In this document: positions 1 to 64,000 of the stretch, piece by piece
How the letters are laid out: each line of letters begins with the position of its first letter
Position numbering within the stretch: the stretch's first letter is position 1
From: Asaia bogorensis
GTDB lineage: Bacteria > Pseudomonadota > Alphaproteobacteria > Reyranellales > Reyranellaceae
Assembly: GCA_945889625.1 (NCBI GenBank)
Contig: CAMDCE010000011.1
Location: forward strand, 1 to 64,000
Direction of reading: 5' to 3'
Length of the DNA stretch: 64,000 bases
Notes under the pieces: generated by a model
The model's input: the letters and a program-made list of their open reading frames with translations, nothing else
Told to the model about the DNA's origin: nothing
Database searches by the model: none
Position numbers and translations under genes: made by a program

Positions 1-40
1 GGGGAGGTGTCGCGGTCATACCGCGACGGAGGGGGTCATG
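1..40. repeat. Palindromic repeat unit, truncated by window edge
   Basis: This is the right-hand part of the repeat family seen complete at 3336-3391. It has a GGGGAGGTGTCG start, a short CGCGGT/ACCGCG stem and a GGAGGGGGTCATG end. It lies just downstream of the cupin gene stop. The rest of the unit is outside the window. Confidence 0.75.
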
Positions 41-43
41 AAC

Positions 44-484
44 TCACTTCACTTCCTTGGTCTCGAACTCGGCCGGCATGGTGATTTCCAGCACCTCGAA
101 ATCCTCCGAATGATCGATCTCCTGATGCTTGATGCCGGGCGGCTGGTAGACGGTCGAGCCTTCGACGAGCTTGTGCCGGCCGTAGCCCTCGTACTCGAAG
201 ATCGCCCAGCCCTTCAGCACATAGACGAACTGGAAGGTCAGCGCATGGGTGTGGCTGGGAGCGTCGGCGTGCTTGCCGGGCTTGGCGCGTATGACATGCG
301 CGCCGACCTTTCCGCCGGTCAGCTCCTTCAGGCCGAACGGCCGGTATTCGAAGAAGGGCCTGAGGCCGTCCTTCTCGAAACTGTCGGGGCCGAGATGGTT
401 GACGATACCGACACCGCTTTCGGCGGCGGCGGCGACGTTCTGGTCCTTGGCGGCTTCCTCGGTGGTGGGGAACAGGTCGGCCAT
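44..484 (-). CDS. Small cupin-domain protein
   Basis: A 146-residue single-domain cupin with no signal peptide, so probably cytosolic. The first cupin motif includes His78 and His80 followed by a Gly-rich turn (VLKGWAIFEYEG). The second is near PPGIKHQEIDH. These would supply the usual His/Glu metal ligands of the beta-barrel. Cupins of this size include small dioxygenases, isomerases and sensors, so no substrate can be named. The gene is followed on its own strand by a palindromic repeat that may end the transcript. The neighbouring secreted paralogs lie upstream on the same strand, but nothing links them functionally. Confidence 0.8.
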   Translation of the reverse strand: MADLFPTTEEAAKDQNVAAAAESGVGIVNHLGPDSFEKDGLRPFFEYRPFGLKELTGGKVGAHVIRAKPGKHADAPSHTHALTFQFVYVLKGWAIFEYEGYGRHKLVEGSTVYQPPGIKHQEIDHSEDFEVLEITMPAEFETKEVK

Positions 485-502
485 GGTGTCCTCCGTGCTT
501 GC

Positions 503-976
503 TCAGTTGCCGCATCTTTCATTGAGCGGCGTCGGCTGGCCGCTGGCCAGGATGACGCCGTCCTTGATGAGCACCCTGCCGGTGCTGTTGGTCGACGCCA
601 TGGTGCGCGTGCGGCCGTTGATGATGTCCATGACGATGGTGAAGACGTTGCCGTTCTGCCTCCCCCATCGTGGATCGTCGACTCGCCAGCGCATCGAGAG
701 TCGGGTGTCCGAGAGTTGCTTGGCGGCGTCGACCGTCGTGTTCAGGTCGGAACCTTCGGGACCGTGGTTGACCTTGCAGCGTACCAGACCCTGATTCTCG
801 GTGTAGTAGGTCGCGAATGTGTTCGTCTTGCTGGGTCCGGCGGCGCACGACGGCGCCCAGGTACCGGCGATGCCCATTCTCTCGAGCACCGGCCACGGCC
901 GCTCCTGGGCCGCGGCGACGCCCGGCAGCAACAGCAGCGCGAGGGCGAGCCATGCCGCCCTTAGCTTCACTTGCAT
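503..976 (-). CDS. Secreted protein of unknown function, paralog A
   Basis: A 157-residue protein with a clear Sec signal peptide (hydrophobic run at about residues 8-22, then AAAQ). The chosen start is the ATG immediately before the signal; upstream codons in frame belong to the neighbouring gene. The mature part opens with a WPVLERMGIAGTW block that closely matches the product of the next gene upstream, as does a later ISTID/NTTVD and DDPRWG region. The two are therefore tandem duplicates. The reading frame overlaps the end of its paralog by 10 bases, implying co-transcription. I do not recognise a family. The pattern resembles small periplasmic proteins that bind or sense envelope components, but that is only an impression. 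Confidence 0.75.
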   Translation of the reverse strand: MQVKLRAAWLALALLLLPGVAAAQERPWPVLERMGIAGTWAPSCAAGPSKTNTFATYYTENQGLVRCKVNHGPEGSDLNTTVDAAKQLSDTRLSMRWRVDDPRWGRQNGNVFTIVMDIINGRTRTMASTNSTGRVLIKDGVILASGQPTPLNERCGN

Positions 977-1440
977 TTCTGGAAGGACCTCACGGGATTG
1001 CCGTTGGCGGTGAACTTGCCGTCCTTGATGAACTGCTTGCCGTCGCTCGTCCGTGTCGAGGACAGCGAGCGCATGCCGCGCGGGCCGATCTCGGCGATCA
1101 CGTCGTAGGCCACCTGGTTGTTGTCGCCCCAGCCGGCATCGTCGTTGCGGATGCGCATCAGGAAGGTGGTGGGCGTCAGGTACTGCGAGCTGTCGATCGT
1201 GCTGTTGAGCGCGGGCAGGGTCGTGCCGCGATCGGCGCGGCGGCGGGCGGCGCCGCTCTTGTCGGCGTAGTAGGTGTGGAACCAGTTCGAGTCGCTCACA
1301 TCCTCGGTGCAGACCGCGGCCCACGTGCCGCCGATACCCATCTTCGCCAGCACCGCCCAGACCTGCTGCGCCGAGGCGGGGCCTGCCAGAAGCAGCAGCA
1401 GGAGCGTCAAACCCATTGCCGCGCGCGTCGTGAAGGCCAT
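967..1440 (-). CDS. Secreted protein of unknown function, paralog B
   Basis: A 157-residue exported protein: signal peptide at about residues 1-25 ending near PASAQQ, then a mature domain sharing a WAVLAKMGIGGTW block and a later DDAGWG region with the adjacent downstream gene. Start chosen at the ATG beginning MAFTTRAAMG. A longer in-frame reading from 1485 would add residues encoded by a dispersed repeat (1457-1547) and is not credible. First gene of a two-gene unit with its paralog. No family recognised. Confidence 0.75.
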   Translation of the reverse strand: MAFTTRAAMGLTLLLLLLAGPASAQQVWAVLAKMGIGGTWAAVCTEDVSDSNWFHTYYADKSGAARRRADRGTTLPALNSTIDSSQYLTPTTFLMRIRNDDAGWGDNNQVAYDVIAEIGPRGMRSLSSTRTSDGKQFIKDGKFTANGNPVRSFQKCK

Positions 1441-1456
1441 TGTTCCCCCTACTCTT

Positions 1457-1547
1457 GTCATCCTGAGCGTAGCGAAGGATCTCACGCCAACTACCGGAGT
1501 CCACTGTCTGATCGTTCAGTGAGGTCCTTCGCTACGCTCAGGACGAC
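1457..1547. repeat. Inverted repeat pair, GAGCGTAGCGAAGGA type
   Basis: Left arm 1457-1485 and right arm 1519-1547 are near-perfect reverse complements of 29 bases around a 33-base spacer. The arm core is CCTGAGCGTAGCGAAGG. Such elements are widely dispersed in alphaproteobacterial intergenic DNA and would fold into a long hairpin. Here the pair lies between the divergent secreted-protein and molybdoenzyme genes, so it may also sit inside their promoter region. Confidence 0.8.
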
Positions 1548-1668
1548 AGAAACACCTTTGATTGCAACGTCCCTAGCCTGCCTTCGCATCGTCTTCCCCA
1601 GTGTCACAATGCCTCGCTTTGCGCCGTGGGGCGACGGGATTATCCTGCCGCCGGGGGCAGCACATCGA

Positions 1669-2901
1669 ATGAATGACAGAGTGACTTCGCGCCGGGCCTT
1701 CCTGGGCCAGGCCGGCATCGGCGGGCTCGCGCTGGTTTCCGGGTCGGCGTGGGCGCAGACGACGACGACAACCGTCGAGTTGCCGCTGCCGGGCGGCCCG
1801 CGCGAGCGCGCCATCACCAAAGCCTTCCCGCAAAAGGGGCCGATGATCCTGCAGCGCACGCGGCCGCCGCTGCTCGAGACGCCGTTCGAGGTGTTCGACA
1901 AGGGTGTGTTCACGCCTAACGACTCCTTCTACGTGCGCTGGCACTGGGCGGTCATCCCGACCGAGATCGATGTCGCGAGCTTTCGCCTCGACGTGGCGGG
2001 TCACGTCGACAGGCCGCTGTCGCTCACGCTGAAGGACATCGTCGACGGCCTGCCGCGGGTCGAGCTGGCGGCGGTCAACCAGTGCTCGGGCAATTCGCGC
2101 GGCTACAGCCAGCCGCCCGTGCCCGGCGCACAGTGGTCGAACGGCGCCATGGGCAACGCCAAGTGGATGGGCGTGCGGCTGCGCGACGTGCTGGACAGAG
2201 CAGGCGTCAAGGCCGGCGCCGTGGCCGTCCGCTTCTCGGGCCTCGACGAGCCGGTGGTGGCCGATGCGCCGAAATTGATGAAGTCGTTGGCGCTCGACCA
2301 TGCGCGCGACGGCGAGGTGATGATCGCCTACGCCATGAACGGCGAGCAGCTGCCGCTGCTCAACGGCTTTCCGCTGCGCCTCGTGGTGCCGGGCTGGTAC
2401 GCCACCTACTGGGTGAAGATGCTGAGCCGCATCGAGGTGCTCGACGCGGCCGATACGAGTTTCTGGATGGCCACCGCCTATCTCATCCCCGACACGCCGG
2501 GCGCCGACATGAAGCCGGGCCAGGCGGGCGTGAAGATGGTGCCGATCAACCGCATGGTGCCGCGATCGTTCGTGACCAACCTGCACAGCGGCGCCACGGT
2601 GAAGGCGGGCGGCAAACTTCAGGTGCGCGGCATCGCCTTCGGCGGCGCCACCGGTGTGAAGTCGGTCGAGATCTCGACCGATGGCGGTGCGGCCTGGCGG
2701 CCGACGGTGCTCGGGACGGACGAGGGCAAGTACAGCTTCCGGCAGTGGCAGGCCGAGCTCGCGCCCGCCGCCGGCCCGCTGGCAATCCTGGTCCGCTGCA
2801 CCAACAGCGATGGCCTGGCGCAGCCGATGACCGCCAACTGGAATCCCGGCGCCTTCATGCTCAACGCCGTCGAGACCGTGCGGCTCAAGGTGGCGGCATG
2901 A
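1669..2901 (+). CDS. Sulfite-oxidase-family molybdopterin oxidoreductase, Tat-exported
   Basis: A 410-residue periplasmic molybdoenzyme of the sulfite oxidase/SorA type. Residues 6-12 are a twin-arginine signal (SRRAFLG) with a hydrophobic stretch ending near AWAQ, so the cofactor-loaded protein should go through Tat. The molybdenum-ligand cysteine is Cys139 in AVNQCSGNSRG. The C-terminal third is the Mo-co dimerisation (immunoglobulin-like) domain (GVKSVEISTDGG). It overlaps by four bases (ATGA) the gene for a small c-type cytochrome, the usual electron acceptor of SorA-type sulfite dehydrogenases. Sulfite as substrate is inferred from family and partner. Start chosen just before the Tat motif; the open frame runs much further upstream without any homology. 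Confidence 0.85.
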   Translation: MNDRVTSRRAFLGQAGIGGLALVSGSAWAQTTTTTVELPLPGGPRERAITKAFPQKGPMILQRTRPPLLETPFEVFDKGVFTPNDSFYVRWHWAVIPTEIDVASFRLDVAGHVDRPLSLTLKDIVDGLPRVELAAVNQCSGNSRGYSQPPVPGAQWSNGAMGNAKWMGVRLRDVLDRAGVKAGAVAVRFSGLDEPVVADAPKLMKSLALDHARDGEVMIAYAMNGEQLPLLNGFPLRLVVPGWYATYWVKMLSRIEVLDAADTSFWMATAYLIPDTPGADMKPGQAGVKMVPINRMVPRSFVTNLHSGATVKAGGKLQVRGIAFGGATGVKSVEISTDGGAAWRPTVLGTDEGKYSFRQWQAELAPAAGPLAILVRCTNSDGLAQPMTANWNPGAFMLNAVETVRLKVAA

Positions 2902-3263
2902 AGCTCGACATGGGCGTCGTCAGCTTCAGCGTGCCGGTGATCGCGGCCCTGGTGCTGGCCTTCATCGGCCATCCGTCGGAGCGCCTGCCGGGGCCCACAA
3001 GCGCATCGACGGCACCGTCGTTCGTGCTGAAGTCGGTGTCGGTCGAGCTGCCGGCAAGCGACGCGGCCTTCCCGGCGGCGACCGGCGTCGACGTGATGGC
3101 CGCCAATTGCCTCGCCTGTCATTCGGCTGGCATGGTGCTCACCCAACCCGCGCTGTCGAAGGCGGCCTGGCAGGCCGAGGTCGAGAAGATGATCCACACC
3201 TTCAAGGCGCCGGTCGCCGAACGCGACGTGGCGGCGATCGTCGACTATTTGACCACTCGCTGA
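2898..3263 (+). CDS. Small exported cytochrome c, partner of the molybdoenzyme
   Basis: A 121-residue protein with an N-terminal hydrophobic signal/anchor (about residues 5-24) and one heme-binding motif, Cys71-Leu-Ala-Cys74-His75, inside NCLACHSAG. A methionine two residues after the SAG, or another in the short C-terminal domain (EKMIHTF), could be the axial ligand. It overlaps the upstream sulfite-oxidase-like gene by four bases, so translation is probably coupled. In SorAB-type enzymes the cytochrome subunit takes electrons from the molybdenum centre to the respiratory chain. The protein is SorB-like in size and context; substrate assignment follows the partner and is not proven. Confidence 0.85.
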   Translation: MKLDMGVVSFSVPVIAALVLAFIGHPSERLPGPTSASTAPSFVLKSVSVELPASDAAFPAATGVDVMAANCLACHSAGMVLTQPALSKAAWQAEVEKMIHTFKAPVAERDVAAIVDYLTTR

Positions 3264-3391
3264 CCCCCTCCGTCGGCCAATGAGGCCGACACCTCCCCCG
3301 CAGACGGGGGAGGGTTATAACGCTCATGAGTCTTTCCCTCCCCCGTCTGCGGGGGAGGTGTCGCCGTCATACGGCGACGGAGGGGGTCATG
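3262..3391. repeat. Paired palindromic repeats, head-to-head
   Basis: Two complete units of the main repeat family face each other: 3262-3314 (GACCCCCTCCGTCGG to GACGGGGGAGGG) and 3336-3391 (CCCTCCCCCGTCTG to GGAGGGGGTCATG). They are separated by about 21 AT-richer bases. Each has its own small stem that varies in sequence (GTCGGCC/GGCCGAC against GTCGCCGT/ACGGCGAC). The pair could fold into one long hairpin and may stop transcription from the sulfite dehydrogenase genes. Confidence 0.85.
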
Positions 3392-3495
3392 GGCGGAAGC
3401 TATTGCAAATCAACACCCTAACCCGCTCCTTCCCATCGTCATCCACAGCGCCTACACTGCCTCGCTTTCCCGGCTTTTAGGCATCTGGAAAGCAC

Positions 3496-4731
3496 ATGGC
3501 TCACATCAGACTGAATACCCACCCCTCGCAGGGCGGCGTGCAGGCGCCGCCGATCGTTTGGGGTGCCCGCGATCCCAAGATTCGCGGCCCCGTCGTGGGC
3601 ACCGTGGCCGACCCGGGCAAGCGCAATGCCATTGGCGTGCATTCCGGCAGCTACGGCATCTACCGCGCGCTGGCGGTCGCGGCGCACGAGCTCAAGGCCG
3701 ACCATCGTCCCGACTTCACCAACACCTCGCCGGCCGAGAAGATCGGCCCGTTCGAGAGCTGGTTCGACGCCAGGAAGATCGTCTCGCTCGATCCGTGGGG
3801 CCACATGGTGGCCGAGGTCTTCGCCGACAGGCTGGCGGCGGGCTGGGACATCCGCCCGACCATTGCCGTCACCAAGGCGCATGTGAACATGCCGGAGATC
3901 ATGGACGCCATGGAAGCCGGCCGGCTGAAGCCCGACAACGACATCCTGAGCGGCTCGGGCGACGTGCGCGTGACAAAGGCGGCGATCGAGCCGGTGTGGT
4001 GGCTGCCCGGCATCGCCGAGCGCTTCGGCGTCAAGGAAGTCGATTTGCGCCGCACGCTCTTCGAGCAGACGGGCGGCATGTCCACCGAGCTGGTGACGCG
4101 GCCCGACCTCGCGCTGTTCCTGCCGCCGATCGGCGGCTCGACGATCTATTTCTTCGGCGAGGTGTCGAAGCTCGGCAGGCCGGAGACCAGGATCGCCTGC
4201 CGCCTCCACGACGAGTGCAACGGCTCGGACGTGTTCGGCTCCGACATCTGCACCTGCCGGCCGTATCTCGCGCACGGTATCGAGATCTGCATCGAGATGG
4301 CGCAGCGGGGCGGCGTCGGCGTCGTGATCTACAACCGCAAGGAAGGCCGCGCCCTGGGCGAGGTCACCAAGTTCCTGGTCTACAATGCGCGCAAGCGCCA
4401 GGTCGGCGGCGATTCGGCGGCGCAGTACTTCAATCGCACCGAATGCGTGGCGGGTGTGCAGGACATGCGCCTCCAGGAGCTGATGCCCGACGTGTTCCAT
4501 TGGCTGGGCATCAGCCGCATCGACCGCTTCGCCTCGATGAGCAACATGAAGTCCGATGCGCTCCGCGAACAGGGTATCGAGATCGTCGAGCAGGTGGCGA
4601 TCCCCGACGAGCTGATCCCCGCCGACGCCCAGGTCGAGATGGATGCCAAGAAGGCCGCGGGCTACTTCACCTCGACCAAGCCGGGAACGACCGACCTGGC
4701 CAAGCCCAAGGGGCGGGGCCTCAACGAGTGA
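3496..4731 (+). CDS. GTP cyclohydrolase II homologue, URC1-like (uracil catabolism)
   Basis: A 411-residue protein whose second half is a GTP cyclohydrolase II domain. Zinc ligands are Cys241, Cys252 and Cys254 (DECNGSDVFGSDICTC), with exactly the spacing of bacterial RibA. A catalytic-loop segment (YNRKEGRALGEVTK) keeps the EGR but departs from RibA, which has GIGLANK. The roughly 200-residue N-terminal extension and the context (GTG-overlapped URC4/urg3 gene, then uracil phosphoribosyltransferase) identify it as the URC1-type enzyme of the uracil catabolism pathway described in yeasts. There it is thought to open a uracil-ribotide ring rather than make riboflavin. No riboflavin genes are nearby. 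Confidence 0.85.
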   Translation: MAHIRLNTHPSQGGVQAPPIVWGARDPKIRGPVVGTVADPGKRNAIGVHSGSYGIYRALAVAAHELKADHRPDFTNTSPAEKIGPFESWFDARKIVSLDPWGHMVAEVFADRLAAGWDIRPTIAVTKAHVNMPEIMDAMEAGRLKPDNDILSGSGDVRVTKAAIEPVWWLPGIAERFGVKEVDLRRTLFEQTGGMSTELVTRPDLALFLPPIGGSTIYFFGEVSKLGRPETRIACRLHDECNGSDVFGSDICTCRPYLAHGIEICIEMAQRGGVGVVIYNRKEGRALGEVTKFLVYNARKRQVGGDSAAQYFNRTECVAGVQDMRLQELMPDVFHWLGISRIDRFASMSNMKSDALREQGIEIVEQVAIPDELIPADAQVEMDAKKAAGYFTSTKPGTTDLAKPKGRGLNE

Positions 4732-5873
4732 CGGACTCCTTGGCCTGGCTGCGTACGCCCGCCGCGATCCGCGCGCGGGCGGAGCAGGTGCTGAAGTATG
4801 TCGAGGACGGCCGGTCGAGCTGGTTCGCCCTCGACGCCGAAGGGCTGGAGGCCGCGGTGCAGGCGACACTTGCCGTGGCGCGCCAGCGCTTCCCCGATCC
4901 GTCGAAGATCCCCTTCCATTCGCGCTGGCGGCATTTCGAATCAGGCGGCCGCGACCGCTGGGGTGCGTTGGCCCCGCGCCTCGCGCATCTACCGAAGGAA
5001 GAGATGGCGCGGCGCCGCATGGATCTCGCCGTCGTCTCGGTGCTGCTCGATGCCGGCGCCGGGCCCGACTGGAGCTATCGCGAGCCGGGCACGCAGGTGA
5101 CCTACGCCCGCTCGGAAGGGTTGGGCGTCGCGAGCCTGCACATGTTCGCGGCTGGCCTGTTCAGTGCCGATCCCACGGATCCGGCGCGCGTCGATGCGCA
5201 AAGACTTTGCCAGCTTTCGACGGCCGAGCTGAGTGCCGGCTTCCAGGTGCGCGCGCACAATCCGCTGCTCGGTCTCGAAGGCCGCGCCGAGTTGCTGCGC
5301 AAGCTGGGCGGCGTCGGACTCGAACGGCCGGGGGCACTGTTCGACATCGTTGCGACCGGTGGCGACGTGAAGGCCGCCTCCATCCTCGCCGCCGTGCTCG
5401 ACAAGCTCTCGCCGATCTGGCCGTCGCCGATGGGCGATGTGTGGCCGCATCCGGCGATCGGGCTGGTGCCGTTCCACAAGCTCTCGCAATGGATGTCCTA
5501 TTCGCTGGTCGAGCCGCTGGAAGGCGCCGGATTGAAAGTCGTCGAGCTCGACGCACTGACCGGCCTGCCGGAATATCGCAATGGTGGGCTTCTGGTCGAT
5601 GCAGGCGCGCTCAGGCCCAAGCAGACGGCGCTGCTGGAAAAGACCTTCGCGCCGGGTGACGAGCCGATCGTCGAATGGCGGGCGCTGACCGTGGCGCTGC
5701 TCGACCGGATCGCCCAGCATGTGCGCGTGCACCTCGGCATGGACGCCGCGCGCCTGCCGCTCGTAAAGGTGCTGGAGGCCGGCACCTGGTTCGCCGGCCG
5801 CAAGCTCGCCGCCGAACGGCGCCCGGGCGGCGGCCCGCCGATCGCCGTCGCCAGCGATGGCACTGTGTTCTGA
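4728..5873 (+). CDS. URC4/urg3 family protein (DUF1688)
   Basis: A 381-residue soluble protein of the URC4/Urg3 (DUF1688) family, required for uracil catabolism in yeasts but of unknown chemistry. The start is a GTG overlapping the stop of the upstream cyclohydrolase-like gene by four bases (GTGA), indicating translational coupling. Recognisable features are [19 protein letters not shown] at the N terminus, [17 protein letters not shown] near residue 65, a SYREPGTQ block and a C-terminal [17 protein letters not shown]. No signal or membrane segment. Identification rests on family pattern plus the diagnostic three-gene context. Confidence 0.85.
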
Positions 5874-5890
5874 TTGAGGGGGAGAAGAAG

Positions 5891-6529
5891 ATGTCACTGC
5901 CACACTCGATCCACGTCGTGTCGCATCCGCTGGTGCAGCACAAGCTCACCAAGATGCGCGACAAGCAGACCTCGAGCGCCAACTTCCGCCGGCTGCTGCG
6001 CGAGATCGGCCTGCTGCTGGGCTACGACGCCACCAAGGACCTGCCAACGACGTCGACCAGGATCGAGACGCCGATCGGGCCGACCGACGCGCCGCTGCTC
6101 GACGGCAAGAAGCTGGTGGTCGTGCCCATCCTGCGCGCCGGCCTCGGGCTTGCCGAAGGGCTGCTCGACCTGATGCCGCTCGCCCGCATGGGTCACGTCG
6201 GCCTCTACCGCGATCCGCGCACGCTGCAGGCGGTCGAGTACTACTTCAAGATCCCGCAGGACATTTCCGACCGCGACGTACTGGTGTGCGACCCGATGCT
6301 GGCGACGGCGCACTCGGCGATCGCGGCGGTGGATCGGTTGAAGGAGTCGGGCGCCAAGCGGCTGAAGTTCATCTGCATCCTGGGCTCGGAGACCGGCGCG
6401 CGCGCCTTCGCGGAAGTGCATCCAGATGTGCCTGTATTCGCTGCCGCCATCGATGCCAAGCTGAACGATCACGGCTATATTGTTCCCGGCCTGGGCGACG
6501 CAGGCGACCGCCTGTTCGGAACCAAGTAG
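5891..6529 (+). CDS. upp: Uracil phosphoribosyltransferase
   Basis: A 212-residue enzyme converting uracil and PRPP to UMP. The C-terminal uracil-binding segment ([18 protein letters not shown]) is canonical, and [11 protein letters not shown] near residues 77-87 is intact. The PRPP loop at residues 133-142 reads [10 protein letters not shown] where the usual bacterial form is DPMLATGGS, so two small residues after ATA/ATG differ. The start is the ATG after a GGGGAGAAGAAG ribosome-binding stretch, 17 bases beyond the URC4 gene. Position as third gene of the cluster suggests that it feeds uracil ribotide into the URC pathway, not only salvage. Confidence 0.92.
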
Positions 6530-6560
6530 CCCGGCCGAAAAGCAAGAAGGGGAGTAAACG

Positions 6561-6956
6561 ATGTCTTTGGACCTGAAGTATCTCCTGCTGTCGACCCTCC
6601 TGACCTTCGTGCAGGTGCTGATCGCCGCCGCCGCCGCCAACCAGGTGGTGGGACTGCCGACTCTGGCCGGCAACCGCGACGACCTGCCCGTGCTCAGCGG
6701 CTTTGCCGGCCGGGCGCGGCGCGCGCATCTCAACATGGTCGAGAACATGGTGCTGTTCGCGGCCCTGGTGCTGATCGCGGCGGTCTCCGGCAAGGCCAAT
6801 GCCATGACCGGGATGGGCGCCTTGATCTTCTTCTGGGCGCGGCTGGTCTATGCCGTGATCTACCTGCTGGGCATTCCCTGGCTGCGCACCGTGGCCTGGT
6901 TCGTCGGGGTGATCGGCTTGGCCATGATTGCCTGGCCGCTGTTCCAGGCGATGTAG
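6561..6956 (+). CDS. MAPEG-family membrane protein
   Basis: A 131-residue integral membrane protein with four hydrophobic segments (about residues 7-28, 58-78, 82-103 and 108-128). The motif RARRAHLNMVENMVLF matches the conserved ARxxHxNxxEN region of MAPEG proteins (membrane-associated proteins in eicosanoid and glutathione metabolism). Bacterial members are often uncharacterised; some are glutathione-dependent. It follows uracil phosphoribosyltransferase by 31 bases with its own AAGGGGAG binding site, so it may be read through from the URC operon, but a functional link is not evident. Confidence 0.85.
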   Translation: MSLDLKYLLLSTLLTFVQVLIAAAAANQVVGLPTLAGNRDDLPVLSGFAGRARRAHLNMVENMVLFAALVLIAAVSGKANAMTGMGALIFFWARLVYAVIYLLGIPWLRTVAWFVGVIGLAMIAWPLFQAM

Positions 6957-6962
6957 CGCGAT

Positions 6963-7042
6963 TGCCGCCGCTTCGATGCGGCGGCATCGGCTAGTGCATA
7001 GTCCGACCGGCTGAGGCGCGTAAGCGCGCCGTGCTCAGCCGG
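6963..7042. terminator. Two hairpins between convergent genes
   Basis: Hairpin one is 6963-6986: a perfect nine-base stem TGCCGCCGC/GCGGCGGCA around a six-base loop. Hairpin two is 7007-7042: outer arms CCGGCTGA/TCAGCCGG with an inner GGCGCG/CGCGCC. They lie between the end of the MAPEG gene and the end of the convergent copper chaperone gene, where a two-way terminator is expected. There is no T tract, so intrinsic termination is uncertain. Confidence 0.5.
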
Positions 7043-7054
7043 CCGGAAGCCGCG

Positions 7055-7552
7055 CTAGTGCTTGTGCTCAGGCGGCGGCGCGCCCATCGCCTGGACCAGC
7101 AGCTCGATGTCGATGCTGCCGGCCTTCTCGAAGACCAGCGTCGCGGGCACCTTGGCGTCCTTGGCGAACGGCGCCTTCAGCCCCATGAACATGATGTGAA
7201 AGCCGCCGGGCTTGAGCTCGACGGTGGCGCCGGGCGGAATCTCGAGGCCCTTGTCGAGTTCGCGCATGCGCATGACGTTGCCTTCCATCTTCATCTCATG
7301 GACCTCGACCTTGTCGGCGGTCGGGCTCTTTGCGGCGATCAGGCGGTCGGGCGTCGTGCCGGTGTTGGTGATCTTGAGGTAGCCGCCACCGGCCGGCGCG
7401 GTCGGCGCCGTGGCGCGCGTCCACGGATGGCCGATCTCGAGCGTGCCCAGTTTGTAGTCGTGGGCGAGGGCTGCGCCGGTCCAGAAGAGAATGAGAGTCA
7501 GGAACACGAAAGAGCGACGATTGATGATAATCGCCCTGAGAATCGACAACAT
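7055..7552 (-). CDS. Periplasmic copper chaperone, PCu(A)C family
   Basis: A 165-residue exported protein: signal peptide to about residue 41 (LTLILFWTGAALAHD), then a PCu(A)C domain with EIGHPWTRAT, GGGYLKITNTG, the copper-ligand region VHEMKMEGNVMRM and GGFHIMFMG. This gives the characteristic His and Met ligands, plus a His-rich tail (PPPEHKH). The family delivers Cu(I) to the CuA centre of cytochrome oxidase and to other periplasmic targets. Start chosen at the ATG preceded by AAGGAAAT. It follows a DUF2946 gene on the same strand by 65 bases, a frequent pairing in copper loci. The bufferin operon at 17.6-19.8 kb is a second copper-related locus in this window. Confidence 0.9.
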   Translation of the reverse strand: MLSILRAIIINRRSFVFLTLILFWTGAALAHDYKLGTLEIGHPWTRATAPTAPAGGGYLKITNTGTTPDRLIAAKSPTADKVEVHEMKMEGNVMRMRELDKGLEIPPGATVELKPGGFHIMFMGLKAPFAKDAKVPATLVFEKAGSIDIELLVQAMGAPPPEHKH

Positions 7553-7617
7553 GGAAATTTCCTTCGATTGATGCATTGACGCACGCGCGGCAGAGGCGGC
7601 GCGCGACGGACGGGCGA

Positions 7618-8001
7618 TCAGGCGAAGGAGGGTGGGCCGCGGGGTTGGCTGGGCCCGTCGCGGATGCCGACGGGGCTCTGCTGCTCGGCCGGCAGCGAAG
7701 GTGCCACCGAAGCCACGACGGGTTCGGTGGCGATGAAGTCGGTGGGCGGCGCCGCCAGGGTCGGGGCGTGCGCCAAGCCGAGGCAGCATTCGTGGTTCTG
7801 GCCGGTGGCCGGCATCGGCCCCGACTGCTTGTCCGGATCGGCCGCCGCCGAATTGCAGATGATCGTCCACAGCGCCGTCGGTGCGCCATCGCGCATCAGG
7901 GTGGCGTGGGCGAGCGGCTGCAGGAAATTGAGCGTGATCGCAAACAACGCCGCGGCGAGTGCCGTCGCGCGCCAGCTCGAGTCGGAGTGTTTGCGATCCA
8001 T
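7618..8001 (-). CDS. DUF2946 family protein
   Basis: A 127-residue protein with one N-terminal hydrophobic segment (about residues 11-31), a central ICNSAAAD region, a NHECCLGLAHA motif and the RGPPSF ending typical of DUF2946. The paired cysteines and histidine suggest metal contact, and the family commonly neighbours copper chaperones and TonB receptors. Here it directly precedes a PCu(A)C gene. The function is not established. The start at the ATG for MDRKHSD was chosen because it immediately precedes the hydrophobic segment. Confidence 0.75.
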   Translation of the reverse strand: MDRKHSDSSWRATALAAALFAITLNFLQPLAHATLMRDGAPTALWTIICNSAAADPDKQSGPMPATGQNHECCLGLAHAPTLAAPPTDFIATEPVVASVAPSLPAEQQSPVGIRDGPSQPRGPPSFA

Positions 8002-8071
8002 GGCCGAACTATGCCCCGCTAGCGCTGCCGACAAAAGGGCCAGCTTGTCGCTGCTCGGGGAGTGCCGCCTA

Positions 8072-8200
8072 CAGCGCGATGACTTTTGCTTCATCCGTCG
8101 GCCCGGCTCCCGCAGCGGAGCGGTGCACTACAGCGCGATGACCATAGTCATCGCGCTGCGGCCGGGCCGACGGCGCGATTCGAGTGAAAGTCATCGCGCT
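8072..8200. repeat. Nested palindrome (three concentric inverted repeats)
   Basis: Three arm pairs are nested on one centre. The outer pair is 8072-8086 with 8187-8200 (AGCGCGATGACTTT and its complement), the middle pair is 8095-8107 with 8161-8173 (CCGTCGGCCCGGC), and the inner is a perfect 12-base hairpin at 8131-8158 (CAGCGCGATGAC/GTCATCGCGCTG, four-base loop). The AGCGCGATGAC word occurs both inside and outside, so the element looks built from repeated units. It sits between the SDR stop and the start of the DUF2946 gene. Confidence 0.85.
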
Positions 8201-8959
8201 TTAGACGGCGGTCCAGCCGCCGTCGACCACCAGCTCGGCGCCGGTCACGTAGGAGGATTCGTCCGACGCCAGGAACAGGATGGCATAGGCCACCTCGTCG
8301 ATCTCGCCGGCACGGCCCATCGGCACGCCCTTCAGCGTCTTGGCGCGCTGCACCGGATCGGCGGTGCGGCCGGAGGTGCGCATCGGCGGCATCAGGCCGG
8401 GATGCACGGAGTTGATGCGGATACCTTCCTTGCCGTGCTGGGCAGCAGCCGCCTTGGTGATCAGCCGGACCGCGCCCTTGGACGCGTTGTAGCCGACATG
8501 GATGTTGCCTTGGCCGACGATGCCGGAGATCGAAGACAGGTTGATCACCGATCCGCCGGCGCCACCCTTTCTCATTGCCGCGATGCAGTGCTTCATGCCG
8601 AGGAACACGCCGGTGGCGTTGATACCCATCAGCCGGTTCCACGCGGCGGTGTCGTAGAGATCGGTTTCCGCCGAGCCGCTGATGCCGGCGTTGTTCACCA
8701 GCACGTTGAGGCCGCCATGCGCCGCCACGACCTTGTCGACCGAGGCCTTCCATTGCGCCTCGTCGGTGACGTCGAGATGGAGGTAGGTCGCCGTGCCGCC
8801 GGCCTTCTGGATGTCGGCCACAACGGCTGCGCCTTCCTTGTCGAGGACATCGGCGATCACCACCGCCCTGGCGCCTTCGCGGGCGAACAGGCGGGCGGTC
8901 GCTGCTCCCATGCCGCTGGCGGCACCGGTGACCAGGGCTACCTTGTTCTTCATGCGCAT
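8201..8959 (-). CDS. Short-chain dehydrogenase/reductase
   Basis: A 252-residue classical SDR. The cofactor motif TGAASGMG is at residues 11-18, NNAGISG follows the central strand, and the catalytic Ser, Tyr and Lys are in INLSSISG and YNASKG. The C-terminal GAELVVDGGWTAV end is typical of 3-ketoacyl-reductase-like members. The Asp in VIADVLD after the second strand suggests NAD preference. Start chosen at the ATG for MRMKNK because GAGGGA lies seven bases before it; MKNK at 8953 is the alternative. It follows sugE by 11 bases and is probably co-transcribed. Substrate unknown. Confidence 0.88.
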   Translation of the reverse strand: MRMKNKVALVTGAASGMGAATARLFAREGARAVVIADVLDKEGAAVVADIQKAGGTATYLHLDVTDEAQWKASVDKVVAAHGGLNVLVNNAGISGSAETDLYDTAAWNRLMGINATGVFLGMKHCIAAMRKGGAGGSVINLSSISGIVGQGNIHVGYNASKGAVRLITKAAAAQHGKEGIRINSVHPGLMPPMRTSGRTADPVQRAKTLKGVPMGRAGEIDEVAYAILFLASDESSYVTGAELVVDGGWTAV

Positions 8960-8970
8960 TGTTGCGTCCC

Positions 8971-9288
8971 TCATGCGAGTTTGAGGCCGATGATACCGGC
9001 CACGATCAGGCCGATCGAGACCATGCGCAGCGCCGAGGCCGAGTCGCCGAACGCCAGCACACCAACGGTGAAGGCGCCGACGGCGCCGATGCCGGTCCAT
9101 ACCGCGTAGGCGGTGCCCATCGGGATGAAGCGTTGTGCCCACAAAAGCAGCGCGCCGCTGGCCGCCATGCAGACGATCGAAAACAGGATCCAGAGCGGCC
9201 GGGCGCCGTCGTCGGTCCAGCCGAGCTTCAGGCCGACCGGCCAGCCGATCTCGAGAATCCCCGCCATTACCAGATAAACCCAAGCCAT
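8971..9288 (-). CDS. sugE: SugE/Gdx-type small multidrug resistance protein
   Basis: A 105-residue, four-helix SMR protein. Glu13 and Trp16 (GILEIGWPVGLK), the GTAYAVWTGIGAVG signature and the LIVAGIIGLKLA end match the SugE/Gdx subgroup, whose studied members are proton-coupled guanidinium exporters, rather than the EmrE subgroup. It acts as a dual-topology homodimer in the inner membrane. A long open frame upstream is a shadow of the opposite-strand ABC transporter genes and is excluded. The leader (9289-9432) was read for a guanidine riboswitch and none was recognised. Confidence 0.9.
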   Translation of the reverse strand: MAWVYLVMAGILEIGWPVGLKLGWTDDGARPLWILFSIVCMAASGALLLWAQRFIPMGTAYAVWTGIGAVGAFTVGVLAFGDSASALRMVSIGLIVAGIIGLKLA

Positions 9289-9432
9289 TGTGATCTCCCC
9301 GCAATTGCCTGCGGCCGGGCCGTCGTTGACGGCGGCGTCGCAGCCTGTTCTCATCAAGGATTGCACGCATCTTGCAGGATGGCGAGAGCGTCGATTTGGG
9401 AAGCGGCTTCGACAACGTAGATGGGGCATCCG

Positions 9433-11223
9433 ATGAACGAACGTGAATTGCGCGGTCTGATCGACCAGGTGAAGACAGGTGGGATGTCCCGCCGCGTCTT
9501 CGTGCGACGCATGGCGGCGGTGGGACTGACGGCGCCGATGGCGACGCAGTTGCTGGCCTTTTCGGGCGTGGCGATGGCCCAGCCCAAGTCGACCTACAAG
9601 CCGACCAAGCGCGGTGGCGGCGGGCCGCTGAAGGTACTGTGGTGGCAGGGCGCGACCCTGCTCAATCCGCATTTCGCGGTCGGCACCAAGGACCAGGACG
9701 GCTCGCGCTGGTTCTACGAACCGTTGGCCAACTGGGACGGTGACGGCAACCTCAAGCCGGTACTGGCGGCCGCGATCCCCGGCCGCGAGGATGGCACCCT
9801 GGCAGCCGACGGCAAGTCGGTGACCTGGAAGCTGAAGCAGGGCGTGACCTGGCACGACGGCAAGCCGTTTACCGCCGACGACGTGGTCTTCACCTGGGAG
9901 TACTCCAAGAACCCGGCGACCGCGGCCACCACCAGCGGCTCCTACAAGGACGTCAAGGTCGAGAAAATCGACCAGCACACCGTCAAGGTGATGTTCGAGA
10001 AGCCGACGCCGTTCTGGGCCGACGCCTTCGTCGGTACGCGCGGCATGATCATTCCCAAGCATCTGTTCGCCGACTACGCCGGCGACAAGTCTCGCGATGC
10101 GCCGACCAACCTCAAGCCGGTCGGCACCGGCCCCTACAAGTTCAAGGACTTCAAGCCGGGCGACATGGTGGCCGGTGAGATCAACATGAACTACCACCAG
10201 GCCAACCGGCCCTATTTCGACAGCTTCGAGATGAAGGGCGGCGGCGATGCCGTGTCGGCAGCGCGCGCCGTTCTGCAGACCGGCGAGTTCGACTTCGCCT
10301 GGAACATGCAGGTCGAGGACGAGATCCTTCAGCGCCTGGAGAAGGGCGGCAAGGGCCGCGTCGTCATCTCGCCCGGCGGCAATATCGAGCACATCCAGGT
10401 CAACAACACCGATCCGTGGACCGAGGTCGACGGCGAGCGCGCGAGCGCCAAGACCAAGCATCCGACGCTGTCGGACCCGGCGGTACGCCAGGCACTGTCG
10501 ATGCTGGTCGACAAGGACTCGGTCGAGAAGCACATCTACGGCCGCACCGGAAATGCCACGGCGAACTTCGTCAACAATCCGGAGAAGTTCCGTTCCAAGA
10601 CAACGAAGTTCGAGTTCAACGTCGACAAGGCCGCCGACATCCTCGAGAAGGCCGGCTGGAAGAAGGGCGCCGACGGCGTCCGCGAGAAGGATGGCAAGAA
10701 GCTGAAATTCGTCTACCAGACCTCGATCAACCAGCCGCGCCAGAAGACCCAGGCGATCGTCAAGCAGGCCTGCCAGAAGGCCGGCATCGACATCGAGGTC
10801 AAGGCGGTGACGGCATCGGTGTTCTTCTCGTCCGACGTCGCCAATCCCGACACCTACACCAAGTTCTACTGCGACCTGCAGATGTACACGACGACCATGA
10901 CGCAGCCCGACCCGGAAGTGTTCATGCTGCAGTTCCGCTCCGATGAGGTCTCGACCAAGGAGAACAAGTGGCAGGGCCGCAACATCACGCGCTGGCAGAA
11001 CAAGGAGTACGACGACATTCACAAGGCGGCGACGGTCGAGGTCGATCCCATCAAACGCACCGCTATGTTCATCAAGCTCAACGAGATGGTGGTGAACGGC
11101 GTGGTCGTGATCCCCGTGGTGGGCCGCCCCGGCGTCGCCGCCCTCAGCAACAAGCTGGTGGCGCAGCTTAGCGGCTGGGACAACAACACCTGGGATATCG
11201 AGAACTGGTACAAGGAGGGCTGA
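9433..11223 (+). CDS. Oligopeptide-type ABC transporter, substrate-binding protein
   Basis: A family 5 extracellular solute-binding protein of 596 residues. A twin-arginine-like signal (SRRVFVRRM) is followed by a hydrophobic stretch ending near VAMAQP. The core motifs LNPHFAVGTKDQDGSRWFYEPLANWDGDGNLKPVLA and TWHDGKPFTADDVVFTWEY are typical; only short parts are quoted as landmarks. First gene of a five-gene importer (binding protein, two permeases, two ATPases) in standard order. Ligand is unknown: peptides, opines or nickel-like complexes are possible. GGGG six bases before the ATG at 9433 supports this start; ATG 9421 is possible. Confidence 0.9.
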   Translation: MNERELRGLIDQVKTGGMSRRVFVRRMAAVGLTAPMATQLLAFSGVAMAQPKSTYKPTKRGGGGPLKVLWWQGATLLNPHFAVGTKDQDGSRWFYEPLANWDGDGNLKPVLAAAIPGREDGTLAADGKSVTWKLKQGVTWHDGKPFTADDVVFTWEYSKNPATAATTSGSYKDVKVEKIDQHTVKVMFEKPTPFWADAFVGTRGMIIPKHLFADYAGDKSRDAPTNLKPVGTGPYKFKDFKPGDMVAGEINMNYHQANRPYFDSFEMKGGGDAVSAARAVLQTGEFDFAWNMQVEDEILQRLEKGGKGRVVISPGGNIEHIQVNNTDPWTEVDGERASAKTKHPTLSDPAVRQALSMLVDKDSVEKHIYGRTGNATANFVNNPEKFRSKTTKFEFNVDKAADILEKAGWKKGADGVREKDGKKLKFVYQTSINQPRQKTQAIVKQACQKAGIDIEVKAVTASVFFSSDVANPDTYTKFYCDLQMYTTTMTQPDPEVFMLQFRSDEVSTKENKWQGRNITRWQNKEYDDIHKAATVEVDPIKRTAMFIKLNEMVVNGVVVIPVVGRPGVAALSNKLVAQLSGWDNNTWDIENWYKEG

Positions 11224-11235
11224 GGAGCCGCGCTC

Positions 11236-12198
11236 GTGTCGCGCCAGTACGTCATCCGCCGCCTGCTGATCGTCCTGCCGAGCATGCTCGGCATCAGCGT
11301 CCTGCTGTTCACGATATTGGCTCTGGCACCGGGCGATCCGTTCGAGGAATTGGCCAGCAATCCGGCAGTGCCGCCCGAGGTCCGGGCGGCGCTGCGCGCC
11401 AAGTTCGGCCTCGACGACCCGGTGTGGTCGCGATACCTGCACTGGCTGGCCGCCATGATGCAGGGCGACTGGGGCTTCTCGTTCGTCAGCCGGATGGACG
11501 TCGACAGGCTGATCCTGCAACGCCTGCCGACGACGCTGGTCGTCATCGGCAGCGCGCAGCTGCTGGCCATCCTGGTGGCGCTGCCGGTCGGCGTGCTGGC
11601 GGCGACCAAGCCCTATTCGGTGTTCGACCAGATCGCCAACACCTTCGCCTTCATCGGCTTCTCGCTGCCGACCTTCTTCACCGGCCTGCTGCTGATCCTG
11701 GTTTTCAGTATCCAGCTCGACTGGCTGCCCTTCGTCTATCGTGCCGACCTCAATACCACCGGCTGGCGGTTCTACTGGGAGCATGTGCGCCAGTCGATCA
11801 TGCCCGTGACCGTGCTCGGCCTGTTCCAGGGCGCTTCGCTGGTGCGCTACGTGCGCTCGGCAGTGCTCGACGTCATCCGGCTCGACTATGTCACCACCGC
11901 GCGCTCCAAGGGCATCGGCGAGCGCAAGGTGATCATCAAGCACGTGGTGCGTACCGCGCTCATTCCCGTGGTCACGCTGGTGTCGCTGCAGATGCCGATC
12001 GTGTTCGGCGGTGCCATCGTCACCGAGCAGATCTTCCGCGTGCCCGGCATCGGCTCGCTGCTGATCTCCTCGATCCAGGCCAACGACACGCCGGTGGTGA
12101 TGGGCGTCACCTTCGTGTTCGCCTGCCTCGTCGTTCTCTTCAACCTGATGGCCGATTTCCTTTATGCCTGGCTCGATCCCCGTATTGCTTTCCGCTGA
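11236..12198 (+). CDS. ABC transporter permease, DppB/OppB type
   Basis: A 320-residue inner-membrane permease with six predicted helices. The N-terminal [19 protein letters not shown] and PGDPFEELA are typical of the DppB group. The EAA loop lies in [27 protein letters not shown]. Starts at GTG after GAGGAGCC, only 12 bases beyond the binding-protein stop. It pairs with the following DppC-type permease to form the channel. Confidence 0.93.
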
Positions 12199-12206
12199 GG
12201 CGCCCC

Positions 12207-13142
12207 ATGGCTGACGTTACCGCCGGCAGCCCGCCTGCCGTTGCCGCCCAGCCCCGCAAGGCACAGCACTTCTCGCCGGCCGCGGAAGCATGGCGTCGCT
12301 TCCGCCGTCACCGGCTTGCCATGGCAAGCGCCGTCGTGCTGCTGCTGCTCGTGGCGACGGTGGCGCTGGGGCCGTTCCTGTGGCGGGTGCCGATCAACGA
12401 GATCGATTTCGCCGCCAAGCTCCAGGGGCCTTCCTGGGCGCATCCGCTGGGCACCGACGATCTCGGACAGGACGTGCTGGCGCGCCTGATCTATGGCGGC
12501 CGCATCTCGCTCGCCGTCGGGCTCGCGGCCATGCTGGTGGCCTGCGTGGTCGGCGTGCTGCTGGGGGCGATCGCCGGCATGTCGCGCGGCAACGTCGATT
12601 CCTTCATAGTGTGGCTGGCCGACTTCTTCCTGTCGCTGCCCCAGTTGCCGCTGCTGCTGCTGATCATCTATCTGTTCCGCGATTCGCTGAAGAGCGTGCT
12701 GGGGCCGGAGGGCGGCATCTTCGTGATGATCGTCATCGTGATCGGCGGCTTGCGCTGGATGCCGGTGGCTCGCCTGGTGCGCGCCCAGATCCTGTCGCTG
12801 CGCGAGAAGGAGTTCGTCGAGGCGGCCCGTGCGCTCGGTGCGTCGAAGATGCGCCAGGTCGTGCGCCACATCCTGCCCAACGCCCTGGGGCCGGTGATCG
12901 TGGCCGGCACCATCGACGTCGCCGCCGCCATCATCGCCGAATCGACCCTGTCGTTCCTCGGCCTCGGCTTCCCGCCCGACATCCCGACCTGGGGCCGCGT
13001 GCTGTCCGACGCCAAGGACTATCTCGACATTGCGCCGCACTGGGCGCTGTTTGCCGGGGCGGCGATCTTCATCGCCGTGCTCACCATCAATTATATCGGC
13101 GATGGCTTGCGCGACGCGCTCGATCCGCGTCGCGTCCTGTAA
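12207..13142 (+). CDS. ABC transporter permease, DppC/OppC type
   Basis: A 311-residue inner-membrane permease, second channel subunit of the importer. The first helix is at about residues 37-57 after a cytosolic N-terminal tail. [20 protein letters not shown] is the DppC signature region, and the EAA loop is [24 protein letters not shown]. It ends with [12 protein letters not shown]. Begins nine bases after the previous permease stop and is followed at once by the first ATPase gene, so the five genes form one operon. Confidence 0.93.
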
Positions 13143-13149
13143 GCCCGGC

Positions 13150-14121
13150 ATGGCAGCCGAGACCCTGCTCGACATCCGCGGGCTGAAGACCTGGTTTTCC
13201 ACTGACGACGGGCTGGTGCGGGCCGTCGACGGTGTCGACCTCCATATCGACCGTGGCGAAACCCTGGGCGTGGTGGGCGAATCGGGCTGCGGCAAGACGG
13301 TCACTGCGCGGTCAGTGCTGAAGCTGATCGACATGCCGCCAGGCCGCTTCGTGGCCGGCCAGATCCTGTGGCGGGGCCGCGACCTGATCCCGCTCGACAA
13401 TGCCGAGATGGACAAGATCCGCGCCCGCGAGATCGCCATCATCTTCCAGGAGCCGATGACCTCGCTCAATCCGGTCTACACCGTGGGCCAGCAGATCGCC
13501 GAAGTGTTGCGTCGGCACGAGAAGCTCTCGCGCAAGCAGGCCATGGCGCGCGCCGTCGATATGCTGCAGCTCGTCAACATCCCCACCCCGCAGCGCAGGG
13601 TGAACGACTATCCCCACCATTTCTCCGGCGGCATGCGCCAGAGGGTGATGATTGCCATGGCGCTGGCCTGCAACCCCAAGCTCCTGATCGCCGACGAGCC
13701 GACGACGGCGCTCGACGTCACCATCCAGGCGCAGATCCTCGAGCTGATGCAGGAGATGAAGGAGCGGCTGGGCATGGCGATCATGCTGATCACCCATGCC
13801 ATGGGCGTGGTCGCCGAGACCTCGCAGCGCGTGGTGGTGATGTATGCCGGCAAGGTGGTGGAAGAGGCGCCGGTCGAAAGCCTGTTCGGCAATCCGCGCC
13901 ATCCCTATACGCAGGGCCTCATCCGCTCGATCCCACGGGTCGACCGTGCGGCCGCGCACAAGCGGCTCGAGGCCATTCCCGGCACGGTGCCCAGCCTGCT
14001 CGAGCCGCCGCCCGGCTGCCGCTTCGCCGCCCGTTGCAAGTACGCCATGGATATCTGCATCCAGGCGGTACCACCGCTGAAGGAGGTGGCTCCCGGCCAC
14101 CGTGTCGCGTGCGTATTATGA
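13150..14121 (+). CDS. ABC transporter ATP-binding protein, DppD/OppD type
   Basis: A 323-residue ATPase. Walker A is GESGCGKT near residue 40, the signature is [15 protein letters not shown] and Walker B is [14 protein letters not shown]. The C-terminal oligopeptide-type extension has its cysteines in [17 protein letters not shown], which in related proteins can bind an iron-sulfur cluster. It overlaps the second ATPase gene by four bases (ATGA). The longer open frame upstream lies inside the permease gene and is rejected. Confidence 0.93.
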
Positions 14122-15092
14122 CCGATCAGCCGCTGCTCTCCGTCCGTCACCTCAAGAAGCATTTCGCCGTCTCGGGCGGCATTTTCTCGCGCGAGGTCGA
14201 TCGCGTGTACGCCGTCGACGGCGTGAGCTTCGATATCGGCAAGGGCGAGACGCTGGGCCTTGTAGGAGAGTCCGGCTGCGGCAAGTCGACCACGGGGCGC
14301 TGCATCCTGCGGCTGATCGAGCCCAGCTCGGGCGAGGTCTGGTTCCAGGGCGCCGATGTGCGCCAGCTCGGCGGCGAGGCGCTGCGCGCGCTCCGCCGCG
14401 ACATGCAGATCATCTTCCAGGATCCCTACGCCTCGCTCAATCCGCGGCTGACGGTGGCCGCGATCATCGGCGAGGCGCTGCTGATCCACAAACTCACCAA
14501 TTCCAAGCGCGAGCTCGAGGACCGCGTCGTCCAGCTGCTTGAGACGGTGGGCCTGCAGCCCGACCACATGCGCCGCTTCCCGCACGAATTCTCCGGCGGC
14601 CAGCGCCAGCGCATCGGCATCGCCCGCGCGCTCGCCGTCGAGCCCAAGCTGGTGGTGTGCGACGAGCCGGTCTCGGCGCTCGACGTCTCCATCCAGGCCC
14701 AGGTCATCAACCTCCTGGAGGACCTGCAGGAGAAGTTCGGCCTCACCTATCTCTTCATCGCCCACGATCTCAGCGTGGTCGAGCATATCTCCACCAGGGT
14801 GGCGGTGATGTATCTCGGCCGGGTGGTCGAGATCGCGCCGTCGCGCGACCTCTACGACACGCCGCTGCATCCCTACACCGAGGCGCTGCTGTCGGCGGTG
14901 CCGATCCCCGACCCGACGGTCAAGCGCAAGCGCATCATGCTGCAGGGCGACGTGCCCAATCCCATCCGGCCGCCGTCGGGCTGCCATTTCCACACCCGAT
15001 GCCCGATCGCCAAACCCGATTGCGCGCAACGGGTGCCCGAGCTGCGCGAAAGCCGCCCGGGCCACTGGGTGTCCTGCCACTACAGGGGGTAG
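14118..15092 (+). CDS. ABC transporter ATP-binding protein, DppF/OppF type
   Basis: A 324-residue ATPase completing the importer. Walker A is [12 protein letters not shown], the signature is [15 protein letters not shown] and Walker B is [14 protein letters not shown]. The C-terminal Cys motif [14 protein letters not shown] is conserved. It starts within the stop of the DppD-type gene, so translation is coupled and the two ATPases should form a heterodimer. Confidence 0.93.
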
Positions 15093-15108
15093 GTGTCGGG
15101 TCTTAGGA

Positions 15109-15807
15109 TCAGGTCTTGGGCGTGAACTGCGCCAGATCGTGGATGCCGATGCGCTTTTCCAGTTCCTCGACCTTCTTGGCCATCTTCTCCAGGCCGCCGG
15201 CGCCGATTTTCGTGTTCTCTTCCTTGGCGAGTGACTCGCCAAGCTCGTCGAATTCGTTCGGCGTGACCAGGCTGCGCAGGGTCGGCAGGACGTCGGTGGT
15301 CTCGCGCGCGACGTGCGGTCGATAGAGTGTGATCGAGGCCTGCATGGCCTCGATCATCGCCGTGCGCTGGTCCTTGCTGGACGAGCCCGGCGCCGCCTTG
15401 AGAATCCGCTCGGTCAGCTGCCGGCCGACGCCATGCTGCGCGATCAGGACGTTGATGAGCTCGACCATGCGGCCGGCCGTCTTGAAGCGCGGGAAGACCT
15501 GCTCTTCCTCCGCCTTCTCGTGGTAGTCATGGATGAAGTCGCGCATGGTCTCGGCCGTCTGGGTGAAAACCACGGGATCGATGTCCTCGCCGTGGCCCAG
15601 ACGCCGGATGCCGGCTTCGTAGATCAGCAGTACGCGCAGCAGCACGCCATTGTTGCGCATCAGCCGTTCCGTTGCCGGGATGATCGTGCCCTCGGCGGTC
15701 TTCTTCTTGGGCGCCGCCTGGCGCCGCGAATCGGCCAGGACCGGCGTCGCAAGGACGAGGCCTGCCGCGCTGATCAACAATCGGCGTCGCACATCGACAT
15801 AAACCAT
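15109..15807 (-). CDS. Exported hemerythrin HHE-domain protein
   Basis: A 232-residue protein with an N-terminal signal (ISAAGLVLATPVLA, cut near residue 26) and one hemerythrin-like four-helix domain. Candidate iron ligands occur in FIHDYHEKAEEEQVFP, AQHGVGRQ and YRPHVARETTDVLP. The C-terminal 30 residues are charged and helical (EKMAKKVEELEKRIG), possibly a coiled coil. Bacterial HHE proteins bind oxygen or store di-iron, or sense redox state; an exported version is less usual. It stands alone at the end of the ABC operon, convergent with it. Confidence 0.8.
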   Translation of the reverse strand: MVYVDVRRRLLISAAGLVLATPVLADSRRQAAPKKKTAEGTIIPATERLMRNNGVLLRVLLIYEAGIRRLGHGEDIDPVVFTQTAETMRDFIHDYHEKAEEEQVFPRFKTAGRMVELINVLIAQHGVGRQLTERILKAAPGSSSKDQRTAMIEAMQASITLYRPHVARETTDVLPTLRSLVTPNEFDELGESLAKEENTKIGAGGLEKMAKKVEELEKRIGIHDLAQFTPKT

Positions 15808-15880
15808 GGCCGCCTCCTGGCGGTTTCAGGAATTCACCGAAGGAGAAACGCGGCAGGTGGCGCGGGGTTGCGTCGGAAGG

Positions 15881-16852
15881 TCAGGTTCCGACCTTCCAGC
15901 CGACCTCCTTGGCGAAACTCTCGAAGAAGTCGCGGTCATAGGCGCGTTCCGGGGCCTCGCGCACCCGCTGATCGATCTTCTCGGCATCGCTGCCGACCAG
16001 GATGCGCCAGCGGTCGGCCTTGACGCCGTCGAGGATGATCTTGGCGGCCTCGGCGGCCGAGGTCGGCGCTTCCTCGAGGAAGCGCCGCGCCCGCTCGGCC
16101 GCCATGCCGGCGATGTCGCCGTCCGACAGCTTGGCGACGTCGATGCCCATCGAGGCGACACGGGCGCGCATCTGGGCGATCTCCTTGGCGTTCATGGTGT
16201 CGCTCTCGTTGCCGCTCTGGACCTTGCGCGAGTTCGACACGATCGAGGTGCCGATGTGGCCCGGCATGACGACCGAGCATTTGATGTGCGGGGCGTTCAT
16301 GCGCAGGTCGGTCTGCAGCGCCTCGCTGAAGCCCTTCACGGCGAACTTGGCGGCGCTGTAGGCGGTGTGCGGCACGCTCGGGCTGACCGACGCCCAGAAG
16401 CCGTTGACGCTCGAGGTGTTGACGATGTGGCCGCGGTCGGCCTTCAGCAGCATCGGCAGGAAGGCGCGCGTGTTGTAGTAGACGCCGAACCAGCAGACGT
16501 TGAAGGTGCGCTCCCATTCGTCGCGGCCGTGCACGATCATGCTGCCGCCGCCGCCGATCCCGGCATTGTTGAACAGCAGGTGGATCTTGTCGGTGTCGTG
16601 CTGCTTTGCGACCTCGGCGGCGAAGCGCTTGACGTCGTCCTCGTTGGCGACGTCGGCCAGATGCGTGGTGATGCGCAGGCCCTGGGGCAGGCGGTCGACG
16701 GTGCACAGCCGTTTCGTCTCGGCCATGTTGGCCGCCGAGACGTCGCACATGGCGATGCTGCAGCCTTCGGCCACGAGCTGGCGGGCGAGTTCGCGGCCCA
16801 TGCCCGTGCCGCCGCCGGTGATGACGGCGATCCTGCCTGCCAGATCCTTCAT
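15881..16852 (-). CDS. Short-chain dehydrogenase/reductase, long form
   Basis: A 323-residue SDR, longer than the usual 250 because of a C-terminal extension of about 60 residues. The cofactor motif is TGGGTGMG at about residues 12-19, the middle motif is FNNAGIGGGG, and the catalytic Ser and Tyr-Lys are in NTSSVNG and YSAAKFA. The segment after the active site (VMPGHIGTSIVSNSRK) and the extension resemble SDRs acting on bulky substrates. Single gene; next upstream is tRNA-Leu on the same strand. Substrate not predictable. Confidence 0.87.
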   Translation of the reverse strand: MKDLAGRIAVITGGGTGMGRELARQLVAEGCSIAMCDVSAANMAETKRLCTVDRLPQGLRITTHLADVANEDDVKRFAAEVAKQHDTDKIHLLFNNAGIGGGGSMIVHGRDEWERTFNVCWFGVYYNTRAFLPMLLKADRGHIVNTSSVNGFWASVSPSVPHTAYSAAKFAVKGFSEALQTDLRMNAPHIKCSVVMPGHIGTSIVSNSRKVQSGNESDTMNAKEIAQMRARVASMGIDVAKLSDGDIAGMAAERARRFLEEAPTSAAEAAKIILDGVKADRWRILVGSDAEKIDQRVREAPERAYDRDFFESFAKEVGWKVGT

Positions 16853-16869
16853 CGATACCTCCCCCTCAC

Positions 16870-16958
16870 TGGTGCCCGCTGCTGGACTCGAACCAGCACG
16901 GCCCTTTCGGGCCTTCGGATTTTAAGTCCGATATGTCTACCAATTCCATCAAGCGGGC
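16870..16958 (-). tRNA. tRNA-Leu (anticodon UAA)
   Basis: Reading the minus strand, the acceptor stem GCCCGCT pairs with AGCGGGC and the CCA end is encoded. The anticodon stem TCGGA/TCCGA encloses loop CTTAAAA, giving anticodon TAA. A long variable arm (GGCCCGAAAGGGCC) is typical of class II leucine tRNAs, and the T arm GCTGGTTCGAGTCCAGC is canonical. Length 89 bases including CCA. Confidence 0.95.
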
Positions 16959-17003
16959 GAACCGGGGCGCGACCTTACGGAGGCAATGTGCTAAAGAAAA
17001 GCC

Positions 17004-17612
17004 ATGCGTACCATCCTGACCTGTCTGCTCTTAGGTCTGCTGGCGGCATGCGCCGACCAGCAGGCGGCGCGCGCCCCGGCGCCCGATCCCTATGCCGCGT
17101 TGCTGGCCGATTTGCGCAACGGCGGCTACATCATCTATCTGCGCCATGCCGAGACTGCGACCTGGTCGGAGCCGACCGTACGCGATCTGGCGGACTGCTC
17201 CTGGCAGCGCAATCTCAACGAGCATGGCCGCGAGCAGGCGGCGCTGATCGGCGCCAAGCTGCGCGAGCAGCGCATCACCGCCAAGACGCTCGAGGCAAGC
17301 CCGTTCTGCCGCACGCGCCAGACCGCCGAGCTGGTGTTCGGCCGCGCCCCTACGCTCAATCCCGATCTTCTCTATCATGTGACCCAGACGCCGGCGCAGG
17401 TGGCGGCCGCCGACGACAAGCTCAAGGTGCGATTGGGCGCTCGTCCGCCGGGCGGCGGCAACCTCGTGCTGATCGGCCATGCGCCGACCATGCGCGACGC
17501 TGCCGGTGTCGAATTGCCCGAAGGCCAGGGTGCAATCGTCAAACCGAACGGCGACGGCACCTTCAAGGTCGTGGGGCGGCTCAGCGTCTACGGGATTGCG
17601 CCGACGCCGTAG
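17004..17612 (+). CDS. Histidine phosphatase-family lipoprotein
   Basis: A 202-residue lipoprotein: lipobox LLAAC puts the modified cysteine at residue 16. The phosphatase domain has the catalytic RHAE (YLRHAETATW), SPFCRTRQTAE and the second histidine in LIGHAPTMRDA. This resembles SixA/phosphoglycerate-mutase-type enzymes, here anchored on the periplasmic side. The C-terminal GDGTFKVVGRL region resembles other secreted members. It ends tail-to-tail over the last 25 bases of the convergent bufC gene. Substrate unknown. Confidence 0.85.
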   Translation: MRTILTCLLLGLLAACADQQAARAPAPDPYAALLADLRNGGYIIYLRHAETATWSEPTVRDLADCSWQRNLNEHGREQAALIGAKLREQRITAKTLEASPFCRTRQTAELVFGRAPTLNPDLLYHVTQTPAQVAAADDKLKVRLGARPPGGGNLVLIGHAPTMRDAAGVELPEGQGAIVKPNGDGTFKVVGRLSVYGIAPTP

Positions 17613-18397
17613 CCGCCGATCATCCCTTCCTCGACCCAGGAGCGTAGCAGGCCGGCGGTGCGCTGGGCGGCCTGGGCCTCGTCGGTGAACGGTATCGCGG
17701 CCTCGCAGATCTCTGGGAAAGTGCGGCCGGCGATCAGGGCGTCGAGCAGCACGGCCTCGTCGGGCTCGAGGGAACGGAAAAGCGACAGGAACTGCGGCCG
17801 CCAGATCGCCCATTCCACGGGCCCCTCCTGGCGTGCGACCTCGAGGTGGCCCGGTTCGACCTCGTCGCGCCGCTGGTAGGCCGCCGGAGTGGCGAAGTCG
17901 AGCGTCAGCCGGCGCAGCGAGGGCAGCGGCGTGAAGCTGAGCGTCAGCCAGTTTTCCGGCGGCAGGGCCATCAGCGCCGCGGCCTCGACCGGTTCGGCAT
18001 CGGGGCAGTCGAAGGCCTCGCCCAGCAGCCATTCGAAGCGCGCCATCTCGGCGGCAGCCGGCGAGCTTTTGAATGGCGGCGTGGTGCCGAGAAAATCCGC
18101 AAGTTTGGCGCCGAACCAGCGCACCGAGGGATGGCGCGAGGGATGGGCGGCGATATAGGCCCGCGCCAAGCCGTCGAATTCGGCGGGCCCGGTCATTGCC
18201 ATCACGCCGGGATAGTCGATGCCCAGCACCTCGATCAGGCGAAGCGCATAGGCGTCGCGATAGACGCCGAGCAACAGCTCGCGCGAGGCCTTCCTGGTAT
18301 TGCGCACCGATCCAACGAAGCCGTCGGAACTCTGCAGCAGGTAGTCCTGGAAGGCGCGCTGCAGGTCGGCGAGCGATCCTGCGTTGGATCGGTTCAC
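17588..18397 (-). CDS. bufC: BufC/HvfC-type DUF2063 protein (bufferin maturation partner)
   Basis: A 269-residue protein with the DUF2063 N-terminal domain (LADLQRAFQDYLL, then ELLLGVYRDAYALRLIEVL). It belongs to the MbnC/HvfC/BufC group, which bind the MNIO maturase and position the precursor peptide. The start is GTG overlapping the end of the maturase gene by four bases, so the two are translationally coupled. C-terminal residues are less conserved. Its 3' end overlaps the convergent lipoprotein gene by 25 bases. Last gene of the four-gene bufferin operon. Confidence 0.85.
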   Translation of the reverse strand: MNRSNAGSLADLQRAFQDYLLQSSDGFVGSVRNTRKASRELLLGVYRDAYALRLIEVLGIDYPGVMAMTGPAEFDGLARAYIAAHPSRHPSVRWFGAKLADFLGTTPPFKSSPAAAEMARFEWLLGEAFDCPDAEPVEAAALMALPPENWLTLSFTPLPSLRRLTLDFATPAAYQRRDEVEPGHLEVARQEGPVEWAIWRPQFLSLFRSLEPDEAVLLDALIAGRTFPEICEAAIPFTDEAQAAQRTAGLLRSWVEEGMIGGYGVGAIP

Positions 18398-19221
18398 GCG
18401 GCCGCCTCGCGGCCGGCCTTCGCCGCGACGTCGCGCGCCACCTCGAGCTCGGCCACCAGCTCGGCGTAGGGTGGGATATTGTCGTCGCGCTCGATCATGG
18501 TCGGCACGCCGGGAAACAGCCGCACCGCTTGGCGATAGAGATCCCACACGCCTTCGACGATCGGATGGTCGTGGGTGTCGACGATGTGCGTGCCGTTGTT
18601 CTCGTGTCCGGCGAGATGGAATTGGCGCACCCGCTCGCGCGGCATGCCGCGCAGGAAGGCCATGGCGTCGAACTCGTGATTGTAGGCGCTGACGAACACG
18701 TTGTTGACGTCGAGCAGCAGCTCGCAGTCGGCGCGCCTGGCGAGCTCGGCGATGAATTCCCATTCCGTCATCTCGGACGCCGCATAGGTGACGTAGCTCG
18801 AGACATTCTCGAGCACCAGCCGGCGGCCGAGATAGTCCTGTACGCGGGCGACGCGTTCGGCGAGATGGTCGAGCGCCTCGCCGGTATAGGGCAGCGGCAG
18901 CAGGTCGTGCATGTTGGTGCCGCGCAGGCCGGTGAAGCAGAGATGGTCGGAGACCCACAGGGGCTGCACACGAGCCGCCAGCGCCTTCAGGCCGGCGAGA
19001 TAGTCCATGTCGAGCGGATCGATCGAGCCGATCGACAGCGACACGCCGTGGAGCGCAATCGGATAGTCGCGGCGGATGGTGTCGAGCCAATGGAGCGGGC
19101 GGCCGCCGGGGACCATGTAGTTCTCCGACAGCGCCTCGAACCAGCTCACCTTGCCGGGCGACTGGGCGATCTCCTCGTAGTGCTGGTGGCGCAGGCCCAG
19201 GCCGAAACCGATGTCGCTCAT
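18394..19221 (-). CDS. bufB: BufB/MNIO maturase (DUF692 family)
   Basis: A 275-residue member of the DUF692/MNIO family of multinuclear iron oxidases related to MbnB. Family landmarks are GFGLGLRHQHYEE at the start, FEALSENYM, LHGVSLSIGS, VSDHLCFTG, LENVSSY, LLDVNNVFVSAYNH, HLAGHE, DTHDHPI and MIERDDNIP, which carry the His/Asp/Glu iron ligands. Such enzymes convert precursor cysteines, in bufferins to thiooxazole-type groups that bind copper. The ATG for MSDIGFG was chosen; the extra upstream residues in frame show no homology. Two cysteine-rich precursor genes lie just upstream. Confidence 0.9.
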   Translation of the reverse strand: MSDIGFGLGLRHQHYEEIAQSPGKVSWFEALSENYMVPGGRPLHWLDTIRRDYPIALHGVSLSIGSIDPLDMDYLAGLKALAARVQPLWVSDHLCFTGLRGTNMHDLLPLPYTGEALDHLAERVARVQDYLGRRLVLENVSSYVTYAASEMTEWEFIAELARRADCELLLDVNNVFVSAYNHEFDAMAFLRGMPRERVRQFHLAGHENNGTHIVDTHDHPIVEGVWDLYRQAVRLFPGVPTMIERDDNIPPYAELVAELEVARDVAAKAGREAAA

Positions 19222-19311
19222 GCGATGGACTCTAGTCCAACTCAGCAGGTCGGACCATGCCGACAAGGCAGACGCTTGGTGCAGCGCGTTTCCATTTGAG
19301 TGCAAGCCGCT

Positions 19312-19548
19312 CTAGGTCAACGGCCTGCCGCCCAACGCGGTGCATTCCAGCGCCGTACCGGTGACGGTGAGGCCCTTGCCCTTGCACATATTCATGCCCT
19401 TGCACGCGGTCATGGAGCTCTTGCAGGCGCTCTGGCCCTGGCAGGCGTTGATGCCGTAGCAGTTGTGGGTTGCCTGAGCACGTGCTGCGACACCGAGCGT
19501 ACCTGCGGCGAACATCGACGCTGCCGCAATGACCAACGACCTGTTCAT
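19312..19548 (-). CDS. bufA2: Bufferin precursor, BufA2-like (copy 1)
   Basis: A 78-residue precursor peptide: a Sec signal of about 24 residues (LVIAAASMFAAGTLGVAARAQA), then a small cysteine-rich core. Six cysteines at 30, 36, 42, 49, 55 and 69 fall in C-x5-C-x5-C-x6-C-x5-C-x13-C, exactly the spacing of the neighbouring copy. Gly, Lys and Asn between cysteines (ACKGMNMCKGKG) match the BufA2 style of bufferin. A modified, exported peptide would bind copper in the periplasm. The ATG was chosen with GGGAGCAAAGAG before it. It lies 90 bases upstream of bufB. Confidence 0.87.
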   Translation of the reverse strand: MNRSLVIAAASMFAAGTLGVAARAQATHNCYGINACQGQSACKSSMTACKGMNMCKGKGLTVTGTALECTALGGRPLT

Positions 19549-19586
19549 CTCTTTGCTCCCTCGGAAGTGACTTGCAGCACGAAAAA

Positions 19587-19826
19587 TCACAGCACCTTGC
19601 CGCCCTTCGAGGTGCACTCGCCAGCGCTCACGACTTCGTTCCAGCCTTGGCCCTTGCATGAATTCTTGCCCTTGCACGAGGACGACCCGGTCTTGCAGGC
19701 GCTGGTTCCCTTGCACGAGTTGATGCCGCTGCACTTCACGGCGCCCTGCGCCGACGCGACCGACGCCAGGCTGCCCGCGGCGAACAACGCCGCTGCCGAA
19801 GCGGCGAGAAGGATGCGCTTGTTCAT
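19587..19826 (-). CDS. bufA2: Bufferin precursor, BufA2-like (copy 2)
   Basis: A 79-residue precursor, first gene of the operon. Signal peptide to about Ala26 (LFAAGSLASVASAQ), then six cysteines at 32, 38, 44, 51, 57 and 71 in a CSGINSCKGTSAC-type array with identical spacing to copy 1. The core differs mainly between cysteines (about half identical by eye), so the two are diverged duplicates rather than a recent copy. A strong GAGGAG precedes the ATG by six bases. Located 38 bases upstream of copy 1; both feed the BufB and BufC genes downstream. Confidence 0.9.
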   Translation of the reverse strand: MNKRILLAASAAALFAAGSLASVASAQGAVKCSGINSCKGTSACKTGSSSCKGKNSCKGQGWNEVVSAGECTSKGGKVL

Positions 19827-19919
19827 CGTGAACTCCTCTGCACGAACCGTCGGACCGATCCTGACTCCGCGCGCCTCCGTCGTGAAGTCAGGGCTTGGCG
19901 ATGGAGCGTGATTTCCCGA

Positions 19920-21056
19920 TCACCGCTGCGTGAAGCGGGCTGGCGATAGCACGGCCTCTGCGACGCCGAGCGCTGCGATATCGCCTGGCAAACCCTTGCC
20001 GAGCGCCAGGCTCGCGGCCAGGCGCCCGGCCGCGGCGCCGGTCTGGATGCCATAGCCGCCCTGGCCGGCCAGCCAGAAGAAGCCTTCGACCGCGGGGTCG
20101 TAGCCCACCACCAGGTTCTTGTCGGCGACGAAGCTCCTGAGGCCGGCCCACTTGTTCTTGACGCGGTGTATTTGCAGCGTGCTCGCCGTCTCGATGCGGT
20201 CGACGGCGGTGGCGATGTCGATCTCCTCGGGCTGCGCGTCGCAGGGCGGCGAGGGCGTCTCGTCGGCGAGTGAGCCCAAGAACTGGCCGACCTCGGGCTT
20301 GAAATAGAAACTCTCGTCGAAGTCGATCAGCATCGGCATCCGCGCGAGTTCGAGACCGGGCGGCGAATCGAAGGTGAACGCGGTGCGCCGCTTGGGCACC
20401 AGCCCGATCGGTTTCGTCCCGGCCATTGCGCCGAGCACGTCGGCCCAGGCGCCGGAGGCGTTGACGACGTGGGCGGCGCTCACCGTGTCGCCATCGCGTA
20501 GCCTGATCGACCAGCGTCCTTCCTTGCGGTCGAGTGCGGCGACCTCGGCGTTCAATCGCAGCACCGCGCCGGCTGCGCGCGCGCCTTTGAGGAAGCCGCC
20601 GTGGATGGCTGCCACGTCCATGTCGTCGGCGTCGGGTTCGTAGACCGAGCCGCCGTCCAGCACCGCGGGACGGATCAGCGGCTGCAGCGCCAGCGTCTCC
20701 TTGAAATCGAGCCGGCGCACGCTCGGCACCAGGGCGGCAAATTCGGCCGCCGCCTTGTCCATCGCCGCGCCCTGGCTGGCGCGGCCGGCGATCACCGCGC
20801 CGCGCGGCGTGAGCAGCGGATGGTCGGCGAAGCCCTGTGGCGGCCGGCGATAGAACAGCCCGCTCGCCACCGTGATGGCGCGGATCGCGGGGCTGCCGTA
20901 GGTCTCCGAATGCAGCGCCGCCGACCGGCCGGTGGTGTGATAGGCCGGCACGTGCTCGCGCTCGAGGATGATCACCCGGGCGTGCGGCGCAAGGGAATAG
21001 GCGGCGGAAACTCCGGCGATGCCGGCGCCGACGATGGCGAAATCGAAATCCTGCAT
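19920..21056 (-). CDS. FAD-dependent oxidoreductase (DAO family)
   Basis: A 378-residue flavoprotein. The N-terminal Rossmann motif is IVGAGIAGVSAAYSLA and the second nucleotide-contact region is ILEREHVPAYHTTGRSAA. The substrate domain has DMDVAAIHGGFLKGARAAGA, and the C-terminal FAD contact is WLAGQGGYGIQTGAAAGRLAA. This is the pattern of D-amino-acid/glycine oxidases and dehydrogenases. No signal peptide, so cytosolic. Located upstream of the bufferin genes on the same strand with a 93-base gap; no evidence that it takes part in bufferin chemistry. Substrate not determined. Confidence 0.87.
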   Translation of the reverse strand: MQDFDFAIVGAGIAGVSAAYSLAPHARVIILEREHVPAYHTTGRSAALHSETYGSPAIRAITVASGLFYRRPPQGFADHPLLTPRGAVIAGRASQGAAMDKAAAEFAALVPSVRRLDFKETLALQPLIRPAVLDGGSVYEPDADDMDVAAIHGGFLKGARAAGAVLRLNAEVAALDRKEGRWSIRLRDGDTVSAAHVVNASGAWADVLGAMAGTKPIGLVPKRRTAFTFDSPPGLELARMPMLIDFDESFYFKPEVGQFLGSLADETPSPPCDAQPEEIDIATAVDRIETASTLQIHRVKNKWAGLRSFVADKNLVVGYDPAVEGFFWLAGQGGYGIQTGAAAGRLAASLALGKGLPGDIAALGVAEAVLSPARFTQR

Positions 21057-21100
21057 GAAGCTACATTGCAGTGTCGCTGGCGCGTCGGCAATATCGAGCC

Positions 21101-21766
21101 ATGTTCCCGGTCTCCGACTCCGTGTTCAACTGGTACGACCTGGGAGCGACCCTGCTGTGGGGGCTGAGCGGCGCCATGCTGGGCGCCCGCAAGGGCTACG
21201 ACATCATGGGTATCTTCATCGTCGCCATGGTGTCGGCGACAGGCGGCGGCCTGCTGCGCGACGGCATATTCCTCCCCGACGGGCCGCCGCGGCTGATCAA
21301 GACGCCCAACTATCTCTTCATGGTCGCGATCGCCACCGCACTGGTCGTCTTCTTCGGCCAACGCCTGCGCAAGCTCGGCTGGATGTCCGGCTTTTTGACG
21401 TTGGCGGACGCAGTCGGCATCGGCGCCTACGCCGTGGTTGGCATGAACCTGGCGATGGCGGCCGAGCTGCCGTTGCTCGGCATCATCCTGGTCGGCGTGG
21501 TCAATGCAGTCGGCGGCAGCGTTCTGCGCGATGTTCTAATGGGCATCCAGCCCGAGATTCTGCGGCCGGGTGTCCTGCTGGGGCTCGCCTCGCTGATGGG
21601 TTGCATCCTCTTCGTCGGACTCCTGAAACTCGGCGTGTCCCTGCAATGGGCGGGGGCGGCGACGGTGGCGTTCGTGTTCGCCATCCGTGTGTTGGCGTTG
21701 CGCTTCGGGGTTCAAACCCGCGCCTTGAGCGCTTTCGAGGAAGATTGGCGCGGGAATCCTAAATGA
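21101..21766 (+). CDS. UPF0126/TRIC-like membrane protein
   Basis: A 221-residue membrane protein made of two repeated three-helix halves, each with a glycine-rich signature: SATGGGLLRDGIF near residue 48 and NAVGGSVLRDVLMG near residue 135. This is the UPF0126 (glycine transporter/TRIC) family, ion or glycine channels in bacteria. Start chosen at the ATG for MFPVSD; an earlier in-frame GTG at 21071 would begin inside the divergent promoter. It overlaps the acyl-CoA synthetase gene by four bases. Confidence 0.85.
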   Translation: MFPVSDSVFNWYDLGATLLWGLSGAMLGARKGYDIMGIFIVAMVSATGGGLLRDGIFLPDGPPRLIKTPNYLFMVAIATALVVFFGQRLRKLGWMSGFLTLADAVGIGAYAVVGMNLAMAAELPLLGIILVGVVNAVGGSVLRDVLMGIQPEILRPGVLLGLASLMGCILFVGLLKLGVSLQWAGAATVAFVFAIRVLALRFGVQTRALSAFEEDWRGNPK

Positions 21767-23286
21767 ACATCGCCCATCTGCTGCTCGGCTCGGCCACGGA
21801 GTTCCGCGACCTCACGGCGCTGGCGCACGGCACGCGGGCGCATCTCACCTACCGCGAACTGTGGCGCAAGGTCTCGGTCATGAGCACGCATCTCCGCGTG
21901 CGCTTCGGCCTGCAGCCGGGCGACCGCGTGGCCTTTGCCATGACCAACTGCGTCGAGGCGATCGAGGTCATGTACGCCATCTGGCACGCCGGCCTCTGCG
22001 CCGTGCCGATGAACGCCAAACTGCACGCCAAGGAGTTCGCCTTCATCCTGGAGAATTCGGGCGCAAGGCTTTGCTTCGTCACGCCCGATCTCGCCACCAC
22101 CATCGCCGAGGCCGCCAAGGAGGCAGCCGAACTGAAGGAGATCGTCGACACGACGACGCGTCCCTATACTTTCATGGAAGTGGGCGATCCCAGCCCCATG
22201 GCCGACGCCGAGCCGACCGATCCGGCCTGGCTGTTCTATACCTCCGGCACGACCGGCCGGCCCAAGGGCGCCACGCTCACCCACCGCAATCTGTTGGCGA
22301 TGACGCTCAACTATTATGCCGACGTCGATCGTCCCGAGCCGCGCGGCTCGATCGTGCATGCCGCACCGATCAGCCACGGCTCGGGCCTGTGGAACTTCCC
22401 GCTGCTGGCGCGTGGTGCGGTGCAGGTCTTCCCCGAAAGCGGCCACTACGATGTGCCCGAGACGGTCGAGCTGATGAACCGCTGGCCCGATTGCTCGATC
22501 TTCCTGGCGCCGACCATGGTGAAGCGCCTGATCGAGCATCCTGCCGTGGGCGACCTGCGGCCGGGCGCATTGCGCTTCATCACCTACGGCGGCGCGCCGA
22601 TGTATGTCAGCGACCTCAAGCGTGCGATGGAGACCTTGGGCGACCGGGCGCTGACGCAGCTCTATGGCCAGGGCGAAAGCCCGATGACCATCACCCATCT
22701 CAGCCGCGACTTCCACGCCGCCAAGGACCATCCGCGCTGGGAGGCCCGGCTGGCCTCGGCCGGCGTCGCCGATACCTGCATGGCAGTCCGCGTCGTCGAC
22801 GAGGAGGGCCGCCAGGTGCCGGTTGGCGAAGTCGGCGAGATCATCTGCAAGGGCGATCCGGTCATGGCGGGCTACTGGAACAATCCCGAGGCTACGGCGC
22901 AGTCGCTGCGCGCCGGCTGGCTATGGACCGGCGATGTCGGCGCCTTCGACGAGGAGGGCTTCCTGACCTTGAAGGATCGCTCCAAGGACATGATCATCTC
23001 GGGCGGTTCCAACATCTATCCACGCGAGATCGAGGACGTGCTCTGCCTCCATCCCGCCGTCGCCGAATGCTCCGTGGTCGGCCGCCCGCATCCCGAATGG
23101 GGCGAGGAGGTCGTGGCCTTCGTGGTGGCGCGCCCGGGCGCGGCGCTTTCGCCAGCCGATCTCGACAGGCTCTGTCTCGACAATATCGCGCGCTTCAAGC
23201 GGCCGAAGGACTACAAGTTCATCGACTCGCTGCCGAAAAACAACTACGGCAAGATTCTGAAAACAGAACTCAGGGCAAAACTCTAG
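21763..23286 (+). CDS. Acyl-CoA synthetase (AMP-binding)
   Basis: A 507-residue ANL-superfamily enzyme activating a carboxylic acid through an acyl-adenylate to a CoA thioester. The phosphate loop is YTSGTTGRPKGATLTHRN (about residues 159-176), followed by APISHGSG, QLYGQGESPM, the adenylate Asp in WLWTGDVGAFDEEGFL and the C-terminal catalytic Lys in LPKNNYGKILKTELR. Chain-length preference cannot be read from sequence. It lies four bases overlapped with the upstream membrane gene and nine bases before a dienelactone hydrolase, so an aromatic or dicarboxylic degradation role is plausible. Confidence 0.92.
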   Translation: MNIAHLLLGSATEFRDLTALAHGTRAHLTYRELWRKVSVMSTHLRVRFGLQPGDRVAFAMTNCVEAIEVMYAIWHAGLCAVPMNAKLHAKEFAFILENSGARLCFVTPDLATTIAEAAKEAAELKEIVDTTTRPYTFMEVGDPSPMADAEPTDPAWLFYTSGTTGRPKGATLTHRNLLAMTLNYYADVDRPEPRGSIVHAAPISHGSGLWNFPLLARGAVQVFPESGHYDVPETVELMNRWPDCSIFLAPTMVKRLIEHPAVGDLRPGALRFITYGGAPMYVSDLKRAMETLGDRALTQLYGQGESPMTITHLSRDFHAAKDHPRWEARLASAGVADTCMAVRVVDEEGRQVPVGEVGEIICKGDPVMAGYWNNPEATAQSLRAGWLWTGDVGAFDEEGFLTLKDRSKDMIISGGSNIYPREIEDVLCLHPAVAECSVVGRPHPEWGEEVVAFVVARPGAALSPADLDRLCLDNIARFKRPKDYKFIDSLPKNNYGKILKTELRAKL

Positions 23287-23295
23287 GAGGAAACC

Positions 23296-23955
23296 ATGGG
23301 CAGCATGATCGACTTCAAGCGTCCTGACGGCTCGACCTGCAAGGGCTATGTCGCCGAAGCCGGCAAGGGCAAGCCGGGCATCGTCGTGATCCAGGAATGG
23401 TGGGGGCTCAACGACCAGATCAAGGGCGTCGCCGAGCGTTTCGCAGCGGCCGGTTACAACGCGCTGGCGCCCGATCTCTACAAGGGCCGCGTCACGCAGA
23501 AGCCCGACGAGGCCAACCACATGATGAGCGGCCTCGATTTCGTCGGTGCCTCGGACCAGGACATTGCGGGTGCCGTCAAGCATCTCGCCGCCATGAGCCG
23601 CAAGGTCGGCGTCATGGGCTTCTGCATGGGTGGCGCGCTCACCATTGCGGCCGCCGCGCGCGTTGCCGGCATCGCCTGCGGCGTGCCGTTCTACGGCGTG
23701 CCGCCGGGACAGCTCGCCGATCCGGCCAAGATCAAGATCCCCATCCAGGGCCATTTCGCCAATACCGACGACTGGTGCACGCCCCAGGTGGTGAACGACT
23801 TCGAGAAGGCGATGACGTCGGGCGGCAACAAGCCCGAGGTCTACCGCTATGACGCCGCGCACGCCTTTGCCAACGAGGCGAGCCCGGCCCACAACGCGGC
23901 CGCGGCCAAGCAGGCGTGGGAGCGCATGATGACGTTCCTCGGTAGACACCTCTGA
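23296..23955 (+). CDS. Dienelactone hydrolase family protein
   Basis: A 219-residue alpha/beta hydrolase of the DLH type. The nucleophile is Cys110 in MGFCMGGALT, the Asp should lie in FANTDDWCTP, and the histidine is in YDAAHAFANE, giving the family's Cys-Asp-His triad. The early motif QEWWGLNDQIKGVA is diagnostic for dienelactone hydrolases, which open lactones in chlorocatechol and related ring-cleavage pathways. AGGAGG precedes the ATG. Directly downstream of the acyl-CoA synthetase gene, and followed by a hairpin repeat. Confidence 0.92.
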   Translation: MGSMIDFKRPDGSTCKGYVAEAGKGKPGIVVIQEWWGLNDQIKGVAERFAAAGYNALAPDLYKGRVTQKPDEANHMMSGLDFVGASDQDIAGAVKHLAAMSRKVGVMGFCMGGALTIAAAARVAGIACGVPFYGVPPGQLADPAKIKIPIQGHFANTDDWCTPQVVNDFEKAMTSGGNKPEVYRYDAAHAFANEASPAHNAAAAKQAWERMMTFLGRHL

Positions 23956-23960
23956 TCTTT

Positions 23961-24032
23961 GCTGGGAGCGCGCCACTCCAGTGGCGCTCATATTCATGAA
24001 TTGATGCGCCACTGGAGTAGCGCACTCCCAGC
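23961..24032. repeat. Long inverted repeat after the hydrolase gene
   Basis: Left arm 23961-23987 (GCTGGGAGCGCGCCACTCCAG and GTGGCGC) and right arm 24006-24032 are near-perfect complements with one short mismatch region and an AT-rich loop. The word GCGCCACTGGAGTGGCGC is itself palindromic. It lies six bases before the next start codon, so it might terminate the upstream operon and shield the transporter gene. Confidence 0.75.
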
Positions 24033-24038
24033 AATGAG

Positions 24039-25427
24039 ATGACCGTACGTCCCTTTCTCGGCCTCGCAATCGTCGGGCTGGGCGCCTCGCTCGCCCCGCT
24101 CGACATCGCCGTCAACGTCGCTTTGCCGGCGATCACCGCGCATTTCCGGCTGGCTATGGGCGACGTGCAGTGGCTGGTGATCTGCTACGTGCTGGTCTAC
24201 GGCTCGCTGATGCTGGTGTGCGGCAAGCTGGGCGACCTGCTCGGCCACCGACTGATCTTCCGCATCGGCCTCGTCGTTTCCGCGATCGGCTGCGCGGCCT
24301 GCGCCGCTGCTCCGGACTGGTCGCTCTTCCTGTGGGCGCGTGCCGTGCAAGGGGTCGGCACAGCGCTGGCGATCTCCTGCACCACCGCACTTGCCGTTTC
24401 GCTCTATCCGCCGGCGCGGCGCCTGCGGGCGCTGGCGGCCTTCTCCATGATGATGTCGCTCGCCGCTGCGGTCGGGCCGTTCCTGGGCGGCGTACTGGTC
24501 GAGCTCTGGGGATGGCCCGCCGTCTATTGGGTGCGCGTGCCGATTGCGCTGCTGACGCTGGCTTTGTCGGGACTGCTGCCGTCACCACCTGCCGACGCGC
24601 GGCGCTTCGATTTCACCGGCGGCATCCTGGTGGCCGTGGCCATGAGCGCCTTCCTGCTCGCGCTGGTGATGGTGCAGCGGCCGGAAGTGTCGACTTGGCT
24701 GGCGCTCGCGGTGTTCCTGGCCTCGCTCGGGCTGACGTGGTGGTACGTCAGGCGAAGTCGTCCGTTGGATGAGCCGATCATCGGGCCATCGCTGTTTGCC
24801 GATCCGGCCTTCGCCGTGCCCAACGTCATGAACGCTCTGGCGAGTCTGGCGGCCTTCGCCATCCTGCTGCTGACGCCGTACTACCTGGCAAACGTGCTGA
24901 AGCTGTCGGCCGTCCTGAGCGGGCTGGTGCTTGCCGTGGCATTTTTTGCGGCGCTGGCGGGAGCACCCGTTGCCGCGTGGCTGGTGCCGAGGATAGGTGG
25001 TCGGCCGACCGCGTTCTGCGGTGTAGCGCTCGTCGGATTGGCACTGCTGCCGTTCGGTTTGACGGGCGCCGCGACGCCGCTCGCGGTAGTGGGATTGCTG
25101 CTCGCCCTCGAAGGATTGGGGATGGGCCTGCTCGCCGTCGCCTACACGGATCTGGTCATCGGCACGCTCCCCGAGCGCGATCGCGGCGTCGCCGGCAGCC
25201 TGGCGCTGCTGACGCGTACGATCGGCAACGTGAGCGGCGCCGCGGTATTGAGCACGCTCTATGCCTATGGCGCGGCAGGCCTCGATGGCACCGAAGGCTT
25301 TCTCGCCGGCTATCGCTTCGCGTTCGTCGCGGCAGGCGGCGGATTGCTGGTAGCGTTGCTGCTCTCCTGCGCCGTGCCGCGGGCGTGGTTTGGCCGCCAG
25401 GTCGCGCCCGCCGGGTCACCCCGCTAG
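24039..25427 (+). CDS. MFS transporter, DHA2 (14-helix) type
   Basis: A 462-residue inner-membrane carrier with about 14 hydrophobic segments. The motif A loop GKLGDLLGHRLIFRIG lies between helices 2 and 3, motif C-like GPFLGGVLVELWGWPAVYWV near helix 5. This arrangement is typical of EmrB/QacA-type proton antiporters exporting drugs or metabolites. Starts two bases before the previous repeat ends its influence (ATG at 24039) and overlaps the convergent binding-protein gene by four bases. Substrate unknown; no adaptor protein gene adjoins it. Confidence 0.88.
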   Translation: MTVRPFLGLAIVGLGASLAPLDIAVNVALPAITAHFRLAMGDVQWLVICYVLVYGSLMLVCGKLGDLLGHRLIFRIGLVVSAIGCAACAAAPDWSLFLWARAVQGVGTALAISCTTALAVSLYPPARRLRALAAFSMMMSLAAAVGPFLGGVLVELWGWPAVYWVRVPIALLTLALSGLLPSPPADARRFDFTGGILVAVAMSAFLLALVMVQRPEVSTWLALAVFLASLGLTWWYVRRSRPLDEPIIGPSLFADPAFAVPNVMNALASLAAFAILLLTPYYLANVLKLSAVLSGLVLAVAFFAALAGAPVAAWLVPRIGGRPTAFCGVALVGLALLPFGLTGAATPLAVVGLLLALEGLGMGLLAVAYTDLVIGTLPERDRGVAGSLALLTRTIGNVSGAAVLSTLYAYGAAGLDGTEGFLAGYRFAFVAAGGGLLVALLLSCAVPRAWFGRQVAPAGSPR

Positions 25428-26383
25428 ATCTTGATGTTGCCCCGGATGATGATGTCACCGAACGTCTTGCTCTCGACGGCGATGCGGGCGCGGAAGTCGG
25501 CCGGGTTGAGGTAGGTCACGCGCGAGCCGCCGAGATGGAGCTTCTCGATCACCGCCGGCGACCGCAGCGCCTCGGCAATCGCCTGGTCGAGCCTTGTGAC
25601 GATCGCCGGCGGCGTGCCGGCGGGCGCCTGGATGCCGAACCACGAATCGCCGCCGTCCTTGCCATAGCCTGTCTCGCGCAGCGTCGGGATGTCGGGAAAG
25701 TCGGGGTGGCGCACGTCGGCCAGCATGGCAAGGCCAATCAGCTTGCCGGCCTTGACGTGCGGCAGGCAGGTCTGGTCGAACTGCGCCTGGACCTCGTCGG
25801 CCAGCAGGGCATTGGTAGCCGGCGCGCTGCCGCGGTAGGGCACGTGGGTCATCTTGATGCCGGCTTCGAGACTCAGCATCTCGCCGAACAGGTGGGTGAT
25901 GGTGGCAAGGCCCGATGAGGCGACGTTGATCTTGCCCGGGTTGGCCTTGGCGTAGGCCACGAACTCCGCCACGGTCCGGGCCGGCACGGAAGGATTGATG
26001 GCGAAGACGCCCCACGACGTGCACATGCGCGACACCGGGATGAAGTCCTTCTCCGGTTCGAATGGGATCGCCTGCAGGTGACGGGTGATGCAGACCATGG
26101 CGGTCGTCGTGGTGAGGAAGGTGTGATTGTCGACTGGCTGGTTCTTGACGAACTCCGCGCCGATCATGCCCGAGGCGCCGGCCTTGTTGTCGAAGACCAT
26201 GGGCTGGCCGAGGCTCCGCGACGCGAACTCCAGGACGATTCGGGTCGAGACGTCGGACGGGCCGCCGGGCGGGTAGGGGATCACCATGCGAATCGGTTTG
26301 CTGGGCCAGGCCTGCGCCGTTGCCGGGGCGGCGGGCATGGCGAGTGTGGCCAAAGCCGAGGCAGCAAAAGCGCGGCGACGCAT
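25424..26383 (-). CDS. Bug-family (TctC) tricarboxylate binding protein
   Basis: A 319-residue periplasmic binding protein with a signal peptide to about residue 24 and the Bug-family hallmarks: WPSKPIRMVIPYPPGGPSDVSTR, DNKAGASGMIGAEFV, HVPYRGSAPATNALLADEV and PDFPDIPTLRETGYG. These bind carboxylates such as citrate or glutamate without charge-charge contacts, using two water molecules. No TctA or TctB membrane gene is near, so it is an orphan, as is common where such genes have multiplied. It is convergent with the MFS gene, overlapping by four bases. Confidence 0.9.
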   Translation of the reverse strand: MRRRAFAASALATLAMPAAPATAQAWPSKPIRMVIPYPPGGPSDVSTRIVLEFASRSLGQPMVFDNKAGASGMIGAEFVKNQPVDNHTFLTTTTAMVCITRHLQAIPFEPEKDFIPVSRMCTSWGVFAINPSVPARTVAEFVAYAKANPGKINVASSGLATITHLFGEMLSLEAGIKMTHVPYRGSAPATNALLADEVQAQFDQTCLPHVKAGKLIGLAMLADVRHPDFPDIPTLRETGYGKDGGDSWFGIQAPAGTPPAIVTRLDQAIAEALRSPAVIEKLHLGGSRVTYLNPADFRARIAVESKTFGDIIIRGNIKI

Positions 26384-26460
26384 GAATTCCTCCCGATCTT
26401 CGTTGCGCCGAGCTTTTCATGCGTCGCCAGCCGATGCCAGCGCCGTGTTAGGCTGATCGC

Positions 26461-26883
26461 ATGCGGCGGTTCGACGATATTCGCGTGGCGGCTCTGTTCA
26501 GGGCGTACCCGGCTGGCGTCCGCGCCAGGCTAATAGCATTGCGCGAGCTGGTGTTCGACGTCGCGGCCAGGACCGAGGGCGTCGGCCGCCTGACGGAGAC
26601 CCTGAAATGGGGCCAGCCGAGCTATCTCACGGCCGAGACCGGCAGCGGCACCACGGTGCGCATCGACCGTCTGAAGGACCGCGACGGCTATGCGGTCTAT
26701 TTCCACTGCCAGAGCGGCCTGGTCGATTCCTTCCGCACGATCTATCCCGACACGTTCAGCTACGAAGGCAAGCGCGCCATCGTGTTCGACGCGCGCGAGC
26801 GAGTGCCGGCACGAGCGCTCGGCCACTGCATCGGGTTGGCGCTCAGCCACCATCTGCGCAAGAAATCAAAACGGGGAGGATGA
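26461..26883 (+). CDS. DUF1801-type small protein
   Basis: A 140-residue cytosolic protein with the fold-signature of the DUF1801/YdhG group: LTETLKWGQPSYL near the middle, YAVYFHCQSGLVDSF and a basic C terminus. Family members are small alpha/beta proteins without established function. Its start ATG at 26461 has no strong ribosome site, and translation of the next gene begins two bases past its stop, so they are likely one unit. Confidence 0.75.
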   Translation: MRRFDDIRVAALFRAYPAGVRARLIALRELVFDVAARTEGVGRLTETLKWGQPSYLTAETGSGTTVRIDRLKDRDGYAVYFHCQSGLVDSFRTIYPDTFSYEGKRAIVFDARERVPARALGHCIGLALSHHLRKKSKRGG

Positions 26884-26884
26884 G

Positions 26885-27700
26885 ATGTCCGGACGTCTCA
26901 AGGACAAGGTGGCGATCGTGGTCGGCGCGGGATCGAGCGGGCCGGGCTGGGGCAACGGCAAGTGCACGGCCGTCACCTTTGCCCGCCAGGGCGCCAAGGT
27001 GTTCTGCGTCGACCGCAAGCGTGCCGCGGCCGAGGAGACGGTCGGGCTGATCGACAAGGAGGCGGGCGCTGCTGTGGCCTTCGAAGCGGACTCCTCGAAG
27101 AACGCCGATGTGAAGGCGATGGTCGATGCCTGCATGGAAAAGTGGGGCCGGGTCGACATCCTCGACAACAATGTCGGTATCGGCTCGACCGGGGGGCCGG
27201 TCGAGTTGAGCGAAGATGAATGGCACAAGGTGTTCGACGTCAATGTGAAGAGCTTTTTCCTCACGGCCAAGCACGTCATTCCGATCATGGAAAAGCAGGG
27301 CAAGGGCTCGATCGTCAACGTGAGCTCGATCGCCTCGATCCGCAGCCCCAAGGGCATTTCCTATCTCGCCTACAACGCGAGCAAGGGCGCGGTGAACGCG
27401 CTGACGCTCGCCATCGCCTCGCAGTACGCCGAGAAGGGCATCCGCTGCAACGCCATCCTGCCCGGCTTGATGCACACGCCGATGATCGATTTCCTGGCCG
27501 AGCAGTACGCCAAAGGCGAGAAGGACCACAATCAGGCCTACGACAAGATGATCGCGCTCCGCGATCGCGCCTCGCCCACCGGCAAGATGGGCACCGGCTG
27601 GGATACGGCCAATGCCGCCCTTTTCCTGGCGTCGGACGAGGCGGCCTATGTCAACGGCCACCTGCTGGTGGTGGACGGCGGCATCACGGTGCGAGCCTAG
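26885..27700 (+). CDS. Short-chain dehydrogenase/reductase
   Basis: A 271-residue classical SDR. The nucleotide motif is atypical: VVGAGSSGPGWGNG with an inserted Gly-Pro-Gly-Trp before GNGKC, so the usual TGxxxGxG is replaced. NNVGIGSTGG stands in for NNAG, and VNVSSIAS with YLAYNASKG carries the Ser and Tyr-Lys. The VDRK after the second strand suggests NADP or NAD mixed use. GGGGAGGATGAG precedes the ATG. Directly follows the DUF1801 gene. The variant motif is shared by a recognisable SDR subgroup that I cannot name to a substrate. Confidence 0.87.
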   Translation: MSGRLKDKVAIVVGAGSSGPGWGNGKCTAVTFARQGAKVFCVDRKRAAAEETVGLIDKEAGAAVAFEADSSKNADVKAMVDACMEKWGRVDILDNNVGIGSTGGPVELSEDEWHKVFDVNVKSFFLTAKHVIPIMEKQGKGSIVNVSSIASIRSPKGISYLAYNASKGAVNALTLAIASQYAEKGIRCNAILPGLMHTPMIDFLAEQYAKGEKDHNQAYDKMIALRDRASPTGKMGTGWDTANAALFLASDEAAYVNGHLLVVDGGITVRA

Positions 27701-27802
27701 GGTGGCCTGAGTGCGGCCGCACACAAGAGTGTCGGCCAACATTCGGCTATGATCCCGACCGCGCTACCGCTTCCCAACTCTCGTCGCAAAGGTCAGCACA
27801 CC

Positions 27803-28723
27803 ATGAAGGCTGCTTTCATCCAGCAATTCGGCGGGCCGGAGGTCTTGAAGTACGGCGATCTTCCTGATCCGTCGGCCAGGCCGGGCCAGATCGTCGTCGA
27901 TACCTTTGCCGCAAGCGTTAACGGCGCCGACTGGAAGGTGTGCGCCGGCGAATACGCCCAGGCGACCTTCCCGGTGATCCTGGGGCGCGATTTCTCCGGT
28001 GTGGTGAGCGCCGTCAGCGCCGGCGTCGGGGATCTGCGGATCGGCGATGAGGTGTTCGGCGTGCTGGAGGCGGGCCGCGATGGCACCTATTGCGAGAAGA
28101 TCGCCATCGGCGCCGCCATTGTCGCAAAAAAGCCGGCCACGCTTTCGCATGTCGACGCGACGGCGCTGGCGCTCACCGGTCTCACGGCGATCCGTTCGAT
28201 CGAGGATTCGCTGAAGCTGAAATCCGGCGAGACGATCCTGATCCAGGGTGGCGCCGGCGGTGTAGCAGCCTTTGCCATCCAGCTTGCCAAGCATATCGGC
28301 GCCCGCGTCATCACCACTGCCAGCGCGGCCAATCACGGCTACCTGCGCGAGCTGGGCGCCGATCAGGTCATCGACTACAACGCGGCCGACTTCAGGAAGG
28401 TCGTGAGCAACTGCGATGCGGTGTTCGACACCGTCGGGGGCGATGTCGCGATGCAGTCTTTCGCGGTTCTCAAGCCGGGCGGCCGGGCGGCCTTCATCGC
28501 TTCCGGCGCGCAGGCGCCGAAGCCTGATCGCAGCGACGTCACTTCCCTGCGGCCGGCGGTCGGCCGCGCCAGGGCGCCCCTTGAGCGCATTGTCGAGCTC
28601 CATCGGGCAGGCGCCGTCCGCCCACCGCCTGTCAGGCTGTTCAGCCTGGCCAACGCCGTGGAAGCCGTCGGCATCAGCAAGGCGCGCCATCTCAAGGGCA
28701 AGCTGGTGTTCAAGCTGCGGTGA
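27803..28723 (+). CDS. NADPH-dependent quinone oxidoreductase-like (MDR family)
   Basis: A 306-residue zinc-free medium-chain oxidoreductase. The N-terminal MKAAFIQQFGGPEVLKYGDLP, the active-site-like GRDFSGVVSAVSAGVGDLRIGDEVFG, and ILIQGGAGGVAAFAIQLAKHIGA for NADPH binding are typical of quinone oxidoreductases and enoyl reductases; no structural zinc cysteines are visible. Start chosen at MKAAFIQ; the earlier in-frame ATG at 27749 adds a non-homologous tail. It stands alone between the SDR and a convergent AbrB-family gene. Confidence 0.88.
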   Translation: MKAAFIQQFGGPEVLKYGDLPDPSARPGQIVVDTFAASVNGADWKVCAGEYAQATFPVILGRDFSGVVSAVSAGVGDLRIGDEVFGVLEAGRDGTYCEKIAIGAAIVAKKPATLSHVDATALALTGLTAIRSIEDSLKLKSGETILIQGGAGGVAAFAIQLAKHIGARVITTASAANHGYLRELGADQVIDYNAADFRKVVSNCDAVFDTVGGDVAMQSFAVLKPGGRAAFIASGAQAPKPDRSDVTSLRPAVGRARAPLERIVELHRAGAVRPPPVRLFSLANAVEAVGISKARHLKGKLVFKLR

Positions 28724-28756
28724 ACCGCGGCCCGCCGAGCCGGCCGGCAACGGGCG

Positions 28757-29863
28757 CTAGTCGGAGCTGGCCTTGGCGCTGTCGTGCCTGAGCCAGAAGC
28801 GGAACACCAAGGGGCTGGCAAGCAGGATCAGGAACAGCCGGAAGAGATGGTGGGTGGCCACCATGGCGATCTCGATGCCGAGCGCCAGGCCGATCAGGCT
28901 CATCTCGGCGAAGCCGCCCGGCGCGTAGCTCAGCACCGTGGCGTCGAGGTTGAGGCCGGTGACCGCCACCGAGACCTTGGCGAAGATCACCGCACACAGG
29001 ATCATGATGAACGCCGCGCCGATCGAGGCCGCCATTTCCTTGTGCAGTCTGTCGATGGCCGCGCCCACAAAGCGGCAGCCGATGCCGGCGCCGACCACGA
29101 CCTGCGCCGCTGCCACCAGTTCGCCCGGCGGCCTGGAATCGGTGACGCCGGAGAGATGGGCGATGGCGCTCAGGATCATCGGGCCCATCATGAAGCTCGC
29201 GGGCAGGCGCAGGGCGCGCGCGACCGCGGCGCCCACGATGCCGCAGGCGATCAGGATTCCGTAGTCCCGCCAGTCGTTGCCGGTCGGTCCTTGCGTCATG
29301 GTGAGCACGCTGGTCTGCGCGCCGTTCACCAGCCGGTACCAGATCGGAATGGTCATGACGACGGTGAGGATGCGCAGCGCATGGGCCAGCGCGATCGCGC
29401 GCTCCTGACCGCCCATGGCGCCGCCCAGGATGGTCATGTCGTTCAGTCCGCCCGGCATGGCGGCGAAGTAGCAGGTCGGTTTGTTCCAGTCGGTGAAGCG
29501 GCGGAGCCACAGGTAGCAGAGGCCAGCGCCGCAGAGAGTCATGATCGAAACGAAGCCGAGGCTGATCGCCCATTGGCCCAGCCGCTGCACCAGGTCGGCC
29601 GAGAAGCCCGAGCCCAGCAGCACGCCCAGGATGATGATCATGCCCTGGCGCAGCTGGACCCGCATGCCGACGCGCAAGCCGGCGAAGGCCGCCACGGTCG
29701 AAAACATGCAGGAGCCCAGCATCCAGGCCAGCGGCATCTTGAGCCAGTCGAAGACGAAACCGCCGACGCCGCCGATCGCGATCACCAGCAGGATCGGCCC
29801 GACTCCCTCGTGGCCGATGACGTTCTTGCGCTCGGGCTTGAACGGGATTTCCTTTTCACTCAA
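28757..29863 (-). CDS. AbrB-family membrane transporter (PF05145)
   Basis: An integral membrane protein of about 368 residues with ten or so hydrophobic segments in two AbrB-type halves; hallmarks are PLAWMLGSC near the start, YFAAMPGGLNDMTILG and SYAPGGFAEMSLIG near the end. The family was once annotated as ammonia monooxygenase but are transporters of unknown substrate. The start is unsure: I take the TTG at 29863 (LSEKEIPFKPERKN), because the longer ATG reading from 29923 is encoded by a repeat-like stretch (29877-29990) rather than by conserved sequence. No strong ribosome site separates the options. Confidence 0.75.
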   Translation of the reverse strand: MSEKEIPFKPERKNVIGHEGVGPILLVIAIGGVGGFVFDWLKMPLAWMLGSCMFSTVAAFAGLRVGMRVQLRQGMIIILGVLLGSGFSADLVQRLGQWAISLGFVSIMTLCGAGLCYLWLRRFTDWNKPTCYFAAMPGGLNDMTILGGAMGGQERAIALAHALRILTVVMTIPIWYRLVNGAQTSVLTMTQGPTGNDWRDYGILIACGIVGAAVARALRLPASFMMGPMILSAIAHLSGVTDSRPPGELVAAAQVVVGAGIGCRFVGAAIDRLHKEMAASIGAAFIMILCAVIFAKVSVAVTGLNLDATVLSYAPGGFAEMSLIGLALGIEIAMVATHHLFRLFLILLASPLVFRFWLRHDSAKASSD

Positions 29864-29876
29864 GGCGGGAACCGAC

Positions 29877-29990
29877 GCGAAGCGTCGCCCCGAGCGAAGC
29901 CGAGGGGTCTCGTCTTGGGGCAAGGACGGGGTGATGGAAAGGGGGGGGCCTCCGCTCCGCGCTTCGCGCTCCGGTCGGGATGACGGAAGG
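29877..29990. repeat. Dispersed GC-rich repeat stretch
   Basis: A stretch holding GCGAAGCGTCGCCCCGAGCG, its GAAGCCGAGGGGTCT continuation, a G8 run and a GCTCCGCGCTTCGCGCTCCG palindrome. It resembles the short dispersed repeats common in these genomes rather than coding or promoter DNA, and it separates the NAD kinase and AbrB genes, which share a strand. Arms such as CGAAGC/GCTTCG recur at both ends. Confidence 0.5.
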
Positions 29991-29993
29991 GCG

Positions 29994-30773
29994 TCAAGGC
30001 GCGAACTGCTCCTTGAGGATGCGTTCTTCCAGGTCGTGCTCGGGATCGAACAGCAGGGTCAGCGCGATGTCGGTGGCCTCGGTCACGGTCACCTTGGCGA
30101 CGTTGGCGATCTCCACCGAGTCGGCGGCTGCCGCGACCGGGCGCTTGCGCGGATCGAGCACGGTGAACTCGACCGAGGAATGGCGCGGCAGCAGCGCCCC
30201 GCGCCAGCGTCGCGGCCGGAAGGCGTTGATCGGCGTCAGCGCCAGGAGGCCCGCGGTGAGCGGGATGATCGGGCCGTGAGCGGAGAGGTTGTAGGCCGTC
30301 GAGCCGGCCGGCGTTGCCACCAGCACGCCGTCGCAATGGAGCTCGGGCAGGCGCCGATGGCCATCGACCGAGACGGCAATGCGCGCAGTCTGTCGGCTCG
30401 ACCGCAGCAGCGAGACCTCGTTGATCGCCGTGACTTCGTGGCGCTTGCCACGCGTGGTGGTCGCGATCATGCGCAGCGGCGTGAGCACCACCATGCGCGC
30501 CTTCTTCAGCCGCGCCGGCAGGCCGTTCGCGCGATACTGGTTCAGCAGGAAGCCGACGGTGCCGAGGTTCATGCCGAAGATCGGTGTCTCGCGCCGCATG
30601 TTGCGGTGCAGGGTCTGCAGCATCAGCCCGTCGCCGCCCAGCGCCACGATGATGTCGGCCTGGGCCGGCGGCACGGCGCCGTAGCGGCGCTCGAGCGCGG
30701 TCCGTGCGGCGCGCGCCGCTGGCGAGGCGGCGGCGACGAAGGCGAGGCGCGGAGTCGAGGAGGAAGCGGCCAT
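29994..30773 (-). CDS. nadK: NAD kinase
   Basis: A 259-residue NAD kinase. The catalytic and triphosphate-binding motif is [13 protein letters not shown] with GGDG at 46-49, followed by [12 protein letters not shown] (substrate pocket), [21 protein letters not shown] and ALTPINAF, all canonical. It phosphorylates NAD to NADP in the cytosol. Length and motif order are normal for the alphaproteobacterial form. Upstream lies the divergent dioxygenase gene; the start ATG has CCCAATG upstream with only weak ribosome-site similarity. Confidence 0.95.
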
Positions 30774-30873
30774 TGGGGGATCTGCGATGCGTTCAGTGCA
30801 AGAATCGTACTATAGCCGTCATGGGCCCGGTTGCGGTAAAATCACCCCCAACAAAGTCGCGAGGAGGAACAGC

Positions 30874-31749
30874 ATGGAACTGGTGCCGCTGGGCCCAGGG
30901 TTCGGAGTCGAGGTCAAGGGTCTGAGCATGCTCGACGTTGCAACCGACGCCGAGGCCTACAAGGCCGTGCGTGCAGCCTTCGAGGAGCATTCCCTGCTGG
31001 TGTTTCGCGACCAGGACATCGCCGATGACGTCCAGGTTGCCTATTCCCGCTCGTTCGGGCCGCTCGAGCTCACCAAGGTCTCGTCGATCGGCCAGAACAC
31101 CTTCTATTCGCGCCTCACCAACAACGTGAAGGGCAAGATCGTACCGCCCGACCACCGCCAGATCCTGGTCGCCAAGGCCAACGCGCTTTGGCACACCGAC
31201 TCCTCGTTCAAGAAGACGCCGGCACTGGCCTCGGTGCTGACCGCGCGCGTGCTGCCCGACGCCGGTGGCGAGACCGAGTTCACCTCGACGCGGCTTGCCT
31301 GGGAGCGCCTGCCCGCCGACCTGCAGGCCCGCCTGAAGGACGCCGTGGCGACCCACTCCTACGCCAACAGCCGCGACCAGATTCATCCCGACCTGGCGAC
31401 CGAAATGGAGCGCAAGGCGCTGCCGCCTGTGCGCTGGCGGCTGAATTGGCGCAACCCGAGCAACGACCGCCGCGCGCTCTATGTCGCGAGCCATGCCTAT
31501 GCGATCGAAGGCATGGACGACCGCGATGCCCGCCAGTTGCTGGCGCAATTGCTCGACGAGGCGACACGGCGGGAGTTCGTCTACAGCCACCAGTGGCGGC
31601 AGGGCGACGCGGTGATGTGGGACAATCGCGCCATGCTGCATCGCGGCCGGCCGTGGCCCTATGAACTCGAGCGCACGATGACGCGCACCACCATCTCGGC
31701 GACCGACGCCGACGGCCTCAACGAAGTTAAGCCCTCCGTTTTGCACTAG
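30874..31749 (+). CDS. TauD/TfdA-family dioxygenase
   Basis: A 291-residue Fe(II)/2-oxoglutarate dioxygenase. Iron ligands are His107 and Asp109 in LWHTDSSFK and the distal His256 in MLHRGRPWPYE, with the 2-oxoglutarate-binding arginine in ERTMTRTT. Members attack taurine, 2,4-D, alkylsulfates or similar small acids; the substrate cannot be chosen here. A strong GAGGAGG precedes the selected ATG by seven bases. The in-frame ATG 87 bases upstream lacks homology. A small exported-protein gene follows 17 bases later. Confidence 0.9.
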   Translation: MELVPLGPGFGVEVKGLSMLDVATDAEAYKAVRAAFEEHSLLVFRDQDIADDVQVAYSRSFGPLELTKVSSIGQNTFYSRLTNNVKGKIVPPDHRQILVAKANALWHTDSSFKKTPALASVLTARVLPDAGGETEFTSTRLAWERLPADLQARLKDAVATHSYANSRDQIHPDLATEMERKALPPVRWRLNWRNPSNDRRALYVASHAYAIEGMDDRDARQLLAQLLDEATRREFVYSHQWRQGDAVMWDNRAMLHRGRPWPYELERTMTRTTISATDADGLNEVKPSVLH

Positions 31750-31766
31750 AAGGGTTCGAGATCCTC

Positions 31767-32018
31767 ATGCGCCTTGTCGCCTTCCTCGCTACGCTCGTCG
31801 TCCTGCCGACTTTCGCCATGGCCCAGATGCCGACCAGCGCGGCTCCGCCGACACCTGCGCCGGCCGCCAGCGGCGTCGGCGCCACGGAGAAAGCCAATCG
31901 CGGCGTGAACAAGTATCAGAGCGCGGGCGGCGGCGGAGGAGGATCGAAGTCGGCGGCCAGCAAGCTCGAGAGCAAAGGCGCCACCGGCAACTCGCGCACC
32001 GCCCCGGTCGACAAGTAG
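31767..32018 (+). CDS. Small exported Gly/Ala/Ser-rich protein
   Basis: An 83-residue protein: signal peptide (LVAFLATLVVLPTFAMAQ, cut near residue 20), then a low-complexity mature part with Pro/Ala, a six-glycine run and a Lys/Ser-rich tail (SKSAASKLESKG). No fold can be inferred and it is probably disordered in the periplasm. It follows the dioxygenase with a 17-base gap and may be co-transcribed. Codon use resembles its neighbours, which supports it being real, but no family is recognised. Confidence 0.6.
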   Translation: MRLVAFLATLVVLPTFAMAQMPTSAAPPTPAPAASGVGATEKANRGVNKYQSAGGGGGGSKSAASKLESKGATGNSRTAPVDK

Positions 32019-32169
32019 GGCCCAGGGTCTGTTTGCACGCCCGCACCGCCGAGTAGATTCAAATCAAATCAACGCGTCAGGTCCAATTGAGTCCTGAACT
32101 TGACGGATCGGCGTCGACGCGATCGACGGTTTCGTCGTCCATGCCGCGACCATAGCACTGCGGCCGCGG

Positions 32170-33978
32170 CTATTCCGCCGCGGCGAGGCGCTGGTTCTGG
32201 GCGGCGGCAACCTTGGCCCGGGCGAGATCCTCGCCGCGCGTCTTGGTGACGGCGGCGGCGCCGCCGGCTGTGGCAGCGAACAGCGAGAGCTTGTCCATGT
32301 CCTCGTCGACGACCGGCGTAAGCGCGAGGTCCATGTATTCGTGGCGCTTGGGGTCGAACTTGACCTTCTGGCCGATGCGCCAGCCCTGCCATGCCAGCCG
32401 GCCGTAGATCTTCAGCTTGCGAAAGATCTCGACCGCAATCTTGAGGTGAAACAGGCCGATCGGCTCGATCGGCATGCCGTAGCGCCGGTCGCGGCGGTAT
32501 TTCAGCCGCACGACGCCGCCTTCCAGCGGATGGACGCCTTCGGCTTCGACCATGGTCTTGAACATGGTCATGAAGTGGGCCGGCTCGGCCGGATTGCGGC
32601 CGCGAATGGCGCCATGACGGCGCGCCACCGTCTCAATGTGCTCGGGCGTATAGTAGGTCCGCCAACAGTCGCGATAGGTCTGCTCATATTCGGCATCGCT
32701 CATCTTCGGATGATGAACGACGCGATGGTGCAGGTCGTACTTGTTGAGGTCGGGGTCCATCCAGGCGCCCTGCTTCCACATCGTCTGATGGTCCTCGGAG
32801 CCGGGCAGCGGCGTCAGCATGAACAATTCGAGGATGTCGAGCGGCAGCTCCTTCTTGATGATCTCCATGTCGCGCAGGATCGACTCGCGCGTGTCGCCGG
32901 GGAAACCCAGGATGTAGCCCGCCCAGGTCGAGGCGCCGCTGGTGTGCCAGGCCTGCAGCATCTTGCGATATTCGGTGATCTTGTTCTGGCGCTTCTTGGC
33001 GGCCAGCAGGTTGTCGGGGTTGACGTTCTCGAGCCCGATGAACACCCGGTAGACGCCGGCCCAGCGCGCCTTGGCGATGAAGTTCGGGATGCGGTGGCAC
33101 TGCGTGTCGACCTGGATGATCAGCGACACCGCGATGCCTTCGTTCTCCTTGAGCTCGATCAGCCGGTCGAAGAAATCTTCCCAATGCTTGTTGCGGGCCA
33201 TGTTGTCGTCGGTGATGAAGAACGACGTGATGCCCTGGGCGTAGTTGTCGCGAACGATCGCCTCGAGATCGTCGGCGCTGCGGAAGCGGCTCTTGCGGCC
33301 CTGCACGTTGATGATGGTGCAGAACGAGCACTGGAACGGGCAGCCGCGGCCGAGGTCGAAGCTCGAACTCTTGCCCTCGTTGCGCACCAGCGCCGCCGGC
33401 GGCAGGCGGGGCGTCGGCGCGCCCTCGATGCCCGGCAGGTCGTCCATGTAGTTGTAGAGCGGCTTCAGCGTGCCGCTCCAGGCGTTCTGCAGGATCTCGT
33501 CGAGCCGGCCTTCCTCGGCCTCGCCGGCGAAGATCGAGATGCCCATGTCCATGGCGTTCTGGATCTCAGGCGGCACGACCGGCAGCATCGACAGGCAGCC
33601 GGCAGCATGAAAGCCGCCCATCGCCACCGGCAACCCGGCCTTGATGAAGTGACGCGCCAGGTCGACCGCGCGGGGGAACTGGTTGGACTGCACGCCGACG
33701 AGGCAGATCAGCCCGCGGCCGCCGGCCTTCTTGAAATCGGCGATGATGCGGTCCGGCCGGACGCGGGTATTGGTTTCGTCGAACGGCTTGATGACGATGT
33801 CGACATCCGGACCCAGGGTTTGCCGGCGGCGGCAATCCTCGCCCAGGCCATAGAGCGCGGCCAAGGTATTGGACGGAATGTGAGAACGCAGCCACGTGAT
33901 CGGATAGCCGTCGTCGTCATAGTGCGTCGGCTTGACCAATATCAGCTGGAAGGTCGTTTTCTTGGCTGGCCGGCCCAT
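32170..33978 (-). CDS. B12-binding-domain radical SAM protein
   Basis: A 602-residue protein with an N-terminal region resembling the cobalamin-binding fold (about residues 10-150) and a radical SAM core with cluster cysteines Cys213, Cys217 and Cys220 (RGCPFQCSFCTI). Landmarks after it are FFITDDNMARNK and YILGFPGDTRESI. The C-terminal third of about 200 residues is uncharacterised. Such proteins do methyl or rearrangement chemistry on lipids, hopanoids or cofactors. It starts just after a long intergenic gap and no partner gene is adjacent, so its substrate is open. Confidence 0.88.
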   Translation of the reverse strand: MGRPAKKTTFQLILVKPTHYDDDGYPITWLRSHIPSNTLAALYGLGEDCRRRQTLGPDVDIVIKPFDETNTRVRPDRIIADFKKAGGRGLICLVGVQSNQFPRAVDLARHFIKAGLPVAMGGFHAAGCLSMLPVVPPEIQNAMDMGISIFAGEAEEGRLDEILQNAWSGTLKPLYNYMDDLPGIEGAPTPRLPPAALVRNEGKSSSFDLGRGCPFQCSFCTIINVQGRKSRFRSADDLEAIVRDNYAQGITSFFITDDNMARNKHWEDFFDRLIELKENEGIAVSLIIQVDTQCHRIPNFIAKARWAGVYRVFIGLENVNPDNLLAAKKRQNKITEYRKMLQAWHTSGASTWAGYILGFPGDTRESILRDMEIIKKELPLDILELFMLTPLPGSEDHQTMWKQGAWMDPDLNKYDLHHRVVHHPKMSDAEYEQTYRDCWRTYYTPEHIETVARRHGAIRGRNPAEPAHFMTMFKTMVEAEGVHPLEGGVVRLKYRRDRRYGMPIEPIGLFHLKIAVEIFRKLKIYGRLAWQGWRIGQKVKFDPKRHEYMDLALTPVVDEDMDKLSLFAATAGGAAAVTKTRGEDLARAKVAAAQNQRLAAAE

Positions 33979-34298
33979 TGCGGACTTTCCTCAAAACACA
34001 CATCCGCTGGCGGCCCCAGCACAGTGCCGGCCGCTTGACGGTCGCTCCCCAGCCACACTGCTCTGTGAGCCTTGGCAAGGCAAGTCCGACCAAGGGGATA
34101 GGACAATTGCCTAGTGCCGCAGTTCAGTCACTCCCTTTTTAATGCACATTGCCGTCCAGTAAATAGGAATTTGACCCCCGTCTGGCTCGGGGGCGGTATG
34201 AACAGGAGTTCATTGCAGGCCCCGTCGCGACCGGTCACCTTGCCTCTCCCCCAAGAAGACGCCCGCGAAGGCGTTGGGGGGAGGGAAACGAACAAGAC
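33979..34298. other. Intergenic region between divergent genes
   Basis: This 320-base stretch lies between the start of the radical SAM gene and the start of the MFS gene, so both promoters must be here. I see no convincing short gene. Near the right end is a hairpin, 34243-34254 with 34274-34285 (CCTCTCCCCCAA against TTGGGGGGAGGG), related in sequence to the main palindromic repeat. A run of AT-richer DNA at about 34135-34175 is the best promoter candidate, but no definite boxes were recognised. Confidence 0.6.
34243..34285. repeat. Degenerate palindromic repeat unit
   Basis: Arms CCTCTCCCCCAA and TTGGGGGGAGGG flank a 19-base loop that contains its own GCCCGCGAAGGC stem. It is shorter than the full units at 3262-3391 and may be a degenerate relative. 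It ends 13 bases before the GTG of the MFS gene, so it lies in the leader of that message. Confidence 0.6.
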
Positions 34299-35549
34299 GT
34301 GAGTGTCATCGCGCGCGTGCCGGCATTGGCGCCGTTCCAGATTCGGAGCTTTCGCTTCCAGTGGCCGGCCGATCTGCTGGCCTCCTGGGCCTTCGAGATG
34401 GAAGGCGTCATCCTGGGCTGGTTCGTGTTGGTCTCGACCGGCTCGGTGCTGGCGCTCGCCCTGTTCGGCTCGCTGCAATTCCTCGGCACGCTGATCTCGC
34501 CGCTGTTCGGCATGGCGGGAGACCGCATCGGCAACCGCATGCTGCTCTGCCTGATGCGCGCCACCTACGTCTTGGCGGCGCTGGTGCTGATGGTCCTGTT
34601 CATTGCCGATCTCGCGACACCGGTGGCCGTCTTCGTGCTTGCCACTCTGGTCGGGCTGGTGCGCCCGTCCGACATCACGATGCGCAACCTGCTGGTTGGC
34701 GAGACCATGCCGACCGAGCTGCTGATGCGCGCCATGGGCGTGTCGCGCACGACGGCCGATTCGGCCCGCGTCGTGGGTGCGCTGTCCGGCGCCGGCCTGG
34801 TCGCGGCACTCGGATCGGGCATGGCCTATGTCGCGGTCTGCGCGATCTATGCCGTGAGCCTGGCGCTCACCTTCAATGTCGGCATCCGCCGCATCCGCGT
34901 GCTGAGCGAGGGAATGGAAGCCGTGTCGACGTTGCGGGCGTTGAAGGAAGGCTTCGCCTATGTCTGGTCGACGCCTGACCTGCGGGCGGCGATCCTGCTC
35001 GCCTTCCTGATGAATTTTGCCGCTTATCCGATGGTCGGCTCGCTGCTGGCCTACGTCGCCAAGGATATCTACGGCCTCGGCCAGAGCGGGCTGGGCTGGC
35101 TGATCGCCTGCTTCGCCGGCGGCGCGCTGTTGGGTTCGATCGCGCTGTCCACGCACGGCGCGCGGATCAGGGCGGCGCGCACCATGATCGTCAGTGCATT
35201 GTTGTGGTTCGCGCTCAACTTCGTCTTCTCCTGGATCGAGGCGCCACTCTGGGGCGAGGCTCTCCTGTTCGCGATCGGCTTCGTGCAAAGCTTCTGCATG
35301 GTGCCGATGGCGGTGATCCTGCTGCGCACCGCAGATCCCGCCTTCCGCGGCCGGGTCATGGGCGTGCGCATGCTGGCCGTCTACGGCCTGCCGCTGGGGC
35401 TGCTGCTGACCGGTCCGCTGATCGAACATCTCGGCTTCGCTGTGACGGGCTCGCTCTACAGCGTGCTGGGTATTGCCTTCACCCTGCTGATCCTTCTCCG
35501 CTGGCGCGGTCACTTGTGGCATCCGGAGGCCGCCGCCAACACGCGCTGA
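34299..35549 (+). CDS. MFS transporter (12-helix)
   Basis: A 416-residue inner-membrane carrier with about 12 hydrophobic segments. The loop GMAGDRIGNRMLL between helices 2 and 3 is the MFS motif A. The protein begins with FQIRSFRFQWPADLLASWAFEMEGV, a start typical of enterobactin-exporter-like (EntS) MFS proteins, but no siderophore genes are near. GTG start; the ribosome-site match (GGGAGGGAAACG) lies farther upstream than usual, so the start is less sure. Substrate unknown. Confidence 0.85.
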   Translation: MSVIARVPALAPFQIRSFRFQWPADLLASWAFEMEGVILGWFVLVSTGSVLALALFGSLQFLGTLISPLFGMAGDRIGNRMLLCLMRATYVLAALVLMVLFIADLATPVAVFVLATLVGLVRPSDITMRNLLVGETMPTELLMRAMGVSRTTADSARVVGALSGAGLVAALGSGMAYVAVCAIYAVSLALTFNVGIRRIRVLSEGMEAVSTLRALKEGFAYVWSTPDLRAAILLAFLMNFAAYPMVGSLLAYVAKDIYGLGQSGLGWLIACFAGGALLGSIALSTHGARIRAARTMIVSALLWFALNFVFSWIEAPLWGEALLFAIGFVQSFCMVPMAVILLRTADPAFRGRVMGVRMLAVYGLPLGLLLTGPLIEHLGFAVTGSLYSVLGIAFTLLILLRWRGHLWHPEAAANTR

Positions 35550-35592
35550 CCGCCGGCCGCAACCTTTCGCGCGGCCCCACGTTTGCGTCGCG

Positions 35593-36687
35593 ATGAAGAG
35601 GCGCCCTGCAAAAACCGTCGCTATTGCCGTTGCCGCGATGCTGATGGGAGCGGTGCCGGTCGTCAACGCCCAGCGCATTCCCCTCGACACCACCCCCGAC
35701 CCGGATGAGCTGCGCAACATCTTCACGTTCCAGGTCGAGAATGACGTCTTCAATCGCATTGGCAACTCGGACCGCGACTACACCAACGGGATCCGCTTCG
35801 GCTGGCTGTCGCCGGCGCTGCCTGATCTGCCGGACGGTGTCACGAGACTGATCACCTTTCCGACGTTCTTCGGCGAAATGCCCGCGACCTCGGTCACGCG
35901 GCGGGTTGGCATTTCGTTCGGCCAGAATCTCTACACGCCGGCCGACACGACGACATCGGCGCCCATCTACAACGATCGGCCCTATGCGGCCTGGCTGTAT
36001 GCCAGCTTCGCCCTGCAGTCGACCTACAAGCGCGCCAAGCCCGCTACGCCGGGCAACGAGGAACCGGTGCGGCTGGATACCGTGCAACTCGACCTCGGTC
36101 TGGTCGGCCCGGCGGCGGGCGGCGAGTTCGTGCAGAACAACTTCCATCGGCTGATCGGGGTCGCGCCCGCCAATGGCTGGGCCAACCAGCTCTACAACGA
36201 GCCGACCTTCGGGTTGACTGTCGACAGGCGCTGGCGGATCGGTCGCGGCATCGTGCTGGACGATCCCAAGCTCGAGTACGACATCGTGCCGCGGCTGGGC
36301 GCCACCGTGGGCAATCTGGCGACCTATGCCTCGACAGGCGCGATCCTTCGCATCGGCAAGGATTTGCGCAACGACTTCGGTCCGACCCGGGCGCGGCCTG
36401 CGCTGCCGGGCTCCGAGGGTTTCGTCGGCGACGGCTTCGGCTGGTATTTTTTCGCCGGACTGAACGGCGAGGCCTGGGCGCGCAACATGTTCCTCGACGG
36501 CAATACCGCTGGCCATGACATCGTGAGCGTCACGCATCGGCCATTCGTCGCCGAGGCCTCGGCCGGCTTCACCTTCCTGTTCCGCGGCGTGCGCATCAGC
36601 TACACGCAGGTCCTGCGCACGCCGGAGTTCTTCCAGAGCGACCGGTGGGATCAGTTTGGGTCGCTGAACGTCACGTTCCGCTACTAG
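35593..36687 (+). CDS. LpxR-family outer-membrane lipid A deacylase-like protein (DUF2219)
   Basis: A 364-residue outer-membrane beta-barrel with a signal peptide to about residue 26. Near the N terminus FQVENDVFN and DRDYTNGIRFGW are the LpxR hallmarks, where Asn-Asp and Ser/Asn residues with a later His form the calcium-dependent active site (in Salmonella, removing the 3'-acyloxyacyl chain from lipid A). It ends with an aromatic residue (NVTFRY), as barrels do. Whether this one deacylates lipid A is inferred from the family. Confidence 0.85.
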   Translation: MKRRPAKTVAIAVAAMLMGAVPVVNAQRIPLDTTPDPDELRNIFTFQVENDVFNRIGNSDRDYTNGIRFGWLSPALPDLPDGVTRLITFPTFFGEMPATSVTRRVGISFGQNLYTPADTTTSAPIYNDRPYAAWLYASFALQSTYKRAKPATPGNEEPVRLDTVQLDLGLVGPAAGGEFVQNNFHRLIGVAPANGWANQLYNEPTFGLTVDRRWRIGRGIVLDDPKLEYDIVPRLGATVGNLATYASTGAILRIGKDLRNDFGPTRARPALPGSEGFVGDGFGWYFFAGLNGEAWARNMFLDGNTAGHDIVSVTHRPFVAEASAGFTFLFRGVRISYTQVLRTPEFFQSDRWDQFGSLNVTFRY

Positions 36688-36688
36688 G

Positions 36689-36844
36689 TTATAGTCGTCC
36701 CATCAGAAGCAGGACGATCACGATGACCAGCACGAGCCCGGCGCCGCCGCTGGGGTAGTAGCCCCAGCCGCTGCTATAGGGCCATGTCGGCAAGGCGCCG
36801 AGCAGGATCAGGATCAGGATGATCAGCAGAATCGTGCCCAGCAT
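36689..36844 (-). CDS. DUF3309-family small membrane protein
   Basis: A 51-residue protein with two hydrophobic segments (IILILILLGALPTWPY and LVLVIVIVLLLMG) separated by a WGYYPSGG turn. This is the DUF3309 pattern, a small membrane protein of unknown role found widely in alphaproteobacteria. A clear AGGAGG ribosome site is at the right distance from the ATG. It follows the superoxide dismutase gene by 14 bases and is likely co-transcribed with it. Confidence 0.85.
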   Translation of the reverse strand: MLGTILLIILILILLGALPTWPYSSGWGYYPSGGAGLVLVIVIVLLLMGRL

Positions 36845-36858
36845 GGGCTTCCTCCTGG

Positions 36859-37473
36859 CTAGTTGAGATTCTTCTCGGCGAACGACCAGTTCGCGAGCTT
36901 GTCGAGCCACGCTGCAACGTGGTCGGGCCGGCGGTTCTGATAATCGAGATAGTAGGCGTGCTCCCACAGGTCGGCGGCGAGCAGCGGCGTCTCGCCATGG
37001 GCGATCGGCGTGTCGGCGTTCGATGTCGTGACGACCTTGAGCTTGCCGTCCTTGCCTTTCACCAGCCAAGCCCAGCCGCTGCCGAAGTGCGCGACCGCGG
37101 CCTTGGAAAAGGCCTTCTTGAAGTCCTTGAGGCCGCCGAAGCTGCTGTCCAGCGCCGCCTTGATCTTGCCAGTCGGCTCGCCGCCCCGCGGCGCCATGCT
37201 GCGCCAGTAGAAATCGTGGTTCCACGCCTGGCCGGCGTTGTTGAAGATCGCCTTGTCGTTCTCGTTGCCGGCGGAGCGCTTGACGACTTCTTCGAGAGAC
37301 AGGCCCTCGTACGGCGTACCTGCCGCCAACTCGTTCAGTTTGCTCAGGTAGGCGGCGTGATGCTTGCCGTAGTGGAAAGAGATCGTCCTGGCCGAAATCA
37401 CCGGCTCCAGGGCGTTTTCGGCGAAGGGCAGCTTTGGCAGGGTGAACCCGGATTTAGCCTTGTCCAATGGCAT
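36859..37473 (-). CDS. sodB: Fe/Mn superoxide dismutase
   Basis: A 204-residue SOD of the iron/manganese type. Metal-ligand regions are [25 protein letters not shown] and [18 protein letters not shown], giving His, His, Asp and His. [10 protein letters not shown] rather than the Mn-type GHxNH pattern suggests iron as the preferred metal, though cambialistic use is possible. Cytosolic: no signal peptide. It stands divergent from the bacterioferritin gene over a 203-base gap that could carry iron-responsive sites. Confidence 0.93.
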
Positions 37474-37530
37474 GACGCGTGCTCCTCGTTACCGACACTC
37501 ACGACTGGCAACGCAGGGCGAGTGTTATTG

Positions 37531-37548
37531 TTGCGTCTCATTTTTGCC
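37531..37548. promoter_or_regulatory. Possible iron-responsive operator, weak
   Basis: TTGCGTCTCATTTTTGCC lies between sodB and bfr, roughly 58 bases upstream of the sodB start. It resembles, with mismatches, the TTGCGACTTACTCGCAA dyad in front of bfd. Dyad symmetry is imperfect, so this is only a candidate; it was noted because sodB, bfr and bfd are commonly iron-regulated. Confidence 0.3.
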
Positions 37549-37676
37549 GCGCCCGACGGCACGGCGGGAGCGCCATCCGCGTTTTTCTGAGAGAACGGTC
37601 TGAGTCGCGCGCTCCTGGGTTGCGTTGCGTGTCCCGAGGAGTATCTATTGATGACGTGTCACCGCGGAGGTTCGTC

Positions 37677-38162
37677 GTGAAAGGCAATCCACAAATCATC
37701 GCCGAACTGAACAAGCTTCTGAAAAACGAACTGACGGCGATCAACCAATATTTCCTGCACGCCCGGATGTTGAACCATTGGGGCTTCAAGCGGCTGGGCA
37801 AGAAGATCTACGAGGAATCGATCGGCGAGATGAAACACGCCGACAGGCTGATCAAGCGCATCCTGATCCTCGACGGCCTGCCCAATCTGCAGGACCTCGG
37901 CAAGATCGCGATCGGTGAGACGGCGCCGGAGTGCCTTGCCGCCGATCTCAAGCTCGAGAGCGCGGCGCGCACCGCGCTGGTCGCGGCGGTGGCGCATTGC
38001 GAGACGGCGAAGGATTTCGTCAGCCGCGAGATCGTCGTCGATATCCTCGAGGATGCCGAGGAGCACATCGACTTCCTCGAGACCGAGATCGGGCTGATCG
38101 ACAAGGTCGGCGAGCAGAACTATCTGCAGAGCCAGATCGGCGAGGGCAAGGAGTCGAGTTGA
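37677..38162 (+). CDS. bfr: Bacterioferritin
   Basis: A 161-residue bacterioferritin subunit. Glu18 (LLKNELTAINQY), Glu51 and His54 (GEMKHADRLI) of the ferroxidase centre are present, Met52 is the heme ligand, and the second-half Glu and Glu-His are in EEHIDFLETE. Twenty-four subunits store iron as a mineral with heme at the dimer interface. Starts at GTG 37677 after GCGGAGG. Convergent with bfd, whose product releases the stored iron; a hairpin lies between their ends. Confidence 0.93.
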   Translation: MKGNPQIIAELNKLLKNELTAINQYFLHARMLNHWGFKRLGKKIYEESIGEMKHADRLIKRILILDGLPNLQDLGKIAIGETAPECLAADLKLESAARTALVAAVAHCETAKDFVSREIVVDILEDAEEHIDFLETEIGLIDKVGEQNYLQSQIGEGKESS

Positions 38163-38184
38163 AGACCCTTCTCAAAGGCTCAAA

Positions 38185-38203
38185 GGGCGGGGTTATCCCG
38201 CCC
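38185..38203. terminator. Hairpin between convergent bfr and bfd
   Basis: Seven-base arms GGGCGGG and CCCGCCC around a five-base loop, 22 bases past the bfr stop and 20 before the bfd stop. It is placed as a shared bidirectional terminator would be. No T tract, so efficiency cannot be judged. Confidence 0.5.
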
Positions 38204-38223
38204 GAGGTGACGCGCGGGGCGCG

Positions 38224-38427
38224 TCAGTCGGCCGCCAGGACGTTCTGCGGCGAGGCCTGTTCCGAGGCGATGGTCTGGGAGATGCGCTGGCGCAGGTCGG
38301 AGGCGCAGCCGCCGCATTGCGGGCTCTGCCCGCAGGCGCGAAACACGTCGACAGGACGGCGGGCGCCCGCCCGGACGGCGGCGTCAACATCGCGTTCCCG
38401 GATGGCCCGGCAGATGCAGAGATACAT
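38224..38427 (-). CDS. bfd: Bacterioferritin-associated ferredoxin
   Basis: A 67-residue [2Fe-2S] protein. Cysteines in MYLCICRAI and CGQSPQCGGCA give the Cys-X-Cys and Cys-X2-Cys cluster ligands. Bfd docks on bacterioferritin heme and reduces the core so that iron is released. Encoded convergent with bfr; its start is preceded by a dyad (38452-38498) likely to be iron-responsive. Length is normal for the family. Confidence 0.93.
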   Translation of the reverse strand: MYLCICRAIRERDVDAAVRAGARRPVDVFRACGQSPQCGGCASDLRQRISQTIASEQASPQNVLAAD

Positions 38428-38451
38428 AGACGTTTCGACCGTTTCCCGATG

Positions 38452-38498
38452 CAGTTGCGACTTACTCGCAAATAGAAGATAAGACGCGTTCGCAACTG
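38452..38498. promoter_or_regulatory. Dyad in the bfd promoter, possible Fur-type operator
   Basis: Two overlapping symmetries sit upstream of bfd. The tight dyad is TTGCGA-N5-TCGCAA at 38455-38471, and a wider one pairs CAGTTGCGA (38452-38460) with TCGCAACTG (38490-38498). The stretch between is AT-rich (AATAGAAGATAAGA). bfd is a classic iron-repressed gene, so a Fur-family operator is the natural inference, but the sequence is not the enterobacterial Fur consensus. Confidence 0.5.
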
Positions 38499-38509
38499 GG
38501 TCAAGGGTG

Positions 38510-38944
38510 CTAAAAGCCCTTCAGACGGTATTTTCCCAAAGCCTCCCGGAAGGTCATGTCGAGCGGGTGGGGCGTCGTGCCCTTGAGCCGGACCACCGTC
38601 ATCTCCGCCGCGACAATACAGACCCCGTCCTTGAAGGCGGCGGAGCCCACGGTGATCGAGCTGCTGCCGATCTTGATCACGCCGGTTCCCAGCTCAACCT
38701 GGCCGGGCCAGTGCGATTCGGCCAGGAAGCTCACCGTCATGCCGGCCGAGATGCCGCGCACGCCGTCCTCGCCCTGCGCCATCATGCCGATATCCCGCAT
38801 GAAGGTGAGGCGGGCGGTCTCGAGATAGGCGCAGAGCGCCACGTTGTTGATATGGCCCGCCGCATCCTGGTCGGAGAAGCGCACCGTGTCGGTGCACCAG
38901 TGCGGATAGATCGAGCGGTCCTGCAGGCGTTTGTCGCGCGACAT
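38510..38944 (-). CDS. YbgC/4HBT-type thioesterase
   Basis: A 144-residue hotdog-fold protein. The active-site Asp is in FSDQDAAGHINNVALCAYLETAR, the signature of 4-hydroxybenzoyl-CoA-type thioesterases with the DxxGHINN motif. It hydrolyses an acyl-CoA; the specificity cannot be read. Start at the ATG for MSRDKRL, 27 bases from the divergent acyl-CoA dehydrogenase start, so the two share a promoter region. Another thioesterase with the same motif is at 41472-41915. Confidence 0.88.
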   Translation of the reverse strand: MSRDKRLQDRSIYPHWCTDTVRFSDQDAAGHINNVALCAYLETARLTFMRDIGMMAQGEDGVRGISAGMTVSFLAESHWPGQVELGTGVIKIGSSSITVGSAAFKDGVCIVAAEMTVVRLKGTTPHPLDMTFREALGKYRLKGF

Positions 38945-38971
38945 GGGGGCTGAGTGTAGCATCCCGCCGCC

Positions 38972-40132
38972 ATGGCACATCCCATCTTCACCGAGGAACA
39001 CGACCTCATCCGCGCCCAGCTCCGCCGCTTTGTCGAGGAGCGGGTGAAGCCCGACGGTCCGAAATGGGAGGAGGCGGGCTTCGTGCCGCGCGAGGTGCTG
39101 CGCCAGATGGGCGAGCTCGGCTTCTTCTCGCTGCGCGTGCCCGAGGCGCTGGGCGGATCGGGCCTCGATGCCCGCGCCTCGGTCGTGCTCGCCGAGGAGG
39201 TCGGCCGCTCGACCCATGGCGGCTTTGCCATCACAGTGCTGGTCCATACCGACATGGCAAGCCCGCATCTGGTGCGCTTCGGCACCGGGCGCCAGCTCGA
39301 GAAATACCTGCCGGGCGTGATGGCGGGCACGACCATCACCGCGGTCGGCGTCACCGAGCCCGGCGCCGGCTCCGACGTGGCCGGCATCCGCACGCGGGCG
39401 GCGCGCGACGGCAATCACTACGTGCTGAACGGCGCCAAGATGTTCATCACCAATGGCGTGCATGGCGATCTCTACTTCATCGCCGCCCGCAGCGACCCCG
39501 AGGCCAAGGGGTCGCGCGCCATCACCATGTTCATCGTCGAGAAGGGCACTCCCGGCTTTCGCGTCGGCCGCGCCCTCGACAAGACGGGCTGGCGCAGCTC
39601 CGACACCGCCGAGCTCGTCTTCGAGGATTGCCGCGTGCCGGCCGAGAACGTGCTGGGCGAGGAGAACCGTGGCTTCTATTCGATCATGGCCAACTTCCAG
39701 ACCGAGCGGCTGGTGATCGGCGCCATGGCGATGGCCGAGGCGCGCGAGGCGCTCAGGCTCACCTTCGAGTATGTCAACCAGCGCACCGCCTTCGGCAAGC
39801 CGCTGTGGGACAAGCAGACCATCCGCCAGCGCCTGTCGCGGCGGCTGGCCGAGGTCGAGGCGGCGCGCCAGCTCGTGCACCACACCGCCTGGCTCGATGC
39901 CGAGGGCCGCGATTGCGTGGCCCAGGTCTCGATGGTCAAGGCGCTGGCCGGCGAGCTGGTGAACGAGGTGCTCTACGACTGCGTCCAGTTCCACGGCGGT
40001 AGCGGCTTCGTGCGCGAAACCGCCGTCGAGCGGATGGCCCGCGACGCGCGCGTGCAGTCGATCGGCGGCGGCGCCTCGGAAGTCATGCTCGAGGAGATCG
40101 CCAAGCGGTTCGGCCAGGCCTTGTCAGCGTGA
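38972..40132 (+). CDS. Acyl-CoA dehydrogenase
   Basis: A 386-residue FAD acyl-CoA dehydrogenase. Landmarks are AVGVTEPGAGSDVAGI (FAD and substrate binding), MFITNGVHGD, and the C-terminal QFHGGSGFVRETAVERMARDAR, where the dimer and FAD contacts lie. The catalytic base Glu is normally in the last segment (SIGGGASEVM near the end). It starts the acyl-CoA operon here and is followed at once by a MaoC-type hydratase. Chain length is unresolved. Confidence 0.93.
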   Translation: MAHPIFTEEHDLIRAQLRRFVEERVKPDGPKWEEAGFVPREVLRQMGELGFFSLRVPEALGGSGLDARASVVLAEEVGRSTHGGFAITVLVHTDMASPHLVRFGTGRQLEKYLPGVMAGTTITAVGVTEPGAGSDVAGIRTRAARDGNHYVLNGAKMFITNGVHGDLYFIAARSDPEAKGSRAITMFIVEKGTPGFRVGRALDKTGWRSSDTAELVFEDCRVPAENVLGEENRGFYSIMANFQTERLVIGAMAMAEAREALRLTFEYVNQRTAFGKPLWDKQTIRQRLSRRLAEVEAARQLVHHTAWLDAEGRDCVAQVSMVKALAGELVNEVLYDCVQFHGGSGFVRETAVERMARDARVQSIGGGASEVMLEEIAKRFGQALSA

Positions 40133-40157
40133 GCGCAACACAGCATCTTGGCCCGCG

Positions 40158-40610
40158 ATGAGCGAACCGCGTTACTGGGAAGACTACGAAGTCGGCAAGA
40201 AATACCCGCTGGGCTCCACGAGCTTCACCGAGCAGGAGATCGTCGATTTCGCCAGGCTCTACGATCCGCAAAGTTTTCACGTCGATCGCGAGGCGGCCAA
40301 TGCCTCGATGTATGGCGGCATCATTGCGTCGGGCTGGCATGTGACGTCCAAGCTGATGCGGCTGTTCGTCGACAACTATCTCGACAACCGCACGGCGCTG
40401 GGCTCGCCCGGGCTCGACGAGGTCCGCTGGCTGAAGCCGGTGCGGCCTGGCGACGCGCTCACCGCCTGGGTCGAATGCGCGGCCAAGGTGCCGTCCAAGA
40501 GCAAGCCCGGCCTCGGTGTCATCCACGAGCATTGGGGCGCCACCAACCAGAAGGGCGAACTGGTGCTGACCCTGAAGGGCATCAACATGGTGCGGCGAAA
40601 GCCAGCATGA
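40158..40610 (+). CDS. MaoC-family hydratase
   Basis: A 150-residue MaoC/hotdog hydratase. FTEQEIVDFARLYDPQSFHVDREAA contains the hydratase-2 motif with Asp and His (DPQSFHVD), followed by IIASGWHVTSKLMR. These proteins add water to enoyl-CoA. It lies 25 bases after the dehydrogenase and 10 before a VOC protein, with normal operon spacing. Confidence 0.92.
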   Translation: MSEPRYWEDYEVGKKYPLGSTSFTEQEIVDFARLYDPQSFHVDREAANASMYGGIIASGWHVTSKLMRLFVDNYLDNRTALGSPGLDEVRWLKPVRPGDALTAWVECAAKVPSKSKPGLGVIHEHWGATNQKGELVLTLKGINMVRRKPA

Positions 40611-40620
40611 GGGGGCCGGC

Positions 40621-41466
40621 ATGGCGCAGGCGGTGAAGGGTCTCGACCATGTCGTCGTCATGGTCGACGGCATCGATGCGGCACACGCAGCCTATGGGAA
40701 GCTCGGCTTCCAGGTGCAGCCGCGCGGCTTCCACAAGAAGCTCGGCACGGCCAACCATCTCATGATCTTCGAGAAGGACTATTTCGAGATCCTCGGCATC
40801 GTCGAGGACTCGCCTTTCAATGCCGAGCGCCGTGAGTGGCTGAAGGACGGCGGAGGGCTGGCCAACGTGGCGCTCGCCACCGACGGCTCTGACCTCGCCT
40901 TCGATGCCTTCAAGGCCGCCGGCCTGCAGCCCGATGCGCCGCTGTTCTTCGACCGCGCCGTCGAGATTGCCGGCAAGACCGAACACGCCCAGTTCCGCAC
41001 CGTGCGCATCCCCAAGACCCACATGCCGGTCGTCGGCTTCTTCGTCTGCGAGCACCTGACGCCGCAATTCGTCTATCGCGCCGAATGGGCCATGCACCCC
41101 AACGGCGCGCGGGGCATCCTGGGCGTCACGGTGATTGCCGAGCAGCCGGCGAAATGGATCCCGGAACTCGAGAAGTATTTTGGCGCGGGCTCCGCCAGGC
41201 GCGCTGGCGGGGGGCTGGTGGTGGATACCGGTACCCAGCCGATCCACTACCTCGCGCGCAAGGATTACGCGGCGCGCTATCCCGGCATCACGCCGGTGCG
41301 GCCGGGCGACCATCCCGCACTGCTCAGTGTCCGCGTCGCGAATCTCGCCGCCTGCGAGGCGCTCCTGAAGAAGAACGGCGTGAAGTTGCTTAAGCCCGAC
41401 GCCGGCCGGCTGCTCGTGCCACCCTCGCAAGCCGCCCACCTCACCCTGGAATTCGCGGAGCGCTAG
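40621..41466 (+). CDS. VOC/glyoxalase-like domain protein
   Basis: A 281-residue protein with two vicinal-oxygen-chelate modules; the first begins GLDHVVVMVDGIDAAHAAYGKLGF with the typical metal-site His, the second lies near residues 150-280. Resembles the Glyoxalase_3-like (PF13468) family. Metal-dependent lyase or dioxygenase activity is possible, but the role in the acyl-CoA operon is unknown. ATG chosen at 40621, ten bases after the MaoC stop with AGGGGG upstream. Confidence 0.82.
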   Translation: MAQAVKGLDHVVVMVDGIDAAHAAYGKLGFQVQPRGFHKKLGTANHLMIFEKDYFEILGIVEDSPFNAERREWLKDGGGLANVALATDGSDLAFDAFKAAGLQPDAPLFFDRAVEIAGKTEHAQFRTVRIPKTHMPVVGFFVCEHLTPQFVYRAEWAMHPNGARGILGVTVIAEQPAKWIPELEKYFGAGSARRAGGGLVVDTGTQPIHYLARKDYAARYPGITPVRPGDHPALLSVRVANLAACEALLKKNGVKLLKPDAGRLLVPPSQAAHLTLEFAER

Positions 41467-41471
41467 GCTTC

Positions 41472-41915
41472 ATGGCGTTCGATCTTGCCGACCGCGGCAT
41501 CTATGGCTTTGCCACAGCCGAGCACCTGAGGTTTGCCGACGTCGATGCCAACGGTCACATCAACAACGGCGCCTTCCTGCAGCTCCTGGAGAATGCGCGG
41601 GTGTCCTACATGCGCCAGATCGTGCGCTCCGGTTTGCCGCGCTTTCGTGTCGTGGTCGGCCGGCTCGAGATCGATTTCAAGCGCCAGATGTTCTACCCCG
41701 GCGGCGCGACCGCCTGCGCCCGCCTCGTCGAGGCGCACGAGCGCAAGTGCGTGGTCGGCCACGGGCTGTTCGACGGCGAGGGAAACTGCACCGCCACCCT
41801 GCGTGCCATCATGGTGTCCCTGAACGAAGAGACGCATCGCAGCGTGCCGTTCGACCCGACGGTGCGCGCCTCGCTCGAACGATTCGCCGCTTCCAAGGAC
41901 GGACTTCCGACATGA
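41472..41915 (+). CDS. 4HBT-type thioesterase
   Basis: A 147-residue hotdog thioesterase; FADVDANGHINNGAFLQLLENARV is the active-site segment with the DxNGHINN motif, comparable with the gene at 38510-38944. It is followed by an overlapping PaaI-type gene (ATGA). Two thioesterases in one acyl-CoA operon suggests release of more than one CoA ester. Confidence 0.9.
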   Translation: MAFDLADRGIYGFATAEHLRFADVDANGHINNGAFLQLLENARVSYMRQIVRSGLPRFRVVVGRLEIDFKRQMFYPGGATACARLVEAHERKCVVGHGLFDGEGNCTATLRAIMVSLNEETHRSVPFDPTVRASLERFAASKDGLPT

Positions 41916-42388
41916 CCGACAAGCTCATTCCCGAAGGATTCCGCAAGCTCGACGTCACCGACGATTTCGTCGACCTGATCGGGCCGCTCTGGTTCAAGGC
42001 CGAAAAGGACGCTGGCGGCGAGAGGCTGCGCATCGGCCTGCCGCTCGAGGCGCGCCATGGCAATCCGATGGGCTGGGCGCACGGCGGGCTGCTGGTCACG
42101 GTGGCCGACATGGTGTTGGGTGCGGGTTCGGGTCATGCGACAGGCATCCGCTGGCCCCATCCCACGGTGTCGCTCGGCACCGAGTTCGTGCGCGGCGCGC
42201 GGCTCGGCCAGTGGCTCGAAGGCACCGCCCGCATCGCCCGCCGCACCGTCAATTTCTGCTTTGCCAGCTGCGACCTGGTCTGCGGCGGCGAGATCGTGCT
42301 GGTCGCTTCCGGCGTGTTCAAGGTGCCCGATGTCGACAAGATCCCCGAAGCGCTGCGCGCCAAGGCGATGGGCCGGTGGGGGGAGTAA
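41912..42388 (+). CDS. PaaI-like hotdog thioesterase
   Basis: A 158-residue PaaI-type protein. RHGNPMGWAHGGLLVTVADMVLGAG is the family segment (HGG near the active site, then an Asp in ADMVLG). The ATG overlaps the previous stop by four bases. PaaI members cleave phenylacetyl-CoA-like esters. Last gene of the operon; a palindromic repeat follows. Confidence 0.88.
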   Translation: MTDKLIPEGFRKLDVTDDFVDLIGPLWFKAEKDAGGERLRIGLPLEARHGNPMGWAHGGLLVTVADMVLGAGSGHATGIRWPHPTVSLGTEFVRGARLGQWLEGTARIARRTVNFCFASCDLVCGGEIVLVASGVFKVPDVDKIPEALRAKAMGRWGE

Positions 42389-42390
42389 CG

Positions 42391-42440
42391 CCCCTCCGTC
42401 GGCGTAAGACGCCGACATCTCCCCAGCAGACTGGGGAGGA
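42391..42440. repeat. Palindromic repeat unit (reverse)
   Basis: A compact unit of the main family: CCCCTCCGTCGGCGT with a CGTCTTACGCCG-type stem, ACATCTCCCCAGCAGACTGG and GGGAGG at the end. It lies at the 3' end of the acyl-CoA operon, where it could act as a terminator. The opposed unit is at 44501-44589, beyond the GT-C gene. Confidence 0.8.
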
Positions 42441-42448
42441 AGGCTTGA

Positions 42449-42877
42449 TTACTTGCCCGGCGCGACGCTTCTGGTCCCTGACCAGGGATACCAGTTGTTC
42501 GGCTTGATGGTGCTTGACCAGCGACCGGCGAAGGACTGCAGGTCCTGGGCAAAGATCATGTCCAGCGTCCCGTCGCCATGGCGATCGCGCCAACGGCAGA
42601 CCATCGTGAGCGACCGGACGGCGGCGCACGATTCGAGCGTGCCGTCGACGCGGATGCCACCCGGCTCGGCGAAGAAATACTCGCCCGTCACCATCTGATT
42701 TGTCGCCGCGCGAAATGTCGTCGTGATGGGCAGTGGTTGAGGTCCGCCTCGAAGCTGGCCGGTGTATCGGCCGTCGATCCTGCTCGTCCACGAGTCATCG
42801 GCAACCGCGCAAACTGTCCCGAGCAGGACGAAACCGGTTGCCGCAACGAGTCGAGAGAGGACCGTCGCTCGCCGCAT
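42449..42877 (-). CDS. Exported protein of unknown function
   Basis: A 142-residue protein with a signal peptide (VAATGFVLLGTVCAVADD, cut near residue 26). The mature part has two cysteines (LESCAAVRS and LTMVCRWRD) that may form a disulfide, and a WYPWSGTRS end. It is probably a small periplasmic beta-rich protein; no family recognised. It is downstream of the GT-C gene on the same strand by six bases and may be co-transcribed. Confidence 0.7.
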   Translation of the reverse strand: MRRATVLSRLVAATGFVLLGTVCAVADDSWTSRIDGRYTGQLRGGPQPLPITTTFRAATNQMVTGEYFFAEPGGIRVDGTLESCAAVRSLTMVCRWRDRHGDGTLDMIFAQDLQSFAGRWSSTIKPNNWYPWSGTRSVAPGK

Positions 42878-42883
42878 GTGTCG

Positions 42884-44464
42884 CTACTTTTTTCTCTTCC
42901 TGCGGTAGATCTTGTAGCGGTCGACATCCATGAGGTGCTCGTAGCCTTCGAAGGCGTCGGCGAACACACGATTCTGCTGGAAGTATTCGAGGTAGTCGAA
43001 GACCCTGCCCTGGCAGCGCGGCATGCCGGGGATGGTGTCGAGGATCAGGAGATCGGGCTTGCCGCGCGCGAAATCCTCCGAGACGGCGTCGAACACGAAC
43101 TTCTCGGTGTCCGACATCGTGTCGGGTGCGTTGTAGAGCGCGGGGAAATCCTCGCAGTCGGCATAGACGCCCTGCACCACCCACATCGTCAGGAACCGCA
43201 TGGTCATGCGGCCGTCGACGTAGTTCAGCATCGGCCAGAACGGATAGATGCCGGGCGAGAGCGTCATGATCGTGCGGTGCGGTGCGTTCTGTTCGACGAT
43301 GTGGCGCAGGATGCCGCCGATCGAATCCTCGTACTGGCGCTGCTTGTAGAAGGGAGGGGTGTAAAGCGCCGCCTGGAAGTAGAGCAGCACCATCAGCGTG
43401 GCCGAGATCACGGCCACCGGCAGGCGATGGCCGCTGCGGCTGATCGGCAGGTAGCGGTCGACGGTCTGCGACAGCGTGAGTGCCGCCAGCAGGATCGCGG
43501 CGGAGAGGGCGGGCAGCACGTGATAGGGCCAGCCCTTGGCTTGGGCGATCGCCGACACGGCGGCGCCGACGCCGAAGGCCAGCAAGGCGCGGGCGGCCAG
43601 CGTATGGGTGAGGAATACCGCGAAGCCGCCGAAGATCAGCAGGGCCAGCAGGGTCGGCGCCATCACGTCGCTGAACAGTACCTGCCGCCATCCGGCTTCG
43701 CCGATCGGCTGGTAGGATTCGACCGCCAGCGGCATCACGAAGCGGCCGAATACCGAGAAGACCGTGAACATCAGCACGAGGTGCGCGACGGCCATCGCGC
43801 CGATCGCCCAGGGAATGGGATCGGAGAGGGTCGTCCGCCAGCCGCGGCGCAGCAGCAGAAAGAGTTCCACTGCCGCCGGGATGGCGAGGTAGTAGGGCTT
43901 GAGCATCAGGAAGATGCCGGCCACAAGGCCGATGGCGAGGGCGGACCCGCGCGTCAGCTGCACGCCCTCGGCGCGCGCCATCGACGCCAGCAGGTAGGGT
44001 GCGCAGGCCACGAACATCAGGTGCTCGCGCTGGCCGAAATGCTCATTGGGCAGCACCGTGAAAAGGAACAGCAGCACCGGCGGCAACAGCGCTTCGGTCA
44101 GCGCATGGTCGGCCGAGGGCACGAGACGGACCAGCCGGCGGCAGGCGAAGAACGATGCAAAGATGCCGGCCACCACCCAGGCGGTGAACCAGAAGGCCAC
44201 GGTGCCCGGCAGCAGCTTGGCCGTAAGCACGGGCAGCGCGTGGACGATGAAGGTGAGCGGCAGGTTCTCGTCGATCACCTCGACATAAAGCTTCTCGCCG
44301 CCGATCCAGCGGGTCGAAACGTCGAGGACGGCCGCGACGTCGTGGTTGATCGGCGGAAAGAAATAGCCCGCGAGCCACAGCACGGGCAGGGCGAACAGCG
44401 GCACCAGCAGCAGTCGTTCGACACGCGGCGAGAGTGTTGGCGGCTTGGTCGTGACGGTTGGCAA
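42884..44464 (-). CDS. Multi-pass GT-C-type glycosyltransferase-like membrane protein
   Basis: A 526-residue inner-membrane protein with about 11 helices and a large C-terminal periplasmic domain of about 150 residues. The first loop carries INHDVAAVLDVSTRWIGGEKLY, with the paired acidic residues expected of GT-C enzymes using lipid-linked sugars (as in ArnT and dolichol-type transferases). Near the middle is KPYYLAIPAAVEL. It sits divergent from the methyltransferase, GT2 and small transporter genes, so it may finish the transfer of a lipid-linked sugar. Acceptor unknown. Confidence 0.82.
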   Translation of the reverse strand: MPTVTTKPPTLSPRVERLLLVPLFALPVLWLAGYFFPPINHDVAAVLDVSTRWIGGEKLYVEVIDENLPLTFIVHALPVLTAKLLPGTVAFWFTAWVVAGIFASFFACRRLVRLVPSADHALTEALLPPVLLFLFTVLPNEHFGQREHLMFVACAPYLLASMARAEGVQLTRGSALAIGLVAGIFLMLKPYYLAIPAAVELFLLLRRGWRTTLSDPIPWAIGAMAVAHLVLMFTVFSVFGRFVMPLAVESYQPIGEAGWRQVLFSDVMAPTLLALLIFGGFAVFLTHTLAARALLAFGVGAAVSAIAQAKGWPYHVLPALSAAILLAALTLSQTVDRYLPISRSGHRLPVAVISATLMVLLYFQAALYTPPFYKQRQYEDSIGGILRHIVEQNAPHRTIMTLSPGIYPFWPMLNYVDGRMTMRFLTMWVVQGVYADCEDFPALYNAPDTMSDTEKFVFDAVSEDFARGKPDLLILDTIPGMPRCQGRVFDYLEYFQQNRVFADAFEGYEHLMDVDRYKIYRRKRKK

Positions 44465-44500
44465 GACAGGACGAAGATATCATAAGCGGGAGTCATTTCT

Positions 44501-44589
44501 CCTCCCCAGTCTGCTGGGCTAGCGCTATGGCCGCAAAAGCGGCCATAGTCGCGCGGGTGTCGGCGTCTTGCGACGACGGAGGGGTCATG
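44501..44589. repeat. Palindromic repeat with a second hairpin inside
   Basis: The outer unit has CCTCCCCAGTCTGCTGGG on the left and GGGTGTCGGCGTCTTGCGACGACGG and GGGGTCATG on the right. Inside it, at 44526-44547, is a perfect nine-base hairpin TATGGCCGC/GCGGCCATA with loop AAAA that is not part of other units, as if a second element had landed in the first. It lies in the divergent promoter region between the GT-C and methyltransferase genes. Confidence 0.75.
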
Positions 44590-44658
44590 AGTCACGATCT
44601 GGGGCGTTTGTGGACCCCCGGCGCCTGCGAAGGCGCAAGGTCGCCGTATGACCGCGCC

Positions 44659-44683
44659 ATCTCCCCATAGGAATGGGGAGGGA
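44659..44683. repeat. Short palindromic repeat fragment
   Basis: CATCTCCCCATAGGAATGGG and GAGGG form a short inverted repeat resembling the CTCCCC/GGGGAG ends of the main repeat family. It lies 12 bases before the methyltransferase start and may overlap its promoter or leader. Confidence 0.5.
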
Positions 44684-44694
44684 AAGCACGCGGC

Positions 44695-45435
44695 ATGGAG
44701 CGGGCTGAATACGAGCGCATGCATGCGGTCGAAGATCGCATGTGGTGGTATCGCGGCCTGCGCACGCTGGCCGCCGACCTGCTGGCCCGGTCCCTGGAGC
44801 GCTCGGGCGCGGCCGGCCCGGTGCTGGACGCCGGCTGCGGCACCGGCGGCATGCTGGCGAGGCTGGGACCCGCGGTCGCTGGCCGTCCGACCCTGGGGCT
44901 CGAGTACGATGTAATTGCAGCCGGCCTCGCCGCCGCCAAGGCCAGGCGGCCCGTGGCCGCCGGCTCGGTCAACGAAATGCCTTTAGGCGACGGCACGCTC
45001 GGCGGCTACCTGTCGCTCGACGTGCTGTGCCATGGCGGGGTCGAGCCGGGGCGTGCTCTTGGCGAGGCGTATCGTTGCCTCGCGCCGGGCGCCGTCGCGG
45101 TGTTCAACCTGCCGGCCTACGGCTGGCTGTTGTCGGCCCATGACAGGCGCGTGCACAATGTCCGCCGTTTCGACCGTGGTCAGGCGCGCGCGCTGCTCGT
45201 AGGCCATGGTTTCCATATCCTCCGCTCCAGCTACTGGAACACCCTGTTGTTTCCCCTGATGTTGCTGCACCGAGTAGTCGAACGCCGCGACGCCGCAAGC
45301 GACGTACGCGACTTTCCCGGCTGGCTCGACGCGCTGTTCTCCGCCGCACTCGCGCTGGAGCGGATGGCCATCGCGGCCGGCATCTCCCTGCCGTTCGGCG
45401 GCTCGCTGATCGTCGTGGCGGCGCGCGATGGCTGA
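44695..45435 (+). CDS. Class I SAM-dependent methyltransferase
   Basis: A 246-residue methyltransferase. Motif I is VLDAGCGTGGML at about residues 43-54, motif II LGLEYDVIAAGLAAA, and LSLDVLCHGGVEPGRAL for the post-motif. Near the C terminus two hydrophobic runs (LLFPLMLLHRVV, ALALERMAIAAG) suggest membrane contact. It starts the three-gene unit with a GT2 and a small transporter, overlapping the GT2 start by eight bases. Target is probably a lipid-linked intermediate, inferred from context. Confidence 0.86.
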   Translation: MERAEYERMHAVEDRMWWYRGLRTLAADLLARSLERSGAAGPVLDAGCGTGGMLARLGPAVAGRPTLGLEYDVIAAGLAAAKARRPVAAGSVNEMPLGDGTLGGYLSLDVLCHGGVEPGRALGEAYRCLAPGAVAVFNLPAYGWLLSAHDRRVHNVRRFDRGQARALLVGHGFHILRSSYWNTLLFPLMLLHRVVERRDAASDVRDFPGWLDALFSAALALERMAIAAGISLPFGGSLIVVAARDG

Positions 45436-46474
45436 GGCCCCCGCCCTGTCGCCCGCGCTGTCAGTCGTCGTGCCGGTCTATAATGGCGCCGCCACGGTCG
45501 GCGAACTGGTCGGGGCGCTGCGCGCTCTCGACATCCCGGGCGGGCTGGAGATCGTGCTGGTGGTCGACGGCAGCCCCGACAACAGCCTCGAGGTCTGCAA
45601 ACAGCTTGCCGCCGGGCCGGGTGCGCCGGTCGTGCTGTTGAGCCTCAGCCGCAATTTCGGCGAGCACAATGCGGTAATGGCGGGCCTTTCGCGCGCGCGC
45701 GGCGCCTACGCCATCACCATGGACGACGACCTGCAGAATCCGCCCGGCGAGGTCAAGCGCCTGTTCGAATATGCCCGCGACGGCGGCTACGACGCGGTCT
45801 ACACCTACTACGAAGAGAAGAAGCACGCGGCCTGGCGCAACCTCGGCAGCCGCTTCACCAACTGGTGCGCCGACCACCTGATCGACAAGCCGCGCGGCCT
45901 CTATCTCTCGAGCTTCCGCTGCATCTCGGCCTTCGTGCGCGAGCACATCGCGGTGGGCTACGAAGGCCCCTATCCATACGTCGACGGCCTGGTCTTCCAG
46001 GTCACGCAGAATGTCGGACGCCTGCAGGTCGAGCACCTGCCGCGCGTCGAGGGCCGCTCCAACTACACGCTCGCCCGGCTGTTCCGCCTGTGGCTGTCGA
46101 TGTTCCTCAATTTCTCGGTGATACCGCTGCGCTTCGCCACGCTGTTCGGCATCGCATTCGGTGCGCTGGGGGTCGTTGCCGCCGTGATCGTGATCGCCGA
46201 GGCGATTTCGGCGAACAAGCCGCCGCAGGGCTGGGCCTCACTGATGGTGGCGGTGCTCGTGCTCGCGGGCGTGCAGCTCATCGTGGTTGGCCTGATCGGC
46301 GAATATCTCGGCCGCATGTTCCTCGCCGTGAACCGCAAGCCGCAATATCTCGTGCGCGAGGTGTTCCGGCGCGGCCCAGAAGGATCGGGGGCTGGTCTCG
46401 AGGTCGAGCGGCCGCAGGCCGACACCAAAGCAGCCGGCCAGCCCCATCGCCAGCCGTCCCAACCGGAGTCCTGA
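45428..46474 (+). CDS. GT2 glycosyltransferase, polyprenyl-phosphate type
   Basis: A 348-residue membrane GT2. Nucleotide-sugar motifs are VVPVYNGAATV, VDGSPDNS and MDDDLQNPPGEV; the C-terminal half has two helices (SMFLNFSVIPLRFATLFGIAF and LMVAVLVLAGVQLIVVG) as in GtrB/ArnC/DPM1 enzymes, which load a sugar on undecaprenyl phosphate. It overlaps the upstream methyltransferase gene by eight bases. Together with the GT-C protein and the small transporter it forms a complete lipid-linked sugar module. Confidence 0.9.
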   Translation: MAEAPALSPALSVVVPVYNGAATVGELVGALRALDIPGGLEIVLVVDGSPDNSLEVCKQLAAGPGAPVVLLSLSRNFGEHNAVMAGLSRARGAYAITMDDDLQNPPGEVKRLFEYARDGGYDAVYTYYEEKKHAAWRNLGSRFTNWCADHLIDKPRGLYLSSFRCISAFVREHIAVGYEGPYPYVDGLVFQVTQNVGRLQVEHLPRVEGRSNYTLARLFRLWLSMFLNFSVIPLRFATLFGIAFGALGVVAAVIVIAEAISANKPPQGWASLMVAVLVLAGVQLIVVGLIGEYLGRMFLAVNRKPQYLVREVFRRGPEGSGAGLEVERPQADTKAAGQPHRQPSQPES

Positions 46475-46477
46475 ACA

Positions 46478-46810
46478 ATGATGATCTACTACGTGGTGCT
46501 GGGGTTCGGCATCCTGGCCGGTATCGCCGGCCAGATGCTCCTGAAGCAGGGAGCCGACGCGCCGACCATCGTCGGTCAGCTTCTGCGGCCGTCGACCCTG
46601 TGCGGCCTCGCTCTCTACGGCTCGGCCGCTTTTCTCTATATCTTCGCCCTGCGCAAGATCCCGGTGTCGGTCGCCTTCCCGTCGGTGTCGCTGTCCTATG
46701 CGATCGTGGCGGTGCTCGGCCACTTCCTGTTCGGCGAACCGTTTGGCATCAAGCAGATCGGCGGCATCGCGCTCATCATGGGCGGCGTCGCCTTGATCAA
46801 TCAGACGTGA
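46478..46810 (+). CDS. Small four-helix EamA/SMR-like flippase candidate
   Basis: A 110-residue membrane protein with four helices. The first helix GFGILAGIAGQMLLKQGA and the last IGGIALIMGGVALINQT are like ArnE/SMR proteins. In GtrA-type or ArnE/F systems the small protein flips the lipid-linked sugar across the membrane. It lies three bases after the GT2 gene. Role as a flippase is inferred from neighbours. Confidence 0.82.
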   Translation: MMIYYVVLGFGILAGIAGQMLLKQGADAPTIVGQLLRPSTLCGLALYGSAAFLYIFALRKIPVSVAFPSVSLSYAIVAVLGHFLFGEPFGIKQIGGIALIMGGVALINQT

Positions 46811-46820
46811 GGGTGCACGC

Positions 46821-47684
46821 GTGACCTACGAGCAGATCAAGTACGAGACCGCCAACGGCATCCTCACCATCACGTTGAACCGGCCCGACAAGCTTAATGC
46901 CTTCACCGGCAAGATGCTGTCGGAGCTCTTGGATGCCATGGACCGCGCCGACCGCGACGACGACGTGCGCGCCATCGTCTTCACCGGCGCCGGTCGCGGC
47001 TTCTGCGCAGGTGCGGACTTGTCAGGTGGCGCGAATACCTTCAACGCCGAGAACCGCGGGCCGGTCGATCCCGGCCTCGACGGCCATCGCGACGGTGGCG
47101 GCCTGTTCACACTGCGCCTCTATGACGTGTTGAAGCCCACGATCGCCGCCTGCAACGGGCCGGCGGTCGGCGTCGGCATCACGATGCAGCTGCCGATGGA
47201 CATCCGGCTGGCGTCGGAGACGGCGCGCTACGGCTTCGTGTTCACGCGTCGCGCCATCGTCATGGAGGCCTGCTCGAGCTGGTTCCTGCCGCGCCTCGTC
47301 GGCCCGCAGCAGGCGCTGGAATGGGTGATGACCGGCCGTGTCTTCTCGGCCGAGGAGGCGCTGGCCGGCCGGCTGGTGCGCTCGGTCCACAAACCCGACC
47401 AACTCCTGCCGGCAGCCTACGCTCTGGCCCGCGAGATCGCCGACAACACCGCGCCCGTCTCGGTGGCGCTCAATCGCCAGATGCTGTGGAAGATGCTGGG
47501 CGCCGATCATCCGATGGAGGCCCACAAGGTCGATTCCAAGGGCATCTATGCCCGCGGCAAGTCGGCCGACGTGAAGGAGGGCGTGAGCGCCTTCCTGGAA
47601 AAACGCCCGGCGCGCTTCCCCATGAAGGTGACCGACGGCATGCCGTCCTACTTTCCGTGGTGGGCTGAGCGGACCTTCAAGTGA
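46821..47684 (+). CDS. Enoyl-CoA hydratase/isomerase family protein
   Basis: A 287-residue crotonase-fold protein. Oxyanion-hole regions are FTGAGRGFCAGADLSG and NGPAVGVGITMQLPMDI; the usual second catalytic Glu is replaced by context near VMEACSSWFLPRLVG. GTG start, ten bases after the small transporter stop with GAGGGTG upstream. It is convergent with another family member at 47793-48629; the two are diverged paralogs. Confidence 0.9.
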   Translation: MTYEQIKYETANGILTITLNRPDKLNAFTGKMLSELLDAMDRADRDDDVRAIVFTGAGRGFCAGADLSGGANTFNAENRGPVDPGLDGHRDGGGLFTLRLYDVLKPTIAACNGPAVGVGITMQLPMDIRLASETARYGFVFTRRAIVMEACSSWFLPRLVGPQQALEWVMTGRVFSAEEALAGRLVRSVHKPDQLLPAAYALAREIADNTAPVSVALNRQMLWKMLGADHPMEAHKVDSKGIYARGKSADVKEGVSAFLEKRPARFPMKVTDGMPSYFPWWAERTFK

Positions 47685-47703
47685 GGCCTGGCCTTGTCAC
47701 GGT

Positions 47704-47722
47704 TTCCCACCGGCGTGGGAAG
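47704..47722. terminator. Short hairpin between convergent hydratase genes
   Basis: Perfect seven-base arms TTCCCAC and GTGGGAA around a four-base loop, 20 bases past the first gene stop. GTGGGAAG also pairs with CTTCCCAC at 47759-47766, so alternative folds exist. Placed as a shared terminator; no T tract. Confidence 0.35.
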
Positions 47723-47792
47723 CCTCCGATGCCGATGGCATAAGGGTTTTCGGCGATTCTTCCCACTTCCCGCCACACCCTGTGACGCCCGT

Positions 47793-48629
47793 CTAGTGCC
47801 CGGTGAAGCGCGCCGTGCGCTTTTCGAGGAAGTGGGCGACGCCCTCCTTGAAGTCGGATGTCTGGAAGGAGAGTTCCATCTCGTGGTTGGCCTGCACGGT
47901 GGCCTCGGCCAGCGTCTGGAACTCGGCTTCCCAGATCTGCTTCTTCATCACCGCAACCGAGCGCGGCGACACCGTGTCGGCCATCAACCGGGCGTAGGCG
48001 CGGGTCTCGGCCATCAACTTGTCGTCGGCGATGACGCGGCTCACCAGACCCAGTGCCAGCGCCTCGGGCGCGCGGAACTTGCGCGCCGAGCACAGGAGGT
48101 CCATCGCCGCCGGCAGGCCGACCAGGCGGGGCAGCAGCCAGCTCACGCCGTGTTCGGCGATCAGGCCGCGCTGGGCAAAGGCGGTGGTGAACACCGCCGA
48201 TTCGCCCGCGAAGCGCAGGTCGGCATAGAGCGGGATGACGAAGCCCAGGCCGGCGGCGGGGCCGTTGATCGCCGCGATGATGAACTTCGGGATGGCCGGA
48301 AAGTACGAATAGTTCATGCGGAACTCGGCCAGCGCGCTGCCGCCCGCCAGGTCGGATTGTGCCTTGGTCGATCGGTCGGCGGTTGCGCCTCCCTGGCCGC
48401 CGCCCGCCTGGATGGCCTGCAGCCCGCCCATGTCGGCGCCGGCGCAGAAGCCGCGGCCCGCGCCGGTCAGGATGATGGCGCGGACGTCGGGATCACCGCC
48501 GGCGGCGTGCATGGCGTCCTTGAGGTCGAAATGCATCTGGCGCGTCCAGGCGTTCAGTCTCTCCGGACGGTTGAGCGTGATGGTGCAGATGCGATCGGCG
48601 ACCTCGTAGAGCACGGTTTCATAGGCCAT
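47793..48629 (-). CDS. Enoyl-CoA hydratase/isomerase family protein
   Basis: A 278-residue crotonase. LTGAGRGFCAGADMGG and NGPAAGLGFVIPLYADL carry the oxyanion hole. A region after the first motif (AIQAGGGQGGATADRST) is an unusual Gly/Ala-rich insertion compared with the convergent paralog. GGAGGAGACCCG precedes the chosen ATG; the upstream in-frame ATG lies in the promoter region. Substrate unknown. Confidence 0.9.
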   Translation of the reverse strand: MAYETVLYEVADRICTITLNRPERLNAWTRQMHFDLKDAMHAAGGDPDVRAIILTGAGRGFCAGADMGGLQAIQAGGGQGGATADRSTKAQSDLAGGSALAEFRMNYSYFPAIPKFIIAAINGPAAGLGFVIPLYADLRFAGESAVFTTAFAQRGLIAEHGVSWLLPRLVGLPAAMDLLCSARKFRAPEALALGLVSRVIADDKLMAETRAYARLMADTVSPRSVAVMKKQIWEAEFQTLAEATVQANHEMELSFQTSDFKEGVAHFLEKRTARFTGH

Positions 48630-48688
48630 CGACGGGTCTCCTCCTGTGCGTTTTTGCGGCTCGCATGATGCGAAGAACCGAGTGACGA

Positions 48689-48728
48689 TACAAATGGGAC
48701 CCAATCGCTACAAATGGCACCCGATTGG
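48689..48728. promoter_or_regulatory. Tandem 20-base direct repeat, possible operator
   Basis: TACAAATGGGACCCAATCGC at 48689-48708 is followed immediately by TACAAATGGCACCCGATTGG at 48709-48728. The two match at 15 or more of 20 positions with exactly two helical turns of spacing. It lies between the divergent enoyl-CoA hydratase and MaoC genes, about 60 bases upstream of the former, so it may bind a regulator of one or both. Confidence 0.45.
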
Positions 48729-48874
48729 CCGACCCCGGAGAGGTCGCGCGGGCTATGATCCGGATGTGTTGGGGAGTGTGTTGGGGTTTCGCTTAGGCAA
48801 GGAAATTGACCGCAAACAAGTGATTTCGTGGTATCCTTGCATACATAGGGAAAAAACACGCCAGAGGTTAGGAA

Positions 48875-49342
48875 ATGGCCAAGAGGGAATTTGCCCACCC
48901 GAACGAGATGCACAAGCACGTGGGCCAGGAAATTGGGGTCAGCGACTGGGTCGAGGTTTCGCAGGCGCGGATCAACCAGTTCGCCGAGGCAACCGGCGAT
49001 CATCAATGGATCCATGTCGACGTCGAGCGCGCCAGGAAGGACATGCCGGGCGGCAAGACCATCGCCCACGGCTTTCTCACGCTTTCGCTCATCCCGATGC
49101 TCAATCACCAGATCTCGCACATCAACAACGTCCGCAACGGCATCAACTACGGCTGCAACAAAGTGCGCTTCACCAACCCCGTGCCCGCCGGCTCGCGTGT
49201 CCGCGCCCGCGCCAAGCTGATCGCGGCCGACCCGATGAAGGACGGCGGCGTGCGGCTGACCAATCAGGTCACGATAGAAATCGACGGACAGGAGCGTCCG
49301 GCCTGTGTGGCCGAGACAATGTCCATTGTGTACGGCGTCTGA
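48875..49342 (+). CDS. MaoC-family (R)-enoyl-CoA hydratase
   Basis: A 155-residue MaoC-type hydratase. INQFAEATGDHQWIHVDVERA is the hydratase-2 motif with the catalytic Asp and His, and TIAHGFLTLSLIPML the second conserved segment. It adds water to trans-2-enoyl-CoA with R stereochemistry in most members. AGGTTAGGAA lies upstream of the ATG. Divergent from the hydratase at 47793-48629, with the 20-base direct repeats between them. Confidence 0.92.
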   Translation: MAKREFAHPNEMHKHVGQEIGVSDWVEVSQARINQFAEATGDHQWIHVDVERARKDMPGGKTIAHGFLTLSLIPMLNHQISHINNVRNGINYGCNKVRFTNPVPAGSRVRARAKLIAADPMKDGGVRLTNQVTIEIDGQERPACVAETMSIVYGV

Positions 49343-49381
49343 GAGTGCGCGCCGTAAGTCGTCGGGCGTAGGAGAGTAGAG

Positions 49382-50098
49382 TTGCTCAAACGTGAAGAAC
49401 TGAGTCCGGAAAAGATCGAGCAGATCGTCCAGGACGCCCGCAAGGCGGGATACGACTTCTTCCTGTCGGCCGAAGAGCGCGAGGCCAGCCTCAAGGAGGC
49501 TTTGGCCAAGTATGCGCCGGGCGACGAGGCCTGGGTCTTTGCCTATGGCTCGCTGATGTGGAATCCGGCGATCGAGTTTGCCGAGCAGCAACCCTGCCTG
49601 GTCACGGGTTGGCGCCGCTCCTTCTGCTTCTGGGTGCCGCTCGGCCGCGGCACGCCCGAACTGCCGGGGTTGATGCTGGCCCTCGAGCGCGGCGGCAGTT
49701 GTGAGGGCATCGCATTCCGGCTGGCGCCCGACCAGGTGCGCAGTGAACTGGCCATCCTGTGGAATCGCGAGATGCTTACGGGCGTCTATCAGCCGCGCTG
49801 GGTGCCGACGAAGCTACGCGACGGCCGCACCGTGACGGCCGTGACCTTCGAGGTCGACACCAGCCATTGCCAGTATTGCGGCGACCTGCCGATCCAGCGC
49901 GCCGCCCATCATATCGCCTTCGCCGAGGGCCGCCGCGGCGCCTGCCGCGATTACCTCGCCAACACCGCCGCCCACGCCCGGGCGCTTGGCATCCACGATC
50001 CCTACATCGAGGAGATGCTGGAGCGGGTGGCTACTCTGCGCGGCGAGGACACCCAGCCGTCGGTGCCGCCCCAGGTCGAGGCGGTCGGCCAGGCCTAG
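49382..50098 (+). CDS. ChaC-like gamma-glutamylcyclotransferase
   Basis: A 238-residue protein. The glycine loop VFAYGSLMWNPAIEF near residue 50 is the ChaC/GGCT signature, and the catalytic Glu should be in the central FEVDTSHCQYC or nearby acidic segment. ChaC enzymes cleave glutathione to 5-oxoproline and Cys-Gly. The start TTG at 49382 follows GGAGAG; no better ATG is available in frame. An N-terminal helical extension of about 45 residues precedes the core. Confidence 0.88.
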   Translation: MLKREELSPEKIEQIVQDARKAGYDFFLSAEEREASLKEALAKYAPGDEAWVFAYGSLMWNPAIEFAEQQPCLVTGWRRSFCFWVPLGRGTPELPGLMLALERGGSCEGIAFRLAPDQVRSELAILWNREMLTGVYQPRWVPTKLRDGRTVTAVTFEVDTSHCQYCGDLPIQRAAHHIAFAEGRRGACRDYLANTAAHARALGIHDPYIEEMLERVATLRGEDTQPSVPPQVEAVGQA

Positions 50099-50161
50099 CG
50101 CGAGCGGTGTGGCGCTACCGCCCACGGTGCAGCGCTGCAGCCCGTGTGACATAGTGCGGGC

Positions 50162-51088
50162 GTGTCCAACCTGCTTGCTCGCTGGCGCGCGCTGCCGCCC
50201 AATCTGCGCGGCATCATCTGGGTCGGCCTGTCGGGCGTGTTGTTCGCGCTGCTCAACGTCTTCACGCTGATCCCCGCGCAGCACCTCAACTCCTACGTCA
50301 TGGCGTTCATGCGTTACCTTGCCGGGACGCTGATCCTGCTGCCGCTCATCATTCGGCTCGGCCCCTACCGCTCATTCCATTCCCGTCGCAAGGGGCTGCA
50401 CATTTCGCGCGGCGTCATCCACGCCTGCGGCATGTTCCTGTGGTTCGCCGCCCTGCCGCGCATCAGCCTGGCCGAGCTCACGGCGCTGGGCTTCACCGGC
50501 CCTATCTTCGTGACCATCGGCGCCGCCCTGTTCCTGGGCGAGAGCGTCCGGCTCCGGCGCTGGGCCGCCGTGCTGGTCGGTTTCGGCGGCGCCATGATCA
50601 TCATCCGTCCGGGCTTCACCGAGATCGGCATCGGCGCGATCTGCGTCCTGGTCTCGACGCCGATCTTCTCGGCCTCCAACCTGATCTCGAAGGCCCTGGC
50701 GCGCACCGACAGCGCCTCGACCATCGTGATCTGGCAGCACCTCGTGATCGTGATCTGCGCCGCGCCGGTCGCCTTCTGGTTCTGGCAGACGCCGGAATGG
50801 ACCGACCTCCTGTGGTTCCTCGCCGCTGGCCTGTGCGGCACCCTGGGGCATATCTGCCAACAGCGCGGCTACCAGATCGCCGACATCACCCTGCTGCAGC
50901 CAATCGGATTCCTGTCGCTGATCTGGAACACGCTGCTGGGGTTGTTCCTGTTCAGCCAGAGCCCCGACATCTGGACGTTCGTGGGCGCGGCGGTGATCTT
51001 TGCCAGCGCGCTCTACATCTCCCACCGCGAAGCGGTGCGGCGCGCAAAGATCAAAAGCGCCGACATTACGCCGGGGCCGCCAGCCTGA
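50162..51088 (+). CDS. DMT/EamA-family transporter
   Basis: A 308-residue inner-membrane protein with ten helices in two EamA repeats. Marked segments are IIWVGLSGVLFALLNVFT in helix 1, AALPRISLAELTALGFTGPIFV and LQPIGFLSLIWNTLLGLFLF. Members export amino acids or other metabolites. GTG start, with GTGCGGGC upstream and no strong ribosome site. Convergent with moaA 18 bases on. Confidence 0.88.
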   Translation: MSNLLARWRALPPNLRGIIWVGLSGVLFALLNVFTLIPAQHLNSYVMAFMRYLAGTLILLPLIIRLGPYRSFHSRRKGLHISRGVIHACGMFLWFAALPRISLAELTALGFTGPIFVTIGAALFLGESVRLRRWAAVLVGFGGAMIIIRPGFTEIGIGAICVLVSTPIFSASNLISKALARTDSASTIVIWQHLVIVICAAPVAFWFWQTPEWTDLLWFLAAGLCGTLGHICQQRGYQIADITLLQPIGFLSLIWNTLLGLFLFSQSPDIWTFVGAAVIFASALYISHREAVRRAKIKSADITPGPPA

Positions 51089-51105
51089 GCCTTCAGCCGG
51101 CCCTC

Positions 51106-52098
51106 TTAGCCACCCGTCACGCTCATGTGGCGGCGGACCGCGGGTGTGGTGTGGCGGCGGTCGATGATGAAGTCGTGGCCCTTGGGCTTGCGCGCGATCG
51201 CCTCGGTGATCGCCGCATCGAGCAGCTCGTCGCTTTCGGAGGCGCGCAAGGGCGCACGCAGGTCGGCCGCATCCTCCTGACCCAGGCACATGTAGAGCGT
51301 GCCGGTGCAGGTCAGCCGGACGCGATTGCAGCTTTCGCAGAAATTGTGGGTGAGCGGCGTGATGAAGCCCAGCCGCCCGCCGGTCTCCTCGACCTTGAAG
51401 TAGCGCGCCGGGCCGCCGGTCCGGTAGTCGGTCTCGGTCAGGGTGAAGCGGCGCGCGATCTCGGTGCGGGCAAGCGACAGCGGCAGGTACTGGTCGAGCC
51501 GCGCCTGATCGCCGATCTCGCCCATCGGCATGACTTCGATCAACACCAAGTCCATGCCGCGGCCGTGGCTGAAGCGGATCAGCTCGTCGAATTCCATGTC
51601 GTTGACGCCGCGCAGGGCCACGGCATTGATCTTGATCTGCAGGCCGGCCTGCTGGGCGGCATCGAGGCCGCGCATCACCTGGTCGAGATCGCCCCAGCGC
51701 GTCAGTTCGCGGAATTTTTCCTTGTCGAGCGTGTCCATCGAGACGTTGACCCGGCGCACGCCGATGTCGGCCAGCTCGCGGGCGTACTTGGCGAGCTGGC
51801 TGCCGTTGGTGGTGAGCGTCAGCTCGTCGAGCGCGCCGCTCTCGAGGTGCCGGCCGAGGCCGCGGAACAGCGACATCACGTTCTTGCGCACCAGCGGCTC
51901 GCCGCCGGTCATGCGCAGCTTCCTGACGCCGCGGCGCACGAAGGTGCTGCACAGGCGCTCGAGCTCCTCCAGCGAGAGGACCTCGGCCTTGGGCAGGAAG
52001 GTCATGTCCTCGGCCATGCAGTACACGCAGCGGAAGTCGCAGCGGTCCGTCACCGAGACGCGCAGGTAGGAAATATGGCGGCCAAACGGGTCAATCAT
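51106..52098 (-). CDS. moaA: GTP 3',8-cyclase MoaA
   Basis: A 330-residue radical SAM enzyme making the first molybdopterin intermediate from GTP. Cys20, Cys24 and Cys27 (CDFRCVYC) bind the SAM cluster, and [11 protein letters not shown] near the C terminus binds the second cluster. The C terminus ends in Gly-Gly (SVTGG), as required for activity. Fits with the molybdoenzyme gene at 1.7-2.9 kb, which needs this cofactor. No other moa gene is adjacent. Confidence 0.95.
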
Positions 52099-52127
52099 GT
52101 CACCTAGATAATGGTATTGCGGGTCTG

Positions 52128-53705
52128 CTACGGCAAGAGCCGCAACAGATTGTCGACCGTATCGGCCTCGGACGCGGGCTTGTCCCTACGGATGCGATGG
52201 ATACGCGGGAAACGCAGCGCCAGGCCCGATTTGTGGCGGGTCGAGCGGGCGATGCCGTCGAAGGCGATTTCCAGCACCAGCTGCTGCTCGACCTCACGCA
52301 CCGGGCCGAAGCGGTTGGTGGTGTGGTCGCGCACCCACTTGTCGAGCCAGCGCAGATCCTCGTCGGTGAAGCCGAAATAGGCCTTGCCGACCGGCGCCAG
52401 CTCGCGCTTGCTCTCGGCGTCGCGCCAGCAGCCGAAGGTGAAATCCGAATAGAACGAGCTCCTCTTGCCGTGGCCGCGCTGGGCGTACATCAGCACGCAG
52501 TCGGCCAGCATCGGATCGCGCTTCCATTTGAACCACGGGCCCTTGGGCCGGCCGGCAAGATAGGCGCTATCGGCCCGCTTCAGCATCAGGCCCTCGATGC
52601 CGTCCTGGCGCATTTCCGCTCGCATCCGAGCCAGCGTCTCCCAGTCGCCGAATGGCACCAGCGGCGAGACGTCGAAGCGCTGGCGAGGCTTCAACGCCAT
52701 CCATACCTCCAGGTGCGTGCGGCGCCGGTCGAAGGAGAGCGCCCGCAGATCCGCGCCTTCCAGCCACAGCACGTCGTAGAGCCTGACATGCGCGGGATGC
52801 TCCTTCAGCATCTTGGGAGTCACGGTCTTGCGGTTGAGCCGCTGCTGCAGGTCGTTGAATGGCGCCACCGCGGCCTCGCGGCGCACCAGCAGCTCGCCGT
52901 CGAACACGCCGTCGAAGTCGATGGCCTCGACGATGTCGGGGAAGGCGCCCGAGACATCCTCGCCGCCGCGGCTATAGAGGCGCTTGATGCCACCCGAGGA
53001 GGCTACCTGGACGCGGATGCCGTCCCATTTCCATTCGGCGCGGAAATGCGCCGGATCGAGCGCCTCGAGTTCGGCGCGCTCGATCGGGTTGGCCAGCATG
53101 GGCGGCAGGAAGGCGCCGCCGGCGTTGCTCTGCGGCCGGGGTGCACCCTGGAGCAGCCAGTCGAACAGCGGACGGTAAGGCGGTGAGAGGCCGTGCCAGA
53201 CCTCTTCGACTGCGTCGACCGGCTGGTTGCCGATGTTGGCCGCGGCCTGCTTGGCCAGCCGCGCCGAGACACCGATGCGCAGCGCGCCGGTCAGGAGCTT
53301 CAGGAGCGCCCAGCGGCCGGTCGAATCGAGCGCATCCAGCCAGCGTTTCAGGATCGCCGGCGTCTGGGTGCGGCTGGCGCGCTGCAGGGTTTCGACGACG
53401 TCAGCCAAGGCCGGCGGCGGCCCGGCCGCGGGATCGGTCTCCCAGATCAGCGCCAAGGTCTCGGCGAGATCGCCGACATAGTCGTAGGAGAGAGCAAACA
53501 GCTCTTCGCCGATCTTCTCCTGGCCGAAGCCGCGCAGCAAAGCAGGCTTGGCGGCCGGGAAGTCGAGCCCGCCGGTCAGTGCCGCCAGCGCCCAGCCGCG
53601 GCCGGGATCGGGCGTCTGGCGCAGGTAGGTCTCGATCAGCCGAAGCTTGGCATTGCGCGCCGGCTGGAAGGAGAGCGAGTCGAGCAGCTCGGCGAAGGCC
53701 TGCAC
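52128..53705 (-). CDS. ATP-dependent DNA ligase (ligase-associated repair)
   Basis: A 525-residue ATP-dependent ligase. The catalytic Lys226 is in [11 protein letters not shown] (motif I, KxDG), followed by FDGELLVRR and [12 protein letters not shown]; an N-terminal domain of about 200 residues precedes it. It belongs to the bacterial LigC/LigB-like group found with a nuclease and a DEXH helicase in the LADDR operon. Start GTG at 53705, one base after the nuclease stop codon and preceded by GAAGAAGG. The fourth LADDR gene, pdeM, is not next to it. Confidence 0.92.
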
Positions 53706-53706
53706 C

Positions 53707-54726
53707 TTAGGCGCCTTCTTCCTCGCGGCCGGCCAGATGCAGCGCCTCGGCGTCGATGCCGATCGAGCGCGCATAGTGCACCAGCGCCTCCTCGCGCCCG
53801 TGCGTCACCCAGACCTTGGGCGCGCCGACGTCCTTCAGGGTCTGGGTCAGCTCGGGCCAGTCGGCATGGTCGGAAATGACCAGCGGCAGTTCGGCGCCGC
53901 GCTGGCGGGCACGGGCACGCACGCCCATCCAGCCCGAACACACCGCCGAGATCGGATCGGCAAAACGTCGCGACCAGCGATCGGCCATGGCCGAGGGCGG
54001 ACAAAGAACGATGGCGCCCTTGAAGCTCTCGAGGATCGCGTCGGACACGGGCGCGATGTCGCCGAGATCGACGCCGCGCGCCTGGTAGAGCTCGCAGAGC
54101 GACAACAGCGCCCCGTGCAGCCAGAGGCGCTTGTCGTAGCCCGCGGCGCGCAGAAGCCTGATCACGCGCTGGCACTTGCCCAGCGCATAGACGCCCACCA
54201 GATGAGTGCGTTCGGGGAAGGTCGCGACGGACTTCAAGAGCTTGCCGATCTCGCCGGCATCGGAGGGATGATGGAAGACAGGCAGGGCAAAAGTCGCCTC
54301 GGTAATGAAGACGTCGCATGCCACCGGCTCGAACGGCGGGCAGGTCGCGTCGGGTCGACGCTTGAAGTCGCCCGACACCACAATGCGCTGGCCATCGTAT
54401 TCCAGGACCGCCTGCGCCGAGCCGAGAATATGGCCGGCAGGTGCCAGGCGGACGTCGACCTTGCCGAGACGCACCGTTTCGCCATAGGCCAGTGGCTGTT
54501 GCGCGGTATCCGGCATGGACTCGAAACGGGCGCGCATGATGGCGAGCGTTTCGGGCGTGGCGAGCGCGGCGCGATGACCGGGTCGCGCATGGTCGCCGTG
54601 GCCATGGGTGATTACCGCGCGGGATACCGCGACGGCGGGATCGACGTAGAAATCACCGGGCTCGCAGTATAGCCCGCGCGGCGTGGGATAGAGCCAGGAG
54701 CGGGGATCGGTGCTGTCGGTTGCCAT
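53707..54726 (-). CDS. Ligase-associated DNA exonuclease (MBL fold)
   Basis: A 339-residue metallo-beta-lactamase nuclease of the beta-CASP type. Metal site His41, His43, Asp45 and His46 in THGHGDH; further motifs are GHILGSAQ, SGDFKRRP, LVISDHADW and WVTHGREEAL. Members trim DNA ends before sealing. It directly precedes the ligase gene, and its ATG (54726-54724) shares the CATG with the ATG of a possible longer helicase reading, so the two genes diverge from one point. Confidence 0.92.
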   Translation of the reverse strand: MATDSTDPRSWLYPTPRGLYCEPGDFYVDPAVAVSRAVITHGHGDHARPGHRAALATPETLAIMRARFESMPDTAQQPLAYGETVRLGKVDVRLAPAGHILGSAQAVLEYDGQRIVVSGDFKRRPDATCPPFEPVACDVFITEATFALPVFHHPSDAGEIGKLLKSVATFPERTHLVGVYALGKCQRVIRLLRAAGYDKRLWLHGALLSLCELYQARGVDLGDIAPVSDAILESFKGAIVLCPPSAMADRWSRRFADPISAVCSGWMGVRARARQRGAELPLVISDHADWPELTQTLKDVGAPKVWVTHGREEALVHYARSIGIDAEALHLAGREEEGA

Positions 54727-54754
54727 GGGGCGCGTTGCATCCTACCCAACCCAT

Positions 54755-57199
54755 ATGGGGCTGCCCGATCTGTTTTCACGCTGGTTCGAAAGCCGTGGCT
54801 GGACGCCTCGCCGGCACCAACTGGCGCTGGTCGATCTGGCAGCAGAGGGCAAGAGCGCGCTGCTGATCGCGCCGACCGGCGGCGGCAAGACCCTGGCGGG
54901 ATTTCTGCCCTCCCTGATCGAGCTCACCGAACGCCGCCAGGCCGGCAAGGACCTCGCCCACGCCAAGGGCAAGGGCGAGTTGCACACGCTTTACATCTCC
55001 CCGCTCAAGGCGCTGGCAAACGACATTCGCCGCAACCTCGAAGCGCCGATCGCCGAGATGACCCTGCCGGTGCGGGCTGAGAGCCGGACCGGCGACACGC
55101 CGCAGAGCCGTCGTTTGCGCCAGCGCGAGCGGCCGCCCGACCTGCTGCTGACCACGCCTGAATCGCTGGCGCTGCTGTTGTCCTATCCCGACGCGGAAAA
55201 GTTCTTCGCCAACCTGCGTTGCGTCATCGTCGATGAGCTGCATGCGCTGGCGACCACCAAGCGCGGCCACCATCTCGCGCTCTGCCTGGCGCGCGTCGCC
55301 GCGCTTGCGCTGCAAGCCCGCTTCGTCGGCCTGTCGGCCACCGTCGCCGACCCGCCGGCGCTCGCCGACTTTCTTCGGCTGCGCGATCAGCCGGTCGAGA
55401 TCGTCGAGGGTGAGCCAGGGGCTCCGCCTGTAGTCACGCTGGTCGACGCCCAGGAGCGCACCCCGTGGGGTGGGCACATGGGCCGCCACGCCCTGCCCGA
55501 GATCTACAACATCATCCGCCAGCACAAGACCTCGATCGTGTTCGTCAATACGCGCGCCCAGGCCGAACTGGCCTTCGATGGCCTATGGCGCGTGAATGAC
55601 GACAATCTGACAATCGGCCTGCATCACGGCTCGCTCGCGGTCGAACAGCGCCGCAAGGTCGAGGCGGCGATGGCGGCCGGCAGGCTGCGCGCCGTGGTGG
55701 CGACGTCGTCGCTCGACCTCGGCATCGACTGGGGCGATGTCGATCTGGTGATCCAGCTCGGCGCGCCCAAGGGCGTCAGTCGCCTGATGCAGCGCATCGG
55801 CCGCGCCAACCACCGGCTGGAGGAGCCGAGCCGCGCCATGATCGCGCCGGCCAACCGCTTCGAGGTCCTGGAATCGCTGGCGGCACTCGAGGCCGTCGAG
55901 GCGCGCGAGCTCGACGGCGATCCGGCGCGGCCGCCCTGCCTCGACGTGCTGGCCCAGCACATTGTCGGCTCGGCCTGCGCCCAGCCGATCGACCGCGAGG
56001 CCTTCTTCCACGAGATACGCCGTGCCCAACCCTATCGGGATCTTCCGCGCAAGGACTTCGACGATACCTTCGATTTCGTGGCCACCGGCGGTTACGCGCT
56101 GGCGGCCTACGAAAAGTGGCACCGGCTGAAGCAACTTCCCGATGGCCGCTGGATGCTCGCTTCGCCGCTGGTGGCGCGGCAGTTCCGCATGAACGTCGGC
56201 ACCATCGTCGAGCTGCCGCTGCTCAAGGTGAAGCTGCGGCGCGGGCCGGTGCTGGGCGAGGTCGAGGAGGCCTTCATCCAGGGACTGGTGCCGGGCGACA
56301 CTTTCGTCTTTGCCGGCCGCATGCTGCGCTTCGAGGGCGTACGCGAGCTGGTCGCACAATGTTCGCTGGCGACCGGCGGCGATCCCAAGGTGCCGGCTTA
56401 TGGCGGCGGCCGCCTCCCGCTCTCGACCTTCCTGGCCGAGCGCGTGCGCGGCATCCTTCAAGATCCGTCTCGGCATCCCAAGCTGCCGGCCGAGGTGCGT
56501 CAGTGGCTCGATATCCAGCGTTGGCGCTCGACCTTGCCGATCAGCGATCGCCTGCTGATCGAGGGGTTTCCGCGCGGCGGCAAGCAGTTCATCGTGGCCT
56601 ACTGCTTCGAGGGCCGTAACGCCCACCAGACGCTGGGCATGCTGCTCACCCGCCGCATGGAGCGCCTGGGTCTGAAGCCCTTGGGTTTCGTCGCGACAGA
56701 TTATGTACTTGGCCTGTGGGGGCTCAGGCCGCCTACCAAGGCGCAGCTCGACCAGCTGTTCGACGAGGACATGCTGGGCGACGACCTCGAGAGCTGGATG
56801 GACGAATCGACCATGCTGCGACGCTCGTTCCGCAACGTCGCGGTGATCGCCGGCCTGATCGAGCGGCGCTTTCCCGGCGAGGAGAAGTCGCGACGCCAGG
56901 TGACCTTCAGCTCGGACCTGATCTACGACACGCTGCGCAAGCACGAACCCGACCATATCCTGCTGCGGGCCACCCGCCAGGACGCCGCCTGGCAGCTCGC
57001 GGACCTCAAGCGCCTGGGCGAGCTCCTGAAGCGGGCCAAGGGTCGCATCGACTATCGCCGGCTCGACCGCATTTCGCCGCTCGCCGTGCCGGTGCTGCTG
57101 GAGATCGGCAAGGTAAGCGTGCTGGGCGGCACCGGCGAGGACGAGTTGTTGGACATGGCGGCGCAAGAATTGATCGATGAAGCGACGCGCCTGTCGTAG
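54755..57199 (+). CDS. Ligase-associated DEXH-box helicase (Lhr-like)
   Basis: An 814-residue helicase. Walker A Lys45 is in LIAPTGGGKTLAG, the DExH box is Asp160-Glu161-Leu162-His163 in VIVDELHAL, with later motifs SATVADP, VNTRAQAEL, SSLDLGIDWGDVD and QRIGRANH. The Lhr-type C-terminal half follows. The ATG starting MGLPDLFSRWF was chosen as typical of the family; an earlier ATG at 54725 overlaps the nuclease start. Divergent from ligase and nuclease with almost no spacer, as expected in LADDR clusters. Confidence 0.92.
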   Translation: MGLPDLFSRWFESRGWTPRRHQLALVDLAAEGKSALLIAPTGGGKTLAGFLPSLIELTERRQAGKDLAHAKGKGELHTLYISPLKALANDIRRNLEAPIAEMTLPVRAESRTGDTPQSRRLRQRERPPDLLLTTPESLALLLSYPDAEKFFANLRCVIVDELHALATTKRGHHLALCLARVAALALQARFVGLSATVADPPALADFLRLRDQPVEIVEGEPGAPPVVTLVDAQERTPWGGHMGRHALPEIYNIIRQHKTSIVFVNTRAQAELAFDGLWRVNDDNLTIGLHHGSLAVEQRRKVEAAMAAGRLRAVVATSSLDLGIDWGDVDLVIQLGAPKGVSRLMQRIGRANHRLEEPSRAMIAPANRFEVLESLAALEAVEARELDGDPARPPCLDVLAQHIVGSACAQPIDREAFFHEIRRAQPYRDLPRKDFDDTFDFVATGGYALAAYEKWHRLKQLPDGRWMLASPLVARQFRMNVGTIVELPLLKVKLRRGPVLGEVEEAFIQGLVPGDTFVFAGRMLRFEGVRELVAQCSLATGGDPKVPAYGGGRLPLSTFLAERVRGILQDPSRHPKLPAEVRQWLDIQRWRSTLPISDRLLIEGFPRGGKQFIVAYCFEGRNAHQTLGMLLTRRMERLGLKPLGFVATDYVLGLWGLRPPTKAQLDQLFDEDMLGDDLESWMDESTMLRRSFRNVAVIAGLIERRFPGEEKSRRQVTFSSDLIYDTLRKHEPDHILLRATRQDAAWQLADLKRLGELLKRAKGRIDYRRLDRISPLAVPVLLEIGKVSVLGGTGEDELLDMAAQELIDEATRLS

Positions 57200-57225
57200 G
57201 ATCGTTGGGAAGAATTGGAGGACTC

Positions 57226-58335
57226 ATGGATGTCGCCCAGACGCTGAAGGACGCCGTAGCCGCCGGCGACGTGCCGGGCGTGGCGGCGGCTGCGGCGACC
57301 GACGGGGGCGTGATCTTCGAAGGCGCCGCCGGTGGGCTCAAGCCCGACAGCGTGATCTGGATCGCCTCGATGACCAAGGCCATCACGGGTGCGGCCGCCA
57401 TGCAGCTCGTGGAGCAGGGCAAGCTCTCGCTCGATGCGCCGGCCGCCGATGTCGTGCCGGAGATCGCGGACAAGCAGGTGCTGGTCGGCATCGGTGCCGA
57501 CGGCACGGTGAAGACGCGCCCACCGAAGCGGCCGGTCACGCTGCGCCACCTGCTGACCCACACCTCGGGTATGGGCTACGACACCTGGGACGCCGACATC
57601 GCGCGTTACGTCCAGGTCACGGGCATACCGAAGCCCGCTTCGCGCCAGGTGTTGGCGACGCCTCTGCTGTTCGATCCGGGTGAGCACTGGGAGTACAGTA
57701 TCTCGATCGACTGGGCGGGACTGATGGTCGAGGCGGTGAGCGGCATGAGGCTCGACCGCTATATGAAGGAAAACCTGTTCGATGCGCTCGAGATGTCCGA
57801 CACCGGCTTCAAGATCGGGCCGGCACAACGGCCGCGCAAGGCTGCGGTTCATGTCAGGAAAGAAGGCGGCGGCTTCACCGCCACCGACCATGAGCTCGAC
57901 CAGAATCCGGAAGTCTTCATGGGCGGCGGGGCGCTCTATTCGACGGTGAACGACTATCTGAAGTTCACGCGCGCCCTGCTGGCGGGTGGCGGTTCCATTT
58001 TGAGGCCCGCGACGGTGGCGCTGATGTCGGTCAATTCGATGGCCGCCGGCGTGTCGTGCCGGCCGCTCAAGACCCAGCTGCCCAATCGCAGCACCGACAT
58101 GGATTTCGTCGATGGCATGAAGTGGGGACTGACCTTTATGATCAACCCGGCGGCCTTTCCCGGCCGCCGCTCGGCGAACAGCCTGACCTGGGGCGGGCTG
58201 GCCAACTCCTACTTCTGGATCGATCCGGTGAAGAAAGTAACCGGCGTCTGGGCGACCCAGCTCCTGCCGTTCTACGACGCCCGTGCGGTGGCGCGGTTCG
58301 AGGATTTCGAGCGTGGGGTCTATGCCGCGCTTTGA
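57226..58335 (+). CDS. Serine hydrolase of the beta-lactamase/class C type
   Basis: A 369-residue beta-lactamase-fold hydrolase. The active serine is Ser48 in SMTK (IWIASMTKAI) with the Lys at 51; YSISIDWAG gives the Tyr-X-Ser-like second motif, and the third is approximated near TWGGLANSYFW. No signal peptide, so cytosolic. Esterase or lactamase activity is plausible rather than antibiotic resistance. GGAGGA is six bases before the ATG. It occupies the site where pdeM might lie in other LADDR loci. Confidence 0.88.
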   Translation: MDVAQTLKDAVAAGDVPGVAAAAATDGGVIFEGAAGGLKPDSVIWIASMTKAITGAAAMQLVEQGKLSLDAPAADVVPEIADKQVLVGIGADGTVKTRPPKRPVTLRHLLTHTSGMGYDTWDADIARYVQVTGIPKPASRQVLATPLLFDPGEHWEYSISIDWAGLMVEAVSGMRLDRYMKENLFDALEMSDTGFKIGPAQRPRKAAVHVRKEGGGFTATDHELDQNPEVFMGGGALYSTVNDYLKFTRALLAGGGSILRPATVALMSVNSMAAGVSCRPLKTQLPNRSTDMDFVDGMKWGLTFMINPAAFPGRRSANSLTWGGLANSYFWIDPVKKVTGVWATQLLPFYDARAVARFEDFERGVYAAL

Positions 58336-58707
58336 TCAATGCTCGGCGAGCCGTCGGTATTTCACCTCGAGGCGCGTCAGCACGGCGAGATTGCGCGTGG
58401 CCTCGGCACCGGCCCAGCGGCGGTTGACGGCGGCAGCTTCGCGGATGCGCGCCAGCGTGCGTCGGTAGGTGTCGGCCCAGGCCGTTCCATCGTCGGACTG
58501 CACGCCTTCGCGCATCGCCCGGTCGAGTGTGGCGTCAATGTTGATCATGCGGCAGGTGTAGCCGTAGGCCACGATCCGCAGATCGCGCGAAGCGATCCAG
58601 GCTTCCAGCGTGCTCGGCACATAGCGCGGGCAATCCTCCAGCGCCTGCGCACCGGCTGGCGTCGCGAAAATCAGCAAAGCGGTGAGGAGGAATGAAAACC
58701 TACGCAA
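58336..58707 (-). CDS. Small exported protein of unknown function
   Basis: A 123-residue protein with a signal peptide (LLTALLIFATPAGAQA, cut near residue 20). The mature part has two cysteines (LEDCPRYVP and YGYTCRMIN) and then an alpha-helical, charged C-terminal domain. The stop codon directly abuts the hydrolase stop on the other strand. No family recognised. Confidence 0.7.
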   Translation of the reverse strand: MRRFSFLLTALLIFATPAGAQALEDCPRYVPSTLEAWIASRDLRIVAYGYTCRMINIDATLDRAMREGVQSDDGTAWADTYRRTLARIREAAAVNRRWAGAEATRNLAVLTRLEVKYRRLAEH

Positions 58708-58722
58708 CGGCGGGCAGCAGCC

Positions 58723-62148
<3,426 letters not shown>

Positions 62149-62154
62149 GGCCGT

Positions 62155-63837
62155 TCACGCGCAAAACCCATGCAGGAACCACTTGGTCGTGCCGATGCCG
62201 GCCGCGGCATTGTGCGACCCGTCGCGGAACAGCCAGAAGCGGCCGCCATCATCGTCCTCGACCCGATAGTAATCGCGCACCGGCGGGACGATGTTCGCCG
62301 GCATGACGCGACCGTTGGGGCGCGGCCGCCACCATTCGTCGGCCAGCCGCTCCGGACCTTCGACTCTCACGACCTTGTGGGCGTGATGACGCCAGCTGAA
62401 CTGCTTGGGGGGATCGTCGGGCATCTGGGCCACGACATCGACCGGCTCGGGCCGCTGCAGCAGCCGCGTCGGCCGCGCGCCCTTCATCGATGCCAGACGC
62501 TCCCAGGCGCCTTCCGGCGCCGATGGGGCGGAAATGGGCCCTGCCGTCTGCACGCGCTCCGGCAGGTGGCTGTCGCGCGGCAGCAGGTGCACCACGTTCT
62601 CCGCCCCCAGGCGCAGCGCCAGCCGGTCGGCGAGATCGATCGTGCCGTCCTCGCCGAGCGGGTTGGCGTTCGTTCCGGTCGCGGGCAAGGCGTCCTGCGT
62701 GCCGCTCCAGGCCTCGACCTCGGGCGCCGCCAGGATCATCAGCTCGACGCCATAGCCGGGATCGAGCTCGCCCAGCTTCTCCTCGAAGAGTTTCATCAGT
62801 TTGGGGTTGTCGCGATTGGGCCGGCTGGTGCCGATCGAGGTGCGGTCGACCGAGCCGTCGACCCTGTAGAGCGTGATCTCGAGCTTGCGCGCGCCCACCC
62901 TTGCCTGTTCGAACTGCCTGCAGAGGGCGGCGAGCAGGCGGCTGGTTGCAGCGGCAATGTCCTCCGGCCGGCCGATCGGCTCGGCGAAGGTAAGCCGTGT
63001 ACGGAAGGCAGGGGCAGGCCGGCGCGGCTCGATCGGCTCGTCGAGCGCGCCCAGCGCCTGGTCGAGACGGGCGAGCGGCTGGTCGCCGAAACGTCGCGCG
63101 AGCGGCGCGCGCGGCAGGGAATAGAGATCGCCGACGCGGCGCAGCCCGAGCTTCAGGAAGGTTTCCAGGATCGGTGTATCGAGCCGCAGCCCGTCGACCG
63201 GCAGCGACGCGAGCGCTGCGCGCTGGCCATGACGCGGGCAGAAGAGGTCGGCCTGGCGTTCGGCAAAGCGTGCCAGCGCCCAGGCCGCGCCCGCCGTGTC
63301 GGCCATGGCGGCGCGGCAGGTGAAATCGTGACGTGCGAGACGCTCGACCAGGTCTGCCAGCAGCGCGCGCTCGCCCGTTTCATCCTTGCCGAAGAGATGG
63401 CCGCAGCCGCTCACGTCGAGCAGCAGGCCGGCATCGCCGCCGAAGCCGCCGGCGCTGCAGCTCTCCGTGCCTTCTTCGGCGATGGCGCCGCCCAGCGGAT
63501 CGATCGCCACCCACGGTGTGTAGCGGTCGCACCAGTTGGCAAGCGTCTCGACCAGGCGACGGTCGGCCTGCGGTTCGACGGCTGATGTGACCAGGTCGGG
63601 CACGAGCGTGCGCGCGTCGGCCAGCCGCATGTAGGTGCGCAAACCGGCCGCACGGGCATGCGGGTTGACAGCCGCGAGCCGCGGGCAGCTGTCGAGCCAG
63701 ACGACGGTGGCGGCGGCCCTAACCGACCAGTCTCTGGCTCTCGCCGGAGACCAATCTCGCGGCGTCGAACTCTGTCCAGTCCGCGCCAGCCGATCGGTCG
63801 AGAGCTTGGGGAACCACAGCGAGACTATGCGTTTCAT
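62155..63837 (-). CDS. imuB: ImuB, inactive Y-family polymerase-like adaptor
   Basis: A 560-residue Y-family-like protein. The N terminus MKRIVSLWFPKLSTDRLA replaces the usual acidic motif with Phe-Pro, and other catalytic acids are not evident, as in all ImuB proteins, which cannot polymerise but act as the hub linking the beta clamp, ImuA and DnaE2. The ATG 63837 for MKRIVSL was chosen; upstream codons overlap imuA. Gene order imuA-imuB-dnaE2 on one strand is the standard SOS mutasome operon. Confidence 0.92.
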   Translation of the reverse strand: MKRIVSLWFPKLSTDRLARTGQSSTPRDWSPARARDWSVRAAATVVWLDSCPRLAAVNPHARAAGLRTYMRLADARTLVPDLVTSAVEPQADRRLVETLANWCDRYTPWVAIDPLGGAIAEEGTESCSAGGFGGDAGLLLDVSGCGHLFGKDETGERALLADLVERLARHDFTCRAAMADTAGAAWALARFAERQADLFCPRHGQRAALASLPVDGLRLDTPILETFLKLGLRRVGDLYSLPRAPLARRFGDQPLARLDQALGALDEPIEPRRPAPAFRTRLTFAEPIGRPEDIAAATSRLLAALCRQFEQARVGARKLEITLYRVDGSVDRTSIGTSRPNRDNPKLMKLFEEKLGELDPGYGVELMILAAPEVEAWSGTQDALPATGTNANPLGEDGTIDLADRLALRLGAENVVHLLPRDSHLPERVQTAGPISAPSAPEGAWERLASMKGARPTRLLQRPEPVDVVAQMPDDPPKQFSWRHHAHKVVRVEGPERLADEWWRPRPNGRVMPANIVPPVRDYYRVEDDDGGRFWLFRDGSHNAAAGIGTTKWFLHGFCA

Positions 63838-64000
63838 CGTTCCACTCCACGAGCCAGGACGGGATTTCCGCGACGGACGGCGCGCCAAAACGATTGCGTC
63901 TGAGTTCGATACGCCAGCGCGCGGTACCGATGTCCTTCAGGCCCGGCGTCGAGTGCGAGGGCGCCGAAGCGACCCGCCAGCGCGTCACGCACACGCTTTG
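63719..64000 (-). CDS. imuA: ImuA, C-terminal part (5' end outside window)
   Basis: The open frame reaches the window edge with no stop, so only the last 94 residues are visible. They include IELRRNRFGAPSVAEIPSWLVEWNDETHSL, with the WLVEWNDxTHS end typical of ImuA. ImuA is a RecA-like factor that stimulates the ImuB/DnaE2 mutasome. The coding region overlaps imuB by 119 bases. The promoter and any LexA box are outside the window. Confidence 0.85.
   Translation of the reverse strand, partial: QSVCVTRWRVASAPSHSTPGLKDIGTARWRIELRRNRFGAPSVAEIPSWLVEWNDETHSLAVVPQALDRSAGADWTEFDAARLVSGESQRLVG

Follow-up and report, generated by a model that had tools for sequence, protein, structure and literature searches.

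A Buf2-type bufferin operon with two diverged precursors in a Reyranella-group bacterium

What does a single maturase pair make when two different precursor genes stand in front of it? This question is raised by a four-gene operon on the minus strand (positions 17588–19826) of the window, the 64-kb stretch of DNA analysed here. Very probably, the operon yields two related peptides through one modifying enzyme, and we infer that these are modified and bind copper.

Operon layout and class

The operon opens with bufA2-a (19587–19826, minus strand), encoding a first bufferin precursor of 79 residues, followed after 38 bp by bufA2-b (19312–19548, minus), encoding a second of 78 residues; each has six cysteines. 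Across a 90-bp gap, bufB (18394–19221, minus) encodes an MNIO (DUF692) maturase and overlaps by 4 bp with bufC (17588–18397, minus), which starts with GTG and encodes a DUF2063 (PME-type 1) partner. Coordinates, strand, gene order and the four-base overlap all agree with the preliminary description, as does the identical cysteine spacing C-x5-C-x5-C-x6-C-x5-C-x13-C, read from both translations.

That description had placed the genes in the bufferin class (BufA2, BufB, BufC) and proposed a comparison with family profiles. Both precursors exceed the curated cut-off of the BufA2 profile NF050166 (84.2 bits, E = 5.2e-24 for bufA2-a; 66 bits, E = 2.5e-18 for bufA2-b; cut-off 60), and the maturase exceeds that of the BufB profile NF050167 (380 bits, E = 5.1e-114; cut-off 310), values far beyond chance; it also clears the cut-off of PF05114 (367.4 bits). 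BufC matches PF09836 (DUF2063; 73.7 bits, cut-off 27.2, E = 1.5e-20) and falls far below the closest NCBIfam cut-off, that of HvfC (31.1 against 142), with no other NCBIfam cut-off approached. In the PDB, no sequence matches it at E = 1 or below. The structure model of BufC (pLDDT 94.2) adopts an MNIO-partner fold, like TglHI chain A (8hi7, E 5.9e-7) and NGO1945 (3dee, E 1.1e-5), and weakly matches lasso-peptide leader-binding B1 chains (6jx3_B, E 0.22), the match on which any RRE resemblance rests. Judged from sequence and from the modelled BufC fold, the assignment to the Buf2-type bufferin class, in a Reyranella-group bacterium, holds.

The operon type itself is already known, and the two features first singled out as distinctive, duplicated precursors and a missing DoxX gene, are ordinary. 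Of the 22 operons of the genus, 15 have precursors in tandem, as do 17 of 80 named relatives, and the arrangement has been published (PMC12452194). No DoxX was indeed found in the 64-kb window, as searched with one DoxX seed and then with a profile grown from it; 66 of the 80 named relatives likewise have no DoxX-like frame in the stretch examined, and 14 have one. The few neighbouring genes scanned include no copper genes, and among the literature matches listed for Reyranella and copper none appeared relevant, as judged from the listing.

We take this locus to be, with high probability, a Buf2-type bufferin operon in which one maturase complex serves two precursors, working as follows. Both precursors would be synthesised in the cytosol bearing Sec signal peptides, recognised by eye from a charged start, a hydrophobic stretch and ASA/ARA before Q. 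BufC, whose modelled fold resembles MNIO partners and, weakly, leader-binding RRE chains, would hold the precursor. BufB would then oxidise the inner Cys-Lys cysteines, Cys2–Cys5, to 5-thiooxazoles, and Cys1 and Cys6 would pair as a disulfide, as the Buf1 and captophorin literature and the lysine pattern suggest. By analogy with the family, the products would be moved to the periplasm and there chelate surplus copper.

Candidate control elements and dispersed precursors

Upstream of bufA2-a lies a candidate operator, TCAC-N6-GTGA-N8-TCAC (19908–19933, minus), whose TCAC-N6-GTGA part falls on the final codons and stop codon of the FAD oxidoreductase gene upstream. This triple half-site has a single match in its own 5.2-Mb genome, before the bufA2 operon. 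Upstream of first-position genes in the genus, GTGA-N8-TCAC is present in 15 of 22 cases and TCAC-N6-GTGA in 17 of 22. Taken alone, TCAC-N6-GTGA was rejected as a genome-wide marker because the genome holds 20 such sites vs 17 for a reversed control. A link of the operator to DoxX was rejected: a site precedes DoxX in three genomes, but none was found, at up to two mismatches, in the 3.2 kb examined for the window genome's own orthologue (L215, 77% identical). Two off-operon matches (G002:C36 and G003:C31) were taken as chance; they are similar to each other, and the latter lies inside a coding frame.

The gap between bufA2-b and bufB (19222–19311, minus) contains predicted RNA hairpins, a possible attenuator or mRNA stabiliser. 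Folding of 19222–19340 gave z = -2.54, with 3 of 200 shuffles folding as well, and 14 of 22 gaps of this type in the genus, the only type folded, have z below -2. Inspected by eye, the Shine-Dalgarno-like sequences of the precursors look better than that of bufB; together with the predicted hairpin before bufB, this would suit a surplus of substrate relative to enzyme.

Close relatives scatter further precursor genes round the genome under different switches. At 12 such satellite loci in 10 relatives, BufA2 genes lacking a maturase stand between sigma-NrsF and DoxX genes, behind a sigma-F-like promoter (GTAACG-N16-CGAA, close to GTAACC-N16-CGAA). For the window operon, sigma-F control was ruled out: no promoter of the form GTAAC-N15-18-CGAA(T/C) lies within 180 bp upstream of either precursor, and the genome (94% complete) has no match to NrsF.

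Two paralogues beside one maturase

The precursors of the genus share a lysine pattern. Among the 80 canonical rows (those of 84 that fit the strict C1–C5 spacing), Lys follows Cys2, Cys3, Cys4 and Cys5 in 79, 78, 80 and 80, respectively, Cys1 in 9 and Cys6 in 1. Mean identity is 78% across the Cys1–Cys5 region in these rows, and 48% in the signal peptides and 38% in the tails over 600 pairs sampled from them. BufA2-a, of the NSCKGTS type, has Lys after each of Cys2–Cys5; bufA2-b reads NACQGQS and is the sole canonical precursor without Lys after Cys2. Because Gln replaces this Lys, the bufA2-b product probably lacks one modification or gains it more slowly. On the enzyme side, BufB, aligned to structure 3bww, reads ERDD from residue 244. 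By this motif, it has at the equivalent of FonB-Phe250 the Asp expected of the Cys-Lys class, for whose maturases an Asp after ERD has been described (Gadgil 2025, PMC12668002). The precursor structure model (pLDDT 56.5, pTM 0.33) was too poor for use.

In a quick, low-resolution tree built on 79 columns, with 37 of its 88 inner branches left open, bufA2-a clusters with the first-position precursors found in the genus (SH-aLRT 97), and bufA2-b mostly with later-position ones, in a 13-row set drawn from several species (SH-aLRT 97). At this resolution, the copies are placed as paralogues from separate groups that have been kept adjacent, and a recent duplication was ruled out because they sit in different paralogue groups.

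A more modest account is that the copies serve dosage alone, with identical modification, ligand and role. Such a role would suit the spread of copy number within one genus, where 1, 2, 3 and 4 tandem copies occur in 7, 7, 5 and 3 of 22 operons. Position-specific sequence argues against it: Thr follows CKG in 19 of 22 genes that are single or come first, against 5 of 56 that come later or are satellites (Fisher p = 7.5e-11 after exclusion of six contig-edge rows, with rows that are not independent). The same residue also varies in named loci (Q 49, T 27, K 14, others). Tails differ between copies, the window pair is 48% identical, and we regard dosage alone as somewhat improbable. It is unlikely, too, that copy b is a drifting or incompletely modified relative, either a plain thiol peptide or a decaying one. 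Its end branch in the quick tree is longer (0.21 against 0.084), its BufA2 score is lower (66 against 84.2 bits), it lacks the Lys after Cys2 and its Cys5 is preceded by a Met that looks unusual on inspection by eye; the possibility of unmodified precursors has been raised (Antoine 2025, PMC12452194). Yet its frame is intact with all six cysteines at the exact spacing, a Shine-Dalgarno-like GAGGGAG precedes it by eye, and its well-supported group spans several species.

The metal itself may also be questioned. According to PMC3511200, sigma-F of Caulobacter is triggered by chromate and cadmium, and its targets include DUF2282-DUF692-DUF2063 genes, a DoxX gene and a yedY gene. PMC12452194 mentions bufferin genes that are induced by gold or linked to mercury, and matches to the operator outside the operon are located close to DoxX and to a molybdopterin oxidoreductase. 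A role in another metal or redox stress is nevertheless quite unlikely, given the copper homeostasis role reported for Buf1 of Caulobacter and, in preliminary work, for Buf2 (PMC12452194), and the lack of an NrsF match in the 94% complete genome.

For two putative copper-binding peptides from one enzyme, we tentatively suggest a wider possibility, in which the Reyranella-group Buf2 maturase acts as a hub. One BufBC pair may serve up to eight precursors, from its own operon and from dispersed satellites, under different switches (at the operon, the operator made of three half-sites; at the satellites, sigma-F/NrsF together with DoxX). Cys-Lys-altered paralogues, such as the Cys2-Gln copy, would carry different numbers of copper-binding rings, and the cell would therefore tune its copper buffer through choice of substrate over choice of enzyme. 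Whether one MNIO-partner pair serves several precursors, or some stay unmodified, is a question left open by Antoine 2025 (PMC12452194). The genus offers a natural test set: genome G016, assembled as one contig, has a single MNIO match alongside three BufA2 genes; variant precursors occur naturally (Cys2-Gln, Cys3-Ala, missing Cys4); and precursors stand behind separate promoters. Were the satellites found to be modified, this would demonstrate maturation in trans by a hub enzyme for a RiPP exported through Sec.

Comparison with known systems

With the Buf2 bufferins (Buf_6/12Cys; NF050166, NF050167; PMC12452194), the window operon shares a six-Cys precursor with a putative signal peptide, the BufB-type MNIO, the DUF2063 partner and the order A-B-C. 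Antoine 2025 (PMC12452194) reports tandem Buf2 precursors, as well as genomes in which one maturase pair faces several precursors, and describes the Buf2 modifications as chemically unidentified. The window operon differs in its two diverged, adjacent paralogues and in the Cys-Gln at Cys2 of copy b. In the same paper, sigma/NrsF genes occur in Buf1 and not in Buf2 clusters, whereas relatives here have BufA2 beside sigma, NrsF and DoxX genes.

Those satellites resemble the Caulobacter sigma-F regulon (PMC3511200) in sigma, NrsF, DoxX and a near-identical promoter. The Buf1-type operon CC3254–CC3257 of that regulon (PMC3511200; PMC12452194) has an MNIO, a DUF2063 protein and a Cys precursor in common with the window operon; its precursor is a DUF2282 rather than a BufA2 protein, and the window operon has neither the sigma-F promoter nor, in its genome, an NrsF match. 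The Lys-Cys captophorins fontiphorin, oxazolin/HvfABC and gonophorin (PMC12668002) share the MNIO, the PME1 partner and the Cys target, but have EGKCG repeats with Lys before Cys and Phe at FonB-Phe250, where the window operon has Lys after Cys and Asp. The same genome also encodes a Buf1 operon (G000:C80, L002) that matches the window operon in its order A-B-C and in a BufB above the cut-off (343 bits, cut-off 310). Its partner matches HvfC below the cut-off (66.8 against 142), its precursor is a DUF2282 protein (85.6 bits) with four cysteines, and its BufB reads EWDT, in contrast to ERDD in the window.

The window operon and its class

Gene calls bear out the four-gene, minus-strand operon of the preliminary description: bufA2-a (19587-19826), bufA2-b (19312-19548), bufB (18394-19221) and bufC (17588-18397). 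The two precursors, of 79 and 78 aa, are 48% identical and share the spacing C-x5-C-x5-C-x6-C-x5-C-x13-C, while bufB (275 aa) overlaps bufC (269 aa, GTG start) by 4 bases. A convergent, plus-strand histidine-phosphatase-type gene (PF00300, 17004-17612) overlaps the 3′ end of bufC by 25 bases, and a minus-strand FAD oxidoreductase gene (PF01266, 19920-21056) lies upstream of the operon. The sole tRNA detected within the window is a minus-strand tRNA-Leu (taa) at 16870-16958.

The proposed bufferin class held in profile searches, where the precursors and the maturase passed curated NCBIfam cut-offs (BufA2, 84.2 bits for bufA2-a and 66 for bufA2-b, cut-off 60; BufB, 380 bits, cut-off 310). BufC reached 31.1 bits against NCBIfam HvfC, under the cut-off of 142. 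In Pfam, BufB matches PF05114 (367.4 bits) and BufC PF09836 (73.7 bits); no model matched the window precursors at its cut-off. An alignment of BufB with 3bww shows the shared blocks HG, SDHL, EN, LDVNN, H-AGH and ERD, which would hold the iron ligands; BufB also matches 8hci and MbnB chains in a structure-database sequence search. The predicted structure of BufC (pLDDT 94.2, pTM 0.89, 42 sequences) gave 3 of 122 fold matches at E <= 0.001, among them TglHI chain A (8hi7, E 5.9e-7), probably the partner TglI by its chain length, and NGO1945 (3dee, E 1.1e-5, TM 0.76 by target); lasso-peptide leader-binding chains match weakly (6jx3_B, E 0.22, probability 0.99). The closest named BufB loci are Enhydrobacter/Reyranella records. 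The window operon is ordinary as an operon and its class well supported; we infer that its peptides are modified and bind copper.

Precursor numbers and paralogue groups

BufA2 passed the cut-off in 27 of 61 genomes searched, 25 of them within the Reyranella group (37 of the 61, own genome included). The genus set comprises 84 precursor genes, all 83 over-cut-off matches plus one at 56.1 bits. Of these, 48 sit in 22 operons with BufB, in arrays of 1, 2, 3 and 4 copies (7, 7, 5 and 3 operons), where at least one single-copy array (L140) is close to a contig end and may truly be longer. At the loci of the remaining 36, BufB is absent; six of these genes, in 4 loci, were set apart for contig ends or a main-operon upstream setting, leaving 30 satellites. 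Among named BufB relatives (best 80 of 558 confirmed, including genus members and several loci on short contigs), BufA2 genes number at least two at 17 loci, one at 60 and zero at 3; four copies occur in 3 of the 17, all Reyranella-type. At 14 of these 80 loci the DNA examined has a DoxX-like frame, according to a profile that was built up from a single Reyranella DoxX and could overlook remote ones.

BufA2 genes over the cut-off number 9 in G024, 8 in G004 (genome 7% contaminated) and 6 in G002, with 2, 1 and 1 BufA2-linked BufB genes, respectively. Total MNIO matches there, Buf1-type and others included, are 3, 3 and 2, so another MNIO might assist. G016, a single contig listed at 100% completeness, carries three BufA2 genes and one MNIO match, so that any maturation of its satellite BufA2 would have to take place in trans; maturation in trans may apply to satellite precursors generally. 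BufB-like MNIOs at G024:C50:155217-155996 (L175) and G001:C119:12439-13218 (L121) score 355.5 and 359 bits against PF05114, and neither BufA2 nor BufC was matched in the 12.5 kb examined around each.

Two genes match MNIO in the own genome (94% complete, 132 contigs), the window bufB and one on contig 80, where a second bufferin operon is of Buf1 type with a DUF2282 precursor (G000:C80, L002:702-2554). Its BufA2 genes over the cut-off number three, two in the window operon and a minus-strand gene on contig 24 (G000:C24:65582-65791, L117:7577-7807), ~3 kb from the contig end, with neither MNIO nor DUF2063 within the 10.7 kb examined. A gene with a cytochrome c domain (PF00034) precedes this third gene, and one further frame separates the two. 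Three DoxX genes are on contigs other than the window's.

A quick ML tree was built from 79 alignment columns of 92 precursor rows, and 37 of its 88 inner branches are open. The group that holds bufA2-a contains seven further rows (six first-position, one contig-edge), and that of bufA2-b contains twelve (eight later-position, three satellites, one first-position); SH-aLRT is 97 for both. The tree requires several changes of position label, hence no single clean split. CKGT occurs in 19/22 first or single copies versus 5/56 later copies and satellites (p = 7.5e-11, across related rows). A recent duplication of bufA2-a and bufA2-b is therefore ruled out by their separate groups and the CKGT distribution.

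In the 80 genus rows that keep the strict spacing, the residue after Cys2 is Lys in 79, that after Cys3 in 78, and those after Cys4 and Cys5 in all 80; the sole row without Lys after Cys2 is the window bufA2-b. In Gadgil 2025 (PMC12668002), BufA2 is placed in a Cys-Lys group and the substrate Lys contacts BufB2-Asp251 in a model. Since bufA2-b lacks this Lys and the window BufB carries an ERDD motif, Cys2 of bufA2-b may be handled differently. Four of the 84 rows depart from strict spacing (L137, L141 and L165 without Cys4; L155 without Cys1 and Cys3). BufA2 variants reading S-P-A-K or S-P-G-K in the Cys4 region, a natural three-site substrate, come from Reyranella-type loci and one Bradyrhizobium locus (L141:6211-6441, L165:6186-6416, L137:6205-6441, L004:3831-4061, L064:4546-4800).

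Two candidate upstream signals

Judged from motifs, two signals split the precursors, a putative half-site operator and a sigma-F-like promoter. Within 180 bp upstream, GTGA-N8-TCAC stands before 15/22 first-position, 0/26 later, 0/30 satellite and 3/6 contig-edge genes, and TCAC-N6-GTGA before 17/22, 13/26, 1/30 and 5/6, all counts coming from related loci. These upstream stretches, 15,225 of 720,906 bp of locus DNA and possibly overlapping neighbouring genes, hold 18/23 GTGA-N8-TCAC and 36/46 TCAC-N6-GTGA matches. In front of the window operon TCAC-N6-GTGA spans the final codons of the gene upstream, and its conservation there may be partly protein-driven; alone, it shows no enrichment in the own genome (20 sites vs control 17). 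The combined 26-mer, TCAC-N6-GTGA-N8-TCAC, occurs there once, at 19908-19933 before bufA2-a. A scan of 37 genomes (23 of the 37 genus genomes, the other 14 being left out, and 14 others) gave 21 matches for it, every one in a genus member; the reversed control gave 1. Thirteen stand before bufA2 genes; of the other eight, three are upstream of a DoxX gene (PF07681; G018, G019, G021), one in G016 precedes a small frame and then a molybdopterin oxidoreductase gene, and four are chance-like or ambiguous. Seven of the 22 first-position genes lack GTGA-N8-TCAC, among them L135 and L144, which have the 26-mer with one mismatch. We infer an operator role for the half-sites.

The small G016 frame (L196:1010-1441, minus, contig 1 near 3,688,900) looks secreted and has one in-frame TGA right before GGC (pattern U-G-G-C). 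By eye we guess that it is perhaps a thioredoxin-like selenoprotein; read through the TGA, it matched neither Pfam nor NCBIfam.

Predicted RNA folding would fit a precursor-rich operon. The stretch before the window bufB has z -2.54, with 3 of 200 shuffles folding equally well, and z < -2, against shuffles only, recurs in 14/22 genus gaps before bufB and 15/26 between precursors. The 38-bp gap between bufA2-a and bufA2-b has no stable fold relative to shuffles (z +0.85).

Sigma-linked satellites and known systems

A divergent ECF sigma gene adjoins 12 satellites from 10 genomes (two of them, L145 and L146, share one genome with 6% contamination and are nearly equal in sequence), with NrsF behind sigma and DoxX downstream in 12/12, the families being confirmed on one set, L160. 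GTAACG-N16-CGAA(T/C) starts 69-73 bases before the BufA2 start in all 12, and is found in 0/70 rows whose locus lacks a sigma gene (background 0.003 per 180 bp). Four MNIO-containing Buf2 loci (L141, L165, L004, L064) have sigma and NrsF matches 0.2 to 5 kb away; of two operons with a nearby sigma gene, L141 has the motif and L165 does not. The own genome has no NrsF match, and the motif is absent at its precursor genes examined. A histidine kinase gene lies directly 3′ of satellite BufA2 in three genomes (L123, L129, L150), with HATPase_c confirmed on the L129 protein.

The window operon offers entry to a many-precursor network able to test an open question. Among the open papers in the matches listed, we found nothing on Reyranella bufferins or BufA2 satellites with sigma-F. 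Tandem and orphan precursors, and genomes in which one MNIO pair has several precursors, are already published in PMC12452194. That paper reports sigma/NrsF genes for Buf1 clusters and none for Buf2 clusters; its clusters are defined around MNIO genes, so the sigma/NrsF/DoxX satellites would fall outside them. The Caulobacter sigma-F promoter is GTAACC-N16-CGAA (PMC3511200), and the Reyranella-group satellites differ from it at the sixth base, with GTAACG in place of GTAACC.
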